Origin: Elusimicrobiales bacterium
Lineage (GTDB): Bacteria > Elusimicrobiota > Elusimicrobia > Elusimicrobiales > UBA9959
NCBI GenBank assembly: GCA_028713125.1
Contig: JAQTOU010000004.1
Coordinates: 62,001-126,000, forward strand
DNA: 64,000 bases
Direction of reading: 5' to 3'
Position 1 is the first letter of the stretch. Every line of letters begins with the position of its first letter. The translations under genes and the position numbers were made by a program. Positions 1-64,000 of the stretch are shown here, in pieces. A model generated the notes under the pieces. It saw nothing but the letters and a program-made list of their open reading frames with translations. It had not been told where the DNA came from and did no database searches.

Positions 1-2
1 CC

Positions 3-3000
3 AATTATGTTTCAGTGCGGGCCTGGGACGTCAGCGGCGCTACCACTACCGCGAACGACGTCTTCTATGTCAGGAAGGATATAACCGCGCCGTCCGTAGC
101 TAATAACCAGGCCGGCGACGATACCTGGCGCTCCGTCAATAACGGCGCCTATAATGTGGACTTCGGCGACGCCGGCGGCTCCGCCCTTGAGCGCTTCGAG
201 ATAAAAATAACCACCGGCCCCGGGCAGACCGGCACAGTAGTTGCCGGCTGGTATGCGCCGGCCTCCGGGATAAATTCCAACAGCTACACCGCCGACTGGG
301 GGCTTGCCGCCTCCACCTTCACCGCCCTGCCCGAGGGCATAGGCCGGGTGTCGGTGCGTGTTTATGACAATGCCGGCAATATGGCGGAGCTTGCGGACGC
401 TTTCTACGTTAAAAAAGACACCACTGCCCCGTCCGCCCCGGCGGCGGTCTCGCCCGCTGACCTTGCGCCGCGCGCCACGCTGTCGCCGCTGTTCGACTGG
501 TCGGACTCTTCCGATGGTTCCTCCGGGATATACGGCTATTCGCTTGAGGTTTCCACCGCGGCCGGTTTTGCTCCGCTGGCTTATTCCGCCTCTCCTTCCG
601 CTTCGCAGCAGGCCGGCGCGCTCTCCGCCGGAACTACGCATTACTGGCGCATACGGGCCCTGGATAATGCCGGGAATTATTCCGGCTACAGCGCAGCTTT
701 CAGGGTAGTGGTGGACACGATCGCCCCAGTGATAACCGACAACCAGGCCGGGGAATTCAGCTGGCGCAATGCTGACCCGGGCGCCGTCTATAATGTGCCT
801 TTCACCGACAATATGACGGGGCTGGACACCATGGAGTATTCAGCGTGGACGGGGCCGGGGCAGACCGGTTCGAACCAGGCGGGCTGGACCGTTATCTCTT
901 CCGGTACCCCCAGGCTCTCTTATCCCGGCCCGTGGGGGATAAATTTCAGCCTGCTGGGCGCCGGGACCAATTATATCTCCGCCCGCGCCTGGGACGTGGC
1001 GGGTTCCACGGCGGTGCGCGCGGACGTCTTCACCGTGCTCAAGGACACCTCCGGCCCCGACTTTATCAATAACCAGGCCGGTGACGACGCCTGGCGCGCC
1101 TCCAATCCCGGCGCGGTCTACGACGTGGACTTCAGGGACCTGTATTCCAAAGTGGCCACGATCCAGTACCGCATAACCTCCCTCCCGGCGCAGGGCGGCT
1201 CCGTTCTCGTGGACTGGTCCGATATCGCTTCGGGCCTGAGCGTTTCCACCTACAGCGCGAACTGGGGCCTGTCCGCCGGTAATTGGGCGCTGCTAGCCCA
1301 GGGCGCCAACTATGTCACCGTGAGGGCTTTCGACAGGCTGGACCAATCTTCGGCGCTGGCCGACGCTTTCTATATAAAGAAAGACACCACCGCCCCCGCG
1401 GCCGCCGACAACCAGGGCGATGTCGCGCTCGCGGCCAGCCAGGCGGACGTGCAGGCCATGAACGTCGATTTCTCCGACACCGGCGGCTCCCTGCTCTCCA
1501 GGGCGCAGTACAGCGCCTGGACCGCTCCCGGCCGCACGGGCGGGGAGGTGATAGCCTGGACCGATATAGCCGCGAATATAAACGCGGCGTCCTACACGGC
1601 GGACTGGCCGGTAAATTACCTCGCCCTGCCGAACCTGGCCTTTACCTATATCTCGGTGCGCGTTTACGACAATGCCGGGAACGTGTCTTACTACAATGAC
1701 GCTTTCAGCGTATACAAGGAGGGCTCCGGGCCGTCCATAATAAACAGCCAGGCCGGGGACGATACCTGGCGCGGCTCCAATGACGGGCTCTATAACGTGG
1801 ACTTCCAGTCCGAGTCGGGTTTCAACCTGGACTATTTCCAGGTCACCGCCGCCACTTCCGCCGCTTCACCCTCCTACCTGGTCGCCTGGACCAGCGCGGC
1901 CTGGAGCATCGGCTCTACGGCCTATTCCGCGAACTGGGCCCTGCCGCAGGCCGTGTTCGACGCCCTGGCGCCGGGCAAGAACTATATCTCGGCCCGCGTT
2001 TACGACCTGCAGCCCAGTTTCTCCGTCCTGGACAACGCCTTCTACGTCTATAAGGACACTTCTGCTCCGTCGCTCGGGCTTTACCAGGCCGGGGATACCG
2101 CCTGGCAGGGCGCGGCGGGAAAGACCTATAACGTCGATTTCTTCGATACGCTCTCCGGCCTCGCCACAGCGCAGTACCGGATAACCTCCCAGCCGGCGCA
2201 GGCCGGGACGGTGCTGAAAGACTGGACCGATATCGCCTCCCCCGGCGGCGCGGCCTCCTACACCGCCGACTGGACGGTGGACTTCGACGCGCTGCAGGAA
2301 TGGGCCACCGGCTATGTCACCGTGCGCGCCTTCGACGCTTTGGCGCAGAGCTCCTCAGCCGCCGACGCTTTCTATATCCTGAAGGACACTACGCCGCCCA
2401 CCGCCCCGGCGGCCGTTTCGCCGGCCGACAAGGCAGCCTATTCCGCGGCCGCGGCGGCCTTCGACTGGACCGACTCCTCCGACCTGCGTTCCGGCGTAGC
2501 GGGCTATGAGCTGCAGTCCTCGCTTTACGAGAACTTCTCCTCCGTCTACGCTTCATCGGTCACCGCGGTTTCGCAGGCCTCGCTGAGCGGCATACCCAGC
2601 GGGAACTATTACTGGCGCGCAAGGGCCTTCGACCGGGCCTCCAACTATTCCGCTTATTCCGCTACCAGGGCCTTTACCGTGGACACTTCCAGCCCGGAGA
2701 TAGTCAATAACCAGCCGGCCCAGACCGCCTGGCTGGTAAGCGATCCGGGCGCAGTATTCGACGTGGACTTCCGGGACCTCGCTTCCGGAGTCACTACCGC
2801 GCAGTACCGCGTGACCTCCGCGCCCGCCGGCGGCGGCGCCCTGCTCAAGAACTGGACGGATATCCTGTCCTCCACCGGTACGCTTTATGCGGCCGCGGAC
2901 TGGGCGCTGGACTTCGCCGCGCTCAGCGACGGACTGAACTATGTGTCGGTGCGCGCTTTCGACCGCGTAGACCTTTCCTCCACGGCCGCCGACGTCTTCG

Positions 3001-6000
3001 TCGTGCGCAAGGATACTTCCGCGCCAGCGATAACCAATAGCCAGGCGGGGGATAATACCTGGCGCCGGACTTCGGGCTCGGTCTATAATGTGGACTTCGC
3101 CGACCTGGGCGCGGGGGTAGCCACCGCTCAGTACCGCATAACCTCGCTTCCGGCCCAGGGCGGCACGGTGCTGAAGGACTGGACCATTATTTTCACCTCT
3201 ACGGGTACCCCTTCTTATACCGCGGACTGGCCGGTGGACTTCTTCGCCCTGGCGGAGACGGCCACTAACTACGTGTCGGTGCGCGCCTACGACACGCTGG
3301 GTAATCTCAGGACGCTGAACGACGTCTTCTACGCCCTCAAGGACGTGACCAACCCGGCCATCCTGGACAATCAGCCGGATAATAATGCCTGGTACGCTTC
3401 CGACCCTGGCGCTGTCTACAATGTGGGCTTTACCGACCTCGGCGGCGCCAAACTGGACAGGTTCCAGACCAGGATCACTTCCGGCCCCGCCGGTACCGGC
3501 ACGCTGATACTCGACTGGACCGACCGCGTGCTGAACATTAACGCCACCTATTACAGCCAGCCCTGGGGCCCCGACTTTAATTCGCTTGGCGAGGGGCCCA
3601 ATTACATATCCGCCCGCGTTTACGATAATGCAGGCAACAGCGCCGGGCAGGCCGACGTCTTCTCGGTCAGGAAGGATACCACGCCGCCGGCAGTGCAGAA
3701 TAACCAGGCCGGCGACGACAGCTGGCGTTCCGCTAATAACGGGGCCTATAACGTGGATTTCCTTGATACCGGCGGCTCCGGCGTAGATTATTTCGAAGTG
3801 AAGGCCACCACCGACGCGGCGGGCTCGGGGACGCCGCTGTTCGACTGGACCAGCCTTGCCACCGGGATAAACGCGCAGTCCTACACCACGGACTGGGCCC
3901 TGACAGCGCAGATGTGGGACCTGCTCGGGAACGGGACTTCATATATTTCCGTGCGGGTCTGGGACGCCGCCGGGTCCTCGGCGGCGGCGGCCGGCGCTTT
4001 CTATATCAGGAAAGATACGCAGGCGGTTTCAATAACGGATAACCAGGCCGGGGACGATGTCTGGCGCGGTCTCAATAACGGCCTTTATAATATCGACGGG
4101 CAGGCCCTGGGCGGTTCGCCGCTCGACCGCTTCGAGGTGCGCTCCTCTACGCTGCCGGGCAACCTTGGGCCCTTCACTTCGGCCTGGACCGCGGCGGTCG
4201 CTGGCCTCAATTCCTATACCTACGCGTCTGACTGGGGCGTTCCGGCGCCGGTCTTCAGCGCCATGCTGAGCGGCTACTTAAACTATGTGTCGGTGCGGGC
4301 CTACAACCAGGCCGGTTTCTACGCCGAACTCTCCGACGCTTTCTACGTGCGCAAGGACACCGTGACCCCGCAGGTGATCAATAATATTGCCGGCGGGGAC
4401 CTGAATTGGCGCAACGGGCCCGGCACGCTTTATAATGTGGACCTGGCCGATTCCGGAGGCTCCCTCCTGTCCGGGCTCGAGGTCCGGGCTTCCACTAACG
4501 CGGCTTCCGGCCCTTATCTCTTCGACTGGACCGTCCTGCAGGCGGGGATAAATTCCGGCTCCTATACCGCCGGCTTCGCCCTCCCCGCCTCTTCCTTCAG
4601 CCTGCTGATGGAGGGCGTGACGAACTATATTTCGCTGCGGACCTACGACGTGGCCGGCAACACCGCCACCGTGGCCGACGCTTTCTTCGTGCTGAAGGAC
4701 ACTACCGTGCCGGCGCTCGTCAATAACCAGCCGGGAGACTCCTCCTGGCGCCGCAGTTCCGGGACCGTTTATAACGTGGATTTCACGGACGCCGGCGGCT
4801 CCAGGCTCTCGAAAGCGCAGGTCAGGGCTTCCGCGAACGCCGGAACGCTCGGGCCCTGGTATTTCGACTGGTCCGACGCCGTTACCGGGATAAATTCGAA
4901 CGCCTATTCCGCGGACTGGCCGCTGCCGCAGGGCCTCTGGACCCTGCTTGGCGAGGGAACCAATTATATCTCCGTCCAGGCCTGGGACAATGCCGGCAGC
5001 ACCGCCACTTTCGGTTTTCAGCCTTTCTTCATCCTGAAGGACACCACCGCGCCGGTTTTCGTCAACGGCGAGGCGGGCGGGGACGCCGCCTGGACCAATT
5101 CCGGGCGCAGCTACAACCTTGACTTTAACGATCCGATGAGCGGCCTGGCCGCCGCCGAATACAGCGCAAGCACAACGCCGGCCTCGGCCGACGGCGGCGT
5201 CAAAGGCTGGACCACTATAGCCCTGCCCGGCGGCGCCCTCTCCTATTCCGCCGACTGGCCGCTTGACTTCGCCTCTCTCAAAGAGGGCGTTACCAACTAC
5301 GTGAGCGTGCGCGCCTGGGACGTGGCCGGCTCCACCGCCGCGCTGGCCGACGCTTTCTATGTAAAGAAAGATACCACGCCCCCCACGGCCGCAAATAACC
5401 AGGCCGGCGAATTCTCCTGGCGCAATTCCAACGGCGGGTCTTATAATATAGACTTCGCCGATGCCGGCGGCTCCCGCATCTCTAAATTCCAGCTTAAAGC
5501 AAGCACCGGGCCCGGCGGCTCCGGCATACTGGCCCTGGACTGGACCGATAATATTACGGCTATAGATCTTAATTCCTATGCCGTGGACTGGCCGCTGTCG
5601 ATCGGAGTCTGGAACGCTCTCTATGACAGCGCGACCAATTATATCTCGGTGCGCGTCTGGGACAATGCCGGCAGCTCCTACACTATAACGGACGCTTTCA
5701 ATGTGCTTAAGGACACCACCGCCCCGGCCATAATCAATAACCAGGCCGGCGACAATACCTGGCGCGATACCGCCGGCACGCTCTATAATGTGGATTTCGC
5801 CGACGGCGGTTCGCTTGTTTCAAGCGCGGCTTACACGGCCTGGACCGGCCCCGGCCGGACCGGGACGCAGGCCAGGGCCTGGACGCAGATCTTCGGCGCG
5901 CCGGCGGCTTCCTATACGGCCGATTGGGCCGCGGACTTTAACAGCCTGGCCCAGGGCCCCAACTATATCTCCGTGCGCGCCTGGGACGCCGCCGGCAACC

Positions 6001-9000
6001 AGGGCGAGCTCACCGACGCTTTCTATATCAGGAAAGATACCGCCGCGCCCGTTATAACCGATCTGCAGGACGGGGACACCACCTGGTACCGGCTGAACCC
6101 TGGCGCGGTCTTCAATATCGATTTCGCCGACGCAAGCATAGGCGTTTCCAGCGCCGCCTACGAGGCCTGGACCGGGCTTAACCGCACCGGCTCCAATGTC
6201 GTCCCGTCCACGCCCATCTTCAGCGGCTCCCCGGTCTCGGCTTATACCCAGAACTGGGGGCTTTACGCCGCCGACTGGCCGCTGCTTGCGCCGGGCACGA
6301 ATTATATAACCGTCACTGCCTGGGACGGCCTCGGCCGTTCCTCCGTCGCGGCGGACAATTTTTATATACTGAAAGACACAGTCCCTCCGTCGGATATAAC
6401 CACCCTGGCCGCTGTCAGGCTGACCGCCCCGGCGGACGAGGGGGACCTCTACGCCGCCTGGAACGCTCCGGGCGACAATGGCCTGACCGGCAATGCCAGC
6501 TATTACATGATACGCTACAAGACGTCGGCTTTCGCCGGCCAGTCAGATTTCGACGCCGCCGCGGTGTACGTCTCCACCCTGGCGCCGAGGGCCCCGGGTT
6601 CTGCGGAAGGCCTGACCATGACCGGCCTTACGGCCGGGGTCACCTACTATATAGCGGTGGAGGCCGTGGACAAGGCCGGCAATACCGGCGCCCTGAGCAA
6701 TATGACCTCCAATTACGCCGGGGTGGACCTCACCCCGCCGGGGGCCATAAGCGACCTGCTTTCCGCCGCCGCGGATTTCCAGGGCCAGGCGGCTCTTACC
6801 TGGACCGCCCCGGGGGAGGGCGTAAAAGGCGTCACCAATTCCGGCACGGCTGCCGCTTATATCGTGCGTTACGCCACCTTCGCTATCAATGCGGGTAATT
6901 TCAGCGCCCCGGCCGTGTCCACCTTCACGCAGAGCTGGACGCCGCTGGCTTACGGCCAGGCCGAGGCGCGCATCGTGGACGGCCTTACCCCGGGCGCCAC
7001 GTATTCAATAGCCATAAAGGCCGTGGACGACCGCGGGAATGTCGGGCCGGTCTCCAACGTCACTGTAGCTACGGCCACTCCGGCCGGCGCGGCAGCCGGG
7101 ATGATAGTTTACGGGCTCGGGGCCTCAAATATCCCGCAGTACCGCAATTGGTCGCCGGATACCTGGGGCGCGGAGACCGGCTCCCTGGCGACGGCCGCCA
7201 CGGTGCGCTGGTCCGTGCTGAAATCCGTGCCGGTGGTGGCTAATGCGAAGATCGGCGGCTTCCTGGCCTCCGACAATAGTCTTAAGTTCCTGAAATGGGA
7301 CGGCGTAGCTTCCTCCTGGACCAATATCACCCCGGCGGCGGCGCCCGCGCCGGCCGGGTCCGCCACGCGCAAGTTCGACCTGGCGCCGGAGAATCTTACC
7401 GGCAGGATGATGGCGGCCTACTATAACGGGACCGCCGGCGCGGTGTCCTACGCCGTCTGGTCCGCCACTGCTTCGACCTGGGCGGCCGCCCCGGCTTCGC
7501 TTCCGCTGACCGGGCTGACGGGCGCGGTGAACTTCGTGCGCCTGAAATCGATGCCGGGCACCGACCGGATACTGCTGCTGGCTCTTGACGCGAACAGCCG
7601 CCTCTCGGCCGCGGTCTGGACCGGAACGGCCTGGAGCGGCGTGCAGAGCCTCGCCACGGCCGCTTCAATAGCCACCAGGGAATGTTTCGACGGAGACTGG
7701 GAGAGCCAGACCGGCAATGCGCTCGCACTGTGGGGCGCCGGAACCGCCACCAGCTACAGCGTCTGGCGCGCAACCTCCGCGGCCTGGGAGACCGCGCAGG
7801 CGGGCCCGGCCATCGGAGCCGCCGCCGCGAACTGGCTGCGCGTCGCGGCGGACCCCGCCACCAACCGCCTCGGCGCGAGCATAATGACGGTAACGCCGTC
7901 CTGGTACGTCTCCATCTGGCAGTCCGCTTTAGGCACCGAGGCCTGGACCGTTTCCCCTGCGGCCGGCACCGGGCGCTCCAATGCGGTCCGCGTGACGGAC
8001 GCCGCCTGGGAGGCGCAGTCCGGCAAGTTCATGGCCGCGGGGGTCACGTCCGCGAACCCGACGCGCTTCAGCTACCTCACCTGGCTTAACGGGACCTGGA
8101 CCCCGGCCAGCCCTTCCGCGGCCACGGTCAATACCAATACCACTTTTGTCGGCAATATAAACTGGCTCGCGCTGGTTCCCGACCCCAACACCAGCAAGAT
8201 AACCGCGCTCGGTATAGACACGCTGTCGATAATGAAAACCACTCTTTGGGGCGGCTCTACCTGGGCCGGGGCCGGGGCCTCGTCCAATTTCGCCCACACT
8301 ACGGGGATCTCGGATTTCAATTACGAAAGCGCGGGGCTGGCCTTCGACAGGCAGGACCCCGTGCCGCCCACGGTTATAGACAACCAGGCCGGCGACGACA
8401 ACTGGCGCAATTCAAGGGTTTATTACAACATAGACGCCACCGATTCCGGCGGGTCGCGGCTTGCCTCGATACAGACCAGGATCTTTACTCAGCCCAACGG
8501 CGGCGGCACGCTGCTGCAGGACTGGACGGACCAGGTTTCGGGGATAAACTCCGATTCGTACGCGGCCGACTGGCAGTTCACGCAGGGGACTTTCGACCTG
8601 CTGCCCCAGGGCAGGAGCTATGTGGGCGTCCGTGCGCGCGACAATGCGGGGAATTCTTCCTCGTACATTCTCGACGCTTTCTATGTGTATAAAGACACTA
8701 TAGCCCCGACCGTTACTAATAACCTGGACCCGGATTATGACCCCGCCTGGCGGAACTCGGACCAGGGCGCGGTTTACAATGTGGACTTCGCCGACACCGG
8801 CGGTTCCAACCTGCGCAGCCTGGAATACTCGGCTTCCAGCGGCCCCGCGCAGACGGGGATACAGACCCTGGGCTGGACTGTCATTTCCTCCGGCGCCGTC
8901 GGCGCCATCTACACGGCCAACTGGCCGCTCAGCTTCAGCCTGCTCGGCCACGGCACCAACTATATAACCGTGCGCGCCATAGACAACGCTTTCAGCACCG

Positions 9001-12000
9001 CCACGCTGGTCGACGCTTTCAGGATCCTGAAGGACACGCAGCCGCCCGCGGCCATTACCGGCCTGGCCGCCGCCGCCGGCCCGGTCAGGGGCTCGGTCAA
9101 CCTGTCCTGGACGGCGCCCGGAGACAACGGCTCCTCCGACAATAACGAAGGCGGCTACTATATAGTGAAGTCCGCCACTTTCCAGCTGACCACGGACGCG
9201 CTGTTCAACGCTGCCAGCACCTACGCGCAGGCCTGGACGCCCGCGGCGGCCGGCCAGCCTGAGGCCCGCGTGCTTTATGACTTCGCGGTGGGGCAGACCT
9301 ATTATTTCGCGGTGAAAACCGGGGACAAGGCCGGCAATATTTCCGCGCTTTCCAACCAGGCCGCCTCGCTTCCGCAGGTTTCCAATGTCTACATAAACGA
9401 GGTCTACCCCTCGGGCGCCTCGGCGGGACAGGACTGGATAGAGCTTTATAACAACACCGCTTCCACCTTCACGCTGGCCGGCTGGACGCTGGTTTACGAC
9501 CAGGGCTCGATAGACCTGCCCGGGCCCGAAGTCACCGTCTGGACCGGCGCGGCCGTGGACCGGAGCAGCGTCAACGCCACGTTCCTGATCACGCCCAATA
9601 CCAACCTCAACGGGGCTCAATCCTACCACGTCATACTTAAGGACGCGGGCGGCAACAGGGTGGACCGCGTGCAGTGGCCCGTGCTGTCCGCCGGCAGGTC
9701 CTTCGCCAGGATCACCGACGGGAACGCGGATTACTTCGACGCCGACCCGACCCCGACGCAGAATTACGCCAACGCGCTGGCCACGGACACGGTAAGGATC
9801 AACGAGGTGTCCTACGGCGCCCTGGCCGGGCAGTTCATCGAACTTTATAATACCGGCGCCTCTACCCCGACCCTTGCCGGCTATTACCTGAGAAGCTCTT
9901 ATAACGGCAGGTTCCGGTTCACCCGGAAGCTCTACGCGGATTCCTACGCGCTTGCGGACCAGTCGTCGGTAAGCGATGAGGCCCAGGCTTATACCTCGGT
10001 GTTCGGCGGTTCCGGGCTCGCGGCCGCCGGTGACTTCGTAGTCCTCGAGAATTCCGCCGGCCAGACGGTGGACCGCGTGGTCTGGCAGTCCGGGGCCGCT
10101 TACTCGCTTAGGAACTACAAGGCGGCCCTGGTCAGCGCGGCTGATTGGGCGCCGGCGAATTCCGGGGTTTCCATAGGCAGGACCCCGGCCGAAGGCGCCG
10201 ACACGGACCACGATTCCGCTGATTTCTCGGCGCAGGCCGCCGCTACGCCCGCCTCGCGCAATAACAACTCCGGCCTGGCGGCCGCGAACACCCTCTCCTA
10301 CCCCGCGGCTTCGCAGATACTGCCGCGCCGCTTCCCGCTGCGCCTCTCGCTGGGCGCCGTTTCCTCGGCGGGGACCGGCAACAATATCGTCCTGTCCCGC
10401 ACCGGCGGAGCGGCCGACCAGTATTCTCCGCATCTGTACAGGCTGGCTGATATCGGTTTCGACCTGGCCAGCCTGGCCGCGCAAAGCACCTCCCAGGCCG
10501 GTCTTTCCTTCGCCGACCAGGACGGCCGGACCCTTGTGGACGGGGCCGTTTATAAGCTGACCCTTAACAGCGGGACCGGCTCAGGTTCCGCGCCGCAGAT
10601 AAACCGCGCCGGACTGGTCTATGACGCCTCCGTGCACGCCGTTAACGCTTCATCAGTGGCGCCGCAGCGCCTCGGTGAAAACTCCTCCGCGGCCGTAGTC
10701 CGCTTCGAGGTCTATAATAACAGCCCCGCCGGTTACAACTCCGTGGAGATAGCCAGCTTCACGGTGCGCCTGCTGGACCAGGACCTGCTGCCCCTGGATA
10801 CCGCCAAAGCGAGGAATCTGTTCGCAAGCGTTTCGCTCGTTAAAGATTCTGCGTCCGGTATGTCCGGGATTTATGAGTCCGGCCTGGACCTGGACATAGC
10901 CACAAGCGTGGTCAAAGCTTCCCTGGCGCTTGGCGCCGGCGGGGCTCTTACCATCACCGTCCCTTCGCTTGCCGCGTCCATGACGCAGGCGGCCTCGACT
11001 GCGGCCTATTACGCGGTCTTCGAGGCTGCCCAGTTCGCCTCGACCCAGACACCGAACACTTTCAGGGTTAGTTTCGACCCGGCCGCGGACCTCGTCCTGC
11101 GCGATTCACCCAGCTCCGAAGCGCAGTCCTTTACCCCCGGCGCCTCCGTGCAGACGTCTTCCTCCGTCATTAACGTGCCCGCCGCGCCCCCGCCCGGCAC
11201 GTCCTGGCCCTTCGACGCGGGAATCCAGGCAGGGGTCGTTTCGCCGATAGACTATTATATGGGCTCGATCGTAAGCTCCTCCGTTTACGTTTCCGCGCTA
11301 GACGGCACGCTGCGTTCGGTGGATAAAAACGGCCTGTCCAAATGGGATTTCCAGACTTTCCCGCTGTCGCCGATAAGGACTTCTCCGGCGGTAAGGGAAG
11401 AGGGCGGCAGCGTTTACCTTTATTTCGCGAACGACAACGGCGACGTTTATAAAGTGAAAGACAACGATATTTCCTCGCAGCAGATCTGGAAGCGCCAATT
11501 GGGCGTTCCGGTGCGCTCCAACCCGGTAGATTCCGGCAGTAAACTGTATTTCGGCGCCTCCAACGCCAAGGTTTACTGTCTCAACAAGGCCGACGGTTCG
11601 GACTGCGCCGGCTGGACCTACGACTCCGGCTTCACCGCCCCCATGTCCGGAACGTTGTCGCTGGACGACCGTACCCCCGGCGTTAACGCTTCCTGGATAG
11701 GCCTCGAGGACGGTAAGGTGGTGCGCTTCCTGACGGCGAACGGTATTATCAGCAGCTATTTCCAGACCGGGGGGGCTATAAAGTCTTCTCCCTACGCCGA
11801 CGCCGCCTATCTGGGAGGGAATAACCTTTATGTTACTTCCACCGACGGGAGGATTTATTCCAGGACCTCGGCCAACCTTACGACCATTCCGACCGACTGG
11901 TCCGATTTCGATTCGGGTTCCCCGATCTATACCTCGCCGTTCAAGGACCTGGAGACCGGGAAATATATGTATTTCGGCAATGACGCCGGCAGGCTTTACA

Positions 12001-12302
12001 AGGTGGACGCGGGCAGCGGCACGCTGGTCATGACCTTCCAGGCCAACGGGGCCATCAGGTCCTCCCCGGTGGCGGTGCCGGCCTCCTACTCCGGCCTTGC
12101 GGCCGGGGAGGACTACGTCTATTTCGGCTGCGACGACGGTTATATTTATGCCGTAAACGCGAATACCGGGCAGCTGCGCAGCGGTTGGCCGGTGGCCACG
12201 GGCGGTCCGGTGCGCTCGGACCCGGTGGTGGACCTGGACACCCTTACACTTATGGCCGGCTCCAGCGACGGTAAAACTTATGTGCTGTATATAGGGCCCT
12301 GA
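3..12302 (+). CDS. Giant Ig-like repeat surface protein with lamin-tail and PQQ-propeller domains (5' partial)
   Basis: The reading frame is open from the first bases, and those codons continue a repeat, so the true start lies upstream; about 4,099 residues are visible. Nineteen complete copies plus one partial copy of a roughly 90-100 residue module are present. Each has an NNQAGDD-x-W-R opening, a YNVDF strand, a SYTADW strand and an ending like NYISVRAWD...DAFYVKKDTTAP. Fibronectin-III-like modules interrupt the tract near 425-715, 2400-2685, 6390-7080 and 9040-9385. A Trp-rich, propeller-like section spans about 7100-8350. Two lamin-tail-like domains (INEV...IELYN) lie near 9386-10230, and a PQQ-like propeller occupies about 11205-12299. 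This architecture suggests an exported surface or matrix protein; adhesion is inference. No sorting signal is visible at the C-terminus. The next gene, 31 bases on, has the same propeller/Fn3 style. Confidence 0.85.
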   Translation, partial: NYVSVRAWDVSGATTTANDVFYVRKDITAPSVANNQAGDDTWRSVNNGAYNVDFGDAGGSALERFEIKITTGPGQTGTVVAGWYAPASGINSNSYTADWGLAASTFTALPEGIGRVSVRVYDNAGNMAELADAFYVKKDTTAPSAPAAVSPADLAPRATLSPLFDWSDSSDGSSGIYGYSLEVSTAAGFAPLAYSASPSASQQAGALSAGTTHYWRIRALDNAGNYSGYSAAFRVVVDTIAPVITDNQAGEFSWRNADPGAVYNVPFTDNMTGLDTMEYSAWTGPGQTGSNQAGWTVISSGTPRLSYPGPWGINFSLLGAGTNYISARAWDVAGSTAVRADVFTVLKDTSGPDFINNQAGDDAWRASNPGAVYDVDFRDLYSKVATIQYRITSLPAQGGSVLVDWSDIASGLSVSTYSANWGLSAGNWALLAQGANYVTVRAFDRLDQSSALADAFYIKKDTTAPAAADNQGDVALAASQADVQAMNVDFSDTGGSLLSRAQYSAWTAPGRTGGEVIAWTDIAANINAASYTADWPVNYLALPNLAFTYISVRVYDNAGNVSYYNDAFSVYKEGSGPSIINSQAGDDTWRGSNDGLYNVDFQSESGFNLDYFQVTAATSAASPSYLVAWTSAAWSIGSTAYSANWALPQAVFDALAPGKNYISARVYDLQPSFSVLDNAFYVYKDTSAPSLGLYQAGDTAWQGAAGKTYNVDFFDTLSGLATAQYRITSQPAQAGTVLKDWTDIASPGGAASYTADWTVDFDALQEWATGYVTVRAFDALAQSSSAADAFYILKDTTPPTAPAAVSPADKAAYSAAAAAFDWTDSSDLRSGVAGYELQSSLYENFSSVYASSVTAVSQASLSGIPSGNYYWRARAFDRASNYSAYSATRAFTVDTSSPEIVNNQPAQTAWLVSDPGAVFDVDFRDLASGVTTAQYRVTSAPAGGGALLKNWTDILSSTGTLYAAADWALDFAALSDGLNYVSVRAFDRVDLSSTAADVFVVRKDTSAPAITNSQAGDNTWRRTSGSVYNVDFADLGAGVATAQYRITSLPAQGGTVLKDWTIIFTSTGTPSYTADWPVDFFALAETATNYVSVRAYDTLGNLRTLNDVFYALKDVTNPAILDNQPDNNAWYASDPGAVYNVGFTDLGGAKLDRFQTRITSGPAGTGTLILDWTDRVLNINATYYSQPWGPDFNSLGEGPNYISARVYDNAGNSAGQADVFSVRKDTTPPAVQNNQAGDDSWRSANNGAYNVDFLDTGGSGVDYFEVKATTDAAGSGTPLFDWTSLATGINAQSYTTDWALTAQMWDLLGNGTSYISVRVWDAAGSSAAAAGAFYIRKDTQAVSITDNQAGDDVWRGLNNGLYNIDGQALGGSPLDRFEVRSSTLPGNLGPFTSAWTAAVAGLNSYTYASDWGVPAPVFSAMLSGYLNYVSVRAYNQAGFYAELSDAFYVRKDTVTPQVINNIAGGDLNWRNGPGTLYNVDLADSGGSLLSGLEVRASTNAASGPYLFDWTVLQAGINSGSYTAGFALPASSFSLLMEGVTNYISLRTYDVAGNTATVADAFFVLKDTTVPALVNNQPGDSSWRRSSGTVYNVDFTDAGGSRLSKAQVRASANAGTLGPWYFDWSDAVTGINSNAYSADWPLPQGLWTLLGEGTNYISVQAWDNAGSTATFGFQPFFILKDTTAPVFVNGEAGGDAAWTNSGRSYNLDFNDPMSGLAAAEYSASTTPASADGGVKGWTTIALPGGALSYSADWPLDFASLKEGVTNYVSVRAWDVAGSTAALADAFYVKKDTTPPTAANNQAGEFSWRNSNGGSYNIDFADAGGSRISKFQLKASTGPGGSGILALDWTDNITAIDLNSYAVDWPLSIGVWNALYDSATNYISVRVWDNAGSSYTITDAFNVLKDTTAPAIINNQAGDNTWRDTAGTLYNVDFADGGSLVSSAAYTAWTGPGRTGTQARAWTQIFGAPAASYTADWAADFNSLAQGPNYISVRAWDAAGNQGELTDAFYIRKDTAAPVITDLQDGDTTWYRLNPGAVFNIDFADASIGVSSAAYEAWTGLNRTGSNVVPSTPIFSGSPVSAYTQNWGLYAADWPLLAPGTNYITVTAWDGLGRSSVAADNFYILKDTVPPSDITTLAAVRLTAPADEGDLYAAWNAPGDNGLTGNASYYMIRYKTSAFAGQSDFDAAAVYVSTLAPRAPGSAEGLTMTGLTAGVTYYIAVEAVDKAGNTGALSNMTSNYAGVDLTPPGAISDLLSAAADFQGQAALTWTAPGEGVKGVTNSGTAAAYIVRYATFAINAGNFSAPAVSTFTQSWTPLAYGQAEARIVDGLTPGATYSIAIKAVDDRGNVGPVSNVTVATATPAGAAAGMIVYGLGASNIPQYRNWSPDTWGAETGSLATAATVRWSVLKSVPVVANAKIGGFLASDNSLKFLKWDGVASSWTNITPAAAPAPAGSATRKFDLAPENLTGRMMAAYYNGTAGAVSYAVWSATASTWAAAPASLPLTGLTGAVNFVRLKSMPGTDRILLLALDANSRLSAAVWTGTAWSGVQSLATAASIATRECFDGDWESQTGNALALWGAGTATSYSVWRATSAAWETAQAGPAIGAAAANWLRVAADPATNRLGASIMTVTPSWYVSIWQSALGTEAWTVSPAAGTGRSNAVRVTDAAWEAQSGKFMAAGVTSANPTRFSYLTWLNGTWTPASPSAATVNTNTTFVGNINWLALVPDPNTSKITALGIDTLSIMKTTLWGGSTWAGAGASSNFAHTTGISDFNYESAGLAFDRQDPVPPTVIDNQAGDDNWRNSRVYYNIDATDSGGSRLASIQTRIFTQPNGGGTLLQDWTDQVSGINSDSYAADWQFTQGTFDLLPQGRSYVGVRARDNAGNSSSYILDAFYVYKDTIAPTVTNNLDPDYDPAWRNSDQGAVYNVDFADTGGSNLRSLEYSASSGPAQTGIQTLGWTVISSGAVGAIYTANWPLSFSLLGHGTNYITVRAIDNAFSTATLVDAFRILKDTQPPAAITGLAAAAGPVRGSVNLSWTAPGDNGSSDNNEGGYYIVKSATFQLTTDALFNAASTYAQAWTPAAAGQPEARVLYDFAVGQTYYFAVKTGDKAGNISALSNQAASLPQVSNVYINEVYPSGASAGQDWIELYNNTASTFTLAGWTLVYDQGSIDLPGPEVTVWTGAAVDRSSVNATFLITPNTNLNGAQSYHVILKDAGGNRVDRVQWPVLSAGRSFARITDGNADYFDADPTPTQNYANALATDTVRINEVSYGALAGQFIELYNTGASTPTLAGYYLRSSYNGRFRFTRKLYADSYALADQSSVSDEAQAYTSVFGGSGLAAAGDFVVLENSAGQTVDRVVWQSGAAYSLRNYKAALVSAADWAPANSGVSIGRTPAEGADTDHDSADFSAQAAATPASRNNNSGLAAANTLSYPAASQILPRRFPLRLSLGAVSSAGTGNNIVLSRTGGAADQYSPHLYRLADIGFDLASLAAQSTSQAGLSFADQDGRTLVDGAVYKLTLNSGTGSGSAPQINRAGLVYDASVHAVNASSVAPQRLGENSSAAVVRFEVYNNSPAGYNSVEIASFTVRLLDQDLLPLDTAKARNLFASVSLVKDSASGMSGIYESGLDLDIATSVVKASLALGAGGALTITVPSLAASMTQAASTAAYYAVFEAAQFASTQTPNTFRVSFDPAADLVLRDSPSSEAQSFTPGASVQTSSSVINVPAAPPPGTSWPFDAGIQAGVVSPIDYYMGSIVSSSVYVSALDGTLRSVDKNGLSKWDFQTFPLSPIRTSPAVREEGGSVYLYFANDNGDVYKVKDNDISSQQIWKRQLGVPVRSNPVDSGSKLYFGASNAKVYCLNKADGSDCAGWTYDSGFTAPMSGTLSLDDRTPGVNASWIGLEDGKVVRFLTANGIISSYFQTGGAIKSSPYADAAYLGGNNLYVTSTDGRIYSRTSANLTTIPTDWSDFDSGSPIYTSPFKDLETGKYMYFGNDAGRLYKVDAGSGTLVMTFQANGAIRSSPVAVPASYSGLAAGEDYVYFGCDDGYIYAVNANTGQLRSGWPVATGGPVRSDPVVDLDTLTLMAGSSDGKTYVLYIGP
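97..9042 (+). repeat. Tandem ~285 bp repeats encoding NNQAGDD-type Ig-like modules
   Basis: The coding sequence repeats in units of about 270-300 bases, most easily spotted by the recurring aataaccaggccgg opening (for example near 97, 1067, 3699, 4038, 5394 and 5744). Copies are divergent rather than identical, and Fn3-like and propeller-like inserts separate some of them. The tract could recombine or collapse in assemblies. Confidence 0.8.
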
Positions 12303-12333
12303 AGAAGCGCGTGGGACGAAGAGGAAGACCGTT

Positions 12334-15300
12334 ATGAGGAACACCTGTCGGTTAATTGAATTCAAACAGCCCCGGAAAAAGTTCCGGCCGCGGCGCTTCG
12401 CTTTCCTATTCCTCGTTCTCGGCCTTTCTTCCCTCTCCTTTCTCCGGGCCGCCGATTGGCCGCTGTTCCGCAACGACGCCGCTCGGACCGGATTCACTTC
12501 CGAACAGGCGTATCCGCCGCTGACCCCGGCCTGGAGTTTCGAAGTCCAGGGGGACGTTACCGCCGGGCCGGTAGTATACGGAGGCGTCGTTTATGCCACG
12601 GCCAGGACGGGCAACGTGTACGCGCTGAACGCCTTTACGGGGGAGCTTATCTGGGATTATTCCAGCGACGACTGGATAGACGCGTCGCCGGCTGTCTCGA
12701 GCGCGGCCGTCTACGCGGCCGGCCGCGACGGGCGGCTTTACGCGCTCGACCGCCTTACGGGGCAGCTGCTGTGGCAGGCGGAACTCAGCGCGCCTTCGGA
12801 CTCCAGCCCTCTCTTTTTAGACGGCAGGGTCTATGTCGGCGTGGGCGCCCCCGTCAGGAAACTTAAGGCTTTCGACGCCGCCACGGGGACGCTGTTGTGG
12901 GAAAAGCAGGCCGCCCAGCCGCTGGAATCCGCCCCTTCCACCGACGGGAGCTCGGTCTATTACGGGTCCAACGCCGGGCGCGTTTACGCAGTTAACGCCG
13001 TTACCGGCCTTGATACCTGGCCGGCCCCCGGTTACTTCCAGACTATAGGAAGTTTCGGCATGAACGCCGTTCCCGTCAGCGGAGGCTCCGTTTACGCGCT
13101 GCCGGGTCACGACGAGAAGAAGATGTTCAGGCTCCTTGCCGCCGACCGCTCTGAGGCCGCGGTCACCCGGGATTTCGCCGAGCTGCCGGGGCTGGCCAGC
13201 GAGAACGAGGTGACTTCCCCGGTCGTGTCCCCGTACGGGATCTTCGCCGGCGCCGGCTCCCGGCCGCACAATATCTACGCTTTCGACGCGGCTTCACTGG
13301 AGGACCTGTATTTCAGTTCCCCGACCGCCGGCAATCTCGGGTCTTTCGGCATGCTGTCCTCCCCGGCGATGGCGAACGGGGTGCTGTATTTCGGGACCGT
13401 GGACGCGCGGCTTATCGCCATAAGCTCCTCCGGCGCGGTGCTGCCTGGGACGATAACGCTTTCTTCCTCCTCCTACTCCTCTCCGGCGGTCTCGAACGGT
13501 TTCGTCTACACCGGCGTGCTGGGGGGCAAGATCCTGGCTTACAAGGCCTCTCTTGTAACCGCCATCTCGGCCCCCGGCAGGTACGATGTTCTTGACGGGA
13601 CGGTTCCGGTGTACGGCTACATTAAAAACCCCGCCTTAACGGCCTATACGCTGGAGTACGGGGCGGGCGACGCGCCCTCCTCATGGACCCGTGTGAGCTC
13701 GGCCGCGGCGACCTCCGAAATTTCCGGAGGCCTCCTGGGGCAGTGGGATACCGCTTTGATCGCGAACGGGCTCTATACTCTGCGCCTGACCGCGTCCGAG
13801 TCTTCCCCGTCCGGGACCCTGCCGCAGGCTAAAGCCGTGGTCAGGGTGAACCATGTCCCGCAGCCGCCGTCGGGACTTTCAGCGTCCGACGAGCCCGCAG
13901 ACAGCGGGAATAAACTGCGGCTTAACTGGACAGCTTCCCCTTCGGCCTGGGTTACGGCCTACCGCGTTTACCGCGGGGCCTCCGGAGGCCCGCTCTCCTA
14001 TCTTGCCCAGGTAAGCACCCCGGCTTTGACCTACCTGGACGCTTCGGCCGTAACGGGTTCCACCTACACCTACGCGGTGCGCTCGTTCGACGGCTATTCG
14101 GAATCCGCCGCCTCCGGCCAGGCCTCGGCCTTCTCGATAAATAATAATCCGTCTTCCGACTCTGTCGCGCCCTCCGCCCCTGCCGGCCTTTCCGCCGCGC
14201 CGGGGGCTTCAGGGGGTACGGCGGCGCTGGCCTGGACCGCGCCGGGCAATGACGGGATAGTCGGCTCGGCGGCCGGCTACGAGATACGCTACGCGACCTA
14301 TTCTTTCGCCTGGGCCTCCGGCTCCGTCTGGAAGAGTAGCCGCCCCGCCGCGGGCCCTTATGGCACGGCCGAGGCGGAAACCGTCTCCCGCCTGTTCGGC
14401 GGGGTCACCTATTATTTCCTGGTCAAAGCTTACGACTTCAACTCCAATTATTCGCCGGCGTCGAACGCCGCTTCCTCGCTGGCGACACTCGACCTGGTCC
14501 CGCCGGCGGCTCCTTCCTCGCTCCAGGTAGCCGATAAGCCGGGCGACCACGGCGGCGCCCTCGTCCTTGGCTGGCTCCCCTCCCCCGACGACGGGGCCGG
14601 GGCCGGCGATGTGTACGGCTATAAGATATTCCGCTCCGAGTCTTCCGGCGTCCTGGCTTCGAGCGCGCCGTACGCGGAGGTGGGGCCCGGCTACTCCGTT
14701 TATACGGACACCGCGGCCCCGGAGAACATCAAGTTTTATTACGCGGTGGCCGCTTTCGACAGCACCAATAATTCCACGACGACCGCGGAGGCTTACGGGG
14801 TATCCGCCGATAACTGGCGGTTCCTCGATAAATCCAACGGCGGCACCGTGAGGCTGGCCGACGGCGCGGAAGTCAATATTCCCCCGGACTCGGCCTCGGC
14901 CAACGACAGCATCCTCGTCGTGAGGCTTGAGCAGGCGGATTATTTCGGGACATCGGCCAGGGTAAGCGCTGATACCGGCGGCGCCAGGCCTACCGGGATA
15001 GTGTACGAGATAAAATTCGAGAACCCCGCCACCAAGCTCCTGAAGGCCGCCACGCTCACCCTGCCCTATACTCCGGCAGAAATAGGTTCCATCCCTGAGG
15101 CGAACCTGCGGGTCTACCTCCTCGACGGCGCGCGCTGGTCCCTGGTCAACACCTCCCGCGTGCTGCCGGAGCAGCATAAGGTCAGCGCGGAGGTGGAGCA
15201 TTTCTCGGTCTATTCCGTCATGGGCTACGTGCCTTCCGGGGCCCTCCTGGCCGCGGGGTCCGTTTACACGTATCCTAACCCGGCAAAGGGCGATACCCTT

Positions 15301-15528
15301 ACTTTCAAGTTCCTGCCGGCGGACACTTCTTTCGTGGCCATAGACGTTTACAACGTCGCGGGCGAGAAAGTGGCGCGGCTTGAAAAAGCCGGCTGCCCGG
15401 GCGGGGTTACTTCCGAGATAACCTGGATAATAAAGAATATCGCCAGCGGCGTGTACGTTTACCGCGTCGAGGCGCTGAGCGCCCTGGGCAAGAAGTCCGT
15501 TACCAAGAAACTGGCGATAATACATTAA
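12334..15528 (+). CDS. Exported PQQ-like propeller / Fn3 protein with FlgD/T9SS-like C-terminal domain
   Basis: 1,064 residues. The ATG at 12334 follows an AGAGGAAG ribosome site. A long basic N-region and a hydrophobic run (FAFLFLVLGLSSLSFLRA) form a signal peptide. Residues about 40-400 are PQQ-like propeller blades (repeated VYALNAFTGELIW-type strands). Three fibronectin-III-like domains follow at about 500-830, then a ZU5-like sandwich at about 835-975 (GGTVRLADGAEVNIPPDS). The last ~85 residues match the FlgD Ig-like/type A T9SS sorting pattern: YPNPAKGD, VYNVAGEKV and ASGVYVYRVEA, ending in Lys-rich KKLAIIH. It is probably secreted and surface-attached. It lies between the giant repeat protein and a PorV-like barrel, so these may form one export/display unit; that link is inference. 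Confidence 0.85.
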   Translation: MRNTCRLIEFKQPRKKFRPRRFAFLFLVLGLSSLSFLRAADWPLFRNDAARTGFTSEQAYPPLTPAWSFEVQGDVTAGPVVYGGVVYATARTGNVYALNAFTGELIWDYSSDDWIDASPAVSSAAVYAAGRDGRLYALDRLTGQLLWQAELSAPSDSSPLFLDGRVYVGVGAPVRKLKAFDAATGTLLWEKQAAQPLESAPSTDGSSVYYGSNAGRVYAVNAVTGLDTWPAPGYFQTIGSFGMNAVPVSGGSVYALPGHDEKKMFRLLAADRSEAAVTRDFAELPGLASENEVTSPVVSPYGIFAGAGSRPHNIYAFDAASLEDLYFSSPTAGNLGSFGMLSSPAMANGVLYFGTVDARLIAISSSGAVLPGTITLSSSSYSSPAVSNGFVYTGVLGGKILAYKASLVTAISAPGRYDVLDGTVPVYGYIKNPALTAYTLEYGAGDAPSSWTRVSSAAATSEISGGLLGQWDTALIANGLYTLRLTASESSPSGTLPQAKAVVRVNHVPQPPSGLSASDEPADSGNKLRLNWTASPSAWVTAYRVYRGASGGPLSYLAQVSTPALTYLDASAVTGSTYTYAVRSFDGYSESAASGQASAFSINNNPSSDSVAPSAPAGLSAAPGASGGTAALAWTAPGNDGIVGSAAGYEIRYATYSFAWASGSVWKSSRPAAGPYGTAEAETVSRLFGGVTYYFLVKAYDFNSNYSPASNAASSLATLDLVPPAAPSSLQVADKPGDHGGALVLGWLPSPDDGAGAGDVYGYKIFRSESSGVLASSAPYAEVGPGYSVYTDTAAPENIKFYYAVAAFDSTNNSTTTAEAYGVSADNWRFLDKSNGGTVRLADGAEVNIPPDSASANDSILVVRLEQADYFGTSARVSADTGGARPTGIVYEIKFENPATKLLKAATLTLPYTPAEIGSIPEANLRVYLLDGARWSLVNTSRVLPEQHKVSAEVEHFSVYSVMGYVPSGALLAAGSVYTYPNPAKGDTLTFKFLPADTSFVAIDVYNVAGEKVARLEKAGCPGGVTSEITWIIKNIASGVYVYRVEALSALGKKSVTKKLAIIH

Positions 15529-15532
15529 GAGT

Positions 15533-15560
15533 AATCGGAGATCGTGGATCGTGAGTCGGG
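15533..15560 (+). repeat. Heptanucleotide repeat patch (TCGNNNA units)
   Basis: Between two genes the sequence reads tcggaga, tcgtgga, tcgtgag, tcggg, a seven-base period matching longer patches at 47635, 50594 and 52537. It sits immediately upstream of the PorV-like start. Confidence 0.55.
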
Positions 15561-15583
15561 TAGCGGGAATTTTTGAGGCTCTT

Positions 15584-17137
15584 ATGAAATTGAAAGGCAA
15601 GTTCGAGAATCTGAAGAATGTCTTTGTCCTGAAAAAGCAAAGCGTTATATTCCTGTCCGTCTTTATTTGCCAGTTCTTGGTCATGAACCCGCAGCCGGTT
15701 AGCGCCGCCAGGATCTATCCGTCGGCGGGGACCACTTCGGCTTCTTTCCTTAAGATAGGCGTGGGGGCCCGCGCCGTTTCCATGGCCGGCGCCTATACGG
15801 CCCTGTCCGACGACGCCTATGCCGTATACTGGAACCCGGCGGGCCTCGCCCTGCCCGTGGGAAAGACCCTGGTCTTCACCCATAACGAATATTTCCAGGG
15901 GCTTGGCCAGGAATATTTCGGCTTTACCCTCCCCGGCGAGAACATAAAGCTGCTGAAGGGCAGCATTCTCCGGAGCGGGCATCTGGGGCTGGGGCTTAAC
16001 TATTTTTACACGCCGAAGGACATGGAGCGGCGCAGCGGCCTGAACGAAACCTTTGTCGCCGTTTCCCCGGTGGAGGGGAAGTTCAGCGCCTATGACCTTG
16101 CCTTCTCGGCCGCCTATGGCTTCAGCTATGACCGGGACCTGCGGCTAGGCGCGGCTTTCAAAGTGATAAGGCAGAGCATAGACACGGAGGCCGGGAACAC
16201 CGCGGCGCTCGACCTGGGCGCTCTTTACGACTTCCCCTGGCTTGACCGCCAGTTTACCGCGGGTTTTTCCGTGCAGAACCTGGGCCCGGGGGTAAAGCTC
16301 AATTCAAAGAGTTTCCCGCTGCCGCTCACCTTCAAAGCGGGCCTGAGCCACCGTATTTATGAAAAAGGCCTGCTTGTCGCCCTGGATGTTTCAAAGCCGA
16401 TAGATAACTATCCTTCCCTGGCCGTCGGGCTCGAACACCCGCTTTCCGACAAGCTATTCCTGCGTACCGGCTACCGCTACCGGCAGCACGGCAACGAATT
16501 GGGCGCTTTTTCCGGTTTATCGGCCGGGCTCGGCTTCGTTTACAACGACCTCCGCTTTGACTACGCCTTTACGCCTTTCGGCGACCTTGGCGTAGCTCAC
16601 CGCATCTCGCTGTCTTTCCGCTTCCGGCCGCCTTCGATCCCGGAGCCCAAGCGCCCTACCGGGGCTGAGCCGGCGGTCGAGCGCCTGGAGGGGGCCGCCT
16701 TTACGCAATATACGGTTATGAAGCGGCCCCTGAGGATCTCCCCGCATGGCGTGGATTACGCGGTCGAAGCGGTTTCCTCCCGCGCGGCGCTTTCCCGTAT
16801 AGATTTCAGAAGCCGCCAGCGCGGCTCCGAGGAGATAAACCTGGAAGTGATGGAAGGGACCCTGCCGCAGGTCTTGTCCGCCCGGCTGCCTAAAGGGTAC
16901 CGGCCTTTATTGGCCTGGCAGTTCGGCCCCGGGTTCGCCGGCGCGAACGGGGATATAAAACTTACTTTCAGTTTTTTGGAGGCCGTGGTAAAGTCTGGCG
17001 AGCCCGGGCTCTTTTACCTGACCTCCTCCGGCTGGCGAAAAAATTATCTGGAGCCGTCCGTCTGCGTGGAAGGAGTTTGCTCGCTTTCCGCCGGAGTTCC
17101 GCTGAGCTCCCACTACGTGTTTGCGATCAGGAACTAA
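15584..17137 (+). CDS. PorV/PorQ-family outer-membrane beta-barrel protein
   Basis: 517 residues from the ATG at 15584, chosen because GAGG lies six bases upstream; a GTG at 15551 is in frame but falls in a repeat patch. The signal peptide is SVIFLSVFICQFLVMNPQPVSA. The mature N-terminus has the family hallmark: TTSASFLKIGVGARAVSMAG, then AYTALSDDAYAVYWNPAGLA. Alternating beta strands with aromatic girdle residues run to about residue 350, consistent with a FadL/PorV-like barrel. About 150 further residues form a soluble C-terminal extension of unknown role, which is longer than a plain PorV. In Bacteroidetes, PorV shuttles T9SS cargo. Here the upstream gene carries a T9SS-like C-terminal domain, so a cargo-handling role is plausible but unproven. 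Its stop codon overlaps that of the convergent ABC permease. Confidence 0.85.
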   Translation: MKLKGKFENLKNVFVLKKQSVIFLSVFICQFLVMNPQPVSAARIYPSAGTTSASFLKIGVGARAVSMAGAYTALSDDAYAVYWNPAGLALPVGKTLVFTHNEYFQGLGQEYFGFTLPGENIKLLKGSILRSGHLGLGLNYFYTPKDMERRSGLNETFVAVSPVEGKFSAYDLAFSAAYGFSYDRDLRLGAAFKVIRQSIDTEAGNTAALDLGALYDFPWLDRQFTAGFSVQNLGPGVKLNSKSFPLPLTFKAGLSHRIYEKGLLVALDVSKPIDNYPSLAVGLEHPLSDKLFLRTGYRYRQHGNELGAFSGLSAGLGFVYNDLRFDYAFTPFGDLGVAHRISLSFRFRPPSIPEPKRPTGAEPAVERLEGAAFTQYTVMKRPLRISPHGVDYAVEAVSSRAALSRIDFRSRQRGSEEINLEVMEGTLPQVLSARLPKGYRPLLAWQFGPGFAGANGDIKLTFSFLEAVVKSGEPGLFYLTSSGWRKNYLEPSVCVEGVCSLSAGVPLSSHYVFAIRN

Positions 17138-17946
17138 TATTCTCCCAGCGTCCCGGTTTTTCTCGCGCGGTTCACCGCGAGCGAAAAAAGCCGGACGCTC
17201 GCGGGGATCAGGACAATATTGAAAACCGTCAGGACGAGCAGGTCATGGCCGAGGGCGGCCGGGCCCGCGCCTTTATTCACGGCAAGCTGGAAGGCCCGCA
17301 CCGCGTAGGTGACCGGAAGCAAATTCGAGACCGCCAGCAGCCAGCCCGGCAGCACCGCTACCGGGAAGTAAACACCGCCAAGCAGACCCTCGAAATTGTT
17401 CAATACCCAGGCCAGCGGGTTGCCGCGCTTGAAAAGAACCACGAAGCAGGAGGAAATTATCCCGAGCGCCGCGAAACAGGCCGCGGAGAGCGCGAAAACC
17501 AGGGCCGCGGCCGGCCAGTTGGCCGCCGAGAAATCCAGTTTGAAAATAAATATCCCGGCCAGCGCGTAGACGACAAGCTCGAAGCTGGCGAACAGGAAGT
17601 TCCAGGCCGACATCGCCGCCAGGAAGGGGATGGTTTTCAGAGGCGTGGAAAGCGCGGCCTCGAGGGTGCCCTGCGTCTGCTCGAGCCGCAGCCGACCGGC
17701 ATAGGAACCGGCCCCGGTGCCGATATAGCCGAAGAAGGCCATGGCCGTGAACACATAAGCGAAGTAGCCGGTCCCGTAAGGTTCCAGGTGCGGGGCCAGG
17801 CCGCCGCCGAAAAGCCTGCCGATAAAATAAAATACGGCCAGGTTGGCCAGCGTGGCCAGCGCGCCCAGCGCGAAAGAAAGCCGGTAGCTTTTCTCCGCCA
17901 GGAAATCCCTGCGTATGAAGGCGGCGATGGTGCGGGCCGCGCTCAT
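17134..17946 (-). CDS. ABC-2 type transporter permease
   Basis: 270 residues with about six hydrophobic segments (for example LSFALGALATLANLAVFYFIG and AALVFALSAACFAALGIISS) and no periplasmic binding domain. The central DRD-like stretch RLRLEQTQGTLEAALSTPL is typical of ABC-2 export permeases. The start overlaps the ATPase stop by four bases, so the two proteins are translationally coupled and should form one exporter. Substrate is unknown: polysaccharide, lipid or drug export are all possible. The stop codon (TAG on this strand) shares bases with the TAA of the convergent PorV-like gene. Confidence 0.85.
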   Translation of the reverse strand: MSAARTIAAFIRRDFLAEKSYRLSFALGALATLANLAVFYFIGRLFGGGLAPHLEPYGTGYFAYVFTAMAFFGYIGTGAGSYAGRLRLEQTQGTLEAALSTPLKTIPFLAAMSAWNFLFASFELVVYALAGIFIFKLDFSAANWPAAALVFALSAACFAALGIISSCFVVLFKRGNPLAWVLNNFEGLLGGVYFPVAVLPGWLLAVSNLLPVTYAVRAFQLAVNKGAGPAALGHDLLVLTVFNIVLIPASVRLFSLAVNRARKTGTLGEY

Positions 17947-18614
17947 TTTTCGCCCCCGTTCTTGATCTTTCCCGCTTCCATGACTATTATTTTGTCGGCC
18001 GCGTCGCGCAGGAGTTCGGGAGAATGGCTGGAGACCAGCACCACGGAGGCCTTGCCGGCCTCTTTTATCAGCCCAAGCAGGCCCAGGCAGGCTCGCTTGT
18101 CCAGGCCGCGGAAAGGCTCGTCAAGGAGGAGCAGGGGGTGGCGGCGGGAAAAAGAGCGCAGCAGAGAAACTTTCTGCATATTTCCCTCGGATAGGCGGTC
18201 GAAGCGCTTTTCCAGGTCCGCCGGTGAAAGCCCCAGCCTGTCGCCCAGCAGCTTCGCCCGCTCCAGCGCCTGGGCGGCTGAAAGGCCGGCCAGCGCGCCG
18301 AAGAAGCGCAGGTTCTCGGCCGCGCTCAGCCGGAAGTAAAAAGCCCGCGGGTTGGAGGGACAATAGACCGAAAGCTCTCTCAGGCGACCGGAGCCCGCCG
18401 CCGCGCCGTCCGCAAGTATCGCTCCCCCGTCCGCTTCGATTATTCCCGCTAAGGTCTTGAAAAGGGTGGTTTTACCGGAACCGTTAGCTCCTTCCACCCC
18501 CAGGACGCCGGGCCCGGCCTCCAGGTCCAGCCCTGCCAGGGCGCACAGAGGCTGGCTCCCTGAAAAAGGCGGCGCCGGAAAAATCTTGATAAGCGCCCTG
18601 GCTTCTATTTTCAT
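17943..18614 (-). CDS. ABC transporter ATP-binding protein (ABC-2 exporter partner)
   Basis: 223 residues, a single nucleotide-binding domain. Walker A is GANGSGKT (42-49). The signature is LSEGNMQKV, a variant of LSGGQ seen in CcmA/ABC-2 exporters. Walker B with catalytic Glu is PLLLLDEPF, followed by the D-loop GLD and the switch His in SSHS. It powers the permease encoded by the overlapping downstream gene. No accessory gene on this strand hints at the cargo. It is transcribed divergently from the CaCA antiporter, sharing a 278-base intergenic region. Confidence 0.9.
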   Translation of the reverse strand: MKIEARALIKIFPAPPFSGSQPLCALAGLDLEAGPGVLGVEGANGSGKTTLFKTLAGIIEADGGAILADGAAAGSGRLRELSVYCPSNPRAFYFRLSAAENLRFFGALAGLSAAQALERAKLLGDRLGLSPADLEKRFDRLSEGNMQKVSLLRSFSRRHPLLLLDEPFRGLDKRACLGLLGLIKEAGKASVVLVSSHSPELLRDAADKIIVMEAGKIKNGGEK

Positions 18615-18690
18615 AAGAGTATGATAGCACAGGCGGAGGGCGTATGGTAGGGGTCCTTGATATTATCAATATTTTCACGAATAAAAATAC

Positions 18691-18719
18691 TGGACAACTT
18701 ACATGATATCCTTTAAAAT
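18691..18719 (+). promoter_or_regulatory. Sigma70-like promoter ahead of CaCA/otsA run
   Basis: TGGACA at 18691-18696, a 17-base spacer, then TAAAAT at 18714-18719: five of six consensus bases in each box. The expected transcript start (about 18726) falls just before the conserved leader element. Confidence 0.6.
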
Positions 18720-18727
18720 AGTTAAAA

Positions 18728-18800
18728 GGGTCCGGAGGCCGGCGCTCCGGAGGACAGGATGGTCGGGCCGCCATCTCCGGCAGGGTTGCCGGTATGGCGG
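18728..18800 (+). promoter_or_regulatory. Conserved structured leader RNA, copy A (candidate riboswitch or attenuator)
   Basis: GGG is followed by hairpin P1 (TCCGGA 18731-18736 with TCCGGA 18746-18751), then hairpin P2 (GATGG 18758-18762 and CCATC 18771-18775 closing the loop TCGGGCCG). A third hairpin, P3, pairs CCGCCAT 18768-18774 with ATGGCGG 18794-18800, with an inner CCGGCA/TGCCGG stem. P2 and P3 share bases and cannot form together. A matching element in the same position relative to its promoter lies on the minus strand at 29065-29001. In this copy P3 is followed by only a weak U-rich stretch (ATTTCAATTT). A nine-codon ORF (18794-18823) starts in P3; no ribosome site supports it. I do not recognise the element as a known riboswitch class. 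Confidence 0.6.
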
Positions 18801-18892
18801 ATTTCAATTTGCGGCCATCTTGATCCGGCGGCTTTAGTAAAAAAACAATTCTTCCTGGATAAATAAGAAGCCTGGGCCGCCCGCTTTTAATT

Positions 18893-19822
18893 ATGAGCGA
18901 TTATACTGCTTTAATTATCGGAGTCGCCTGTGCCGCTATCGGCGGCGAGTTCTTTGTAAGGGGTTCGGTGGGGCTCGCTTATTGTGTGCGTATCTCCCCG
19001 GCTATCGTGGGAGCGACCATTGCTGCCTTCGCAACTTCAAGCCCGGAATTGTCGGTCGCTATAAATTCCGCGCTTGCAGGCAACCCCGCTATAAGCCTCG
19101 GAGACGCTCTGGGAAGCAATGTGGTGAATGTCGCGTTCATCCTGGCCGTGGCCCTGGTGATCTCCGGGATACAAAGTCCGCGCGACAGTATAAAACGGGA
19201 TTTCCCGGCAGCGCTTCTGATCCCGGTCATCACCGGGGTGCTGTTCCTGGACGGAGAGCTCTCCCGGCTGGACGGCTTTCTGATGCTGGGGATGTTTTTC
19301 GCCTGGCTCGCCGCGGCGGTAAATGAAGCGAGGAAGCAGCGCCGCGCCGCTGAAAAGGTTCCATGCGAGAAGCGTGTCTGGCCGGCCGTTCTTTCTTGCG
19401 CGGCCGGGCTCGGTTTTCTTGCAGCGGCCGGGAAACTTATCGTGACCGGCGCCAGGGGCCTCGCCGTCGCTTTCGGCATAGATGAGTTCATTATCGGGGC
19501 GGTTATCGTGGCGGTGGGAACTTCCGTGCCGGAACTCGCGACAGTAGTCGTTTCCAAACTGCGCGGGTATGACGAAGTCGGCCTGGGAACGATACTGGGC
19601 AGCAATATCTTCAACGGAGTTTTTATTATCGCCGTCGCGGCTATTATCCACCCGATAGTTGCCCCCTGGCGCGAAGTCGCCGTCACTTTGGCTTTCGGAC
19701 TGGGGGCATTGTTATTGACCTATCCTTCGCGGGGGGGATTCATCGGAAGAGGGCGCGGCGTACTGCTGCTGGCCCTGTACGGGTTTTATCTCGCGGTCAT
19801 TTTCATGCGCCAGGCGGCCTGA
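18893..19822 (+). CDS. CaCA-family calcium/sodium antiporter (YrbG-like)
   Basis: 309 residues, about ten membrane segments arranged as two inverted halves. Each half has the alpha-repeat signature: ATSSPELSVAINSALAGNP with GDALGSNVVNVAFIL in the first, and GTSVPELATVVVSKLRG with LGTILGSNIFNGVFII in the second. These carry the acidic and polar residues that bind Ca2+/Na+ in the family. Direction and ion preference cannot be read from sequence; K+-dependent relatives exist. The start at 18893 has only a weak ribosome site. It is preceded by a promoter and the structured leader RNA, and followed after 51 bases by the trehalose synthesis genes, so it may share their transcript. Confidence 0.9.
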   Translation: MSDYTALIIGVACAAIGGEFFVRGSVGLAYCVRISPAIVGATIAAFATSSPELSVAINSALAGNPAISLGDALGSNVVNVAFILAVALVISGIQSPRDSIKRDFPAALLIPVITGVLFLDGELSRLDGFLMLGMFFAWLAAAVNEARKQRRAAEKVPCEKRVWPAVLSCAAGLGFLAAAGKLIVTGARGLAVAFGIDEFIIGAVIVAVGTSVPELATVVVSKLRGYDEVGLGTILGSNIFNGVFIIAVAAIIHPIVAPWREVAVTLAFGLGALLLTYPSRGGFIGRGRGVLLLALYGFYLAVIFMRQAA

Positions 19823-19873
19823 AATAACCGCGGCCCCGCAGGGCGGTCATGTATAGTCAGAAAGGGAGTTCTT

Positions 19874-22129
19874 ATGCGCATAACGCTCAGGCTTATAGTT
19901 TCGCTTATCGCCGCCGTGGTCCTGGTGGCCATGGTGTCGGCTTATTTCAATGTCCGGCAGGAAAGGGAAAAGCTGTACAGCGAGACGCGCGGCCACATGG
20001 CCGTGCTTGCTGAAAGCTTCAAGGAAACGGTGCGCAGCAGCCTGGCCGGAAAAAACTATGCGGCCCTGCAGAAGCTTGCCGATAAGTTCCAGTACCAGAA
20101 ACAGATAGAGGGCGTGGCGATATATTCAGTGGAGGGCAGGCAATTGGCTACCTCTTCAGCCATAAGGGGCTTCCTGCTCCTTAACAAGGACAAAATTTCG
20201 GCGCTTGTCGCGGGCGGGGACAATACGGGCGAGCTGTACCGGAGCGGGGAAAAAGTAACGATGATCTATTCGCTTTCCTCGGCGACCGGCGACGGCGAAC
20301 CGGCCCGGATAGTGCTGTTCACCGACGTCTCCTACGTGGACTACGAACTGTTCCGGATCTGGAAGCGGACGCTGCTGCGCGTGCTCGCGCAGATGGTGCT
20401 TATCGCCGCCGTCACGCTCTTCGTGATACGCTGGCATATAGTCGACCCTGTAACGCAGTTGGCCGACTGGATGAAGAAGCTCCGTGTCGGGGAAGCGTCC
20501 GGGCACATGCCCCACCTGAAGGGGGATATCTTCGCGCCGATCGCGAAGGAGGCCACTACGCTGGCCACCAACCTGCAGGCGGCCAGGCGCGCCGCGCAGA
20601 ACGAGGCGCGGCTGCGTCAGAACGGGGAATCCCTTTGGACCCCCGAAAGGCTGAAGGAGCATATAAAGATAAAAATGGAGGGGCGACCGCTTTTCGTCGT
20701 GTCCAACCGCGAGCCTTACATGCATATCAAGGAAGGCAAGGATATAAAGACCATAGTTCCGGCGGGAGGCCTGGTAACCGCGCTCGACCCCATAATGAGG
20801 GCTGCCGGCGGGACCTGGGTGGCGCACGGCAGCGGCGAGGCGGACTTCGAGGTGACGGACGCGGATAACCGCATTAAAGTCCCGCCGGAGGAACCCGCCT
20901 ATACGTTGCGCCGCATCCCGCTCAGCAAAGAAGAGGAGGACGGCTACTATTACGGTTTTTCCAACGAGGGGATCTGGCCGCTCTGCCATATCGCGCATGT
21001 GCGCCCGACCTTCAGGAAAGAGGACTGGAAGTTGTATTACGACGTAAACAAAAAATTCGCCGAGACGGTGCTCGAAGAGATAGCGGACGTAAAAGAGCCC
21101 TGTATCCTCATCCAGGACTACCATTTCACGCTGCTGCCCAGCATGATAAAGTCGGTGCGGCCCGACGCGCGCGTTGCCGTTTTCTGGCATATCCCCTGGC
21201 CCAACCCGGAAACTTTCGGCATCTGTCCCTGGCAGAAGGAGCTGGTGATGGGTCTGCTCGGCGCCGACCTCATAGGTTTCCATACGCAGTTCTTCTGCAA
21301 TAACTTTCTCGACACTGTCGACCGCACGCTGGAATCCCGGATAAACTGGGAGCATTTCTCGGTGCAGAAAGAAGGCCATATCACCATGGTGAAGCCTTTC
21401 CCTATAAGCGTGGACTTCCAGCAGCCGGATAAAGAGGCGAAAGCTTTGGGGGAAAAGCCGGACGCCAAGGTCGTGCTGAAGGAAATGGGGCTTAAGGCCG
21501 ACTATATCGGCGTGGGCGTGGACCGGATCGACTATACCAAAGGCATGCTGGAGCGCGTGAAGGCGGTAGAGCGCTTCCTCGAAAAATATCCGGAGTACCA
21601 GGGAAAGTTCACGCTTATGCAGCTTGGGGCGCCCAGCCGAACGCATATTCCGCAATACCACCGGTTCCTGGCCGAGCTGCATGCCGAGGTGGACAGGATA
21701 AACTGGCGCTTCAAAGCTAAAGATTGGAAAGCCATAGTGTTCCTGGAGAAGCACCACGACCACAAGACGATAACCAAGTTCTACAAGATAGCCGATACCT
21801 GCCTGGTGACCTCCCTGCACGACGGCATGAACCTGGTGGCTAAAGAATTCGTCGCGGCCAGGGACGATAATTCGGGGGTGCTTATACTCAGCCGCTTCGC
21901 CGGCGCTTCGCGCGAAATGAAGGACGCGCTGATAGTGAACCCCTACGACATAGAGCAGATGGCCGACGCTATTTACTATTCGCTCACTATGCCTAAGACG
22001 GAAGTGATCGAGAGGATGACCCGGATGCGACAGGACCTGCATGAAAACAATATCTACAAATGGGCGGCCAACCTGACGGAAGAACTTATGAAGCTTCGCA
22101 TGGACGCTTTTAAGCCGACGGGCGTATAA
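19874..22129 (+). CDS. otsA: Membrane sensor-HAMP fused to trehalose-6-phosphate synthase (GT20)
   Basis: 751 residues; ATG after AAAGGGAG. Residues about 7-26 are a membrane helix, 27-160 an extracytoplasmic sensor-like domain ([18 protein letters not shown]), 163-183 a second helix, and 184-240 a HAMP-like linker beginning at the conserved [10 protein letters not shown]. From about 270 to the end is a GT20 domain that makes trehalose-6-phosphate from UDP/ADP-glucose and glucose-6-phosphate. Visible key motifs are [44 protein letters not shown] (D550-R551 onward) and [12 protein letters not shown], so catalysis should be intact. Ordinary OtsA is soluble and about 460-500 residues. The fusion suggests synthesis tethered to the inner membrane and tuned by an external signal. 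otsB follows one base later. Confidence 0.92.
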
Positions 22130-22130
22130 C

Positions 22131-22910
22131 ATGAGATCTTTCTGGAAAAACACCGGCGAAATCTCGGCCCGGCTCGCGGGCGCCCCGCGCCTGCTGGTTA
22201 CGCTTGATTTCGACGGGACCCTGTCCGCGCTCGCGAAGACGCCCGGGCAGGCCCGCCTGAGGCCGGAGCTTAAGGCCGCCCTGAAAGAGCTTGCGGCTGC
22301 GCCCGGGGTGTCAGTGTTCGTGCTCAGCGGCAGGGCGCTTGAAAGCGTTCGCGGGCTGGTGGGGCTCCGTAATCTCTATTACGGCGGAAACCACGGGATA
22401 GAAATAAAAGGCCCCGGCTTCTCCTGGCGCGACCCCGTGGCGGCTGAAGCCCGCGGCGTGATGGCGCAGCTGGCCGCCGGCCTGAAGAAAAAATTCCCTC
22501 CAAAGACCGGCGTAATGGTGGAGAATAAGGTGTTTTCGGCCAGCGTGCATTACCGCAATCTGAAAGCGGGCTTTAGGGCAGGTTTTTTTAAGCATATGAA
22601 AAACTTCATGAAAGAGCAAAGCGGAGGGCTCAGCTGGAGAAAGGGGCATAAAGTTTTTGAGCTGGTGGTCATTGGCGCCGCTAATAAAGGCAGCGCCGTA
22701 AACCGCCTGGCGGCAAAGTTGGGGCGCCCGTACTGCCTGGCCGCCGGAGACGACCTGACGGACGAGGATATGTTCAGAGCCCTGTCCCGCTCGGGCCTGA
22801 CAGTCAGGGTCGGCAGGAAAAACGCTTCCTGCGCCGCTTATTTTCTCAAGGACCAGCCGGAAGTTCTGAAATACCTGGATTTCATTTCCGCGCTCAGAAG
22901 GAAGAAATGA
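22131..22910 (+). CDS. otsB: Trehalose-6-phosphate phosphatase
   Basis: 259 residues, usual length for OtsB. HAD motif I is LDFDGTLS with Asp26 and Asp28; motif II lies in VFVLSGR; the late acidic motif is GDDLTDEDMF. GGNHGIEIKG and the cap-region MVENKVFSASVHYRN are typical of trehalose-phosphatases. It dephosphorylates the product of the preceding synthase to free trehalose. The start lies one base after the otsA stop, and its own stop overlaps the sensor kinase start by four bases, so the three are translationally coupled. Confidence 0.93.
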   Translation: MRSFWKNTGEISARLAGAPRLLVTLDFDGTLSALAKTPGQARLRPELKAALKELAAAPGVSVFVLSGRALESVRGLVGLRNLYYGGNHGIEIKGPGFSWRDPVAAEARGVMAQLAAGLKKKFPPKTGVMVENKVFSASVHYRNLKAGFRAGFFKHMKNFMKEQSGGLSWRKGHKVFELVVIGAANKGSAVNRLAAKLGRPYCLAAGDDLTDEDMFRALSRSGLTVRVGRKNASCAAYFLKDQPEVLKYLDFISALRRKK

Positions 22911-24295
22911 CCTTAAAAAATAAATTCGTAGTTATTACGGCCGGTTTCGCGGCTATTTTCGCCGCCCTTATGACCTTCGACAGGGTGCGGACCACGAGAA
23001 CGGAAATGCTGGGACGCGTCGAGGACAGGGCGAATTATATAGTTTCTTTTATAACCGATGTTTCAGCCGACCAGATGCAGCAGGCTAACCATGACGCCGG
23101 GCTCAAGCAGATATTGAAGGGCTTTGAGCATTTCTCCCAGATTTCCTACCTAAAGGTGTCGGACTCGGGAGGACGGGCGATATACCGGCTGAGCCGTCCC
23201 GGAATAAGCATAGACAGCAGGTCCGAAGACGCCGATATCCATAATGCCGGGGACGCCGTCTTCGACATAAGGCGTGATATGATGAAGGACGGGAAGAGCC
23301 TGGGGACCATACAGCTCGGAATGTCCCTGGAGGGGGTTCTGGAATCCCTTGAAATACTTATGTGGCGCGGCATAGCCGTGGGGATCATCTTCCTGCTCCT
23401 GATAACCGGTTCCGTCTGGCTGCTCGCCGTACGGCTTGGCAGGGAGCTCGAAGCGCTTCTTTCCCTGGCGGGGCAGATGAATTCCGAGGCCCTGCCTGCA
23501 GAACCGATTCTTGACCCCGGCACCGATACCGGCAAGATAGCTTTCGCCTTGCGGGACACGCATTCTCGCCTAAAGGAGGAGGAATCGCGCCGGAAGGAAG
23601 CGGAAACGCAAAAAGACGATTTCTTCGCGATGACGGTCCACGACCTGAAGCAGCCGCTCACCGCCCTTAAGGCGGCGATGGACCTGCTGTTTTCCGAGGA
23701 GGAGGCCAAGAATTTCAGCAAGGAGCAGATACGGAGCCTGGCGAATATAGCCGGAACTTCCCTGCGCATGCTTAATTCCATGGTAGTGGATGTGCTGAAC
23801 ATGGCTAAAATAAGAAGCCGGGATTACAGTCCCGAAAAGGACCGGGTGCCGCTCGCCGCGTTCATGCGGGAGTGCGCCGAGGAAAATTCCGCCTCGGTGA
23901 AAGCCGCGGGCAAGAAGTGGATTTTTTCCCTGCCCGAAGACATAGGGGAGACCTGGATCTTCGCCGACCACGACATGGTAAAGCGGGTAATCGGCAACCT
24001 GGTGCTTAACGCGATACAATATACCCCCGCCGGCGGGGCGATCAAGCTTGGCGTCAGGTTCTCCTCCGCGGATAAGGCCGCCATCTACGTCAGCGACGAG
24101 GGGGAGGGGATCCCCGACAGTTTCCGTGAAGAGATCTTCAAGAAATACAAGGGCATGGGAAAAAGCTCGAAGAACATAGGGCTGGGGCTCGCTTTCTGCC
24201 GGATGGTCGCGGAGTCCCATTCCGCCATGATGGACGTGCGGTCGGAGATGGGCAAGGGAACGGAGGTCAGCTTTGTGATCCCCGTTTCCCGCTGA
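22907..24295 (+). CDS. Membrane sensor histidine kinase in the otsAB operon
   Basis: 462 residues. A first membrane helix (about 7-24), a periplasmic sensor of about 130 residues (ISYLKVSDSGGRAIYRLS), and a second helix (GIAVGIIFLLLITGSVWLLA) lead to a linker and a complete kinase core. The H-box is VHDLKQPLT with His245; the N-box is NLVLNAIQYTP; G1 is DEGEGIPD and G2 is GLGLAFCRMV. All elements needed for autophosphorylation are visible. No response regulator lies next to it, so its partner is elsewhere. Its sensor layout resembles that of the OtsA fusion, so both may watch the same envelope condition, perhaps osmolarity; that is inference. Confidence 0.9.
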   Translation: MTLKNKFVVITAGFAAIFAALMTFDRVRTTRTEMLGRVEDRANYIVSFITDVSADQMQQANHDAGLKQILKGFEHFSQISYLKVSDSGGRAIYRLSRPGISIDSRSEDADIHNAGDAVFDIRRDMMKDGKSLGTIQLGMSLEGVLESLEILMWRGIAVGIIFLLLITGSVWLLAVRLGRELEALLSLAGQMNSEALPAEPILDPGTDTGKIAFALRDTHSRLKEEESRRKEAETQKDDFFAMTVHDLKQPLTALKAAMDLLFSEEEAKNFSKEQIRSLANIAGTSLRMLNSMVVDVLNMAKIRSRDYSPEKDRVPLAAFMRECAEENSASVKAAGKKWIFSLPEDIGETWIFADHDMVKRVIGNLVLNAIQYTPAGGAIKLGVRFSSADKAAIYVSDEGEGIPDSFREEIFKKYKGMGKSSKNIGLGLAFCRMVAESHSAMMDVRSEMGKGTEVSFVIPVSR

Positions 24296-24316
24296 GGGCG
24301 CCGCGCGCGTCAGGAA

Positions 24317-24787
24317 TCAGTAGGCCGGGCTTTTTTCTATAGAAGGAGGCTCCGAGAAGCCCCAGGCCACAGTCCTGTGTATCCAGCCGGAAACCTCGCC
24401 GCCGTCGGAAACCTTCAGCCAGTCGCCTTCTGCTTCCAGGAGCTTCAGGGAATATTCCTCATCGAGCACCCAGGAAACCTCATACTCCATCCCAGGGCCC
24501 GTCCGGACATTGGCTTTCTGCGAGGTAACCACTACGGTCGGAACGCCCGAAAGCAGGGACCTGTGGATCCAGCCTTCGTCATTCGCATAATCGCTTATCT
24601 TCAGCCAGTTCCCGTCCCTGTCAACCACTTCCAGGGGGTAATATTTCGCGGCTTCCCAGACGACTTCGTATTCCGCGCCGGGGCCGCTGCGGATATTGGC
24701 TCTCTGCGGTGACACGCTCAGGATATTCTCCGCCATGACCTGGGCGGGGAAAAGTACGAGGGATAGAAATATGATCTTGAAGTTCAT
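24317..24787 (-). CDS. Exported protein with two bacterial SH3 domains
   Basis: 156 residues from the ATG at 24787, which has a perfect AAAGGAGG ribosome site; a longer frame to 24859 has no such site. Signal peptide MNFKIIFLSLVLFPAQVMA is followed by two SH3b repeats (ANIRSGPGAEYEVVWEA...GWIHRSLLS and ANVRTGPGMEYEVSWVL...GWIHRTVAW). SH3b domains often bind cell-wall peptides or glycans. No catalytic domain is present, so it may be a periplasmic adaptor. It converges on the sensor kinase, 21 bases away. Confidence 0.85.
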   Translation of the reverse strand: MNFKIIFLSLVLFPAQVMAENILSVSPQRANIRSGPGAEYEVVWEAAKYYPLEVVDRDGNWLKISDYANDEGWIHRSLLSGVPTVVVTSQKANVRTGPGMEYEVSWVLDEEYSLKLLEAEGDWLKVSDGGEVSGWIHRTVAWGFSEPPSIEKSPAY

Positions 24788-24844
24788 AACAGCCTCCTTT
24801 AAAGCGCGGGGCGTACCGTTTAAAAGGCGCTTCAGGTGCTTCTT

Positions 24845-24850
24845 ATTATA
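24845..24850 (-). promoter_or_regulatory. Perfect -10 box upstream of the SH3-protein gene
   Basis: TATAAT is read on the minus strand, about 58 bases ahead of the ATG at 24787. No convincing -35 box lies 16-18 bases further up, so the assignment rests on the -10 box and position. Confidence 0.4.
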
Positions 24851-24923
24851 GTGTAGCACCGTCTTGCCGGGATAGTATTGCGATTTCGTTACGAGATCGC
24901 GCGTAACCGCGGGGAAATAAGTT

Positions 24924-25991
24924 CTAAATGAAAACGTGGACCTTCTCCGGGATAAGCCTGGCGTGGGCTTCGCGGCCTTCGGTCAGCCCTGCGTCGCCCG
25001 TAAGGGCCGAGACTTCCGTCCCGGCGAGGGAAAAGCTGAGCAGGATGTCGCGGCCCAGCGGCTCGGCCAGGTCTATGCGCACGGGGACCGAGCCCGGTAC
25101 GGGTTCGCGGGACACTTCTATATCCGAAGGCCGGATACCGATGCTCGCGGGCCCGGTCTTCAGCCCCGGCTTTTTGAGCGGGACCAGCCTGACCCCGCCT
25201 ATGCCCGCCGCCATCGCTCCAGCCTCTTCCGTCAATGTGCAGTCCATCAGGTTCATGGGCGGAAAGCCGATGAACTGTGCGACAAAACGGTTGGCGGGCC
25301 GCTCGTAAAGCCCCATCGGCGTGTCCAGCTGCTGCAGCTTCCCGTCCTTGAGCACTGCCACGCGGTCGCCGAGCGTCATGGCCTCTACCTGGTCGTGGGT
25401 GACATAGATTGAAGTTATCCCAAGCTCGCGCTGCAGCTTCTTCAGCTCCACGCGGGTGGCCAGGCGCAGCTGCGCGTCCAGGTTGGAGAGCGGCTCGTCG
25501 AAAAGAAGCACGTCGGGGCGCCTTACCACGGCGCGGGCTATGGCTACGCGCTGGCGCTCGCCGCCGGAGAGCTCGCCGGGCTTGGAGCCAAGCAGGGCCG
25601 TTATCCCCAGCATCGCGGCGGCTTTCTCCACCCTCTCCTTGATTTCCGGTTTCGGGACCTTGGCAATATTGAGCGGGAAAGCGATATTGCCGAAAACGGT
25701 CAGGTGGGGATAAAGCGCGTAGCTCTGGAACACCATCGCGACATTGCGCCCGCGCGGACCGGTGAACTTCCCGGGCCCGGCCATCAGCGTTCCTCCGAAA
25801 CTTATCTCGCCCGAGGACGGTTTCTCCAGCCCCGCCAGGAGGTTGAGCAGCGTTGATTTGCCGCAGCCGGAAGGGCCCAGCAGGACGAAGAATTCGCCCT
25901 CCTTTATTTCCAGGTCCACGCTGTCGAGCACCGTGAACTTGCCGCGCGCCGACGTAAAATCCTTCTTTAAACTTTTTAATGAGATATTCAT
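24924..25991 (-). CDS. Carbohydrate ABC importer ATPase, MalK/UgpC type
   Basis: 355 residues. Walker A GPSGCGKST (39-47), the Q-loop near MVFQSYALYPHLTV, signature LSGGERQRVAIARA, Walker B VLLFDEPLSNLD and switch His in YVTHDQVEAMTLGDRV are all intact. The C-terminal ~120 residues form the OB/TOBE regulatory domain typical of MalK (FIGFPPMNLMDC...GIRPSDIEV). It energises uptake through the two permeases encoded upstream. Last gene of a four-gene operon in order binding protein, permease, permease, ATPase. MalK-type ATPases sometimes serve several importers, and this one is next to its own. Confidence 0.92.
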   Translation of the reverse strand: MNISLKSLKKDFTSARGKFTVLDSVDLEIKEGEFFVLLGPSGCGKSTLLNLLAGLEKPSSGEISFGGTLMAGPGKFTGPRGRNVAMVFQSYALYPHLTVFGNIAFPLNIAKVPKPEIKERVEKAAAMLGITALLGSKPGELSGGERQRVAIARAVVRRPDVLLFDEPLSNLDAQLRLATRVELKKLQRELGITSIYVTHDQVEAMTLGDRVAVLKDGKLQQLDTPMGLYERPANRFVAQFIGFPPMNLMDCTLTEEAGAMAAGIGGVRLVPLKKPGLKTGPASIGIRPSDIEVSREPVPGSVPVRIDLAEPLGRDILLSFSLAGTEVSALTGDAGLTEGREAHARLIPEKVHVFI

Positions 25992-25998
25992 AGCTTCC

Positions 25999-26820
25999 TT
26001 AACCCTTTACCGCGCCCCGGGTGAGGCCCTGTATGATGTGCCGCTGGAAGACCGCGGTGAGCAGCATTATCGGCGCCGTGGTGATCGCCGACGCCGCCAT
26101 TATGTTCCCCCACGGGATCTCGCCGTGCAGGCCCTGGAACATCGCTATCCCCACGGGGATCGTCCTGGCGGAATAATCGGTGGTCAGTATCAGCGCGAAG
26201 ATAAATTCATTGAAAGCGAAGATGAAGGAAAGGAGCGCGGTGGAAAGCACGCCCGGCAGCGCCACGGGCAGGATCACCTTATAAAGCACCTGCGCCGGAG
26301 AGCAGCCGTCCACGATAGCTGCCCTGTCCAGCTCCCGCGGTATCTGGTCGAAATAGCTGACCAGTATCCACAGCGAAAGAGGCAGTATCCAGGCGACATA
26401 AGGCGCCACCAGCGCGGCGTAGGTATTGATCAGGCCCAGGTCCGACATCAGCTTGAAAAGATAGCCTATCAGGCTTACCTGCGGGAACATCGAGACCGCC
26501 AGCACGAAGAAAAGCACCACGGCTTTACCTTTCATCTCCAGCCGGGTTATGGCGTAGGCGGCCAGCGAGGCTATCAGCACTGTAATTATCGCCGAGAGCG
26601 CGGAAACTATCAGGCTATTGCGCAGATAGTCAAGGAAATGAAGCGAAGGAGTTCCAAGTACCGTCGCGTAATTGGCCGGCGTAAAACCGCCGGCGCCGAT
26701 CTGGTCGGGGCGCGCGCTCAGGCTTACGGCGAACATATAGAGGAAAGGGGTGAGGCAGAATACCGCCATGGCCAGCGCCCCGGCCCAGAGCAGGATCCTT
26801 TCGGTGGTCTCGCTCTTCAT
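25999..26820 (-). CDS. Carbohydrate ABC importer permease, MalG type
   Basis: 273 residues, six membrane segments. The EAA coupling loop reads RELDRAAIVDGCSPAQVLYKVILPVALPG, close to the MalG consensus. The N-terminus (ERILLWAGALAMAVFCLTPFLYMFAVSL) is typical of the second permease of CUT1 sugar importers. Its start overlaps the stop of the MalF-like gene by one base. With the lipoprotein binding protein it should import an oligosaccharide or polyol. Proximity to trehalose and maltodextrin enzymes suggests an alpha-glucoside, which is inference. Confidence 0.9.
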   Translation of the reverse strand: MKSETTERILLWAGALAMAVFCLTPFLYMFAVSLSARPDQIGAGGFTPANYATVLGTPSLHFLDYLRNSLIVSALSAIITVLIASLAAYAITRLEMKGKAVVLFFVLAVSMFPQVSLIGYLFKLMSDLGLINTYAALVAPYVAWILPLSLWILVSYFDQIPRELDRAAIVDGCSPAQVLYKVILPVALPGVLSTALLSFIFAFNEFIFALILTTDYSARTIPVGIAMFQGLHGEIPWGNIMAASAITTAPIMLLTAVFQRHIIQGLTRGAVKG

Positions 26821-27704
26821 CAGGCGGCCTCCCCGAAGCCGGCCAGCCTGACGTACAGCCAGGAAAGCCCGAAAGAAACCATGAACAGGAGCATCGACAC
26901 AGCCGAGCCGTAGCCGAAGTCCCCGCCGGCGAAATAATTGTAGGCGTAAAGCGAAACCGAGGTGGTGGAGCCGCCGGGGCCGCCGCCGGTCAGCACGTAG
27001 ATCACGTCGAAGATGCGCAGGGTGTCGATAGTCCGGAAGAGCAGCGCCACGGTCAGCACGGGCTTCAGCAGCGGCAGGGTGACCAGCCTGAAGACCTGGA
27101 ACGAAGTTGCCCTGTCTACGCGGGCCTGCGCTTTCAGGTCGGAAGGCACGGCCTGCAGGCCGGCCAGGACTATCAGCGCCACGAAAGGAGCGGTCTTCCA
27201 GACGTCGGCGGCCAGCAGGGCGATGAAAGAGCCGGAGGCCGTCCCGGTCCAGTTAACAGGCCCGTCGGCGAGACCGGAATGCACGGCTATAAAATTGGCC
27301 AGGCCGTAGCCGTAATTGTAGATCAGCTGCCAGATCCTCGCCGAGACAGCCGAGGGGATGGCCCAGGGGATCAGGACGCAAGCCCGCCACAGCCCGCGCA
27401 GCGGCAGCTCCTGGTCCAGAATTACGGCGAAGGCCGTGCCTATGAACAGTTCCAGCGGTACGGCTACGGCTATGAAAGTCAGCGTGAAACCGAAAGCCTG
27501 GCGGAAGCCAGGGTCCGAGAAAGCGTGCGTATAATTGGAGAGGAAGATGAATTTCTTCCCCATAAAAGTCACGTCGCTGAAGAAACTTGAGAAGAAAGTT
27601 CCCGCTATCGGGAATACGATGAAGGCGAAGACGAAAAGCAGCAGGGGCGCGATGAAAAAATAGGCCTCCCTGCCGCCCGTCACTACTTCGCCGCGCCCGG
27701 CCAT
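26820..27704 (-). CDS. Carbohydrate ABC importer permease, MalF type
   Basis: 294 residues, six membrane helices. An EAA-like loop is seen in PSDLKAQARVDRATSFQVFRLVTLP, with the downstream LYAYNYFAGGDFGYGSAVS motif common in CUT1 first permeases. It lacks the extra periplasmic loop of enteric MalF and is the usual length for the general family. One-base overlaps link it to both neighbours. Confidence 0.9.
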   Translation of the reverse strand: MAGRGEVVTGGREAYFFIAPLLLFVFAFIVFPIAGTFFSSFFSDVTFMGKKFIFLSNYTHAFSDPGFRQAFGFTLTFIAVAVPLELFIGTAFAVILDQELPLRGLWRACVLIPWAIPSAVSARIWQLIYNYGYGLANFIAVHSGLADGPVNWTGTASGSFIALLAADVWKTAPFVALIVLAGLQAVPSDLKAQARVDRATSFQVFRLVTLPLLKPVLTVALLFRTIDTLRIFDVIYVLTGGGPGGSTTSVSLYAYNYFAGGDFGYGSAVSMLLFMVSFGLSWLYVRLAGFGEAA

Positions 27705-28981
27705 CAGCGGTACCTCGCCGCGGCTTCGTTCATTTCCGACTCGGCCGCCTTGAGTGCGGCCCCAGGCTCCGAAGCGCCTGACAGCGCGGAATTCAGATGC
27801 CGCTGCAGTATGGACGAGACCTGGGTGTAATAGGGGATGTTAGGCCTCGGGTAGGCGTTGGCGAAGATCTTCTCCAGATGCGCGAAGTGGGGATAGGCCT
27901 TGAGCACTTCTTTGTCGCTGTAGACGTCCATGCGCCCCGGGTTCCAGCCCAGTTCGAGCGCCAGCTCCTTCTGCACGGCGGGGGAAGTTATATATTTAAC
28001 GAGCTCCCAGGCGCCCGCTTTATCGTCTGAGAACCTGGAGACCGCGATATGCCATCCGCCCAGCGTGGAGACGCTGGTCCCGCCGGGAAAGCGGGGCATG
28101 GGGGCTATGCCGACCTTCCCCTTTACGGGGGAATCCGCCTGCTGGTGCAGGCCCCAGGCATAGGGCCAATTCCGCTCGAAAGCGGCCTTGCCCTCCTGGA
28201 AGAAGGTCCTGACCTCCTCTTCCTTCATCTCCGTATAGGTATTAGGGGGGGAGATCCTGTTTTTAGCTATCGTGTCGCGCATGAAAGTAAGCGCGCGGAT
28301 ATTTTCAGGGGTGTCCAGTTTTACCACGCCGTCACTGAAAGCTATCGCTTTCTCTCCGGAGGAGGCGAACTCGAGGAAGTCGCAGACCAGCCCCTCGTAC
28401 TGCGCGCCCTGCCATACGAAACCAAAAAAGTCAGGGTTCGCTTTTTTTTCTCCGGCCTGTATCTTCAGAGAGACGGAGAGGAGCTCCGGCCAGGTAGCCG
28501 GCGGCGCCTTGAAACCGTATTTATTCAGCAGGTCGGTCCTGTAATAAAGCAGCCCGGCGTCCACGTAGGCGGGCAGGGCGGAAAGTTGTCCGTTGTAGCG
28601 GTCGGCGAAATCCACGACCTTCGGCCAGAACGGCTTAAGGTCGGTCCCGTCCTTGGCGGCGTAGGGAGCGAGGTCCTCCAGCCAGCCCGAGGCCGCGAAC
28701 TGCCCTATCCAGGCTATATCGGCCAGGAAAACGTCGGGGTTGGCTTTTTCCGATTTTAGCGGGACGAGCAGGCCCTGCCGGCGCTGGTCGGAGTCGGTGG
28801 GCTGGCGCAGGAGGGAAGCGGGGACGCCCTTTTCCTCGGAGAAGCGCTTGATGATCCTTTCCCAGACCTCGATCTCGTTGGGCGCGCCGCCGACGCTGAA
28901 AACCAGCTCGGCCGGCTTTTTAGAGCAGGCGGAAAACGCGGCCAGGGCCGCGGCAAGCAGGGGTAGGTAAATTTTTTTCAT
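27704..28981 (-). CDS. Sugar-binding lipoprotein of the ABC importer
   Basis: 425 residues from the ATG at 28981, which follows GGAGG; a TTG 12 bases upstream is less likely. The signal peptide ends in a lipobox, AAFSAC, with lipidated Cys19. The mature protein is a family 1 solute-binding protein: LVFSVGGAPNEIEVWERII at the N-terminus, a FLADIAWIGQFAASGWLEDL stretch, and the C-terminal region with GTSVSTLGGWHIAVS and AWELVKYITSPAVQKELA. It captures the substrate outside the inner membrane. First gene of the operon, directly below a promoter, a leader RNA and a terminator-like hairpin. Substrate not determinable; trehalose or maltodextrin are reasonable from context. Confidence 0.9.
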   Translation of the reverse strand: MKKIYLPLLAAALAAFSACSKKPAELVFSVGGAPNEIEVWERIIKRFSEEKGVPASLLRQPTDSDQRRQGLLVPLKSEKANPDVFLADIAWIGQFAASGWLEDLAPYAAKDGTDLKPFWPKVVDFADRYNGQLSALPAYVDAGLLYYRTDLLNKYGFKAPPATWPELLSVSLKIQAGEKKANPDFFGFVWQGAQYEGLVCDFLEFASSGEKAIAFSDGVVKLDTPENIRALTFMRDTIAKNRISPPNTYTEMKEEEVRTFFQEGKAAFERNWPYAWGLHQQADSPVKGKVGIAPMPRFPGGTSVSTLGGWHIAVSRFSDDKAGAWELVKYITSPAVQKELALELGWNPGRMDVYSDKEVLKAYPHFAHLEKIFANAYPRPNIPYYTQVSSILQRHLNSALSGASEPGAALKAAESEMNEAAARYR

Positions 28982-28991
28982 AGCTGCCTCC

Positions 28992-29025
28992 AAATAAAAA
29001 CGCCGTCAGCGATAGCATGACGGCG
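28992..29025 (-). terminator. Intrinsic terminator / attenuator in the leader of the sugar ABC operon
   Basis: An 8-bp perfect stem (29018-29025 with 29001-29008, nine-base loop) is followed on the minus strand by TTTTTATTT. It lies downstream of the promoter and upstream of the first gene's ribosome site, so it is placed for premature termination rather than ending a gene. Confidence 0.6.
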
Positions 29026-29065
29026 GCCCGACCATCAGAATTCCCTCCGGAAATATTCCGGACCC
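29001..29065 (-). promoter_or_regulatory. Conserved structured leader RNA, copy B, with terminator-like hairpin
   Basis: Read on the minus strand: GGG at 29065-29063, hairpin P1 (TCCGGA 29062-29057 with TCCGGA 29051-29046), then P2 (GATGG 29036-29032 and CCGTC 29023-29019 around the loop TCGGGCCG). P3 pairs CGCCGTCA with TGACGGCG (29025-29018 against 29008-29001) and is followed at once by TTTTTATTT, then the GGAGG ribosome site and the ATG at 28981. P3 uses the 3' strand of P2, so the two compete. Compared with copy A, P1 and P2 stems and the P2 loop are kept while P1 loop length differs (5 against 9), and one P2 pair changes from U-A to U-G. Confidence 0.62.
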
Positions 29066-29071
29066 ATTCTA

Positions 29072-29100
29072 ATTATACTCCGGCCGCCATAGTAATTCAA
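29072..29100 (-). promoter_or_regulatory. Sigma70-like promoter of the sugar ABC operon
   Basis: On the minus strand TTGAAT (29100-29095), 17 bases, then TATAAT (29077-29072). The predicted start, near 29065, coincides with the first base of the conserved leader. Confidence 0.65.
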
Positions 29101-29200
29101 CTGATTTTTCCCTGATTCGACCGTGTGCTTGCCCCATTTATAAAATCCGTTTTATTATCGGGCCGCAGTCGCGAAAAAAATAAAATGTTACAATTACAAA

Positions 29201-31474
29201 ATGGGAAAAAAGTTCGACACCGAGGTGAAACTCAGCAGGGAAATGAGCCTGATGGACGTCACCCTTATCGGTGTGGGCGCTATGATCGGCGCGGGCATCT
29301 TTGTCCTGACAGGCATCGCGGCCGGGGTGGCCGGCCCCGGGCTTCTTCTTGCTTTCCTTCTGAACGGTTTCGTGGCTTTATTGACCGCTATGTCTTATGC
29401 CGAGCTCGGGTCCTGCTATCATGACGCCGGCGGCGGGTATCTCTGGGTTAAAGAGGGGCTTCCGAAGTGGAACGGCTTTCTCTCGGGGTGGATGAGCTGG
29501 TTCGCCCACGCGGTGGCCTGCAGCCTGTACGCGCTGGGCTTCGGCGCCTATTTCGAGCATCTGCTCAGGGCTTTCGGGGTGGAGATGCCGCACTGGGGCT
29601 TTCTTTCGCCGGATAAGATACAGGCCGGCACTGTAGCTCTTATCTTTGCCTACATTAATTTCAAGGGCGCCTCCGAAACCGGGAAGATAGGCAATCTGGT
29701 CACGATATCCAAGATCGCGATCCTCGGCGTTTTCGCGGCTTTCGGCCTGGAGATAATCCTTCACCAGGGAGGCTGGCTTACTTCCTTCACGCCGTTCCTG
29801 CCCAAAGGCTGGAGCGGGGTGGTCAAGGCGATGGGCCTGACTTTCATCGCTTTCCAGGGCTTCGAAGTTATCTCCCAGTGTTCAGAAGAGGTGAAAAACC
29901 CGCGCAAAAATATCCCCAAGGCTATTTTCCTGTCGCTCCTGATAGTTATTCCTATCTACCTTATCATCGCCTTCGTCGCCATGGGCGCGATACATCCCGC
30001 AGGGATGACTTCCTGGGAATACCTGGCGATGTACAAAGAAGTCGCCCTGGTGGAGATCTCGAAGACTTTCTTTTACGGCGGCGGGGTCATGCTTCTGTTC
30101 GGCGGCCTGATCTCGACGATCTCCGCCCTGAACGCCACGATCTACTCTTCCTCGCGGGTAGCTTTCGCAATGGGGCGGGACCGGAACTTCCCGACCTTCT
30201 TCAGCAATGTCCATCCGAAGAACTTTACGCCCCACTGGGCTATCCTCTTCTCGGTGGTTATAGTCGTGGTCATGGCGGTTTCCCTCCCGATCGAGGACGT
30301 CGCCAGCGCGGCCGACATCATGTTCCTGCTCCTGTTCCTGCAGGTCAATATCGCATTGATCTCTCTGCGTAAAAAGCGCCCCGACCTGGACCGGGGGTTT
30401 ACCGTGCCGCTTTTCCCATGGCTTACTAGCATAGGCATCGTCATGATCGTGTGCCTGGCTGCCTATATGATGACCTACAGCCCGATAGCCTGGATAATTA
30501 CTGTCGTCTGGGTCGTCCTTGGGCTGATCGCTTACAAGAGCTACGCCTCCAAAAGGGAGGTCGTCCATATTCAGAAGGTACAGGCGCTGGAACGGCTGGA
30601 GAAAAAGGAATACAAGATCCTGGTCTGCCTTTCCAAGGCCGAGCATATCAGGGGCTTGTCCAATGTCGCGATGGCTATAGCCAGGAAGAACAATGCGGAG
30701 ATAATTTTTCTGAATGTCATCGAAGTTAAAGAGGGGGTGCCCCTGAAGGCGGGCCTGGGCGATGTCTCCTCCATGCAGCCGCTCCTGAACGAGGCTGAAA
30801 ACTATGTGGAATCTTTCGGCATCGAAGCCCGCACCATCCTCGACGTCTCTTACCGCGTTTCGCAGGGAATCGTCGAAACCGCCGAGGAGGAAAGCTGTAA
30901 TTTTATAATTCTGGGCCGGCAAAAAAGACCAGGTTTCATGCACCGCCTGTTCTCCTCCGTGATCGACACCGTGATCCAGAAGTCGCCCTGCGAAGTGGCG
31001 GTCCTGCACGGGAACTGGCCGGAGAGAAAGATCGGCAATATCCTCATCCCCTATGATTCGAGCATCCACACCCGCCTGGCCGCGGAAATAGCCCCTGGCT
31101 TCATGGAATTCTTCAGCGCCGAAGCGCAGGTCGCTAAGATATTCGAGCCCGACGTTATCCCGGCAGAGAGGCAGAAGGCGATACATGAGATGCAGGAGAT
31201 GCTTAAAAGCACCGCGCTTAAAGCAAAACTGACCACGCTGGACGACAAAGATGTTCTGGAAAGCATGGTGGACCTTTCAAAAAAGGCCGACCTGATGATC
31301 ATGGGCGGCCGGACCGGAGATTTTCTGGAACTGTTCCTTGGTAAGTCGCTGGCGCAGGAGATAACTGAGGAGTCCTTCTGCCCGGTCCTATGGGTCAAGG
31401 AGTACCAGGAAGTGATTCCTTTCTGGTCCGCTTTGCTCACTAATTCCGCCGCAGAAAAAGGGGAGCTTTCATGA
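29201..31474 (+). CDS. APC-family permease fused to tandem universal-stress domains
   Basis: 757 residues. Residues about 20-440 form a twelve-helix amino acid/polyamine permease, with helix 1 motif IGVGAMIGAGIFVLTG typical of the APC fold. Two UspA-like domains follow, about 465-600 (YKILVCLSKAEHIRGLSNVAMAIA) and 610-745 (IGNILIPYDSSIHTRLAAEIA...KADLMIMGGRTGDFLELFLG). The cytoplasmic Usp pair may bind nucleotide and regulate transport. Substrate unknown. The ATG at 29201 has no clear ribosome site (ACAATTACAAA precedes it); a downstream ATG at 29243 is an alternative. Its stop overlaps the next gene by four bases. Confidence 0.88.
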   Translation: MGKKFDTEVKLSREMSLMDVTLIGVGAMIGAGIFVLTGIAAGVAGPGLLLAFLLNGFVALLTAMSYAELGSCYHDAGGGYLWVKEGLPKWNGFLSGWMSWFAHAVACSLYALGFGAYFEHLLRAFGVEMPHWGFLSPDKIQAGTVALIFAYINFKGASETGKIGNLVTISKIAILGVFAAFGLEIILHQGGWLTSFTPFLPKGWSGVVKAMGLTFIAFQGFEVISQCSEEVKNPRKNIPKAIFLSLLIVIPIYLIIAFVAMGAIHPAGMTSWEYLAMYKEVALVEISKTFFYGGGVMLLFGGLISTISALNATIYSSSRVAFAMGRDRNFPTFFSNVHPKNFTPHWAILFSVVIVVVMAVSLPIEDVASAADIMFLLLFLQVNIALISLRKKRPDLDRGFTVPLFPWLTSIGIVMIVCLAAYMMTYSPIAWIITVVWVVLGLIAYKSYASKREVVHIQKVQALERLEKKEYKILVCLSKAEHIRGLSNVAMAIARKNNAEIIFLNVIEVKEGVPLKAGLGDVSSMQPLLNEAENYVESFGIEARTILDVSYRVSQGIVETAEEESCNFIILGRQKRPGFMHRLFSSVIDTVIQKSPCEVAVLHGNWPERKIGNILIPYDSSIHTRLAAEIAPGFMEFFSAEAQVAKIFEPDVIPAERQKAIHEMQEMLKSTALKAKLTTLDDKDVLESMVDLSKKADLMIMGGRTGDFLELFLGKSLAQEITEESFCPVLWVKEYQEVIPFWSALLTNSAAEKGELS

Positions 31475-32130
31475 ATTTACCTATCACAGGCGCTTTTGAC
31501 AATCTGGTCGGCCGTTTAGTGGGGTTCTTGCCGAGTTTCGCCGGAGGCCTGCTTCTGCTCCTGCTTGGCTGGTTCATCGCCTGGTTCATGAAACGCATTG
31601 CGGTCCAGCTCTGCGTAACGCTGCGGGTGGACAGGCTGTTCCAGAATTTCCGCTGGGGAAAGGACTTCTATAAAGCCGACGTGCGTTACGCTTTTTTCAA
31701 CCTTATAGGGAATTTTATTTTTGCCATCCTCTTGTTCGTTTTCGTGGACAACGCTCTTATTCTCTGGAACCTGCACGTCATTTCCACCCTTCTGGAGAAG
31801 GGCGTGCTTTTCTTCCCTAATCTGCTCCTGGCCGCCGTTATCTTCGCGAGCGGCTGGGCCATCTCGTCTTTCATAGCCACGGCGATCCATGTCGCTTTCG
31901 TGAAAGAGCGCATCCCCCTGGCCGGAATGATCTCTCGTTTCGCCAAGACCGTGCTGATAGTTTTCTTTTCCGCGATGTCGCTGGTCCAGCTCCAGCTTGC
32001 GCCGGTCATAGTTATTATCGGGTTTACTACCGTGTTCGTTACGGTTGGAATCATTATCATCATCCTCGCCTCCTTCGCGGGAAAGGAAATAGTCAGGAGG
32101 CTGATGGAGTCTATCGACCGGAAAGAGTAG
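31471..32130 (+). CDS. Small MscS-related membrane protein (conserved TM-helix type)
   Basis: 219 residues with about five hydrophobic helices. LPSFAGGLLLLLLGWFIAWF and FFPNLLLAAVIFASGWAISS resemble the repeated TM-helix module found in some mechanosensitive channel relatives. The MscS pore helix and cytoplasmic beta domain are absent, so channel function is uncertain. The last helices are very rich in Ile/Val. The four-base overlap with the APC-Usp permease implies coupled synthesis. Confidence 0.65.
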   Translation: MNLPITGAFDNLVGRLVGFLPSFAGGLLLLLLGWFIAWFMKRIAVQLCVTLRVDRLFQNFRWGKDFYKADVRYAFFNLIGNFIFAILLFVFVDNALILWNLHVISTLLEKGVLFFPNLLLAAVIFASGWAISSFIATAIHVAFVKERIPLAGMISRFAKTVLIVFFSAMSLVQLQLAPVIVIIGFTTVFVTVGIIIIILASFAGKEIVRRLMESIDRKE

Positions 32131-32219
32131 TTTCAAGCCGTTCCGCCGGAATGACTTTGACAGAGCGGGTTCCGCATTGCCCGGGGGCTTCGCCAATGGC
32201 TGTTAGCCAGAGGACTATT

Positions 32220-33773
32220 TTGAAACATCTTCACCCTTTACTAAAAAAGAAGAAAGTCGGCCTGCTCCTGCCGCTGTTTTCTATGCGCTCGGCGCGGGAC
32301 TGGGGCGTTGGCGATATCACCTCGATGCGCGGCTGGCTGGATATCCTTGCTGCCGCGGGACTGACCATCCTCGAGGTCCTCCCGCTGAACGAAATGGCCC
32401 CGGGCGTCAACTGCCCTTATACGGCCCTGAGCGGTTTTGCGCTGGACCCGGTTTACCTGGACCCTGAAGCCGTAGAGGAACTCGCCGAGGCGCCGGAAGC
32501 CGCCGCCTTCCTGGCTTCCAGGGACTTTAAATCGCGCCTGACGCGCGCCCGCGCTTCTAAAACCGTCAATTACGACGAGGTCAGGGCGCTAAAGCACGAA
32601 ACGCTCTGGAAAACATACACGGCTTTTCACTCCCGTCACGTTCTGCCGGGCACGCCCAAAGGGAGGGCTTTCGCCGCTTTCTCGGAAAATAACGCGTACT
32701 GGCTGGACGATTACGCTCTTTTCCGCAGGCTGAAGGACAAATACGGCTGGATCTCCTGGCTGCACTGGCCCCGCGAGCTCTCCGAGCGAGGGCCGGAGGC
32801 GCTGGAAAAAGTGCGTAAAGCCGATTCCCTTGAGATAGATTTTTTTAAATACCTCCAGTGGCTTTTACAGCGCCAGTGGTCCGCCGTGCGCAAAAGGGCG
32901 GGCGAACTCGGGATCAGCTTTTTCGGGGACCTGCCCTTCATGGTCAACCAGGAATCAGCCGACATCTGGGCCAGGCAGGCCGAGTTCGACGTCAGGTTCT
33001 CTATCGGGGCGCCGCCGGACACCTGGACCCCGGAGGGTCAAAAATGGGGCCTCCCCGCCTACCGCTGGGACGAGGCTGAAAAGACCGGTTTTGAATGGTG
33101 GAAACTGAAGGTGAAAAAGGCGGGAGAGCTTTACGACATCTACCGCATAGACCACATGGTGGGTTTCTTCCGCACCTGGATAGTTCCGGAAGATAAAAAA
33201 TTAAAGCCCTATTTCGACATCGAGGGAGAGAAGAACCAGGAGGCCCGCGGCCGGCGTTTCCTTAAAGCCCTGACCGCCTCTTCTCCCATGCTGGCCGTAG
33301 GAGAGGACCTTGGCCTCATTCCTCCTTTCGTGCGCAAGGTCCTGGACGAAGCCGGGGTTCCCGGTTATAAAGTCCTGCGCTGGGAGAAAGAAGGGGGAAA
33401 ATATATCGATACCGCCGCCTATTCCCCGGTTTCGCTCGCCACCACCTCCACCCACGATACCGAACAGCTGGCCGGCTGGTGGGCTTCCGCCGGCGCCGCC
33501 GAGCGCAAGCTCTTCTGGAAGATGGTGTCCGGCGGGGATAAACCGCCCGCTCTTTCAAAGGCATTGGACCCGATACTTAAAAAACTCATCGGCTCGGGTT
33601 CGCGCATTGTGATACTTCCTTTCCAGGATATCTTCGGCCTTAAGGACAGGATCAATACGCCCAATACCCTCGGCCCGCAGAACTGGTCCTACCGCCCGGA
33701 CGCGCCGCTCGAGGAGTTCCGCGCCAGGCACGGAGCGACCCTTAAAAAACTATCCCGCTGGATACTGAAATGA
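32220..33773 (+). CDS. malQ: 4-alpha-glucanotransferase (amylomaltase, GH77)
   Basis: 517 residues from a TTG at 32220 preceded by AGAGGA five bases away. In-frame ATGs at 32151 and 32196 would add 23 or 8 residues but lack good ribosome sites, so the start is uncertain. GH77 hallmarks are LLLPLFSMRSARDWGVGDI at the N-terminus, FFGDLPFMVNQESADIWA, the nucleophile region YRIDHMVGFFRTW, the acid/base region AVGEDLGLIPP, and STHDTEQLAGWW. It transfers alpha-1,4-glucan segments between maltodextrins, feeding glycogen or maltose turnover. Its stop overlaps the start of the TreS fusion by four bases, tying glucan disproportionation to maltose/trehalose interconversion. Confidence 0.93.
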   Translation: MKHLHPLLKKKKVGLLLPLFSMRSARDWGVGDITSMRGWLDILAAAGLTILEVLPLNEMAPGVNCPYTALSGFALDPVYLDPEAVEELAEAPEAAAFLASRDFKSRLTRARASKTVNYDEVRALKHETLWKTYTAFHSRHVLPGTPKGRAFAAFSENNAYWLDDYALFRRLKDKYGWISWLHWPRELSERGPEALEKVRKADSLEIDFFKYLQWLLQRQWSAVRKRAGELGISFFGDLPFMVNQESADIWARQAEFDVRFSIGAPPDTWTPEGQKWGLPAYRWDEAEKTGFEWWKLKVKKAGELYDIYRIDHMVGFFRTWIVPEDKKLKPYFDIEGEKNQEARGRRFLKALTASSPMLAVGEDLGLIPPFVRKVLDEAGVPGYKVLRWEKEGGKYIDTAAYSPVSLATTSTHDTEQLAGWWASAGAAERKLFWKMVSGGDKPPALSKALDPILKKLIGSGSRIVILPFQDIFGLKDRINTPNTLGPQNWSYRPDAPLEEFRARHGATLKKLSRWILK

Positions 33774-36700
33774 TAAAAAAACAATTCCCCGGATCCGACC
33801 CGCTCTGGTATAAAGACGCTGTTGTCTACGAGCTGCACGTGAAATCTTTCTGCGACAGCAAAGACGACGGGATAGGCGACTTCCCCGGCCTGATGGGCAA
33901 GCTGCCCTATCTCCAGAGCCTCGGCGTGACGGCGGTCTGGCTGCTCCCGTTTTATCCCTCCCCGCTGCGGGACGACGGCTATGATATTTCCGACTACTAC
34001 GGCATCAACCCGGATTACGGCGATATGGCCGAGTTCAAGGAATTTTTAAAGGAAGCTCACCGCCTCGGGATCAGGGTTATAACCGAGCTGGTCATAAACC
34101 ATACTTCCGACCAGCACCCCTGGTTCAAGCGCGCCCGCCAGTCCCCTCCCGGCTCCGCCGCCCGCGACTATTATGTCTGGAGCGACACTCCGGAGAAGTA
34201 CAAGGACGCCAGGATAATTTTCAAGGATTTCGAAACCTCCAACTGGACCTGGGATCCCGTCGCCAAGGCCCATTACTGGCACCGCTTCTACCACCACCAG
34301 CCAGACCTGAATTTTGAGAACCCCCACGTGCGGACGGGACTGCTTAAAGTGGTGGACCTGTGGCTGGGTCTCGGCGTGGACGGCCTGCGGCTGGACGCCG
34401 TGCCATATCTTTTCGAGGCTGAGGGTACTAATTGCGAGAACCTGCCGCAAACCCACGAATTCCTGAAAATGCTCCGCGCCCACGTGGATTCTAAATTCAA
34501 GGACAAAATGCTGCTCTGCGAGGCCAACCAGTGGCCGGAGGAAGCGGCCGCCTATTTCGGCGCGGGCGACGAGTGCAACATGGCCTTCCACTTCCCGGTC
34601 ATGCCGCGCCTGTTCATGTCGCTCTGGATGGAGGACAGCTTCCCCGTCACCGACATCCTCGACCAGACGCCGGCCATCCCGGACTCCTGTCAGTGGGCCA
34701 TCTTCCTGCGCAATCACGACGAGCTTACCCTGGAAATGGTCACCGACGAAGAGCGCGACTATATGTACAAGGTCTACGCCCGCGACGCCAAGGCCCGCAT
34801 CAACCTGGGCATCAGGCGCAGGCTTGCCCCGCTGCTAGGCAATAACCGCCGCAAGATAGAGCTGATGAACATCCTGCTTTTCTCGCTGCCCGGAACCCCG
34901 GTGCTTTACTACGGCGACGAGATAGGCATGGGCGACAATTTCTACCTGGGCGACCGCAACGGCGTACGCACGCCCATGCAGTGGAGCCCTGACAGGAACG
35001 CCGGTTTCTCGAAGGCCAACCCGCAGAAGCTTTTCCTCCCGGTGGTGACGGACTCCGAGTACCATTACGAGGCGCTCAATGTAGAGAACCAGGAGGGGAA
35101 CCTTTCCTCGCTTCTCTGGTGGATGAAGCGCGTGATAGCGATGCGCGCAAATTTCAAGGCTTTCGGCCGGGGTGCCATCGAATTCGTCCGCTCCGACAAT
35201 ACGAAAGTTATCGCCTTTATCCGCCGCTTCGGGGACGAGGTAATGCTGGTCGTGGCGAACCTCTCGCGCTTCTCGCAGGCCGCCAGCCTGGACCTGGCTA
35301 AATACTCCGGGTATACCCCGATAGAAGTGTTCAGCGGCAACGGCTTCCCTGTCATCAAAGAGCAGCCCTATCTTCTTACGCCCGGCTTTCACAACTACTA
35401 CTGGTTCCAATTAAAGAAACAGGACGGGGGCGCGGCGGCGGACCAGCCCGCTCCCGAATTGAAATTCCCCGACGCTTCCTGGGGCGATATTTTCGAAAGC
35501 GGGGAAGGTTCCCGTCTCGAGCCGGCATTGGCGGCGTACATTAAAAAATGCAGCTGCTTCGGCCCGGGCGCCGCCGGGCTGCGCCGGGTCAAGCTGGCCG
35601 AGTATTTCGCGCTGCCCTCCGGGTCGGTGCTTGCGGTGATGGAAGCATTTCACTCGGACGGCTGGATCGAGACCTGTCTGCTCCCGCTGGTTTTTCTGAC
35701 GGGAGAAAAAGCTTCGGAAGCCGTTAAGCAACACCCCCAGACCCTTATAGCTTCCATCGAGTTCCCGGGAGAAAAAGGACTGTTGTTCGACGCGATACAG
35801 AACCAGGGCTTTCATTCGGACCTGCTCTCGCTGTTCGTTTCAAAGAAGAAGATCCGCTCCGGGCAGAGCGAATTGCGCGCCCGGCCCGGCGAGGCTTTCA
35901 GGACTATACTGTCCTCCAACCCCATTCCCGCCGACTCCAGGGTTCTGAAAACAGGGCCCAACGGCATTACTATCGCCTATGGGAACCTTTATCTGCTGCG
36001 CTTCAGCCGCCTGTTGGAGGAGGGGAGCAATCCCGACGTGGAGATCGGCCGGCGCCTTGCGGGAGAAGGCGGCTTCGCGAATTCCTCGCCCGGCTTCGGG
36101 GCGCTGGACCTTAGCCGGGACGGTCGTTTCTACGGCAACATCGCGGTCCTGAGCGGCTTCGTCCAGAACCAGGGAGACGCCTGGAGCATGATGATAGACG
36201 AAGTGGCCAAATATTATGACGCGGTAAAGTCCAGCCCCGCGGCGGCCGCAAAACCTCCGGCTCCGCCGGAACTTTCGGCGGTGAATCTCAAGGACATCCC
36301 CCAGCAGATCATGAATCTCACCGGCGCGGTCTCTTTCGAAATGGCGGCCCAGCTCGGGCGGAGAACAGGGGAGATGCATCTGGCCCTGGCCGCGGGCGCG
36401 GCCGACCCTGAATTCGACCCGGAACCTTTTTCGCGCCTGTATCAGCGCTCCATCTACCAGTCAATGTCCGGGCATTCTAAAAAAGCTTTTCTCAGCCTGG
36501 GCAAGCTCCTGAAAAGCCTGCCGGAGGAAAGTCAGCAGGAGACGCACTTCATACTGGAGAACCAGCAGCGGATCCTGAAGCTGATGAAGCCGATGACGGA
36601 GAAGAAGTTCTCCGCGAAGAAGATACGCATACACGGGAATTATTCGCTGGGGCAGGCCCTGTTCACCGGTAAAGATTTCGTGATAAAGGACTTCGCGGGC

Positions 36701-37117
36701 GACCCGGAAAAGGCCATGGGCGAGCGGCGCCTTAAACGCTCGCCGCTGAGGGACGTGGCCGGCATGCTGATGTCTTTCTTCTATGCGGCCCACGCGCCTT
36801 TCCTGCTGCCGGGAGAAATTCCGCGCAAGGAGATGTCCGGCCTCGCTCCCTGGATAGACCTCTGGTACGCCTATACGGCGGGGGCTTTCCTCAGCGGCTA
36901 TCTTTCCGCCGCCCGGGACTCTCAGCTCCTCCCCCAGTCCAGGGAGGAAACGGATACTCTGCTGCACATCTTTCTCGCCGAGAAATGCATGCTCGACCTG
37001 GAAGCCGAAGCTTCCGTCCGCCCCGATTGGGCTTTTGTTCCCGCCAGGCTGCTGCGGCGCCTTCTCGACCCGGTCCGGCCCGACGAAAAGCCGCAGCTCC
37101 CGGAAGGAAAGACCTGA
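33770..37117 (+). CDS. treS: Trehalose synthase (GH13) fused to a degenerate maltokinase domain
   Basis: 1,115 residues, the usual size of TreS-maltokinase fusions. Residues 1-~560 are a GH13 maltose/trehalose isomerase beginning WYKDAVVYELHVKSFCDS. The catalytic triad is present: Asp209 in GLRLDAVPY, Glu251 in LLCEANQWPEE and Asp317 in FLRNHDELTL. The C-terminal half is maltokinase-like, with SPLRDVAGML strongly conserved. The kinase catalytic motif, HGDxHLGQ in the family, reads HGNYSLGQ, with Asn957 in place of the catalytic Asp. The following DFEGEP reads DFAGDP (Asp974 kept, Glu lost). The isomerase should work; ATP-dependent maltose phosphorylation looks doubtful. It follows malQ with a four-base overlap. 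Confidence 0.92.
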   Translation: MIKKQFPGSDPLWYKDAVVYELHVKSFCDSKDDGIGDFPGLMGKLPYLQSLGVTAVWLLPFYPSPLRDDGYDISDYYGINPDYGDMAEFKEFLKEAHRLGIRVITELVINHTSDQHPWFKRARQSPPGSAARDYYVWSDTPEKYKDARIIFKDFETSNWTWDPVAKAHYWHRFYHHQPDLNFENPHVRTGLLKVVDLWLGLGVDGLRLDAVPYLFEAEGTNCENLPQTHEFLKMLRAHVDSKFKDKMLLCEANQWPEEAAAYFGAGDECNMAFHFPVMPRLFMSLWMEDSFPVTDILDQTPAIPDSCQWAIFLRNHDELTLEMVTDEERDYMYKVYARDAKARINLGIRRRLAPLLGNNRRKIELMNILLFSLPGTPVLYYGDEIGMGDNFYLGDRNGVRTPMQWSPDRNAGFSKANPQKLFLPVVTDSEYHYEALNVENQEGNLSSLLWWMKRVIAMRANFKAFGRGAIEFVRSDNTKVIAFIRRFGDEVMLVVANLSRFSQAASLDLAKYSGYTPIEVFSGNGFPVIKEQPYLLTPGFHNYYWFQLKKQDGGAAADQPAPELKFPDASWGDIFESGEGSRLEPALAAYIKKCSCFGPGAAGLRRVKLAEYFALPSGSVLAVMEAFHSDGWIETCLLPLVFLTGEKASEAVKQHPQTLIASIEFPGEKGLLFDAIQNQGFHSDLLSLFVSKKKIRSGQSELRARPGEAFRTILSSNPIPADSRVLKTGPNGITIAYGNLYLLRFSRLLEEGSNPDVEIGRRLAGEGGFANSSPGFGALDLSRDGRFYGNIAVLSGFVQNQGDAWSMMIDEVAKYYDAVKSSPAAAAKPPAPPELSAVNLKDIPQQIMNLTGAVSFEMAAQLGRRTGEMHLALAAGAADPEFDPEPFSRLYQRSIYQSMSGHSKKAFLSLGKLLKSLPEESQQETHFILENQQRILKLMKPMTEKKFSAKKIRIHGNYSLGQALFTGKDFVIKDFAGDPEKAMGERRLKRSPLRDVAGMLMSFFYAAHAPFLLPGEIPRKEMSGLAPWIDLWYAYTAGAFLSGYLSAARDSQLLPQSREETDTLLHIFLAEKCMLDLEAEASVRPDWAFVPARLLRRLLDPVRPDEKPQLPEGKT

Positions 37118-37133
37118 GACCGGCTTTTAAGAT

Positions 37134-38351
37134 ATGTCCACCGAAATAGTGCTTATCTTTATAAGCGTAACGATATTGATCTCCTATATCCTGGACATCC
37201 TGTCCTCCAGGACGCGGGTCCCTCCCATTATTTTCATGATACTTTCAGGGATAGCCCTGAAAGTGGTGTCCGACAGGACGGGCGTAGTTATACCGCACGT
37301 CGAGGTGTTCCTTCCCACGCTCGGCGCCGTAGGCCTAATCCTGATCGTTCTTGACGCCGGGCTGGATCTGGACCTGAACAAGGACAAACTGCCGCTTCTC
37401 CGCGACAGTTTCCTGTCGGCGCTGGTTTCGATGGCCCTCACGCTTGCCGCCGTAACCGCGTTCTTTTTCATGGTCTTCGGCGGTGAAATACGGACCTGTC
37501 TCATTAACGCCCTCCCTTTCTCCATAATCAGCAGCGCCATAGCCATACCAGGCGCGAGGCATATAGAAAAAAGCCAGGGCGAATTCGTGACCTATGAGAG
37601 TTCTTTCTCCGATATCCTGGGGATCCTGCTTTTCAACCTGGTGCTCTATAATACCAGCTACGGGTTCAGGACCCTGTTCTCTTTCGGTTTCGAGATAATC
37701 GCGACTGTACTGGTTTCCGTCATCTTCTCGCTGGGCCTTACCATCCTGATAGAGAAAATAAATCACAAAATAAAATACCTGCCCATATTCTCGGCTCTTC
37801 TGCTGGCTTACGCCATTTCCAAGCAGATGCACTTCTCGCCGCTTATTCTTGTTCTTGTTTTCGGCCTGATGCTGAACAATTTTCACCTGGTCATACGCGG
37901 GAACCTGCGCCTTTACCTGGATGCCGATAAACTCCGGCAGGAGATAAATTCATTCAATAGCGTGATTTCGGAAACGACATTCGTGGTCAAGATATTTTTC
38001 TTCCTGCTGCTGGGGTACTCCGTAAGCCTCGGCAAGCTGGTAGGGATGGACCTGGTCGTGTTCGTTGTTCTGCCGCTGCTCGGGCTTGTTTACGCGGCAA
38101 GATATCCCGCCCTTTATTTTTTCAGCCGCTCAGCGATCAGGCCGCTTATCTACCTGGCCCCCCGCGGGCTGATAACGATCCTTCTCTTCATGAGCATACC
38201 CACCGAGCTGAGGGTAGCTAACGTCGACGACGGGCTTATAGTCTGGGTAATACTGGGGACTTCGGCCATAATGACGCTGGGCGTATTGCTGGACCGGAAC
38301 GGCGGTATCCGGGGTGATGGCGCCTCCCCGGAGCGGGGCCCGGCAGCCTGA
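37134..38351 (+). CDS. Cation:proton antiporter (CPA superfamily)
   Basis: 405 residues, about eleven membrane helices in the Na+/H+ exchanger fold. The early SSRTRVPPIIFMILSGIALK, the helix with LGAVGLILIVLDAGLDLDL, and the acidic pair-like site in TYESSFSDILGILLFNLVL match CPA1/CPA2 antiporters. No cytoplasmic nucleotide-binding (TrkA) domain follows. Na+ against K+ preference cannot be told. It lies 16 bases after TreS and ahead of an MscS channel, so ion and osmolyte control appear grouped here. Confidence 0.88.
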   Translation: MSTEIVLIFISVTILISYILDILSSRTRVPPIIFMILSGIALKVVSDRTGVVIPHVEVFLPTLGAVGLILIVLDAGLDLDLNKDKLPLLRDSFLSALVSMALTLAAVTAFFFMVFGGEIRTCLINALPFSIISSAIAIPGARHIEKSQGEFVTYESSFSDILGILLFNLVLYNTSYGFRTLFSFGFEIIATVLVSVIFSLGLTILIEKINHKIKYLPIFSALLLAYAISKQMHFSPLILVLVFGLMLNNFHLVIRGNLRLYLDADKLRQEINSFNSVISETTFVVKIFFFLLLGYSVSLGKLVGMDLVVFVVLPLLGLVYAARYPALYFFSRSAIRPLIYLAPRGLITILLFMSIPTELRVANVDDGLIVWVILGTSAIMTLGVLLDRNGGIRGDGASPERGPAA

Positions 38352-38389
38352 CCGGAACTAATTTGCGATAAACCCGAGGGACAATAACA

Positions 38390-40027
38390 ATGAAATTAAA
38401 AAAAATCATTCTTTTAGCCGTTTTGGCGCTGCCGGCCGCCCACGCCGCCGCTGAGCAGCCCCCGGTGCCTGCCGCGCCCAGGGAAGCCTCCGTATCGACC
38501 GCCGCCGTAACCCTGGACGGAAAAACCGTGCTGGTGCTGCAGTCGAGGCTGCTCTCCCTTTCGGCCGGGGAGCGGGCTCAGCGTGTGAGCGACCGTATCG
38601 CAAAACTTTCAAAGGACCCGTTGGCGGAAGTAGACCGCATCACCGTGAGCGAGGGGGATTCCACCTCCGATATCAGCCTGGACGATTTCGTGCTGATGTC
38701 CGTGACGGACAGGGACGCAAAAGCCGCCGGGCTCCCCCGGCAGGAACTGGCGCAAAAGAACGCCGCCCTGATAAAAGAAGCCGTGCTGTCTTTCAGGAAG
38801 GACTATAACATCCATACTCTGCTTTTAGGCGCTCTCTTCGCGCTACTGGCCACTATCGTCTTCGGCGTCATTTTGAAACTTATCGGGTCGTTATACAGCT
38901 CCGCGCTCCCGAAAGTCAACGCCTGGGCGCAGGCCAATATCAAGAGCATAAAGATCCAGCACCTGGAACTCGTCGACGCCGAGCGGCTGTTAAGCGGTTT
39001 TACCGCCTTGCTGGGGGCGGGCAGGGTTTTTCTTACGCTGCTTCTGCTCTATTTTTATATTCCCATCCTGTTCAGTTTCTTCCCCTGGACCAGGGATTTT
39101 TCCCCGGTGCTTTTCGGCTATGTCCTTCATCCCCTTTCCTCTCTCTTTAAGTCCCTGATACATTATATCCCCGACCTTATCTTCGTGGCGGTCACCATTA
39201 CGATAGTTCATTATTTCCTGAACGTGCTGAGGGCGGTGGCGGATGAAGTGCAGCGCGGCAGGATAGCGTTCAGAGGTTTTTATCCCGACTGGGCGAAGCC
39301 GACCTTCCAGATAGTCAGGTTCATAACCTGGGCCTTCACGCTTGTAGTGGTTTTTCCTTATCTTCCCGGGTCGAATTCCCCGGCTTTCAAGGGCGTGTCT
39401 GTGTTCCTGGGCGTTCTTTTCTCGCTTGGCTCGAGCTCGGCTATAGGCAATGCCGTGGCCGGCATCATGCTTACCTATATGCGCCCGTTCAAAGTAGGCG
39501 ACAGGGTGAAGATAGCGGAAACGGTCGGGGATATAACGGAAAAAAGTCTGCTCGTGACCCGGATAAAAACCATTAAGAACGTGAATATCACGGTCCCGAA
39601 CGCGCTGGTTCTGGGCAGCCACATCATAAACTACAGTTCACTTTCAGATAAAGAGGGGATAATCCTGAATACGACGGTGACCATAGGGTACGACGCGCCC
39701 TGGCCCAAAGTCCACGAGCTTCTGATCTCGGCCGCGGACGCGACGGACGATATCTTAAAGGACCCGAAGCCGTTTATCCTGCAGACCGCCCTGAACGACT
39801 ACAATGTCTCGTATGAGCTGAACGTTTATACGGAAAGGCCTGAGATAATGGCAGGGATCTATTCAAGGCTGCACGCCAATATCCAGGACAAGTTTAATGC
39901 TGCCGGAGTCGAAATAATGTCCCCGGCCTTCACCGGCATCCGCGACGCTAACGCCCCGGCGATGCCGGGATCAGGTGGAGCGGCTGATAAGTCAGCCGCT
40001 TTCAGGATCAGCGTTTCCAAGCAATGA
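38390..40027 (+). CDS. Mechanosensitive channel, MscS family, with exported N-terminal domain
   Basis: 545 residues. Signal peptide MKLKKIILLAVLALPAAHA precedes a periplasmic region of about 115 residues. Then come five or so membrane helices and the MscS core. The pore-lining helix is VFLGVLFSLGSSSAIGNAVA, followed by the beta domain with RPFKVGDRVKIAETVGDI and NITVPNALVLGSHIINYS. The C-terminal alpha/beta part ends near 525. It probably releases solutes on hypo-osmotic shock. An Asp/Ser-rich periplasmic section (VDRITVSEGDSTSDISLDDF) is of unknown role. RBS CGAGGGACA lies upstream of the ATG. Confidence 0.9.
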   Translation: MKLKKIILLAVLALPAAHAAAEQPPVPAAPREASVSTAAVTLDGKTVLVLQSRLLSLSAGERAQRVSDRIAKLSKDPLAEVDRITVSEGDSTSDISLDDFVLMSVTDRDAKAAGLPRQELAQKNAALIKEAVLSFRKDYNIHTLLLGALFALLATIVFGVILKLIGSLYSSALPKVNAWAQANIKSIKIQHLELVDAERLLSGFTALLGAGRVFLTLLLLYFYIPILFSFFPWTRDFSPVLFGYVLHPLSSLFKSLIHYIPDLIFVAVTITIVHYFLNVLRAVADEVQRGRIAFRGFYPDWAKPTFQIVRFITWAFTLVVVFPYLPGSNSPAFKGVSVFLGVLFSLGSSSAIGNAVAGIMLTYMRPFKVGDRVKIAETVGDITEKSLLVTRIKTIKNVNITVPNALVLGSHIINYSSLSDKEGIILNTTVTIGYDAPWPKVHELLISAADATDDILKDPKPFILQTALNDYNVSYELNVYTERPEIMAGIYSRLHANIQDKFNAAGVEIMSPAFTGIRDANAPAMPGSGGAADKSAAFRISVSKQ

Positions 40028-40045
40028 GGTTAAAGTTACGAGCGC

Positions 40046-41407
40046 CTAGCGGCGGAGGCGGTTGACGGCGTCGTCCACCAGTTGGATGAAGCGGAGGGCG
40101 TAGGAGGCCATGCCTCCGGGGGTAGCGGAATAGGTGGATTTATTCATCTGCTGCAGTTCTTTTCCCAGCTCGACCTTTATCGAATCCGATTTCGAGATGG
40201 AGAGCACCTGGGAGGGGTAGACGCTCATGTTCCCCGTCATCAGGAAACTGATCACGCAGGCCACGGTGGCGTACGGGGCCACCTTCGGGCCGAAGAGCTC
40301 GATGGCCATGATGCTCGCCGCTATGGGGGTGTTCGCGGCCCCGGCCAGGACCGCCACCATGCCGATAGCTGCGAAAGTCGCCGGGTCCAGGTGCATTATT
40401 GCGGCGTAGAGGCTGCCGGCCGTAGCCCCCACGAAGAAGATCGGCGTTATGATGCCGCCGCTCCCGCCGAAGCTGAGCGTTATCGCCGTAAATACCGACT
40501 TCATGGTGAAATCGTACCAGTGCGCGGGGACGCCGCGCAGGGAATCCTCCACTACGTCCAGGCCCAGGCCCAGGTAGCGCTTCGAGACCAGCAGGGTCAT
40601 GAGCACCAGGGCCGTCCCGCCGACCAGTCCCTTGGCGGGCTCCCATATCTTGATCTTATGGGCGGCGCCTTCAAAAAATTTTACCAGCTCGATCAGGATG
40701 ATGGTCGCGAGGCCGCAGAAGATCCCGGCCAGCATGACTTTGAGCATGAAAGTCTCTGAAAATACCGGGATGAAGCTCAGCGGGCTGTAAAAGTAGGTTA
40801 TCCCCATGGCCGAGGAGATCTGGTAGGCCGTTATGCCGGCTATGAAAGAGGGGAGCAGGACTTCGTAGAGTATCGCCCCGACAAAAAGCACTTCCACCCC
40901 GAAGATGGCGCCGGCTATGGGCGTGCCGAAGACGGCGGCGAAACCGGCGCTGATGCCGCAGATCACCAGTTTTTTCCTGTCATGCTCGTTGAAGCGGAAC
41001 AGGTCGCTGAAGGCCGAGGTGATGCCTGCGCCTATCTGGGCGCAGGGCCCTTCCTTGCCGGCGGAGCCGCCGGCCGCGAGGGTTATCAGGGTGGCGACAA
41101 GTTTGACCGGCACGACCGCGAGCGGTATTTTCCCGGCGCGCCTGTGCACCGCCTCTATAACCTTCTCTGTTCCGTGCCCCTTGGCGTCAGGGGCCAGGTA
41201 TTTGACCATCAGCGCGCTGAGGAAGAACGCGACGGGGAGTAAAAGGTAGGTGTATTCCCAGCCGCCGGCCCAGTCCGTGCCGCTGCGCAGCACTTTCAGG
41301 AAAAGCGCCGTGGGGAAACCGACCATCACGCCCGCCAGGGTGGCCAGGAATACCCATTTAGCTATGCTGATGAAGAGAAGCGTGGACTCCGTGATGCGTG
41401 TTTTCAT
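40046..41407 (-). CDS. ClC-family chloride channel/transporter
   Basis: 453 residues, about ten to twelve hydrophobic helices. The selectivity signatures are GSAGKEGPCAQIG (with the gating glutamate in KEGP), GTPIAGAIFGVEVLF and GGSGGIITPIFFVGATAG. Presence of the gating Glu suggests anion transport with a pH-dependent gate. No C-terminal CBS domains, so this is the short bacterial form. Transcribed convergently with the MscS gene, with its 5' end facing the HPF promoter region. Confidence 0.93.
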   Translation of the reverse strand: MKTRITESTLLFISIAKWVFLATLAGVMVGFPTALFLKVLRSGTDWAGGWEYTYLLLPVAFFLSALMVKYLAPDAKGHGTEKVIEAVHRRAGKIPLAVVPVKLVATLITLAAGGSAGKEGPCAQIGAGITSAFSDLFRFNEHDRKKLVICGISAGFAAVFGTPIAGAIFGVEVLFVGAILYEVLLPSFIAGITAYQISSAMGITYFYSPLSFIPVFSETFMLKVMLAGIFCGLATIILIELVKFFEGAAHKIKIWEPAKGLVGGTALVLMTLLVSKRYLGLGLDVVEDSLRGVPAHWYDFTMKSVFTAITLSFGGSGGIITPIFFVGATAGSLYAAIMHLDPATFAAIGMVAVLAGAANTPIAASIMAIELFGPKVAPYATVACVISFLMTGNMSVYPSQVLSISKSDSIKVELGKELQQMNKSTYSATPGGMASYALRFIQLVDDAVNRLRR

Positions 41408-41615
41408 TTTTTGTGCTTAATATAAACTACCAAAGATTCGTGCCGGTATGCAAAAAAACCCTACCCCGGGCGCCTTCCGCGGATAACCGGGTGGGCGCTC
41501 CCCGCCCTGGCGTTCTTTCAATTGAAACCCGGCCCTTAATATAATAAAATAGAGTCAATAAGGCTTTCCGCCTAAGAAGCGGAAAAGTCCGTGTTTTATT
41601 TCCATGGAGGATACA
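41408..41615. other. Divergent intergenic region between clC and hpf
   Basis: Holds the plus-strand hpf promoter (41522-41550), a leader hairpin (TTTCCGC 41565-41571 with GCGGAAA 41579-41585), and a GC-rich imperfect inverted repeat at about 41468-41506 with a run of A on its left side. No open reading frame of its own is convincing. Confidence 0.4.
41522..41550 (+). promoter_or_regulatory. Sigma70-like promoter ahead of hpf-hprK-rapZ-PTS
   Basis: TTGAAA (41522-41527), 17 bases, TAAAAT (41545-41550); an overlapping TATAAT at 41540-41545 is an alternative -10. The leader includes a 7-bp hairpin before the GGAGG ribosome site. Confidence 0.6.
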
Positions 41616-42137
41616 ATGAGAATACACATAGTGGCCCGCAAGATCAAGATGACCAAGCCCGTAAAGGATTTTATCGAAGCCAAGCTCGCCAAGCTTCACG
41701 AATACCTCGAGAATATAGTCTGGGCGCAGGTGATCGTTTCCGTGGAGAAGAAGATCCATTCCGCCGAGGTGATAGTGCACGCCGGCCACCAGACCATGAA
41801 GGCCGCCGCCTCCACCGACGAAATGTACTCCGCCATCGACAAAGCCATGGACAAGATGGAAGTGCAGATAAAGAAGTACAAGGAACGCTTTACCGACCAC
41901 CACGCCACCGAGACCATCGATACCGGCGAGTTCACCACGCTGGTGGGCCCCGAGATCCGCTTCTCCGTCGTGAAGGACGTCCCGCTCAAACCCATGAACA
42001 AGGAAGAGGCCGTGATGGAAATGGAAAAGCTCGGCTACAATTTCTGGCTGTTCCAGGTGCGCGGCTCCAAGAACCTGCAGGTCGTTTTCAAGCGGCTTGA
42101 CAGCACCTACGGCCTGCTGCAGCCCGTTAAGAAATAG
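41616..42137 (+). CDS. hpf: Ribosome hibernation promoting factor (long HPF)
   Basis: 173 residues from the ATG at 41616, which has GGAGG five bases upstream; an ATG at 41604 overlaps that site. The N-terminal ~95 residues are the S30AE/YfiA fold (IHIVARKIKMTKPVKDFIEAKLAKL and EVIVHAGHQTMKAAASTDEMYSAID). The C-terminal ~60 residues are the dimerisation domain of long HPF (KPMNKEEAVMEMEKLGYNFWLFQ). It joins 70S ribosomes into inactive 100S pairs in stationary phase. The HPF-HPrK-RapZ order recalls the rpoN-linked clusters of other bacteria, though rpoN is not in this window. Confidence 0.95.
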   Translation: MRIHIVARKIKMTKPVKDFIEAKLAKLHEYLENIVWAQVIVSVEKKIHSAEVIVHAGHQTMKAAASTDEMYSAIDKAMDKMEVQIKKYKERFTDHHATETIDTGEFTTLVGPEIRFSVVKDVPLKPMNKEEAVMEMEKLGYNFWLFQVRGSKNLQVVFKRLDSTYGLLQPVKK

Positions 42138-42203
42138 CGAAGGCCCTTTGAACGGCCGGGCCGCGGGCGGGGACTGACCTCCCGCGGCCTGGATAACCTT
42201 ACT

Positions 42204-43193
42204 ATGGCGACAGGTAAAGGCGCTCCCATGACCCACCCGGAAAAAAAACCCGGCAAGTTCCTGACGGTGAAGGAACTGCTGAAGTCCCGCGGCAAGATCC
42301 TCGGGCTTAAAGCCGTTTCAGGCGCGAAGAACCTGAGCCAGCGCATTACGGTCAGCGAAATAAACCGCCCCGGCCTCGCTATAGCCGGGCATATGGAGCA
42401 GTTCCGTTCCGAGCGCATCCAGATAATCGGCCAGGGCGAATACGCTTACTGCCTCAAAGAGGACCAGCGCAAGGTCCTGGCCAATCTGCAGAAGATGTTC
42501 GCCTCGCCCGACATCCCCTGCGTCATAGTCACCGGCGGCGTAAAGCCGCTGCCCTCCATCAAGCAGGCCTGCTCCAAGGCCGGCATCCCGCTCCTGGTCA
42601 CCACTTCGGACACCTCCGCTTTCATCCGCGAACTGACGATGTTCCTGGACGACCAGCTGGCCGCTATCACCTACGTGCACGGCGTGCTGGTGAACGTCTA
42701 TGGCCTGGGCGTCCTGATCCAGGGCGACTCGGGCGTGGGCAAGTCGGAGTGCGCGCTGGAGCTCCTCAAGCGCGGCCACATCCTGATCGCCGATGACGTG
42801 GTGGAAGTGAAGCGCCGCATCGGCTATATGCTGGTGGGCAATTCCCCCAAGAATATCAAGCATTACATGGAAGTCCGCGGGCTCGGGATCATCGACGTGG
42901 AGCTCCTCTTCGGCATAGGCTCCATCATGGACCAGTCGCTGATAGAGATGCATGTGAAGCTCGAGAGCGTCGCCCCCGGCACGCTCGGGTCCTACGACCG
43001 CACCGGCCTGGCCACGGCCGAGGTGCAGATCCTGGACGTGCCGGTGTCCTCCCTGCGGCTGCCCGTCACCCCGGGCCGCAATCTGGCCGTCCTTATAGAG
43101 GTGGCCGCGCTGAACCAGCGCCTGAAGAACCAGGGCTATTTCGTGGCCAAGAAGTTCAATGAAAGCCTTATACGGAAGATGGGCAAGAAATAA
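42204..43193 (+). CDS. hprK: HPr kinase/phosphorylase
   Basis: 329 residues, standard length. Walker A GDSGVGKS is at 174-181, after GVLVNVYGLGVLIQ. The family signature MEVRGLGIIDVELLFG follows, then the C-terminal KNQGYFVAKKFNESLIRKM. It phosphorylates and dephosphorylates HPr on Ser46, and the HPr encoded nearby has a serine at exactly that position. Start at 42204 chosen as the longest sensible ATG; 42228, with AAAGG upstream, is also possible. It ends directly against rapZ (stop then ATG). Confidence 0.95.
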   Translation: MATGKGAPMTHPEKKPGKFLTVKELLKSRGKILGLKAVSGAKNLSQRITVSEINRPGLAIAGHMEQFRSERIQIIGQGEYAYCLKEDQRKVLANLQKMFASPDIPCVIVTGGVKPLPSIKQACSKAGIPLLVTTSDTSAFIRELTMFLDDQLAAITYVHGVLVNVYGLGVLIQGDSGVGKSECALELLKRGHILIADDVVEVKRRIGYMLVGNSPKNIKHYMEVRGLGIIDVELLFGIGSIMDQSLIEMHVKLESVAPGTLGSYDRTGLATAEVQILDVPVSSLRLPVTPGRNLAVLIEVAALNQRLKNQGYFVAKKFNESLIRKMGKK

Positions 43194-44057
43194 ATGCTGT
43201 CAAAAAAAATCAAAGGCAAGATCTTCATCATAACCGGGATGTCGGGCGCCGGCAAGAGCCAGGCCCTCAAGTCTTTCGAGGACCTCGGGTTTTACTGCAT
43301 AGACAATTTGCCCATCACCCTGATCCCGCAGTTCGCCGGGCTGATCGGCGACCGGCGCTACCTCAAGAACGTCGCCCTCGGGATCGATATCCGCGAGGGC
43401 AGGTTCTTCAAGGATTTCATCCGCACGCTGGACAACCTGGGCAAGCTGGGCCTGGACCACAAGGTCATCTTCCTGGACGCTTCCGACGCCGTGCTGATGC
43501 AGCGCTTCTCGGAGACCCGCCACCGCCACCCGCTCGGCAAGAATATCGCCGCCGCGGTGAAGCAGGAGCGCCGCATCCTCTGCGACCTGAAAGCGCGCGC
43601 CAACAAGGTCATCGACACCTCCAAGCTGACGCTGGGCGAGCTGAAGGAGATCCTTTCCGGGACGCTCGAGCTGAAGCGCACCGCCGAGATGAAGCTCTCC
43701 GTGATCTCTTTCGGCTACAAGTACGGGATGCCGCTCGACGCCGATATCGTGATGGACGTGCGCTTCCTGCCGAACCCCTACTATGTGCCTTCCCTGAAGG
43801 CCAAGACCGGCCTGGACGCCGCCGTGGGCCGCTACCTGAGCGACAAGCCCGGCTTCAAGAATTTCCTCAACGGCTATACGGAGCAGATAAAGAACCTTCT
43901 GCCGCTTTACATCAAGGAAGGCAAGTCCTACCTGACCATAGCCATAGGCTGCACCGGCGGGCGCCACCGCAGCGTCTACATAGCCGGGGAGATGGCGAAG
44001 CGCCTGGCGGCCGGCGGCTTCTCGGTTTCCGAGTACCACAGGGATATCCGCAAATAA
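43194..44057 (+). CDS. rapZ: RapZ-family nucleotide-binding protein
   Basis: 287 residues. Walker A is GMSGAGKS (15-22), then the family string SFEDLGFYCIDNLP. The C-terminal RNA/metabolite-binding domain shows GCTGGRHRSVYIAGEMAKRL. In E. coli RapZ binds glucosamine-6-phosphate and steers decay of the GlmZ small RNA. In other phyla the role is less clear. Its place between HPr kinase and PTS proteins suggests nitrogen/carbon or cell-wall sugar control. Confidence 0.95.
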   Translation: MLSKKIKGKIFIITGMSGAGKSQALKSFEDLGFYCIDNLPITLIPQFAGLIGDRRYLKNVALGIDIREGRFFKDFIRTLDNLGKLGLDHKVIFLDASDAVLMQRFSETRHRHPLGKNIAAAVKQERRILCDLKARANKVIDTSKLTLGELKEILSGTLELKRTAEMKLSVISFGYKYGMPLDADIVMDVRFLPNPYYVPSLKAKTGLDAAVGRYLSDKPGFKNFLNGYTEQIKNLLPLYIKEGKSYLTIAIGCTGGRHRSVYIAGEMAKRLAAGGFSVSEYHRDIRK

Positions 44058-44095
44058 AGGCTGCCGCAAAGCCTGGAGGATAAAGGCCTGCATTT

Positions 44096-44503
44096 ATGAT
44101 CAACCTTATTGTAATCACTCACGGCGAATTCGGCGCCTACCTTATCGAGGCCGCGGAAGGGATAGTGGGCGCGCAGGCGGGGGGGCTGAAGAACGTCTCC
44201 ATCTCCCCGCGCATGACGCTGGAGCGCGTTAAAGATTCGATCTCCTCGGCCATAGAGGAAATGCGCTCCGGGGACGGCCTGATCTTCCTGATAGATATGC
44301 CCGGCGGGACGCCTATGAACGTGGTCCTTCCGATAGCCAAGGATATCGAGAAATGCGCGGTGATCTGCGGGGTGAACATCAATATGATGACCTCCGCTTT
44401 CGCCTACAGGCAGTCGCTGGACTTCGACCGCCTGTCGGCCAAGATCATAGAGGACGGCCGGAAGGCGATCTGCGAGGTAAAAAGCCTCCTGATGAAGAAG
44501 TGA
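44096..44503 (+). CDS. PTS mannose-family EIIA domain protein
   Basis: 135 residues, a single EIIA-Man domain. Active-site His9 sits in VITHGEFGAYL. The LIFLIDMPGGTPMNVVLP stretch matches the family's conserved DxxGGTPxN region. It accepts phosphate from HPr and passes it to the EIIB encoded eight bases on. A stand-alone IIA of this family can also serve regulation rather than transport. Confidence 0.93.
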   Translation: MINLIVITHGEFGAYLIEAAEGIVGAQAGGLKNVSISPRMTLERVKDSISSAIEEMRSGDGLIFLIDMPGGTPMNVVLPIAKDIEKCAVICGVNINMMTSAFAYRQSLDFDRLSAKIIEDGRKAICEVKSLLMKK

Positions 44504-44510
44504 AAATAAC

Positions 44511-44987
44511 ATGATCATTCTATACCGGGTTGACGACAGGCTGGTGCACGGGCAGGTGGTGGAGGGCTGGGTCCCGCACCTCCAGGCCCAGGAGCTGGCC
44601 GTGGTTTCCGACGAGATAGCCGGTGACGAGATGCTGCGCACCATCATGCGCTTCGCCACTCCCGAGGGCGTGGACCTGAAGGTGATGACCGTGGCCGAGG
44701 CGGTAGCCTACCTGCCGGGCGCGGAGAAGTCCGAACGCAAGGTCCTGCTGCTTCTCCCCGGCCTCGCCGAGGCGCTGACGCTGACGGAGAAGGGCTTCAG
44801 GATCCCGTCGCTGAATATCGGCGGGATGCATTATTCAGCCGGGAAGAACCTTTCCATCGGCAAGGCTATTTTCCTGAACGACCAGGACTGCGCCGCGCTG
44901 AAGGCGCTTTCCGCCGCCGGGATAAAGATCGAGGGCCGGGGCGTGCCCTCGGACGCGCCGCTGAACCTGATGGAAGCGATCGCTTAA
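44511..44987 (+). CDS. PTS mannose-family EIIB domain protein
   Basis: 158 residues. Active-site His13 lies in RVDDRLVHGQV, the classic EIIB-Man motif, followed by VVSDEIAGDEMLRTIMRFATPEG. The ending LPSLNIGGMHY-type region is also conserved. It would phosphorylate a sugar entering through EIIC/EIID. A GH57 gene separates it from those membrane subunits. Confidence 0.92.
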   Translation: MIILYRVDDRLVHGQVVEGWVPHLQAQELAVVSDEIAGDEMLRTIMRFATPEGVDLKVMTVAEAVAYLPGAEKSERKVLLLLPGLAEALTLTEKGFRIPSLNIGGMHYSAGKNLSIGKAIFLNDQDCAALKALSAAGIKIEGRGVPSDAPLNLMEAIA

Positions 44988-44989
44988 AG

Positions 44990-45014
44990 GGACCGGGAAT
45001 CTGGGATCTTGAAA
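44990..45014 (+). repeat. Short degenerate heptanucleotide repeat patch
   Basis: Reads ccgggaa, tctggga, tcttgaa between the EIIB and GH57 genes; a weak match to the heptad family. Confidence 0.3.
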
Positions 45015-45031
45015 ACAGAAACTGAATTTTA

Positions 45032-47023
45032 ATGGTTAAACTGATACTCGCTTTGCACAACCACCAGCCTGTCGGCAATTTCGACAGCGTGCTGGAGGAG
45101 GCTTATAAGCTCAGCTATAAGCCTTTCTTCGACGTGCTGGAGCGCCATCCCGGCGTGCGCGTCTCCGTGCACTTCTCGGGCATCCTTTACGACTGGCTGG
45201 AAGAGCGGCACCCGGATTATCTCGACCGTCTCGCCGCCCTCGTGAGCGCCGGCCGGCTGGAAATACTTTCCGGCGGCTACTATGAGCCGATCCTGGCGCT
45301 GCTGCCGGAAGAGGACCGCCGCGGCCAGGTGAACATGATGCGGGATTATATCCGCCGCCGCTTCTCCACCGATCCGGGCGGCCTGTGGCTGGCCGAGCGA
45401 GTCTGGGAACCGGAACTTGCGGGCTCGCTCTCCGCGATGAACGTCGGCTATACCGCGCTCGACGACGTGCATTTCTTCTCCGCCGGCTTCGACGAAAAAC
45501 AGCTGACCGGCCGCTTCACCACCGAATACGGCGGCCGCCACCTGGACGTCTTTCCCATCAACCACCGCCTGCGCTATCTGATGCCTTTCGCCGAACCGCA
45601 GAAGACCATAGACTACCTGAAGACTTTCAAGGGCGAGGATTCCGTGCTGGTGATGGCCGACGACGGGGAGAAATTCGGCCTGTGGCCCGGAACCCACGAG
45701 CTGGTCTATACCAAGGGCTGGCTGGAGAAGCTGTTCGGCCTGCTCGAAAAAAATTCCTCCTGGCTGTCCACCGCCCGCTTCTCGGACTGCCTGGCCGCTC
45801 CTTCGAAGGGCCTGGCCTATCTGCCCACCACTTCGTACCATGAACTTTCCCAGTGGTCGCTGCCGCATGAAAAGTCGCGTAAGCTCGCGGCCCTCTGGGA
45901 AGGCTCCGCCGAGGAGATCCGCCCGCTCCTGCGCGGCGGCTACTTCCGCAATTTTTTCTCGAAGTACCCGGAAGCCAACCGCCTTTACCGCCGGATGCTG
46001 TGGGCCAGCCGCAAAGTGCGCGCTTCCGGTACGGGCCTCGGCCTGGCGAACCTCTACAAGTCCCAGTGCAACTGCGGCTACTGGCACGGCGTTTTCGGCG
46101 GGATCTACCTGCCCCATATCCGCATGGCGGTCTACAGGAATATCCTGGAAGCGGAAAGCTCCCTGCCGACGGGGCGCGGCGCGCCGCGGTTCAAGCTGGC
46201 GCATGAGGACTGGGACGCCGACGGCAGGCCCGAACTGCTGGCCGAAGGCGAGAAAGCCAATTTTTATTTCTCGCCGGCGAAGGGCGGCGGCCTGTGGGAG
46301 TGGGACTATAAGCCGCGCCGCGTTAATTTCGGCTCCATAGTGTGGCGCCATCCCGAGGCTTACCACGAGGGCGAGGCTAAAGGCATAGCGGTCAGCGAAA
46401 AGCGCCGCGCGGCCGAAGCGGAACTGAAGAAAGATCTTGTGTACGACTGGCACCCGCGGATGTGCCTGCTCGACCATTTCCTCCACCCGGACACCGTCCC
46501 CGGGGCTTTCGAAAAAGCTTCTTACGGGGAGCAGGGCGACTTCGTGCTCGGCGAATATTCCTACAAGCATTCCGAGGAGGCCGAGGGCCTGCTCATCAAG
46601 TTCAGCCGGGAAGGTACGGTCTGGTCCGGCCACGGCCGCGTCCCGGTCCGCGTGGAGAAAGACGTGCTGCTGAAGCATGACGGCTCCTGGCAGGCCGCCT
46701 ACAAGGTGACCAACCTCGGCGGGGCCCGCGCGGATTTCTGGTTCGGTCCCGAGCTCTCCCTGGCTTTCTCCGGCTATGCCGCCTGCCCGCGCGGGGAGTT
46801 CAAAGGCGTCACCACCAAAGCTTTTCCCGACCAGGTCTACGGCGGGGTGGAGCTGGAGTTCTCCGAGCCGCTGGACCTCTGGACCTTCCCGCTTGAAACC
46901 ATTTCCCGCTCCGAGGAAGGGGCCGAGAAAACCTACCAGGGCGCGGTAATGCTGGCTCATTCTAAGCGGCGGCTCGAGGCCGGCGCCTCTTTCACCTTCA
47001 AACTGGAGGTGCGCCCCCTGTGA
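45032..47023 (+). CDS. GH57 4-alpha-glucanotransferase / alpha-amylase
   Basis: 663 residues, the length of the Thermococcus litoralis glucanotransferase group. GH57 motifs in order: LHNHQPVG (9-16), GGYYEPI, the nucleophile region WLAERVWEP with Glu122, and VMADDGEKFG with Asp210-Asp211 as the acid/base region. The C-terminal beta-sandwich part (WHPRMCLLDHFLHPD and ELSLAFSGYAACPRG) resembles DUF1925/DUF1926 domains of this group. No signal peptide, so it acts in the cytoplasm on maltodextrin or glycogen. Its stop overlaps the EIIC GTG by four bases, placing it inside the PTS operon. No strong ribosome site precedes the ATG. Confidence 0.9.
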   Translation: MVKLILALHNHQPVGNFDSVLEEAYKLSYKPFFDVLERHPGVRVSVHFSGILYDWLEERHPDYLDRLAALVSAGRLEILSGGYYEPILALLPEEDRRGQVNMMRDYIRRRFSTDPGGLWLAERVWEPELAGSLSAMNVGYTALDDVHFFSAGFDEKQLTGRFTTEYGGRHLDVFPINHRLRYLMPFAEPQKTIDYLKTFKGEDSVLVMADDGEKFGLWPGTHELVYTKGWLEKLFGLLEKNSSWLSTARFSDCLAAPSKGLAYLPTTSYHELSQWSLPHEKSRKLAALWEGSAEEIRPLLRGGYFRNFFSKYPEANRLYRRMLWASRKVRASGTGLGLANLYKSQCNCGYWHGVFGGIYLPHIRMAVYRNILEAESSLPTGRGAPRFKLAHEDWDADGRPELLAEGEKANFYFSPAKGGGLWEWDYKPRRVNFGSIVWRHPEAYHEGEAKGIAVSEKRRAAEAELKKDLVYDWHPRMCLLDHFLHPDTVPGAFEKASYGEQGDFVLGEYSYKHSEEAEGLLIKFSREGTVWSGHGRVPVRVEKDVLLKHDGSWQAAYKVTNLGGARADFWFGPELSLAFSGYAACPRGEFKGVTTKAFPDQVYGGVELEFSEPLDLWTFPLETISRSEEGAEKTYQGAVMLAHSKRRLEAGASFTFKLEVRPL

Positions 47024-47634
47024 TCGCTATTTTCAAGGCGGTTCTCTCTTCGGCCCTGGCGGGCCTCCTCGGCCTGGACGCGGTACAGGCCGGGCAGTTC
47101 CTTTTTTCGCGCCCCGCTTTCGTCGGACCGGTGCTCGGCTGGCTGAACGGCTGCCCGCTGGACGGAGCGCGGCTCGGGATCCTGCTGGAACTGCTCTATA
47201 TAGATTTCATCCCCGTAGGCGGCGTGGTTCCTCCCAACGGGACGGCCGCCGCCGCCGTCGGCGTCCTGGCGCATTCGGCGGGGGGGCTGCCGCCTTCGCT
47301 CTCTTTTTTCCTCGGCTTGGCGGCGGGCACCGCTTTCTCTTCCATAGAATACCGGCTCCGGGCCTCCCGCTCTCCGTGGAACGGGGAGATAGAGGAACAG
47401 GTCAAAGCCGGTAATTTTTCCCTCCGGCCCTGGCTGGCCAAGTCGCTCCTCGTGGAGAACGCCGTGATGGGCGCTTATGTCCTTTGCTGGGCGGCCCTGG
47501 CGGCCTGCCTGGCCTGCCTGCCCGGCATAAGCGCGCTTTATCCGGGCACCGATTTCGCTTTTACGCTTATGCCCTGGCTGGGCCTGAGCGGCCTGTATTT
47601 CAGGTTCAGAACCCAGATCTATAAGAAGGGGTAA
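47020..47634 (+). CDS. PTS mannose-family EIIC subunit (short)
   Basis: 204 residues beginning with GTG, overlapping the GH57 stop as GTGA. Several hydrophobic helices are visible, with family features in the N-terminal half: LDAVQAGQFLFSRPAFVGP and LELLYIDFIPVGGVVPPNG. Typical EIIC-Man proteins are about 250-270 residues, so this one is short, with the shortfall towards the C-terminus. It ends with FRFRTQIYKKG. Whether it still transports sugar is open. Confidence 0.82.
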   Translation: MIAIFKAVLSSALAGLLGLDAVQAGQFLFSRPAFVGPVLGWLNGCPLDGARLGILLELLYIDFIPVGGVVPPNGTAAAAVGVLAHSAGGLPPSLSFFLGLAAGTAFSSIEYRLRASRSPWNGEIEEQVKAGNFSLRPWLAKSLLVENAVMGAYVLCWAALAACLACLPGISALYPGTDFAFTLMPWLGLSGLYFRFRTQIYKKG

Positions 47635-47738
47635 TCGAGAATCGAAAGTCGAAAATCGAGAATCGGGGAATGAAGAGTCAAGAGTCGGGGGTCGAGCGAA
47701 GCGAGACTGTGCTTGTCGGGAATCGAAGAGAAGAAGAG
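47635..47738 (+). repeat. Heptanucleotide repeat array (single orientation)
   Basis: About 100 bases of tcgagaa, tcgaaag, tcgaaaa, tcgagaa, tcgggga units with a seven-base period, decaying to tcaagag, tcggggg, tcgagcg. It fills the EIIC-EIID gap and happens to stay open in the EIID frame. Confidence 0.75.
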
Positions 47739-47750
47739 CTTAATTTTTTT

Positions 47751-48584
47751 ATGTTTTTTAAGATGTTTTTAAGATCGTTTTTTATTCAGGCGGGCTGGAA
47801 TTACGAAAGGTTCCAGAACCTGGGGTTCGCTTTTTGCTTGCAGCCGGCGCTGAAGAAGATCTACCCGGACCGGGAAAAAATGAAGGCGGCCATGCTCCGG
47901 CATTTGGCGATCTTCAATACTCAGCCTTATATGGCCTCTTTCGTGATCGGCAATATCGCGGGTTTCGAGGCGCAGGTCGCGGCCTCGCCCGATCCGGAGG
48001 CCCGGCTTAAGAGCATGCCGGGGGTCAAACAGGCGCTGGCCTCGAGTTTCGCCTCTATAGGGGACCGGATCTTCTGGGGCAGGCTGAAGCCGATGACGAC
48101 GCAGATCTGCCTGCTGGTCTGGGCCGCCGGCGGTTTTTACGGCTGGCTTTTTCCCGGAGTAGAGACGCCGGTCGCCACGGCCCTCCTGCTGGCCGGCCCG
48201 CTGGCGGGAATAGTTTTTTATTCGGCCTTCGCGCTTCACTGGCGCTGGCATGGGCTCAAAACCGGCTACGCCTGCGGCGGGTCTTCGTCCTGCGGCCTGG
48301 ACTGCATGGACTGGTCCAGGCTGATACGGGTGCTCAGCACTTCGGGGTTTTTAATGTCGGTGGCTATCGTGCTGGTGTCTTTCGGCCTGCTGGCCGCCCT
48401 GAACTACTCGCCGCTGGTAAGCCGCGGGGAATTCTATCTGAAACTGGCGCTGCCGCTGTGCGTCCTGGCCCTGCACCGCCTTACCAGGCATTTCGGCAAA
48501 TCGGTGTTTTTCGCGGCCGGCCTGATCCTGGCCGCTTCGGTAGCCGGCGTCAGCCTGCTTAATCTTCGGTCCTTCGGTCTATAA
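47751..48584 (+). CDS. PTS mannose-family EIID subunit
   Basis: 277 residues from the ATG at 47751. The open frame extends back to 47670, but those residues are translated heptad repeat. Family features: SFFIQAGWNYERFQNLGFAF near the start, FNTQPYMASFVIGNIAGFEA, and GDRIFWGRLKPMTTQICLLV. Membrane helices lie in the C-terminal half. A Cys-rich stretch (YACGGSSSCGLDCMDWS) is not typical and might bind metal or form disulfides. With EIIC it would form the membrane channel. Confidence 0.9.
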   Translation: MFFKMFLRSFFIQAGWNYERFQNLGFAFCLQPALKKIYPDREKMKAAMLRHLAIFNTQPYMASFVIGNIAGFEAQVAASPDPEARLKSMPGVKQALASSFASIGDRIFWGRLKPMTTQICLLVWAAGGFYGWLFPGVETPVATALLLAGPLAGIVFYSAFALHWRWHGLKTGYACGGSSSCGLDCMDWSRLIRVLSTSGFLMSVAIVLVSFGLLAALNYSPLVSRGEFYLKLALPLCVLALHRLTRHFGKSVFFAAGLILAASVAGVSLLNLRSFGL

Positions 48585-48586
48585 CT

Positions 48587-48853
48587 ATGATCAAAAAATC
48601 AATAACGATAATCAACGAGCTGGGGATACACGCCCGGCCGGCCGGCATGATAGCCAACACCTCTTCGCACTTCGTCTGCGACCTTAAACTCATAAAGGAC
48701 GGGATGGAGGTCAACGCCAAGAGCATCATGGGCATCATGACGCTGGCCGCCGGGAAAGGCAGCATTATAGAGGTGATCGCCAAGGGGAAGGACGAGGCCG
48801 CCGCCGTCGCGGCCATAGCGGACCTTTTCATCCGCAAATTCGACGAGGATTGA
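48587..48853 (+). CDS. ptsH: Phosphocarrier protein HPr
   Basis: 88 residues, full length. His15 sits in GIHARPAG, the EI phosphorylation site. Ser46 sits in NAKSIMGIM, the HPr-kinase site, matching the hprK gene upstream. Start is two bases after the EIID stop, and the stop overlaps the leader of the EI gene. Confidence 0.96.
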   Translation: MIKKSITIINELGIHARPAGMIANTSSHFVCDLKLIKDGMEVNAKSIMGIMTLAAGKGSIIEVIAKGKDEAAAVAAIADLFIRKFDED

Positions 48854-48861
48854 GAGCAAAT

Positions 48862-50589
48862 ATGCTTATAAAAAAAGGTGTACCGGCTAGCCTGGGCATA
48901 GCCATAGGCAAGGCGCATATCGTTAAGGAGGAGAACATCCTTATCGAGCAGAAGGAGATCGCGCCGGAAAAACTCAAGGCCGAGGTCAAGCGCTTTAAAG
49001 AGGCGCTGGACAAGACCAAGCTGGACCTGGACGCCATCCGCGCCAAGATCCTCACCGTGCTCGGGAAGAACCACGCCAAGCTGATAGACGCCCACCACCT
49101 TATCCTGCAGGACCCGCTGATCACCAAGGAAGTTCCCCAGCTGATCATGTCCAGGCATATGAACGCCGAGTTCGCCCTGTCCGAGGTCCTGGACAAGGCC
49201 GAAGAGCAGTTCGAGAAGATAGACGACGAGTTCTTCCACGAGCGGAAGCACGACGTCTTCGACGTGGGCAAAAAAATAATTTCCAACCTGGTGAACAGCG
49301 AGAAGACCTCGCTGAAGGACATCAAGGAGCCGGTGATCATCGTCGCGCACAACCTTTATCCTTCGGATACGCTCCATATCCGCGAGACCAACAAGGTCCT
49401 GGGCTTCTGCATGGACCTGGGCTCCAAGTCCAGCCACACCGCCATTTTCGCGCAGAGCATGGGCATTCCCGCGGTGGTCGGCCTCTCCGATATCAGCCGC
49501 CAGATCCAGAGCGGCGACAGCCTGGTGGTGGACGGCGAGCAGGGCATGGTGATAATCTCCCCGACGCCGGAGATCATAGCGAAGTATAAAGCGCGCAAGG
49601 AAGAGCTGCAGAAGCAGGAGCACTTTTTCCACCGCCTGAAGGGCCTGCCGGCTACCACGCGCGACGGGCACAAGATCAGCCTGATGTGCAACCTGGATTC
49701 GGCCGAGGACGCGCCGGAGCTGGCCACGGTCAAGGCGGAAGGCGTGGGCCTTTACCGCACCGAATTCCTGTACATGAACCGCGACTCCGTGCCCTCCGAG
49801 GAAGAGCAGCTTAAAGCTTACGCTTCGGTGGTGAAGGCCGCGCCCAATATCCCGCTGACGATCCGCACCGCCGACATCGGCGGGGACCGGGCCACGCAGC
49901 TCGGCATCAAGGGGCTCAAGGACGAGCGGAACCCGTTCATGGGCTTCCGCGGCATCCGCCTTTTCATCAAATACCCGGAGCTGCTCAAGACCCAGCTGCG
50001 GGCCATCTACAAGGCCAATACCGAAGGCAATATAAAAATAATGATCCCGATGCTCTCGTCCCTGGACGAGCTGCTGACGGTGAAGCGCGTCGCGCAGGAC
50101 GTGAAGACCGAGCTGGCCGAGGAAGGCTTCGCCGTGAAGAAGGACCCGGAGCTGGGCATCATGGTGGAGATCCCGGCCGCGGCCATCATCCTGGACTCCC
50201 TGCTCGGCGAGATAGATTTCGTCTCGATAGGGACCAACGACCTGGTGCAGTACACCCTCGCGGTGGACCGCATCAACCAGTACGTCTCCGAGCTTTACGA
50301 GCCCTTCCACCCGGCGGTGCTCCGCCTGATCAATCTGGTGGTGCAGACTTCCCACAAGAAGGGCAAGCCGGTGAGCGTCTGCGGCGAGATGGCCTCGGAC
50401 CCTTTCGCCATCCCGCTGCTGGTGGGCATGGGCGTGGATATCCTCTCGGTGCCTGCGAAGATGTACCTGCGCTCGAAGCACGCCGTCAGGGCGATGAGCT
50501 TTGAAAAATTCTCCGGCATAGCCCAGCGCGCGCTGAGCCTGCCGACCTCCGAAGAAATACGGAGACTTGTAGAGGAAGAAGTGAAGTAA
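48862..50589 (+). CDS. ptsI: PTS enzyme I (phosphoenolpyruvate-protein phosphotransferase)
   Basis: 575 residues from the ATG at 48862; a TTG at 48850 would overlap ptsH. The active histidine is His192 in KSSHTAIFA. The PEP-binding barrel shows GLYRTEFLYM, GFRGIRLF, and the signature GIMVEIPAAAIILD with IGTNDLVQYTLAVDR. The final catalytic Cys lies in KPVSVCGEMA. All parts needed to start the phosphorelay from PEP to HPr are present. Last gene of the PTS operon; a heptad inverted repeat follows. Confidence 0.96.
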   Translation: MLIKKGVPASLGIAIGKAHIVKEENILIEQKEIAPEKLKAEVKRFKEALDKTKLDLDAIRAKILTVLGKNHAKLIDAHHLILQDPLITKEVPQLIMSRHMNAEFALSEVLDKAEEQFEKIDDEFFHERKHDVFDVGKKIISNLVNSEKTSLKDIKEPVIIVAHNLYPSDTLHIRETNKVLGFCMDLGSKSSHTAIFAQSMGIPAVVGLSDISRQIQSGDSLVVDGEQGMVIISPTPEIIAKYKARKEELQKQEHFFHRLKGLPATTRDGHKISLMCNLDSAEDAPELATVKAEGVGLYRTEFLYMNRDSVPSEEEQLKAYASVVKAAPNIPLTIRTADIGGDRATQLGIKGLKDERNPFMGFRGIRLFIKYPELLKTQLRAIYKANTEGNIKIMIPMLSSLDELLTVKRVAQDVKTELAEEGFAVKKDPELGIMVEIPAAAIILDSLLGEIDFVSIGTNDLVQYTLAVDRINQYVSELYEPFHPAVLRLINLVVQTSHKKGKPVSVCGEMASDPFAIPLLVGMGVDILSVPAKMYLRSKHAVRAMSFEKFSGIAQRALSLPTSEEIRRLVEEEVK

Positions 50590-50593
50590 GAAC

Positions 50594-50684
50594 AATCGAA
50601 GATCGAAAATCGGAGACCGAAGATCAATGAGTTCTTTATTCCCGATTCTGGATTTTCGACTTTCGATTCCCGATTTTCGATTTA
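50594..50684. repeat. Inverted heptanucleotide repeat (hairpin-forming) between ptsI and lepA
   Basis: The left arm (about 50594-50627) has tcgaaga, tcgaaaa, tcggaga, ccgaaga units. The right arm (about 50642-50684) has the complement (gattttcga, ctttcga, ttcccga, ttttcga). Together they can fold into a long imperfect hairpin; the right arm ends only a few bases before the lepA ATG. Confidence 0.75.
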
Positions 50685-50688
50685 ATTT

Positions 50689-52497
50689 ATGAACATACGT
50701 AATTTTTCCATCATAGCCCATATAGACCACGGCAAATCCACGCTGGCAGACCGCTTCATCAATATCACCAATACGGTCCCGGACCGGCAGATGAAAGAGC
50801 AGTTCCTGGACGGGATGGAGCTGGAGCGCGAGCGCGGCATAACCATCAAGGCGAAAGCCGTGCGCATGCTTTACACTTCCGACTCGGGCGAGGAATACAT
50901 ACTTAATCTCATCGACACCCCGGGCCACGTGGACTTCTCCTACGAAGTCTCCCGCGCGATGGCCGCCTGCGAGGGCGCTATCCTGCTTGTGGACGCTTCG
51001 CAGGGCGTTGAAGCCCAGACCCTGGCGCACGCGCATCTGGCGCAGTCGCTGGGCCTCACCATCATCCCGGTCATCAACAAGATAGACCTGGAGCACGCGA
51101 ACCCCGACGCCACCGAGGAGCAGATCTGGGAAGTCCTGAAGGACCCCAAGGACTCCTCGCGCATCAGCGCCAAGGACGGCCGCGGCGCGCGCGAAGTCCT
51201 GGAGCGAGTGATAAAAGAGATCCCCGCCCCGACCGGCTCCGCTGACAAGCCGCTGAAAGCGCTGGTCTTCGACTCTTTCTACGACGTATACAAAGGCGTG
51301 GTCATCTACACCCGCGTGGTGGACGGCGCTATCTCCGCCGGCAAATACATCACTTTCCATTCCAAGGGGACCAGCTATAAAGTGGAGGAAGTCGGCTATC
51401 TCACGCCGAAACTGATAAAGGCGGACTCTATAAAGACCGGCGAGGTGGGCTATATCATAGCCGGCATCCGCGACATCCACGAGATAAAGATGGGCGACAC
51501 CATCTTTGAGAAGAATTACCCGATCGACGCCCCGCTGCCCGGCTACAAGGAAGTGAACCCCGTGGTGTTCGCGGGTTTCTACCCGGTGAACACCACGGAT
51601 TACACGGCCCTCAAGACCGCTATCGAGAAGCTTAACCTCACGGACTCGTCTTTCAATTTCCAGGGCGAGACCTCGAAGGCCCTGGGCTTCGGCTTCCGCC
51701 TCGGCTTCATGGGCCTGCTCCACCTCGACATCATCCGCGAGCGCATCGAGCGCGAGTTCAATATCCCGCTTATCGCCACCAACCCGAACGTCATCTACAA
51801 AGTGCAGGCCAAGGACAAGCAGGGCCTGAAGGGGAAATACGTCGAGGTGACCAACCCGGCGGACTTCCCTCATTACGGCGACGTGATGGACATCATGGAG
51901 CCGTACGTGCGCGCCAACATCATCGCCCCGCTTCCTTATATGGAAGGGATCATGAATTTGCTCAAGGACAAGCGCGGCGAGCATATCAAGATAGAATATA
52001 TCTCCACTACCCGCGTGATCGTGGAATACTATCTCCCGCTCTCCGAGATCATCCTCGACTTCTACGATAAGTTGAAGTCCGTGTCCCGCGGCTACGCTTC
52101 CTTCGACTACGAGCCTTACGAATACCGGTCCTCCGACATGGTGAAGATCGAGATCCTGCTTCACAGCGAATCCGTGGACGCGCTGTCGTTCATCACGCAC
52201 CGCACGCGGGCGCTGCATAACTCGCGCCAGATCTGCGAGAAGCTCAAGGCGCTGATCCCGAAGCATATGTTCGAGATAGCGGTGCAGGCCCAGGTGGGCG
52301 GCAAGATCATCGCCCGCGAGACCATCGGCGCCATGCGCAAGGACGTGCTGGCCAAGTGCTACGGCGGCGACATCACGCGCAAGCGCAAACTTCTGGAAGC
52401 GCAGAAGGAAGGCAAGCGCAAGATGAAGCTGATGGGCTCGGTGGAGATCCCGCAGGAGGCTTTCATGTCCCTGCTCAAGATCAGCCAGGACAAGTAA
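50689..52497 (+). CDS. lepA: Elongation factor 4 (LepA)
   Basis: 602 residues. G1 is AHIDHGKST, switch II is DTPGHVDFSYE, and NKID is present. The C-terminal LepA-specific domain shows GFRLGFMGLLHLDI and VGGKIIARETIGAMRKDVLAKCYGGD, ending in the KRKLLEAQKEGKRKMK tail. A ribosome-bound GTPase that remodels translocation. No ribosome site precedes the ATG; a repeat arm lies there instead. Confidence 0.97.
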   Translation: MNIRNFSIIAHIDHGKSTLADRFINITNTVPDRQMKEQFLDGMELERERGITIKAKAVRMLYTSDSGEEYILNLIDTPGHVDFSYEVSRAMAACEGAILLVDASQGVEAQTLAHAHLAQSLGLTIIPVINKIDLEHANPDATEEQIWEVLKDPKDSSRISAKDGRGAREVLERVIKEIPAPTGSADKPLKALVFDSFYDVYKGVVIYTRVVDGAISAGKYITFHSKGTSYKVEEVGYLTPKLIKADSIKTGEVGYIIAGIRDIHEIKMGDTIFEKNYPIDAPLPGYKEVNPVVFAGFYPVNTTDYTALKTAIEKLNLTDSSFNFQGETSKALGFGFRLGFMGLLHLDIIRERIEREFNIPLIATNPNVIYKVQAKDKQGLKGKYVEVTNPADFPHYGDVMDIMEPYVRANIIAPLPYMEGIMNLLKDKRGEHIKIEYISTTRVIVEYYLPLSEIILDFYDKLKSVSRGYASFDYEPYEYRSSDMVKIEILLHSESVDALSFITHRTRALHNSRQICEKLKALIPKHMFEIAVQAQVGGKIIARETIGAMRKDVLAKCYGGDITRKRKLLEAQKEGKRKMKLMGSVEIPQEAFMSLLKISQDK

Positions 52498-52510
52498 AGG
52501 GCAACCGCCG

Positions 52511-52530
52511 CGGCCCCCGGGCCGTATATT
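52511..52530 (+). terminator. Weak terminator-like hairpin after lepA
   Basis: CGGCCC and GGGCCG form a tight stem followed by tatatt. The loop is very short and the T-tract poor, so support is limited. Confidence 0.3.
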
Positions 52531-52536
52531 AAGTAG

Positions 52537-52631
52537 GTCGGGAATCGGGAATCGAGAATCAACGAAAAGAATATTTATTAGTTCTGACTCAAGATCCCGG
52601 GTTCTCGATCCTCGATTCGATTTCGATTTGA
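52537..52631. repeat. Inverted heptanucleotide repeat between lepA and lepB
   Basis: The left arm (52537-52562) reads gtcgggaatcgggaatcgag; the right arm (52591-52631) carries the complementary gttctcgatcctcgattcga. The unpaired centre is AT-rich. It closely parallels the element ahead of lepA. Confidence 0.75.
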
Positions 52632-52653
52632 CAACAACTGGAGATAAAACTAC

Positions 52654-53652
52654 ATGGAAGAGAAATTATTCTGGATCGGCGTGCTGATGGGCGTGCATCT
52701 TTTTCTGTCCCACCATTTCAAAGAGAAGGGGAAGTTCAAGCATGACTCGAAGTTCACCCGCGCCTGGCACGCTTTCTTCGCGGCGCTGGTCTCCTTCACG
52801 GGCATGGTGCTCCTGACGGTAAGCCTGGACAACCGCCGCGGCGACGTAGTGACCTCGATGCTGTTCAGCAGCCGGCAGCTTGTTTACGGCGCGCTTGCGG
52901 CGGCCGCCGGGGCCTCTTACGCTTTCTGGCGGAGCCTCGCGAAGAAAACCCCGGTGAAGGACGGGATCAATTCCTCCATCAAGGAGGATATGGAATGGTC
53001 AGAGACCGTTTTCTCGGCCGTGCTCCTGGCCTCGGTGGTGATGTACCTGTTCATCCAGGCCTTCAAGATCCCTTCGGGCTCGATGGAAAGGACCTTCCTT
53101 ATAGGCGACCATCTGTTCGTCAATAAGTTCATCTACGGCTTCCGCATCCCCTACACGAAGAAGAAGATAATTAAATTCCGCCAGGTGAAGAAAGGCGATA
53201 TCATAGTGTTCCAGTTCCCGTCCCTGGACCCGCGCGACTTCCAGTGCGGCGGCAGCCAGTTCGGGAAGGATTTCATCAAGCGCGTGGTGGGCATGCCGGG
53301 CGACAAGGTGGAGGTGAAGGAAGGGCAGCTTTATATAAACGGGGCCAAGGCCGGGGATGAGCCTTACGCGCAGTACCTGGACCAGTTCCGCTACCCCAAG
53401 GGCGCGGATAAAACCGCCCCGGGCGACTACCAGGTCTACTGGGAGAACCGCCTCCTGGGCAAGATGTTCTCCGAGTATATCCGCGACAATTTCGGCCCGG
53501 TCACTGTCCCTCCCGGGCAGTACATGGTCATGGGCGACAACCGCGATAAATCCTGCGACTCCCGCTACTGGGGCGCCGTGCCGGAAGACCTGATAAAAGG
53601 CAAGGCCTGGTTCACTTACTGGCCGCCCGCAAGGATGGGGTTCCCTAAATAA
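52654..53652 (+). CDS. lepB: Signal peptidase I
   Basis: 332 residues. Three hydrophobic helices occur in the first ~155 residues. The serine/lysine dyad is Ser143 in PSGSMERTF and Lys209 in FIKRVVGMPGD. Box E is MGDNRDKSCDSRYWGAV. It removes Sec and Tat signal peptides at the outer face of the inner membrane, relevant to the large exported proteins in this window. The ATG follows GGAGA; the stop abuts the metF start. Confidence 0.95.
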   Translation: MEEKLFWIGVLMGVHLFLSHHFKEKGKFKHDSKFTRAWHAFFAALVSFTGMVLLTVSLDNRRGDVVTSMLFSSRQLVYGALAAAAGASYAFWRSLAKKTPVKDGINSSIKEDMEWSETVFSAVLLASVVMYLFIQAFKIPSGSMERTFLIGDHLFVNKFIYGFRIPYTKKKIIKFRQVKKGDIIVFQFPSLDPRDFQCGGSQFGKDFIKRVVGMPGDKVEVKEGQLYINGAKAGDEPYAQYLDQFRYPKGADKTAPGDYQVYWENRLLGKMFSEYIRDNFGPVTVPPGQYMVMGDNRDKSCDSRYWGAVPEDLIKGKAWFTYWPPARMGFPK

Positions 53653-54513
53653 ATGAAAGTAACGGAACGCCTTAAAGCGGGAGGAAAGCTTTTTTCCTTC
53701 GAATTCTATCCGCCGAAGACGGAAGCGGACTCGGCGAAGCTTTTCGAAGCGGCGCGCGAGCTGAAAAAGCTCAACCCGGATTTCGTTTCGGTGACTAATT
53801 CCTCCAGCGGGACGCTCAAGTACCGGACCGCGGCGCTTTCCGGCGTCCTTAAAGCGGAGCTCGGGCTCGACGTGGTGGCGCATCTGACCTGCGTGGCGCA
53901 TACGCGCGCGGAGATAATGGAGATCTGCGCCGGCCTCAAGAGCATGGGGATAAAGAACATCCTTGCGCTGCGCGGGGACATCCACAATATCGAAGGGCTG
54001 CAGCCCCGCCGGGATTACAGCTACGCGGCGCAGCTTACGGCGGACCTGGCGAAGACCGGCGACTTCGCCATCGGCGGCGCCTGCTACCCGGAGAAGCACC
54101 CCGAGGCGCCCTCTTTCGAAGAGGATATCGTCCATCTCAAAGAGAAGGTCGCCGCGGGCGCGGAGTACCTTATCACCCAGCTTTTCTTCGACAATGTCTT
54201 TTATTTCAAATTTCTTGAAAAGACGGCCGCGGCGGGGATAAGCGTGCCCATCCTCCCGGGGCTGATGCCGATAACCGGCTATAAACAGATGCAGAATTTC
54301 ACGCAGATGATGAAGGTAAGCGTCCCCGACGCGCTGCGGGCCGGGATAGAGCGCTGGGACGGGGACAAGGACGGGATGTTCAAGTTCAGCGTGGAGTATG
54401 CCTCGGCGCAGGCGGCGGAGCTTCTTAAGAACGGCGCGCCGGGCCTGCATCTTTACACGCTCAACCGAAGCAAGGCCGCGATCGCTATTCTTAAGAACGT
54501 GAAGGGCGGCTGA
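53653..54513 (+). CDS. metF: 5,10-methylenetetrahydrofolate reductase
   Basis: 286 residues, TIM-barrel flavoenzyme of the MetF family. Visible: FSFEFYPPKTEAD with the catalytic Glu, VSVTNSSSGT, AHLTCVAHTRAEI, LALRGDIH, and FTQMMKVSVPDAL. It makes 5-methyl-THF for methionine synthesis. Length is usual. Directly downstream of lepB with no gap. Confidence 0.95.
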   Translation: MKVTERLKAGGKLFSFEFYPPKTEADSAKLFEAARELKKLNPDFVSVTNSSSGTLKYRTAALSGVLKAELGLDVVAHLTCVAHTRAEIMEICAGLKSMGIKNILALRGDIHNIEGLQPRRDYSYAAQLTADLAKTGDFAIGGACYPEKHPEAPSFEEDIVHLKEKVAAGAEYLITQLFFDNVFYFKFLEKTAAAGISVPILPGLMPITGYKQMQNFTQMMKVSVPDALRAGIERWDGDKDGMFKFSVEYASAQAAELLKNGAPGLHLYTLNRSKAAIAILKNVKGG

Positions 54514-54536
54514 TAAAACGGGGTTTGGGAAAAACA

Positions 54537-55301
54537 ATGGAAATTATTCACACTATAGAAGTTAAAGCTCTGGTAGAGCTGCAGAAAATGGACGCCGCGA
54601 TGGACGCGAAGAAGGCTATAGCCGCCGGCGTCCCGGTCAAGATCGCCGCGCTTAACGCCGCTTTCGAGGCGAAAAAAAGATCTATGAGCGCGGCCCACGA
54701 GGCCCTTCTCGCTTTGCAGGTGAAAAAGAAGGACTCCGAACTTAAAATAGCGGAAGCCGAAGAGGGGATCCGCAAGCACCAGCGCGAGCTGAATTTGGTG
54801 AAGGATAATAACGCTTTCAAGGCCCTGCTTAGCGAGATCGAGAACGATAAGAAGAACAAGGACGAGCTCGAGACGGGCATCCTTTTCCTCCTGGAGGAGA
54901 TAGACAAGGCTTCGGTCCAGGACAAGGCTATACGCGAGGAAGTTAAGAAGATAGAAGAGACGATGCGCGCGGAGGTCGCGGCGCTCGAGGCGACGGCTAA
55001 AGAGATAGCGGCCGGCCTTGAGACGGCGAAGGCGGAGCGGGCGGCCGCGGCGGCGGCGCTGAACCCGGACCTGCTCGAGAAATACGAGAATATCCGCGTG
55101 AACAAGAAGGGGCTGGCGGTGGCCGTGGTGCACGAGGACCCGGCTACCCCCGGAAAGTATTCCTGCGGCGGCTGCCATATGAGCCTTACGCCGCAGAAGA
55201 CCCTGGATATAAAAAAGCACGATACTTTCGCTGTCTGCCAGGACTGCCGCCGCCTTATGTATCTTGAAAAAACGGTTTACGGAGAGCCAGTAAAGGAATA
55301 A
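54537..55301 (+). CDS. Coiled-coil protein with C4-type zinc ribbon
   Basis: 254 residues from ATG at 54537 (an upstream TTG is in frame). Residues about 5-190 are a long, charged coiled coil. The C-terminus has two Cys pairs, YSCGGCHMSL and AVCQDCRRLMY, forming a zinc ribbon of the DUF164/zf-RING_7 type. Probably nucleic-acid associated; function not established. The RNase P RNA gene follows. Confidence 0.88.
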   Translation: MEIIHTIEVKALVELQKMDAAMDAKKAIAAGVPVKIAALNAAFEAKKRSMSAAHEALLALQVKKKDSELKIAEAEEGIRKHQRELNLVKDNNAFKALLSEIENDKKNKDELETGILFLLEEIDKASVQDKAIREEVKKIEETMRAEVAALEATAKEIAAGLETAKAERAAAAAALNPDLLEKYENIRVNKKGLAVAVVHEDPATPGKYSCGGCHMSLTPQKTLDIKKHDTFAVCQDCRRLMYLEKTVYGEPVKE

Positions 55302-55319
55302 GTCAGCTTACGGGTGATT

Positions 55320-55455
55320 ATTCGCCGGAAATTTCCTGATGGAAATTTCCCCGCGCATAGCGCGGGCGACGAGCGCGGCGTACACCCTTTCGGACATCGC
55401 GCATAGCGCTTGTCCTCAACCCGCTGAAGCGGGGAATTCCGCAAGCGGAATTCGG
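55320..55455. repeat. Cluster of small palindromes upstream of rnpB
   Basis: Five or more consecutive short inverted repeats: GGAAATTTCC twice (55327-55336, 55341-55350), CCCGCGC-ATA-GCGCGGG (55350-55366), GGACA...TGTCC around GCGC-ATA-GCGC (55392-55415), CCCGCT-GA-AGCGGG (55420-55433), and GAATTCCGC-AA-GCGGAATTC (55434-55453). No gene or promoter is obvious among them. Confidence 0.6.
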
Positions 55456-55460
55456 GATAT

Positions 55461-55850
55461 TTCAGACCGCGGATGGAGGGCCGCTCTTCCCGCAAGGGAG
55501 GGGAGGAACTTCCGAACTTCACAGGGCAGGGTGCCGGTTCAAACTTCGCAGCATAATATGTGCGGGGCATAGGCCGGGAGGCGGGGGCGAGATCCCCCGT
55601 TTACGGATAGCGCCACAGAAAATATACCGCCCCGCAAGGGGTAAGGGTGAAAAGGTGCGGTAAGAGCGCACCGCGTACGCAGAGATGCGTGCGGCAGGGC
55701 AAGCCCCTCCTGAAGCAAGGCCAAAATTGCGCTTGGACTGCCCGTCCGGCCCCCTCCGGGGGGCGGCGCAGAGTGGGCCGCAACAGATAAATGGTCCTCC
55801 AGGTCCCGCAAGGGGCTGGACAGAATTCGGGGTACAATCCGCGGTCTGAA
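55461..55850 (+). ncRNA. rnpB: RNase P RNA, bacterial class A
   Basis: The ends pair perfectly as helix P1: TTCAGACCGCGGA (55461-55473) with TCCGCGGTCTGAA (55838-55850). In between, in the right order, are the conserved blocks ACAGGGCAGGGTGCC, ACAGAAAATATACCGCC, GGTAAGGGTGAAAAGGTGCG with GGTAAGAGCGCACC, and ACAGAATTCGGGGTACAATC near the 3' end. About 390 nucleotides, as expected. Several GCAA tetraloops cap stems. The 5' conserved block reads GAGGAACTTCCGAACTTC, which differs from the usual GAGGAAAGTCCGGGC. This is the catalytic RNA that trims tRNA 5' leaders. Confidence 0.95.
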
Positions 55851-56091
55851 ATGTTTTGGGGCCTGTCAGCGGGGGCGGAACGCAAAACCCGCTCTGCGTG
55901 CGCCAGGCCGGCCGGAACGCAAAATCGGCGTCGCGCACACCGTGCGCGCGCCTGCCGGTCAAGAAAGTGGCCGGGGCGGCCACGCGGCCATTCCCGCGCT
56001 TACGCAAGCGTCGGCCTCCGACGGGCTTTTGCTAACCCGGCCGGCCCGTCGCACGCGGCGCCCTCGTTAGAGGGGTAGTAAGGAGACAAAT
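55851..56091. other. GC-rich region without a recognised gene, after rnpB
   Basis: Contains short palindromes, for example CGCGCAC-ACC-GTGCGCG (55932-55948) and CGCTT-ACGC-AAGCG near 55999. Small open frames occur on both strands but show no family features. A good ribosome site (AAGGAGA) for the next gene lies at its end. Confidence 0.4.
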
Positions 56092-56364
56092 ATGGACTCG
56101 CTAGGACAGAAGATACCTGAGATAAAGTATTCTTCGGACGCTAATGAGATACCCTGGGACAGCGCGGTGGTGTGGACTATTATGCCGCGGGTGGGGCCGC
56201 GGGTTTATGAGTGGGTGGAGGCCCAGCATATACGCTATGTCTCCTGGACCAACGGGCTGGTCAATATTATGCCCGAGAACAGCTCCATCCTCAGCAATTC
56301 CTGCCAGTGCATGGTTCTTCCCTCCGGCTTCGTCTGGGTAGGCAAAAACGTGAAAGTCTCCTGA
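56092..56364 (+). CDS. Small protein of unknown function
   Basis: 90 residues; ATG preceded by AAGGAGACAAAT, a strong ribosome site. The sequence is Trp- and aromatic-rich (AVVWTIMPRVGPRVYEWVEA; LPSGFVWVGKNVKVS) with two Cys in NSCQCMVL. No signal peptide or membrane helix. Followed by a clear terminator, so it forms a single-gene unit. I do not recognise the family. Confidence 0.6.
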   Translation: MDSLGQKIPEIKYSSDANEIPWDSAVVWTIMPRVGPRVYEWVEAQHIRYVSWTNGLVNIMPENSSILSNSCQCMVLPSGFVWVGKNVKVS

Positions 56365-56393
56365 CTTGCGGTAAACCCGGACTTTAAAGAATC

Positions 56394-56421
56394 CCCGCCC
56401 TTAACCGGCGGGTATTTTTTT
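56394..56421 (+). terminator. Intrinsic terminator after the 90-residue gene
   Basis: CCCGCC (56394-56399) pairs with GGCGGG (56407-56412), then TATTTTTTT. Confidence 0.85.
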
Positions 56422-56444
56422 CCTTGCGCGGCCGGGCTGAGTAA

Positions 56445-56473
56445 AGGACAGTCTGAATTTATATTTGTATAAT
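56445..56473 (+). promoter_or_regulatory. Promoter candidate for the PLP-enzyme operon
   Basis: Perfect TATAAT at 56468-56473 with AGGACA 17 bases upstream (four of six -35 bases). The GGAGG ribosome site and ATG follow within 45 bases. Confidence 0.5.
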
Positions 56474-56513
56474 AAAATTAAGATTTTCGCGAAGAATATT
56501 ACGGAGGACTTCT

Positions 56514-57962
56514 ATGGCTAAGCTTAAGGTGAATGCGGCGATCGTGAAGAAGAACGCGGCGCTGTGCAGGAAGCGCAAGATAGTGATACCCACTTTCGCG
56601 CAGATGAAGGACCATACCCTCATTCCCGACAAGACCAAGAAAGCCCTCAAGCCCGTGGGGCTCTGGGACATCAATCCCCTCAACCTTTTCCGCATTAACT
56701 GGCATAATGACCACAATACCGGGCTCTTCAACGGCGTCAACTTCCTGGAGATCCCCAGGGAAATAACCGGCATAGACGCACGCGTCATCGGCATAGTAGG
56801 CAAATATTTCCCCACCGGCGCCCATAAAGTCGGCGCCGCTTTCGGCTGCCTCGCGCCCCAGCTCGTCACCGGGCAGTTCGACGCCCAGGCCCAGAAAGCC
56901 GTCTGGCCCTCCACCGGCAATTACTGCCGCGGCGGCGCTTTCGATTCGAAGCTCCTCGGAACCACCCCCATCGCCATCCTCCCCGAGGGCATGTCCAAAG
57001 AGCGCTTCGCCTGGCTCAAACAGATAGGCTCCGAGGTCATAGCCACCCCCGGCACCGAATCCAACGTGAAAGAAATTTATGACAAGTGCTGGGAAATTAA
57101 AAAGACCCGCAAAGACTGCGTCATCTTCAACCAGTTCGAAGAGATGGGCAACCCCACCTGGCATTACCACGTCACCGGCTCCGCCCTCGAAGAAGCCTTC
57201 AACGCGATAAAAGGCCCCAAGAGCCGCCTCGCCGCCTTCACCTCCGCCACCGGTTCCGCCGGAACCATCGGCGCCGGCGACTATCTCAAGAAGAAATTCC
57301 CCGGAATGAAGATCGTCGCCTCCGAGGCCCTGCAGTGCCCCACCATCCTCAATAACGGCTTCGGCGAGCACCGCATAGAAGGCATCGGAGACAAACACAT
57401 CCCCTGGGTGCACAATGTCCGCAATACAGACGTGGTCACCGCCATAGACGACGAGGCCTGCGTCCGGATAGCCCGCCTCTTCAATGAGCCGGAAGGCAGG
57501 AAGGTCCTGGCCGAGTACGGAGTAAAGAAAGAGGTCGCGGCGAACCTTTCGCTTCTTGGCTTCTCCGGCATCTCCAATTTGCTCAGCGCGATCAAGACCG
57601 CGAAGTATTATGAAATGGGCAAAGACGACGTCATCGTCACCGTCTTCACGGATTCCATGGACCTCTACGGCTCCCGCCTCAAGGAGCTCGACGAACAGCT
57701 TGGCAAATATACCCGCGAGAACGCCCTGGTGGACTTCGAACGCCGCCTGCTCGGCGAGAGCGTCAATTACATGAAAGAGCTCACCTACACCGACGGCAAG
57801 GCCGTCCACAATCTGAAATACTTCACCTGGGTGGAGCAGCAGGGCCGCACATCGGACGAGCTGCGCCAGCTCTGGGACCCGTCTTTCTGGGACGAGACTT
57901 TCGGCATGGTAAGCGAGTACGACAGGCTGATAGAAGCTTTCAATAAGGAAGTAGCGCTCTAA
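56514..57962 (+). CDS. PLP-dependent fold-II enzyme (cysteine/threonine synthase-like)
   Basis: 482 residues, ATG after GGAGG. The PLP-binding lysine is Lys105 in PTGAHKVGAAF, and a Gly-rich phosphate loop is seen in TSATGSAGTIGAGD. Other strings: WPSTGNYCRGGAFDSKLLG and SEALQCPTILNNGFGEHRIEG. This matches the long beta-family PLP proteins often annotated as cysteine-synthase-like or PLP-dependent protein beta subunit. The reaction is not established. One-base overlap with a CpXC-domain protein suggests a shared task. Confidence 0.82.
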   Translation: MAKLKVNAAIVKKNAALCRKRKIVIPTFAQMKDHTLIPDKTKKALKPVGLWDINPLNLFRINWHNDHNTGLFNGVNFLEIPREITGIDARVIGIVGKYFPTGAHKVGAAFGCLAPQLVTGQFDAQAQKAVWPSTGNYCRGGAFDSKLLGTTPIAILPEGMSKERFAWLKQIGSEVIATPGTESNVKEIYDKCWEIKKTRKDCVIFNQFEEMGNPTWHYHVTGSALEEAFNAIKGPKSRLAAFTSATGSAGTIGAGDYLKKKFPGMKIVASEALQCPTILNNGFGEHRIEGIGDKHIPWVHNVRNTDVVTAIDDEACVRIARLFNEPEGRKVLAEYGVKKEVAANLSLLGFSGISNLLSAIKTAKYYEMGKDDVIVTVFTDSMDLYGSRLKELDEQLGKYTRENALVDFERRLLGESVNYMKELTYTDGKAVHNLKYFTWVEQQGRTSDELRQLWDPSFWDETFGMVSEYDRLIEAFNKEVAL

Positions 57963-58609
57963 TGGCTACCAAAGGCGTTTTCAGGGTAGAGTGTCCCCAC
58001 TGCGGCGAAAGCTTCGACGCGGACTTCTGGACCGTGGTCCGCGGGGACCGCGACCATGACGTGAAAGAGCTTATCCTCAGCGGCGAGTTCGACCTGCTGG
58101 TCTGCCCCAAGTGCGAAGAGATGGTCCAGCACGAAGAGCCTTTCCTTTACATAGATCCCACCAGGGATATCCTGGCTTTCGTAATGCCGGAATCCTACGA
58201 AGCCGAGAAAGATAAGTGGATAGCCCGCATGCAGGCCGACTATGAGCCGGTGCGCGGCAAGCTGACCGGCGGCCAGGGCCTAAGCGGCGAGCCGCTTTAC
58301 TTTTTCGGGCTGGGCCAGCTTTCCGCCATGCTCGAGAACGACAAGGACCGCGAGGAAGAGACCGAAGTGATGGAGTTCATGGCCCGCGAAGACGGCCTGC
58401 AGCTTCTGCCCGTAAAGCCTGCCGCCGCGCGCGAGCTGGACCTGCCCTTCACTATTCCAGTGAAGACGGGCCTGGCCGGCCGCACGGCCGCCCTAAGCGC
58501 CGCCGAAAGCCTTTACGCGAAGAACGACGCCCTGCCCCGCCTTAAGAAGCTCGTGGACTTTCTCAGGACTCCCGGCAGCGAAACCGTGCCCTTCCTTAAA
58601 ACTAAATGA
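57962..58609 (+). CDS. CpXC-domain protein
   Basis: 215 residues. Two zinc-ribbon-like Cys pairs near the N-terminus: VECPHCGESFDADFWTVVRG and LLVCPKCEEMVQHEEP, the CpXC arrangement. The C-terminal ~100 residues are acidic and helical. No enzyme motif. Start overlaps the PLP enzyme stop by one base and its stop overlaps the nucleotidyltransferase start by four. Confidence 0.8.
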   Translation: MATKGVFRVECPHCGESFDADFWTVVRGDRDHDVKELILSGEFDLLVCPKCEEMVQHEEPFLYIDPTRDILAFVMPESYEAEKDKWIARMQADYEPVRGKLTGGQGLSGEPLYFFGLGQLSAMLENDKDREEETEVMEFMAREDGLQLLPVKPAAARELDLPFTIPVKTGLAGRTAALSAAESLYAKNDALPRLKKLVDFLRTPGSETVPFLKTK

Positions 58610-59490
58610 AGCTTGTCCCGCTGAACGACCGCCCGCTGCTCGAGAAAGCGGCCGCGCTGGCCGACGCCGCGGGACTGGAGCTTTACGCCGTGGGCGGCTG
58701 CGCCCGCGACTGGTCGCTCGGCCGGGAAAGCGCCGATATAGACTTCCTTCTGAGCGGGGACGCCGCAAGCGTGGTCGCCGGGCTGGAAAAAGAATACGGC
58801 GGCCGGCATGAAAAATTCGGGCCTTTCCTTACCGTCCGGTTTTTTTCCGCCGAAGGCCGAAGGCTGGACTTCGCCAGGTTCCGGAAAGAAACATATATTA
58901 AACCCGCGGCCCTGCCGAAGGTCTCGTCCGCCGCTTCGGCCGAAGAAGATCTGAAACGGCGGGATTTCGCCTGCAATGCGATGGCCGTGCGGCTGAACGG
59001 GCCTGAGGCCTTCGGCCTGCTCGACCCTTATAAAGGTCTTGAGGATATAAAGGCCGGGCAAGTGCGGGTTCTGCATGAGAAAAGTTTCGAGGACGACCCC
59101 ACCCGCGTCTTCCGGGCGGCGCGCTTCTGCGGCCGCTTCGGCTGGAAGCCGGAGGCCGGCACGCTGGAACTGGCGAAAGCCGCGGTCAAGTCCGGACTCC
59201 CCGGCCTTCTTTCCCGCGAAAGGCTGCGCAATGAGCTCGTGAAAATATTGGCGGAAGCCGATCCGCTGCCGGCCCTGGAGATCCTGCGCGAGCTGGGCGC
59301 GCTGGCTTTCATTCATCCTTCTCTCTCATTCGATAGCTCGATCCTGCCGCAGGCGGGCGTTCAAAGGCGCCTCGCCGCCCTTGCCGCCCTGGCGGGAACC
59401 GCCGGGGAAGATTTCGTGGCCGGGCTGAGGCTCTCGAAAAAAGAAACCGCCGAGATCCTCAGGATCTCGGCGGGCTTGCGGCGCGGTTAG
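58606..59490 (+). CDS. tRNA nucleotidyltransferase / poly(A) polymerase family protein (short)
   Basis: 294 residues. Class II head domain: YAVGGCARDWSLG, the metal-binding DxD in SADIDFLLSG, RLDFARFRKETY, KRRDFACNAMAV, LLDPYKGLEDI, and EDDPTRVFRAARFCGRFGW. The template-like motif LSRERLRNELVKIL follows. Most bacterial CCA enzymes run to about 380-450 residues; here the tail domain after about residue 290 is missing. It could be a CC- or A-adding specialist, a compact CCA enzyme, or a truncated one. Confidence 0.85.
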   Translation: MKLVPLNDRPLLEKAAALADAAGLELYAVGGCARDWSLGRESADIDFLLSGDAASVVAGLEKEYGGRHEKFGPFLTVRFFSAEGRRLDFARFRKETYIKPAALPKVSSAASAEEDLKRRDFACNAMAVRLNGPEAFGLLDPYKGLEDIKAGQVRVLHEKSFEDDPTRVFRAARFCGRFGWKPEAGTLELAKAAVKSGLPGLLSRERLRNELVKILAEADPLPALEILRELGALAFIHPSLSFDSSILPQAGVQRRLAALAALAGTAGEDFVAGLRLSKKETAEILRISAGLRRG

Positions 59491-59499
59491 CTCCGGTTT

Positions 59500-62400
59500 T
59501 TAATTTCCGTCTTTTTTATCCCCGGTCTCCCCGGGGTTTTCTATTTTCGGGTTGCGGGCGAAGTCCTGCAGCTTGGAGGTAAGCACCGCCGCGCGCCTGA
59601 CCGCCTCTATGATCCGCGAAATTTCCGTCTTTATCGGGCTCGAGGCCGCCAGGTCGTCGTCTATCAAAGTGGCGTAGCCGCTAATGGCCGCCAGCGCGTT
59701 ATTGAAGTCGTGGGCTATGGGCCGGGTCATCTTGCTGACCGCCTCGGAAGCCCGGGTAAGCGCGAGTTCCGATTCCATGCTCTTGATCGAGGTGATGTCG
59801 CGGGATATCCCGAGTACGCCCGTGGTCTCACCCCGGAAGTTGCGCATAGGGGTTTTTATCGTGTTGAAGTAATAACTCCCGGTCGGCAGCGTCCTGGGCC
59901 TGGTGAAATTCATGGTCCTGCCGGTCCGCACCACCTCCAGGTCTTCATTGCGGGCTTCCGTGACTTTTTCCAGCTGGAAAAGGTGAGAGTCCGACTTGCC
60001 GACTATTTCCTTGGGAGTTTTATTGAAGAGCCCTGAGAAGGACTTGTTCGCCATCATGTAGATGCCGTCCAGGTCTTTTATGAACATCGCGTCCGTGGTG
60101 GTGTCGAAGATCTGTTTCAAAGTCTCCTCGCTTTCCTTCACCATGCGCTCCATTCTTTTCTTCTCCGAGATATCCAGCGCCAGCCCCACTACGCCGCTCA
60201 CCTTCCCGTCCGAGTCCCTGAGGGGGGAAAGAAGCACGCTGAAATCGATGCCCTGGACCTTTTCCTCGTAAGTGACGTTCTTCCCCAGCAGCGCGCTGCG
60301 GTGCGCGGCCAGCGAAGGACTGTCCGGCCCGATCGGGCGGATGAATTCTTCCAGCGTCATGCCCATCAGCTGGTCGGGTTTAAGGCCCAGCGAAGCAAGG
60401 CCCTGGCCGCGGGAGAGGGTGAAGCGCAGCGTTTTGTCCAGCACCCAGAGCACGCCGTTGATCTGAGACATCGCCAGGTGCTGGCGCAGTTCGCTCAGGC
60501 GAAGCTGCTCTTCTATCCTCTTCCTGGCGCTGATATCGCGGATGGAGGCCTGGATGATCTGCTTGTCGCCTATATCGACGCGGGTCAGCAGGACCTCGGC
60601 GGAGAAGACGGGCCCGTAAAGGCGTTTATGCTCCCACTGGAAATAATTCGAGCCGGTCTTTAAAGCTATTTTCAGCATTTCTTTGGCTTTCTCGGCCGAC
60701 ACGCTCCCGTCCGGCTGCTTTCTGGGGGAGATGGCCCAGGGAGTCAGCTTCAGGAATCTTTTTTCGTCGGGCGCGCCGAACATTTTAAGGGTAGCCTTGT
60801 TGGCCTGGCCGAATTTCCAGTGCGGCGGTTCCAGGATCATTAGCGCGTCGCGCGAGGTCTCGAACAGGGCGCGGTATTTCTCCTCGTTTATCTTCAGGAT
60901 GTTTTCCAGGCGCTTGCTCTCGGTGATATCGGTGAATTGCCCCATAAGGCAATCGCGGCCGTCCAGGACCAGCCTGACGGTATGTATATTGACCCGGATA
61001 ACGACGCCGTCCTTGCGCAGGCAGGGGAGGTCGGGAGCCAGAACTTTTTCCCCGCGCGCCTGGGCCTCGAAATCAGCTATCACGTAAGGCAGGGCCTCTT
61101 TCGGATGAATGTCCTGCACGCCCAGCCGCGTGAGCTCTTTTTCGGTGTAGCCGAACATCCGGCACAGAGCCGGATTTGCGTAGATGAATTTCCTTGTTCT
61201 AATGTCCGCAACGAGTATCCCGGTCCCGAGACCAGAGAGGAGCGTCTTGTACCTGGCTTCCGATTCCCGCAGCGCCTTGCCCTCGAGTTTTCGCGCGGTG
61301 ATGTCGTGGGCGAGGCCTTCGACGCCCGTGATCTTTCCGTCCGGGCCGCGCAGCGGCGTCTCCGTGACTTCCAGCCAGTGTATGGAACCGTTCTTGTGGT
61401 AGATCTCCACTTCGTAGGCCGGCTGCTGTATTCCGCGCAGCGTGAGAGCGGTATATTTTTCTACGTCCCTGTTCCTTGGATTGTCGGTAAGATATCTGGT
61501 GAAGTGGGTGAGGAACTCTTTCTGGGAATAGCCGAGCGTGTCGGTTATCGTAGGGCTTAAATAATTGAATATCCCCTTCTTGTCATGCTGGTAAAAGAAG
61601 TATTCCTTTCCCAGGTTCTCGACGAGCCGCCTGTACTTTTCCTCGCTTTCCCGGATCCGGGTCTCGGCGATCCTTCGCTTTGAAATATCGTGGAAATGCC
61701 AGACCCGGCCGTAATATTCGCCCTCTTTGCCCAGTATGGCGGTCGAATAGCGCTCGAGGATGCGCCCGTCCCTGAGGAAGAGCTCGTCCCGGCTTTCCTC
61801 GTGCGGGTGCCTGTAAAGATACTCTACCCGCTTTAAAAAAGCTTCCGGGTCGGAAAGTTTGGCGCGTACCGCCTGCAGGGCCATTTTATCGGAGCCGATA
61901 GCCATGAGTTTATGGGGAAGCCCCCACATCTTGGTGAAATGCCGGTTGAAAGAGCGTATCTGTCCGTCTTTATCCACTACAAGTATGGCGTCGGGGGAGG
62001 CTTCCTGCTGGGCTCTTAAAAGCGCGGCCTGTTCCACGAGGTCGGCTTCCGCCTGCTTGCGCCTGGTGATGTCGCGGCAGAGGGCTACTATCTGGTAGGT
62101 GTCCCCCATCTTTACCACTGTGGCGTTGATCTCTATCGGTATGGCTTGCCCGCGCCTGTCCATATAGTCTACGGAGAGGTTCCTCGCGTGGCCGACCTTA
62201 ATGCATTTTTCTATCTCGCGCCTGTTGCGTGCCTTGTCGTAAGGGGCGGTCCATTCGGTTACCCGCCGGCCTAGTATATCTCGCATCCGCTTGCGGCCGG
62301 TAAGCCGCAGGTATTCTTTATTTGCGTCCACCACCTGGCCCTGCGAGTTAAGTATCAGGTAGCCGGTGTCCGTGCTTTCTACCAGGGCGCGGTATTTTTC

Positions 62401-63726
62401 CTCGGTCTTAAGGCGCTCGGAGATGTCGTAGAATATTCCCTGCAGGACCTCCCTGCCTTTAAGAGTGAGTTTAGAGGCGCTTATCAGCACCTGTACTTTA
62501 GACCCGTCTTTGCGGATGATCTCCGAATGCCCCAGCCTCGAGGAGCCATCCCTTACCCTATCGCGGAATTCCTGTTTGTAAAGCTCGGCGGCTTCGGGCG
62601 GGTGCAGCCTGCTCTGGTGCATGCCTATGATCTCTTTTCGGGACCTGCCGAGCAGCTTCTCCGCGTCTTTATTCGCGTCCACTATCAGCCCGGTGGCCGT
62701 ATCCGCAAGGATGATCGCGGTATTGGCCATTTGAAAGATCTTTTTGTATTTAAGCTCGCTTTCCGCCAGGTTGTTCGCCGTTTCGGCCTGCTGCTGCTCC
62801 GCCAGCTTGTGGCGCAGCATCAGCGCGTAGACCCGCGCAAGTTTTTTCAAGGCGTCTATAGCCGCGGGCGTGTAGTCCGCGGGCGGGTTGACGAGGGCGA
62901 GCATGCCTATAAGCTCTTTCCCGGAAATAGCGGGGGCTCCCGCGAACCGGGAGATCTTGATATTGCTGGAGATGGTTCCCGCGGCGCGCGGGTCCGTAGC
63001 GGCGGAATTCGTGACCAGGGGTTTTTTATGCTTAAGGACCCAGCCCCAGAGGCCGGTGAATTCTTTGAGCACCAGTTCCTTCCTGTGCCGCTGCGAACTT
63101 TTCATGGCCTCCCGCGTAAAGGCGGGAATGACCAGGTGGCCGGTGGCGGAACTGATATAGCCGGCGAAGCCGAAACGGCTGCCGGTGAGGCGCCGCGCTT
63201 CGTCCAGTACGATCCTGGAGATCTCCTCGAGGGAGATGGCGGGGAAAGCCAGGTAAAGCTCCTCGAGATGGGTGACCGCGTCGGCGACGTCGCGCTCGCG
63301 GGTAAGCTGGCCTTCCCTGCTTTCCTGGGCCAGGCGGCCGCTTATCGTTCTCGCCGCGATCTGGACCAGCTGCCCGGCGAAAGCGCCGGCGGCCCGGGCG
63401 TGGGGGCGCGCGAGCAGGAAGCCGGCCGTCGCGCCGCCCTGCACGGGGGAGCTCAGGATCCCGCTCATCTGTTCCGGGGAGCCCCTGCGCGCCAGTTCTT
63501 TTTTTGTGAAATTCAGGGAGACCGTCAAAGGCGCGGCGTTCTCGCCTTTGTCCAGCATTACGGACAGGCCGGCGGCGGGCCCGAGCGCGTCAGGCCGAGA
63601 AAGAGTCTTTATGACCCTGCGCAGGAAAGCGTCGAGGTTGTCCGGGGAGGCGGCGGCGAGCAGGAGTTCCCTCAGGAATTCCTCGCTGGCCCCCTGGACG
63701 GGCTTTCCGGCGGCTGGGTTTCGCAT
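59500..63726 (-). CDS. Eight-PAS, GAF sensor protein with histidine-kinase DHp helix but no ATPase domain
   Basis: 1,408 residues, cytoplasmic (no signal or membrane helix). A GAF domain lies at about 150-310, then eight PAS modules from about 320 to 1310, many with PAC endings such as GIFYDISERLKTEEK and ALCRDITRRKQAEAD. The kinase dimerisation helix is RPIAHDFNNALAAISGYATL with phosphoacceptor His1339. The protein ends 69 residues later with no N, G1 or G2 box, so it cannot phosphorylate itself by the usual route. Its last codons lie over a terminator for the opposite strand. It starts one base inside the stop of an OmpR-type regulator, so the two are coupled. Confidence 0.9.
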   Translation of the reverse strand: MRNPAAGKPVQGASEEFLRELLLAAASPDNLDAFLRRVIKTLSRPDALGPAAGLSVMLDKGENAAPLTVSLNFTKKELARRGSPEQMSGILSSPVQGGATAGFLLARPHARAAGAFAGQLVQIAARTISGRLAQESREGQLTRERDVADAVTHLEELYLAFPAISLEEISRIVLDEARRLTGSRFGFAGYISSATGHLVIPAFTREAMKSSQRHRKELVLKEFTGLWGWVLKHKKPLVTNSAATDPRAAGTISSNIKISRFAGAPAISGKELIGMLALVNPPADYTPAAIDALKKLARVYALMLRHKLAEQQQAETANNLAESELKYKKIFQMANTAIILADTATGLIVDANKDAEKLLGRSRKEIIGMHQSRLHPPEAAELYKQEFRDRVRDGSSRLGHSEIIRKDGSKVQVLISASKLTLKGREVLQGIFYDISERLKTEEKYRALVESTDTGYLILNSQGQVVDANKEYLRLTGRKRMRDILGRRVTEWTAPYDKARNRREIEKCIKVGHARNLSVDYMDRRGQAIPIEINATVVKMGDTYQIVALCRDITRRKQAEADLVEQAALLRAQQEASPDAILVVDKDGQIRSFNRHFTKMWGLPHKLMAIGSDKMALQAVRAKLSDPEAFLKRVEYLYRHPHEESRDELFLRDGRILERYSTAILGKEGEYYGRVWHFHDISKRRIAETRIRESEEKYRRLVENLGKEYFFYQHDKKGIFNYLSPTITDTLGYSQKEFLTHFTRYLTDNPRNRDVEKYTALTLRGIQQPAYEVEIYHKNGSIHWLEVTETPLRGPDGKITGVEGLAHDITARKLEGKALRESEARYKTLLSGLGTGILVADIRTRKFIYANPALCRMFGYTEKELTRLGVQDIHPKEALPYVIADFEAQARGEKVLAPDLPCLRKDGVVIRVNIHTVRLVLDGRDCLMGQFTDITESKRLENILKINEEKYRALFETSRDALMILEPPHWKFGQANKATLKMFGAPDEKRFLKLTPWAISPRKQPDGSVSAEKAKEMLKIALKTGSNYFQWEHKRLYGPVFSAEVLLTRVDIGDKQIIQASIRDISARKRIEEQLRLSELRQHLAMSQINGVLWVLDKTLRFTLSRGQGLASLGLKPDQLMGMTLEEFIRPIGPDSPSLAAHRSALLGKNVTYEEKVQGIDFSVLLSPLRDSDGKVSGVVGLALDISEKKRMERMVKESEETLKQIFDTTTDAMFIKDLDGIYMMANKSFSGLFNKTPKEIVGKSDSHLFQLEKVTEARNEDLEVVRTGRTMNFTRPRTLPTGSYYFNTIKTPMRNFRGETTGVLGISRDITSIKSMESELALTRASEAVSKMTRPIAHDFNNALAAISGYATLIDDDLAASSPIKTEISRIIEAVRRAAVLTSKLQDFARNPKIENPGETGDKKDGN
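59520..59547 (+). terminator. Terminator for the PLP/CpXC/nucleotidyltransferase operon
   Basis: CCCCGG (59520-59525) pairs with CCGGGG (59531-59536), then TTTTCTATTTT. It lies 30 bases past the stop, within the 3' coding end of the convergent PAS protein. Confidence 0.65.
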
Positions 63727-64000
63727 TATTCGAATTTATAGCCGTGCCCGGGGACGGCTATGATCCGTTTAGAGAAGCTGCCGGTCTTTTTGCGCAGGTT
63801 GGAAATGTGCACTTCTACGGTGTGGGGATTGTTGTAGTCCGCGGTGTTATAGCCCCAGACGGATTCCAGGAGGCCGGTCAGGCTGAGCACGCGTCCCGGA
63901 TTGGAGACTAGGGCGGCGAGCAGGTCCAGTTCCTTGGAGGTAAGTTTCAATATTTTCCCGTTGAGTTTGGCCGTGCGGCCCTCGAGGTTCAATTCGAGGC
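63726..64000 (-). CDS. OmpR/PhoB-type response regulator, C-terminal part (5' partial)
   Basis: The frame runs off the window end; about 90 residues are visible. They form the winged-helix DNA-binding domain: LTSKELDLLAALVSNPGRVLS, LLESVWGYN, the recognition helix region NPHTVEVHISNLRKK, and AVPGHGYKFE at the end. The receiver domain, if present, is outside the window. Its TAA overlaps the PAS protein ATG (TAATG), typical of regulator-sensor pairs. Confidence 0.9.
   Translation of the reverse strand, partial: LELNLEGRTAKLNGKILKLTSKELDLLAALVSNPGRVLSLTGLLESVWGYNTADYNNPHTVEVHISNLRKKTGSFSKRIIAVPGHGYKFE

Follow-up and report, generated by a model that had tools for sequence, protein, structure and literature searches.

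The window (the whole 64,000-nt stretch of Elusimicrobiales DNA analyzed here) carries two copies of a leader RNA on opposite strands (Table 1). Copy A would lie at the very 5' end of a CaCA-otsA-otsB-kinase transcript, and copy B would head the operon of a trehalose/maltose-type ABC importer. An earlier note, made from the letters alone, had described a sigma70-like promoter, P1, P2 and P3 ahead of the CaCA gene and a second copy of the element on the opposite strand, and all of these were found. The promoter of copy A ends 8 nt before the aptamer, which puts the predicted start of transcription at, or at most 2-3 nt from, the first aptamer base. The P2 loop of copy A is TCGGGCCG.

Table 1. 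Features of the leader RNAs and neighboring genes, with positions in the window.
Feature	Position	Strand	Details
Sigma70-like promoter of copy A	18691-18719	+	TGGACA-17-TAAAAT; 10/12 consensus matches
nhaA-I (RF03057) aptamer, copy A	18728-18776	+	42.8 bits (gathering score 37); Y5-R26 subtype (C18732-G18750)
Copy A P1	18732-18737/18745-18750	+	
Copy A P2	18757-18763/18770-18776	+	loop CGGGCC, 18764-18769
Copy A P3 hairpin	18768-18800	+	shares sequence with the 3' arm of P2
Copy A expression platform	18768-18810	+	hairpin CCGCCAT/ATGGCGG, inner helix CCGGCA/TGCCGG, then weak U-tract
CaCA calcium/sodium antiporter	18893-19822	+	first gene after copy A; PF01699 1.5e-47; TIGR00367 above cut-off
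OtsA-type trehalose-6-phosphate synthase	19874-22129	+	GT20 at 273-741, N-terminal membrane sensor module 1-270; PF00982 1.2e-116
OtsB trehalose-6-phosphate phosphatase	22131-22910	+	PF02358 2.2e-35; TIGR00685 above cut-off
Sensor histidine kinase	22907-24295	+	overlaps otsB; HisKA, HATPase_c
MalK/UgpC-type ATPase of importer	24924-25991	-	PF00005, TOBE/OB_MalK
Two MalF/MalG-like permease genes of importer	25999-27704	-	PF00528 in both
Trehalose/maltose-binding-type solute-binding protein	27704-28993	-	first gene after copy B; PF01547
Copy B intrinsic terminator	28992-29025	-	CGCCGTCA/TGACGGCG then TTTTTATTT; 3' arm of P2 doubles as its 5' arm
Copy B P3	29025-29001	-	followed by TTTTTATTT
nhaA-I (RF03057) aptamer, copy B	29018-29065	-	46.0 bits; Y5-R26 subtype
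Copy B promoter	ends at 29072	-	TATAAT
Amino-acid permease fused to universal-stress-protein domain	29201-31474	+	divergent from copy B, promoter region common to both
Bacterial RNase P class A RNA	55465-55850	+	204 bits; elsewhere in the window

Both copies precede genes assigned by homology to trehalose functions, synthesis for copy A and probable uptake for copy B, in line with the trehalose link that had been noticed earlier. OtsA scores 440 bits with TIGR02400 versus 300 bits with the glucosylglycerol-phosphate synthase model, both below the equivalog cut-offs; its solved relatives are trehalose-6-phosphate synthases, and a glucosylglycerol-phosphate synthase in its place was rejected on these scores. 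A histidine kinase also stands 3' of otsB in five relatives and represents a possible second, protein-based osmotic input. Uptake is assigned to the importer because the best solved relative of its solute-binding protein is 1eu8, a Thermococcus-type trehalose/maltose-binding protein (E 1.3e-155). The start of this protein is probably the ATG at 28981, with GGAGG upstream, rather than the TTG at 28993 of the mechanical ORF list.

The N-terminal module of OtsA (19874-20690) is predicted to consist of a transmembrane helix, an extracytoplasmic cache/PAS-like domain, a second transmembrane helix and a HAMP-like coiled coil, followed by the GT20 domain. Its AlphaFold model (pLDDT 78) matches the WalK sensor kinase (9a5d, E 3.2e-8; 4ywz, 1.2e-5), and homologues of this region give weak Pfam matches to sCache, dCache and HAMP. 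Most Elusimicrobiota OtsA proteins considered here have 735-770 amino acids and seem to possess the same module; no paper describing a membrane-sensor trehalose synthase was found.

Class membership and conservation in Elusimicrobiota

When the whole window was compared with 4227 Rfam families, copies A and B matched the covariance model of nhaA-I (RF03057) over its full length and far above chance (E = 3.8e-5 and 6.2e-6, respectively), and their membership in this class is secure. Both copies hold the conserved GGGU, AGG and UCGGGCC around P1 and P2, and the first P1 pair is C-G in each. The earlier note had connected the pattern with no known riboswitch class, which was mistaken: the function of nhaA-I has been shown experimentally (PMC9646797), and a new class was rejected since both copies exceed the RF03057 cut-off. 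The Na+-I riboswitch (RF03071) was likewise rejected as the identity of the element, its covariance model matching neither copy region (cmscan, E up to 1); none was found above cut-off in 336 Elusimicrobiota genomes. Copy A matched no other Rfam family at E up to 1, and near copy B there was, besides RF03057, a single chance match to a snoRNA. The folding energy of the bare aptamers is uninformative (z about 0) and would not have revealed the RNA. The window's own genome holds no nhaA-I copies beyond A and B.

A search of the phylum and a comparison with Rfam, both proposed in the earlier note, gave 80 matches to RF03057 in 67 of 341 Elusimicrobiota genomes (covariance-model scan), with covarying stems. 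The conserved GGGU, AGG and UCGGGCC are kept across the 80 members. At each of the first four P1 pairs, 78-79 of the 79 distinct RNAs keep standard pairing while the bases change (C-G to U-A or G-C to A-U, for example), although choosing the P1 register by best pairing biases these counts mildly; P2 pairs are likewise standard with exchanges, and the first P1 pair is Y-R in all 79. RNAalifold, applied to a MAFFT alignment of 31 RNAs, recovered P1 and P2 independently, with double changes in 8 of 11 pairs. The compensatory changes bear out the earlier impression of a fold kept while bases drift, and the P2 pair described as U-A in one copy and U-G in the other is real (covariance-model pair 39-52).

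These data also bear on the suggestion that TCCGGA, which is palindromic and directly follows the start site, is a DNA operator bound by a repressor or activator. In relatives the corresponding P1 sequence is TCTAGA, CCAAGG/CCTTGG, CTGGGA or others, with loop lengths changing and pairs compensated across the 80 phylum copies, and the most conserved part of the element is the asymmetric P2 loop. We consider an operator extremely improbable and rejected it on the covariation and the covariance-model match. Moreover, a -10-like hexamer (at least 5 of 6 matches) lies 3-10 nt upstream of GGGU at 35 of the 80 loci, versus 8% in base-shuffled upstream sequence; because of this enrichment, transcription in the phylum members probably starts at the first aptamer bases.

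Terminators and downstream genes

As had been proposed from the letters, P2 and P3 are mutually exclusive, with P3 overlapping the 3' arm of P2. The minimum free energy (MFE) fold of 18757-18815 in copy A contains the P3 hairpin and not P2; for copy B, region 28990-29043 has a folding z of -2.3, and its MFE structure is again the terminator rather than P2. The terminator of copy B is a textbook intrinsic terminator. The U-tract 3' of P3 in copy A is imperfect (ATTTCAATTT), which counts against an antitermination reading at this copy. Because close relatives carry better U-tracts at this position (ATTTTCATTT or ATTTTTATTT) and an inner helix that is changed yet paired, the hairpin of copy A can be read, from this comparison, as a homologous but weaker terminator. 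A fixed heuristic places a terminator overlapping P2 in 60 of the 80 phylum members.

Based on tblastn with the window proteins, otsA lies within 600 nt downstream at 36 of the 80 phylum loci and within 3 kb at 22 more (58/80). At 5 further loci the first gene encodes a protein related to the solute-binding protein of copy B, bringing the total with otsA or a trehalose/maltose-type importer to 63/80. In the window's genus, 21 genomes have both the riboswitch and a GT20 (otsA-type) gene, and the remaining 11 have neither; across the phylum, GT20 is present in 60 of 67 riboswitch genomes versus 50 of 269 others. One further genome, outside this second (GT20) sample, has otsA downstream of its riboswitch. 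The first genes after the Elusimicrobiota RNAs of the Y5 type (n = 78; see below) encode GT20/OtsA (35), DUF1646 (12), Na_H_Exchanger (5), Na_Ca_ex (5) and sugar-binding proteins (5), with NhaA at 0 of 78; the DUF1646, Na_H_Exchanger and Na_Ca_ex genes are among the first genes that stand ahead of otsA. In both Elusimicrobiota and Omnitrophota, the first gene after a Y5 RNA repeatedly encodes an SPFH/Band-7 membrane protein (seven loci). In the literature searched, no publication treating riboswitches together with trehalose in this phylum was found.

Two aptamer subtypes

For a wider comparison, 225 members were assembled, comprising the 80 from Elusimicrobiota, at least 120 from a genome-wide pattern scan (whose pattern fixes part of P2) and 25 from Desulfobacterota; a few records occur in two samples, and the deduplicated set holds 216 (among the matches listed). 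The 225 listed members split at the first P1 pair into G5-C26 and Y5-R26. All Pseudomonas, Rhizobiales and Burkholderiales members among the matches listed are G5-C26; Y5-R26 includes all Elusimicrobiota and, among the matches listed, all Omnitrophota and almost all Desulfobacterota. By the heuristic, 110 of 148 Y5 versus 3 of 68 G5 RNAs have a terminator (all groups, among the matches listed; Fisher p 3.5e-24, ignoring phylogeny), where shuffled downstream sequence leads one to expect 15-26% (Y5) and 6% (G5).

The first genes divide in a similar manner. NhaA (PF06965) follows 31 of 63 G5 RNAs and PF07399 antiporters 7 more, while Y5 RNAs from outside Elusimicrobiota precede pentapeptide proteins, MscS channels, Band-7 proteins and GT20 (all among the matches listed). 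When first genes were clustered (again among the matches listed), the NhaA group contained 31 G5 RNAs and one apparent Y5 RNA, which on re-reading gives a better G5 aptamer; the GT20-type group contained 43 Y5 RNAs and one G5 RNA, the latter before a trehalose phosphatase. Phylogeny partly confounds the way in which subtype tracks genes and terminators, and a Verrucomicrobiota sample, with nhaA-I in 9 of 241 genomes, is too small to show whether the split holds inside a single phylum. Tandem and triple nhaA-I RNAs, each with its own terminator, occur at several Desulfobacterota loci, many of them before small pentapeptide-repeat proteins of uncertain role.

We tentatively suggest, with somewhat less than even confidence, that nhaA-I comprises two functional classes that differ in their first P1 pair. 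G5-C26 RNAs would sense Li+, precede NhaA genes and lack a terminator; Y5-R26 RNAs would sense Na+, carry a terminator and precede genes for osmolytes and Na+ transport. As a hypothesis, the Y5-R26 pair may determine ion specificity. Alternatively, Y5 may serve the terminator-type platform, since in the copy B fold GGUCCGG pairs with UCGGGCC once the terminator has formed. If the two-class reading is true, Na+ sensing by the nhaA-I fold would be neither rare nor confined to Deltaproteobacteria; it would be common in Elusimicrobiota, Omnitrophota and others, and would be a main switch there for trehalose-based salt protection.

Switching, ligand and known systems

Our preferred reading, to which we give a probability of about 70%, is that copies A and B are cis-acting Y5-R26 nhaA-I riboswitches, most likely sensing Na+, that activate trehalose and Na+-exchange operons by antitermination. 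When no ion is bound, P2 would give up its 3' arm to downstream pairing in the P3 hairpin, and transcription would end before the first gene. With a monovalent alkali cation bound, P1 and P2 with its CGGGCC loop would be held together, blocking P3 and allowing polymerase to read into the operon. The ligand would most likely be Na+, with Na+-II-like behavior, and less likely Li+. High internal Na+ would then elicit Na+-coupled exchange together with accumulation of trehalose, a compatible solute, through both synthesis and uptake. Ion binding and switch-on by antitermination are taken here from the literature on the class, and for copies A and B themselves we infer Na+ binding and the switching. 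Antitermination control of the trehalose genes is likely, and the arrangement suggests that the element turns on salt protection as sodium rises.

An ion, one of the signals considered in the earlier note, agrees with the class. White et al. (2022) established nhaA-I RNAs as Li+ riboswitches (Li+-I) that activate genes, usually nhaA, with a Li+ Kd of about 30 mM for a Pseudomonas RNA, and found that rare terminator-bearing variants, named Na+-II and reported in Deltaproteobacteria only, respond to Na+; they left open Li+ versus Na+ for occasional trehalose-linked members (PMC9646797). The experimentally tested Li+-I RNAs are Proteobacterial, and the only terminator-bearing variant tested responds to Na+ (PMC9646797). 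Na+ is favored for the window copies because their platform is that of Na+-II, because Na+-coupled antiporters and osmolyte genes share one operon, and because NhaA, the hallmark of Li+-I, is absent after the phylum Y5 RNAs. Two further arguments are the standard shared-ligand argument, DUF1646 being a target in common with the Na+-I class and the gene behind its old name (PMC9337991), and the retention of a Na+ response by the C54U mutant of the Na+-II RNA (PMC9646797).

Taken alone, having U where residue 54 is presumed to lie points instead to Li+ or mixed specificity. That Li+ is the physiological ligand, both copies being true Li+-I riboswitches that answer lithium toxicity with export and trehalose synthesis, seems unlikely to us: the presumed specificity position has U in both copies, and White et al. 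consider an effect of Li+ on trehalose synthesis possible (PMC9646797), but NhaA follows none of the 78 phylum Y5 RNAs, the Proteobacterial groups listed above are G5-C26, unlike the window copies, and Na+ is the better fit to terminator platforms and to downstream osmolyte, MscS and DUF1646 genes. A broad alkali sensor answering both Na+ and Li+ is, in our estimate, quite unlikely. Being of the terminator type with a U at the presumed position, the window copies resemble natural versions of the C54U mutant, which responded to Li+, Na+ and NH4+ (PMC9646797), but further bases differ from the Desulfobulbus RNA; since Na+ alone is normally abundant in cells, the biological outcome would in any case equal that of Na+ sensing.

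The element is a genuine riboswitch of a known, ordinary class in an informative new setting. The association of nhaA-I with trehalose, occasional in earlier work, is the rule in Elusimicrobiota, and Na+-sensing copies would plausibly connect intracellular Na+ directly with the making of osmolytes in a phylum rich in uncultured members. As the phylum supplies dozens of natural RNAs that differ by one base pair in P1, discrimination of Na+ from Li+ by RNA becomes directly testable.

The window copies match the covariance model of Li+-I (RF03057, PMC9646797) above its cut-off and have its GGGU, its AGG linker, P1, P2 with UCGGGCC loop and, presumably, its switch-on logic; they differ in the first P1 pair (C-G, versus G-C in Proteobacterial NhaA-linked members), in carrying a terminator where Li+-I presumably relies on RBS control, and in preceding trehalose genes rather than nhaA. 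With Na+-I (DUF1646 motif, RF03071, PMC9337991) they have in common a similar layout of two stems, genes for Na+ and osmotic stress, terminator platforms and the DUF1646 target, whereas the conserved bases differ. Na+-II of Desulfobulbus propionicus (PMC9646797) belongs to the same family, likewise has a terminator overlapping P2 and activates by preventing termination. The intrinsic terminator of Na+-II has its counterpart in copy B and, as a homologous hairpin with a weak U-tract, in copy A. Na+-II, however, has been reported only from Deltaproteobacteria, where it precedes genes of unknown function, unlike the copies in Elusimicrobiota before trehalose genes, and the tested RNA has C at residue 54 where both window copies have U at model position 42, the two positions being presumed equivalent.
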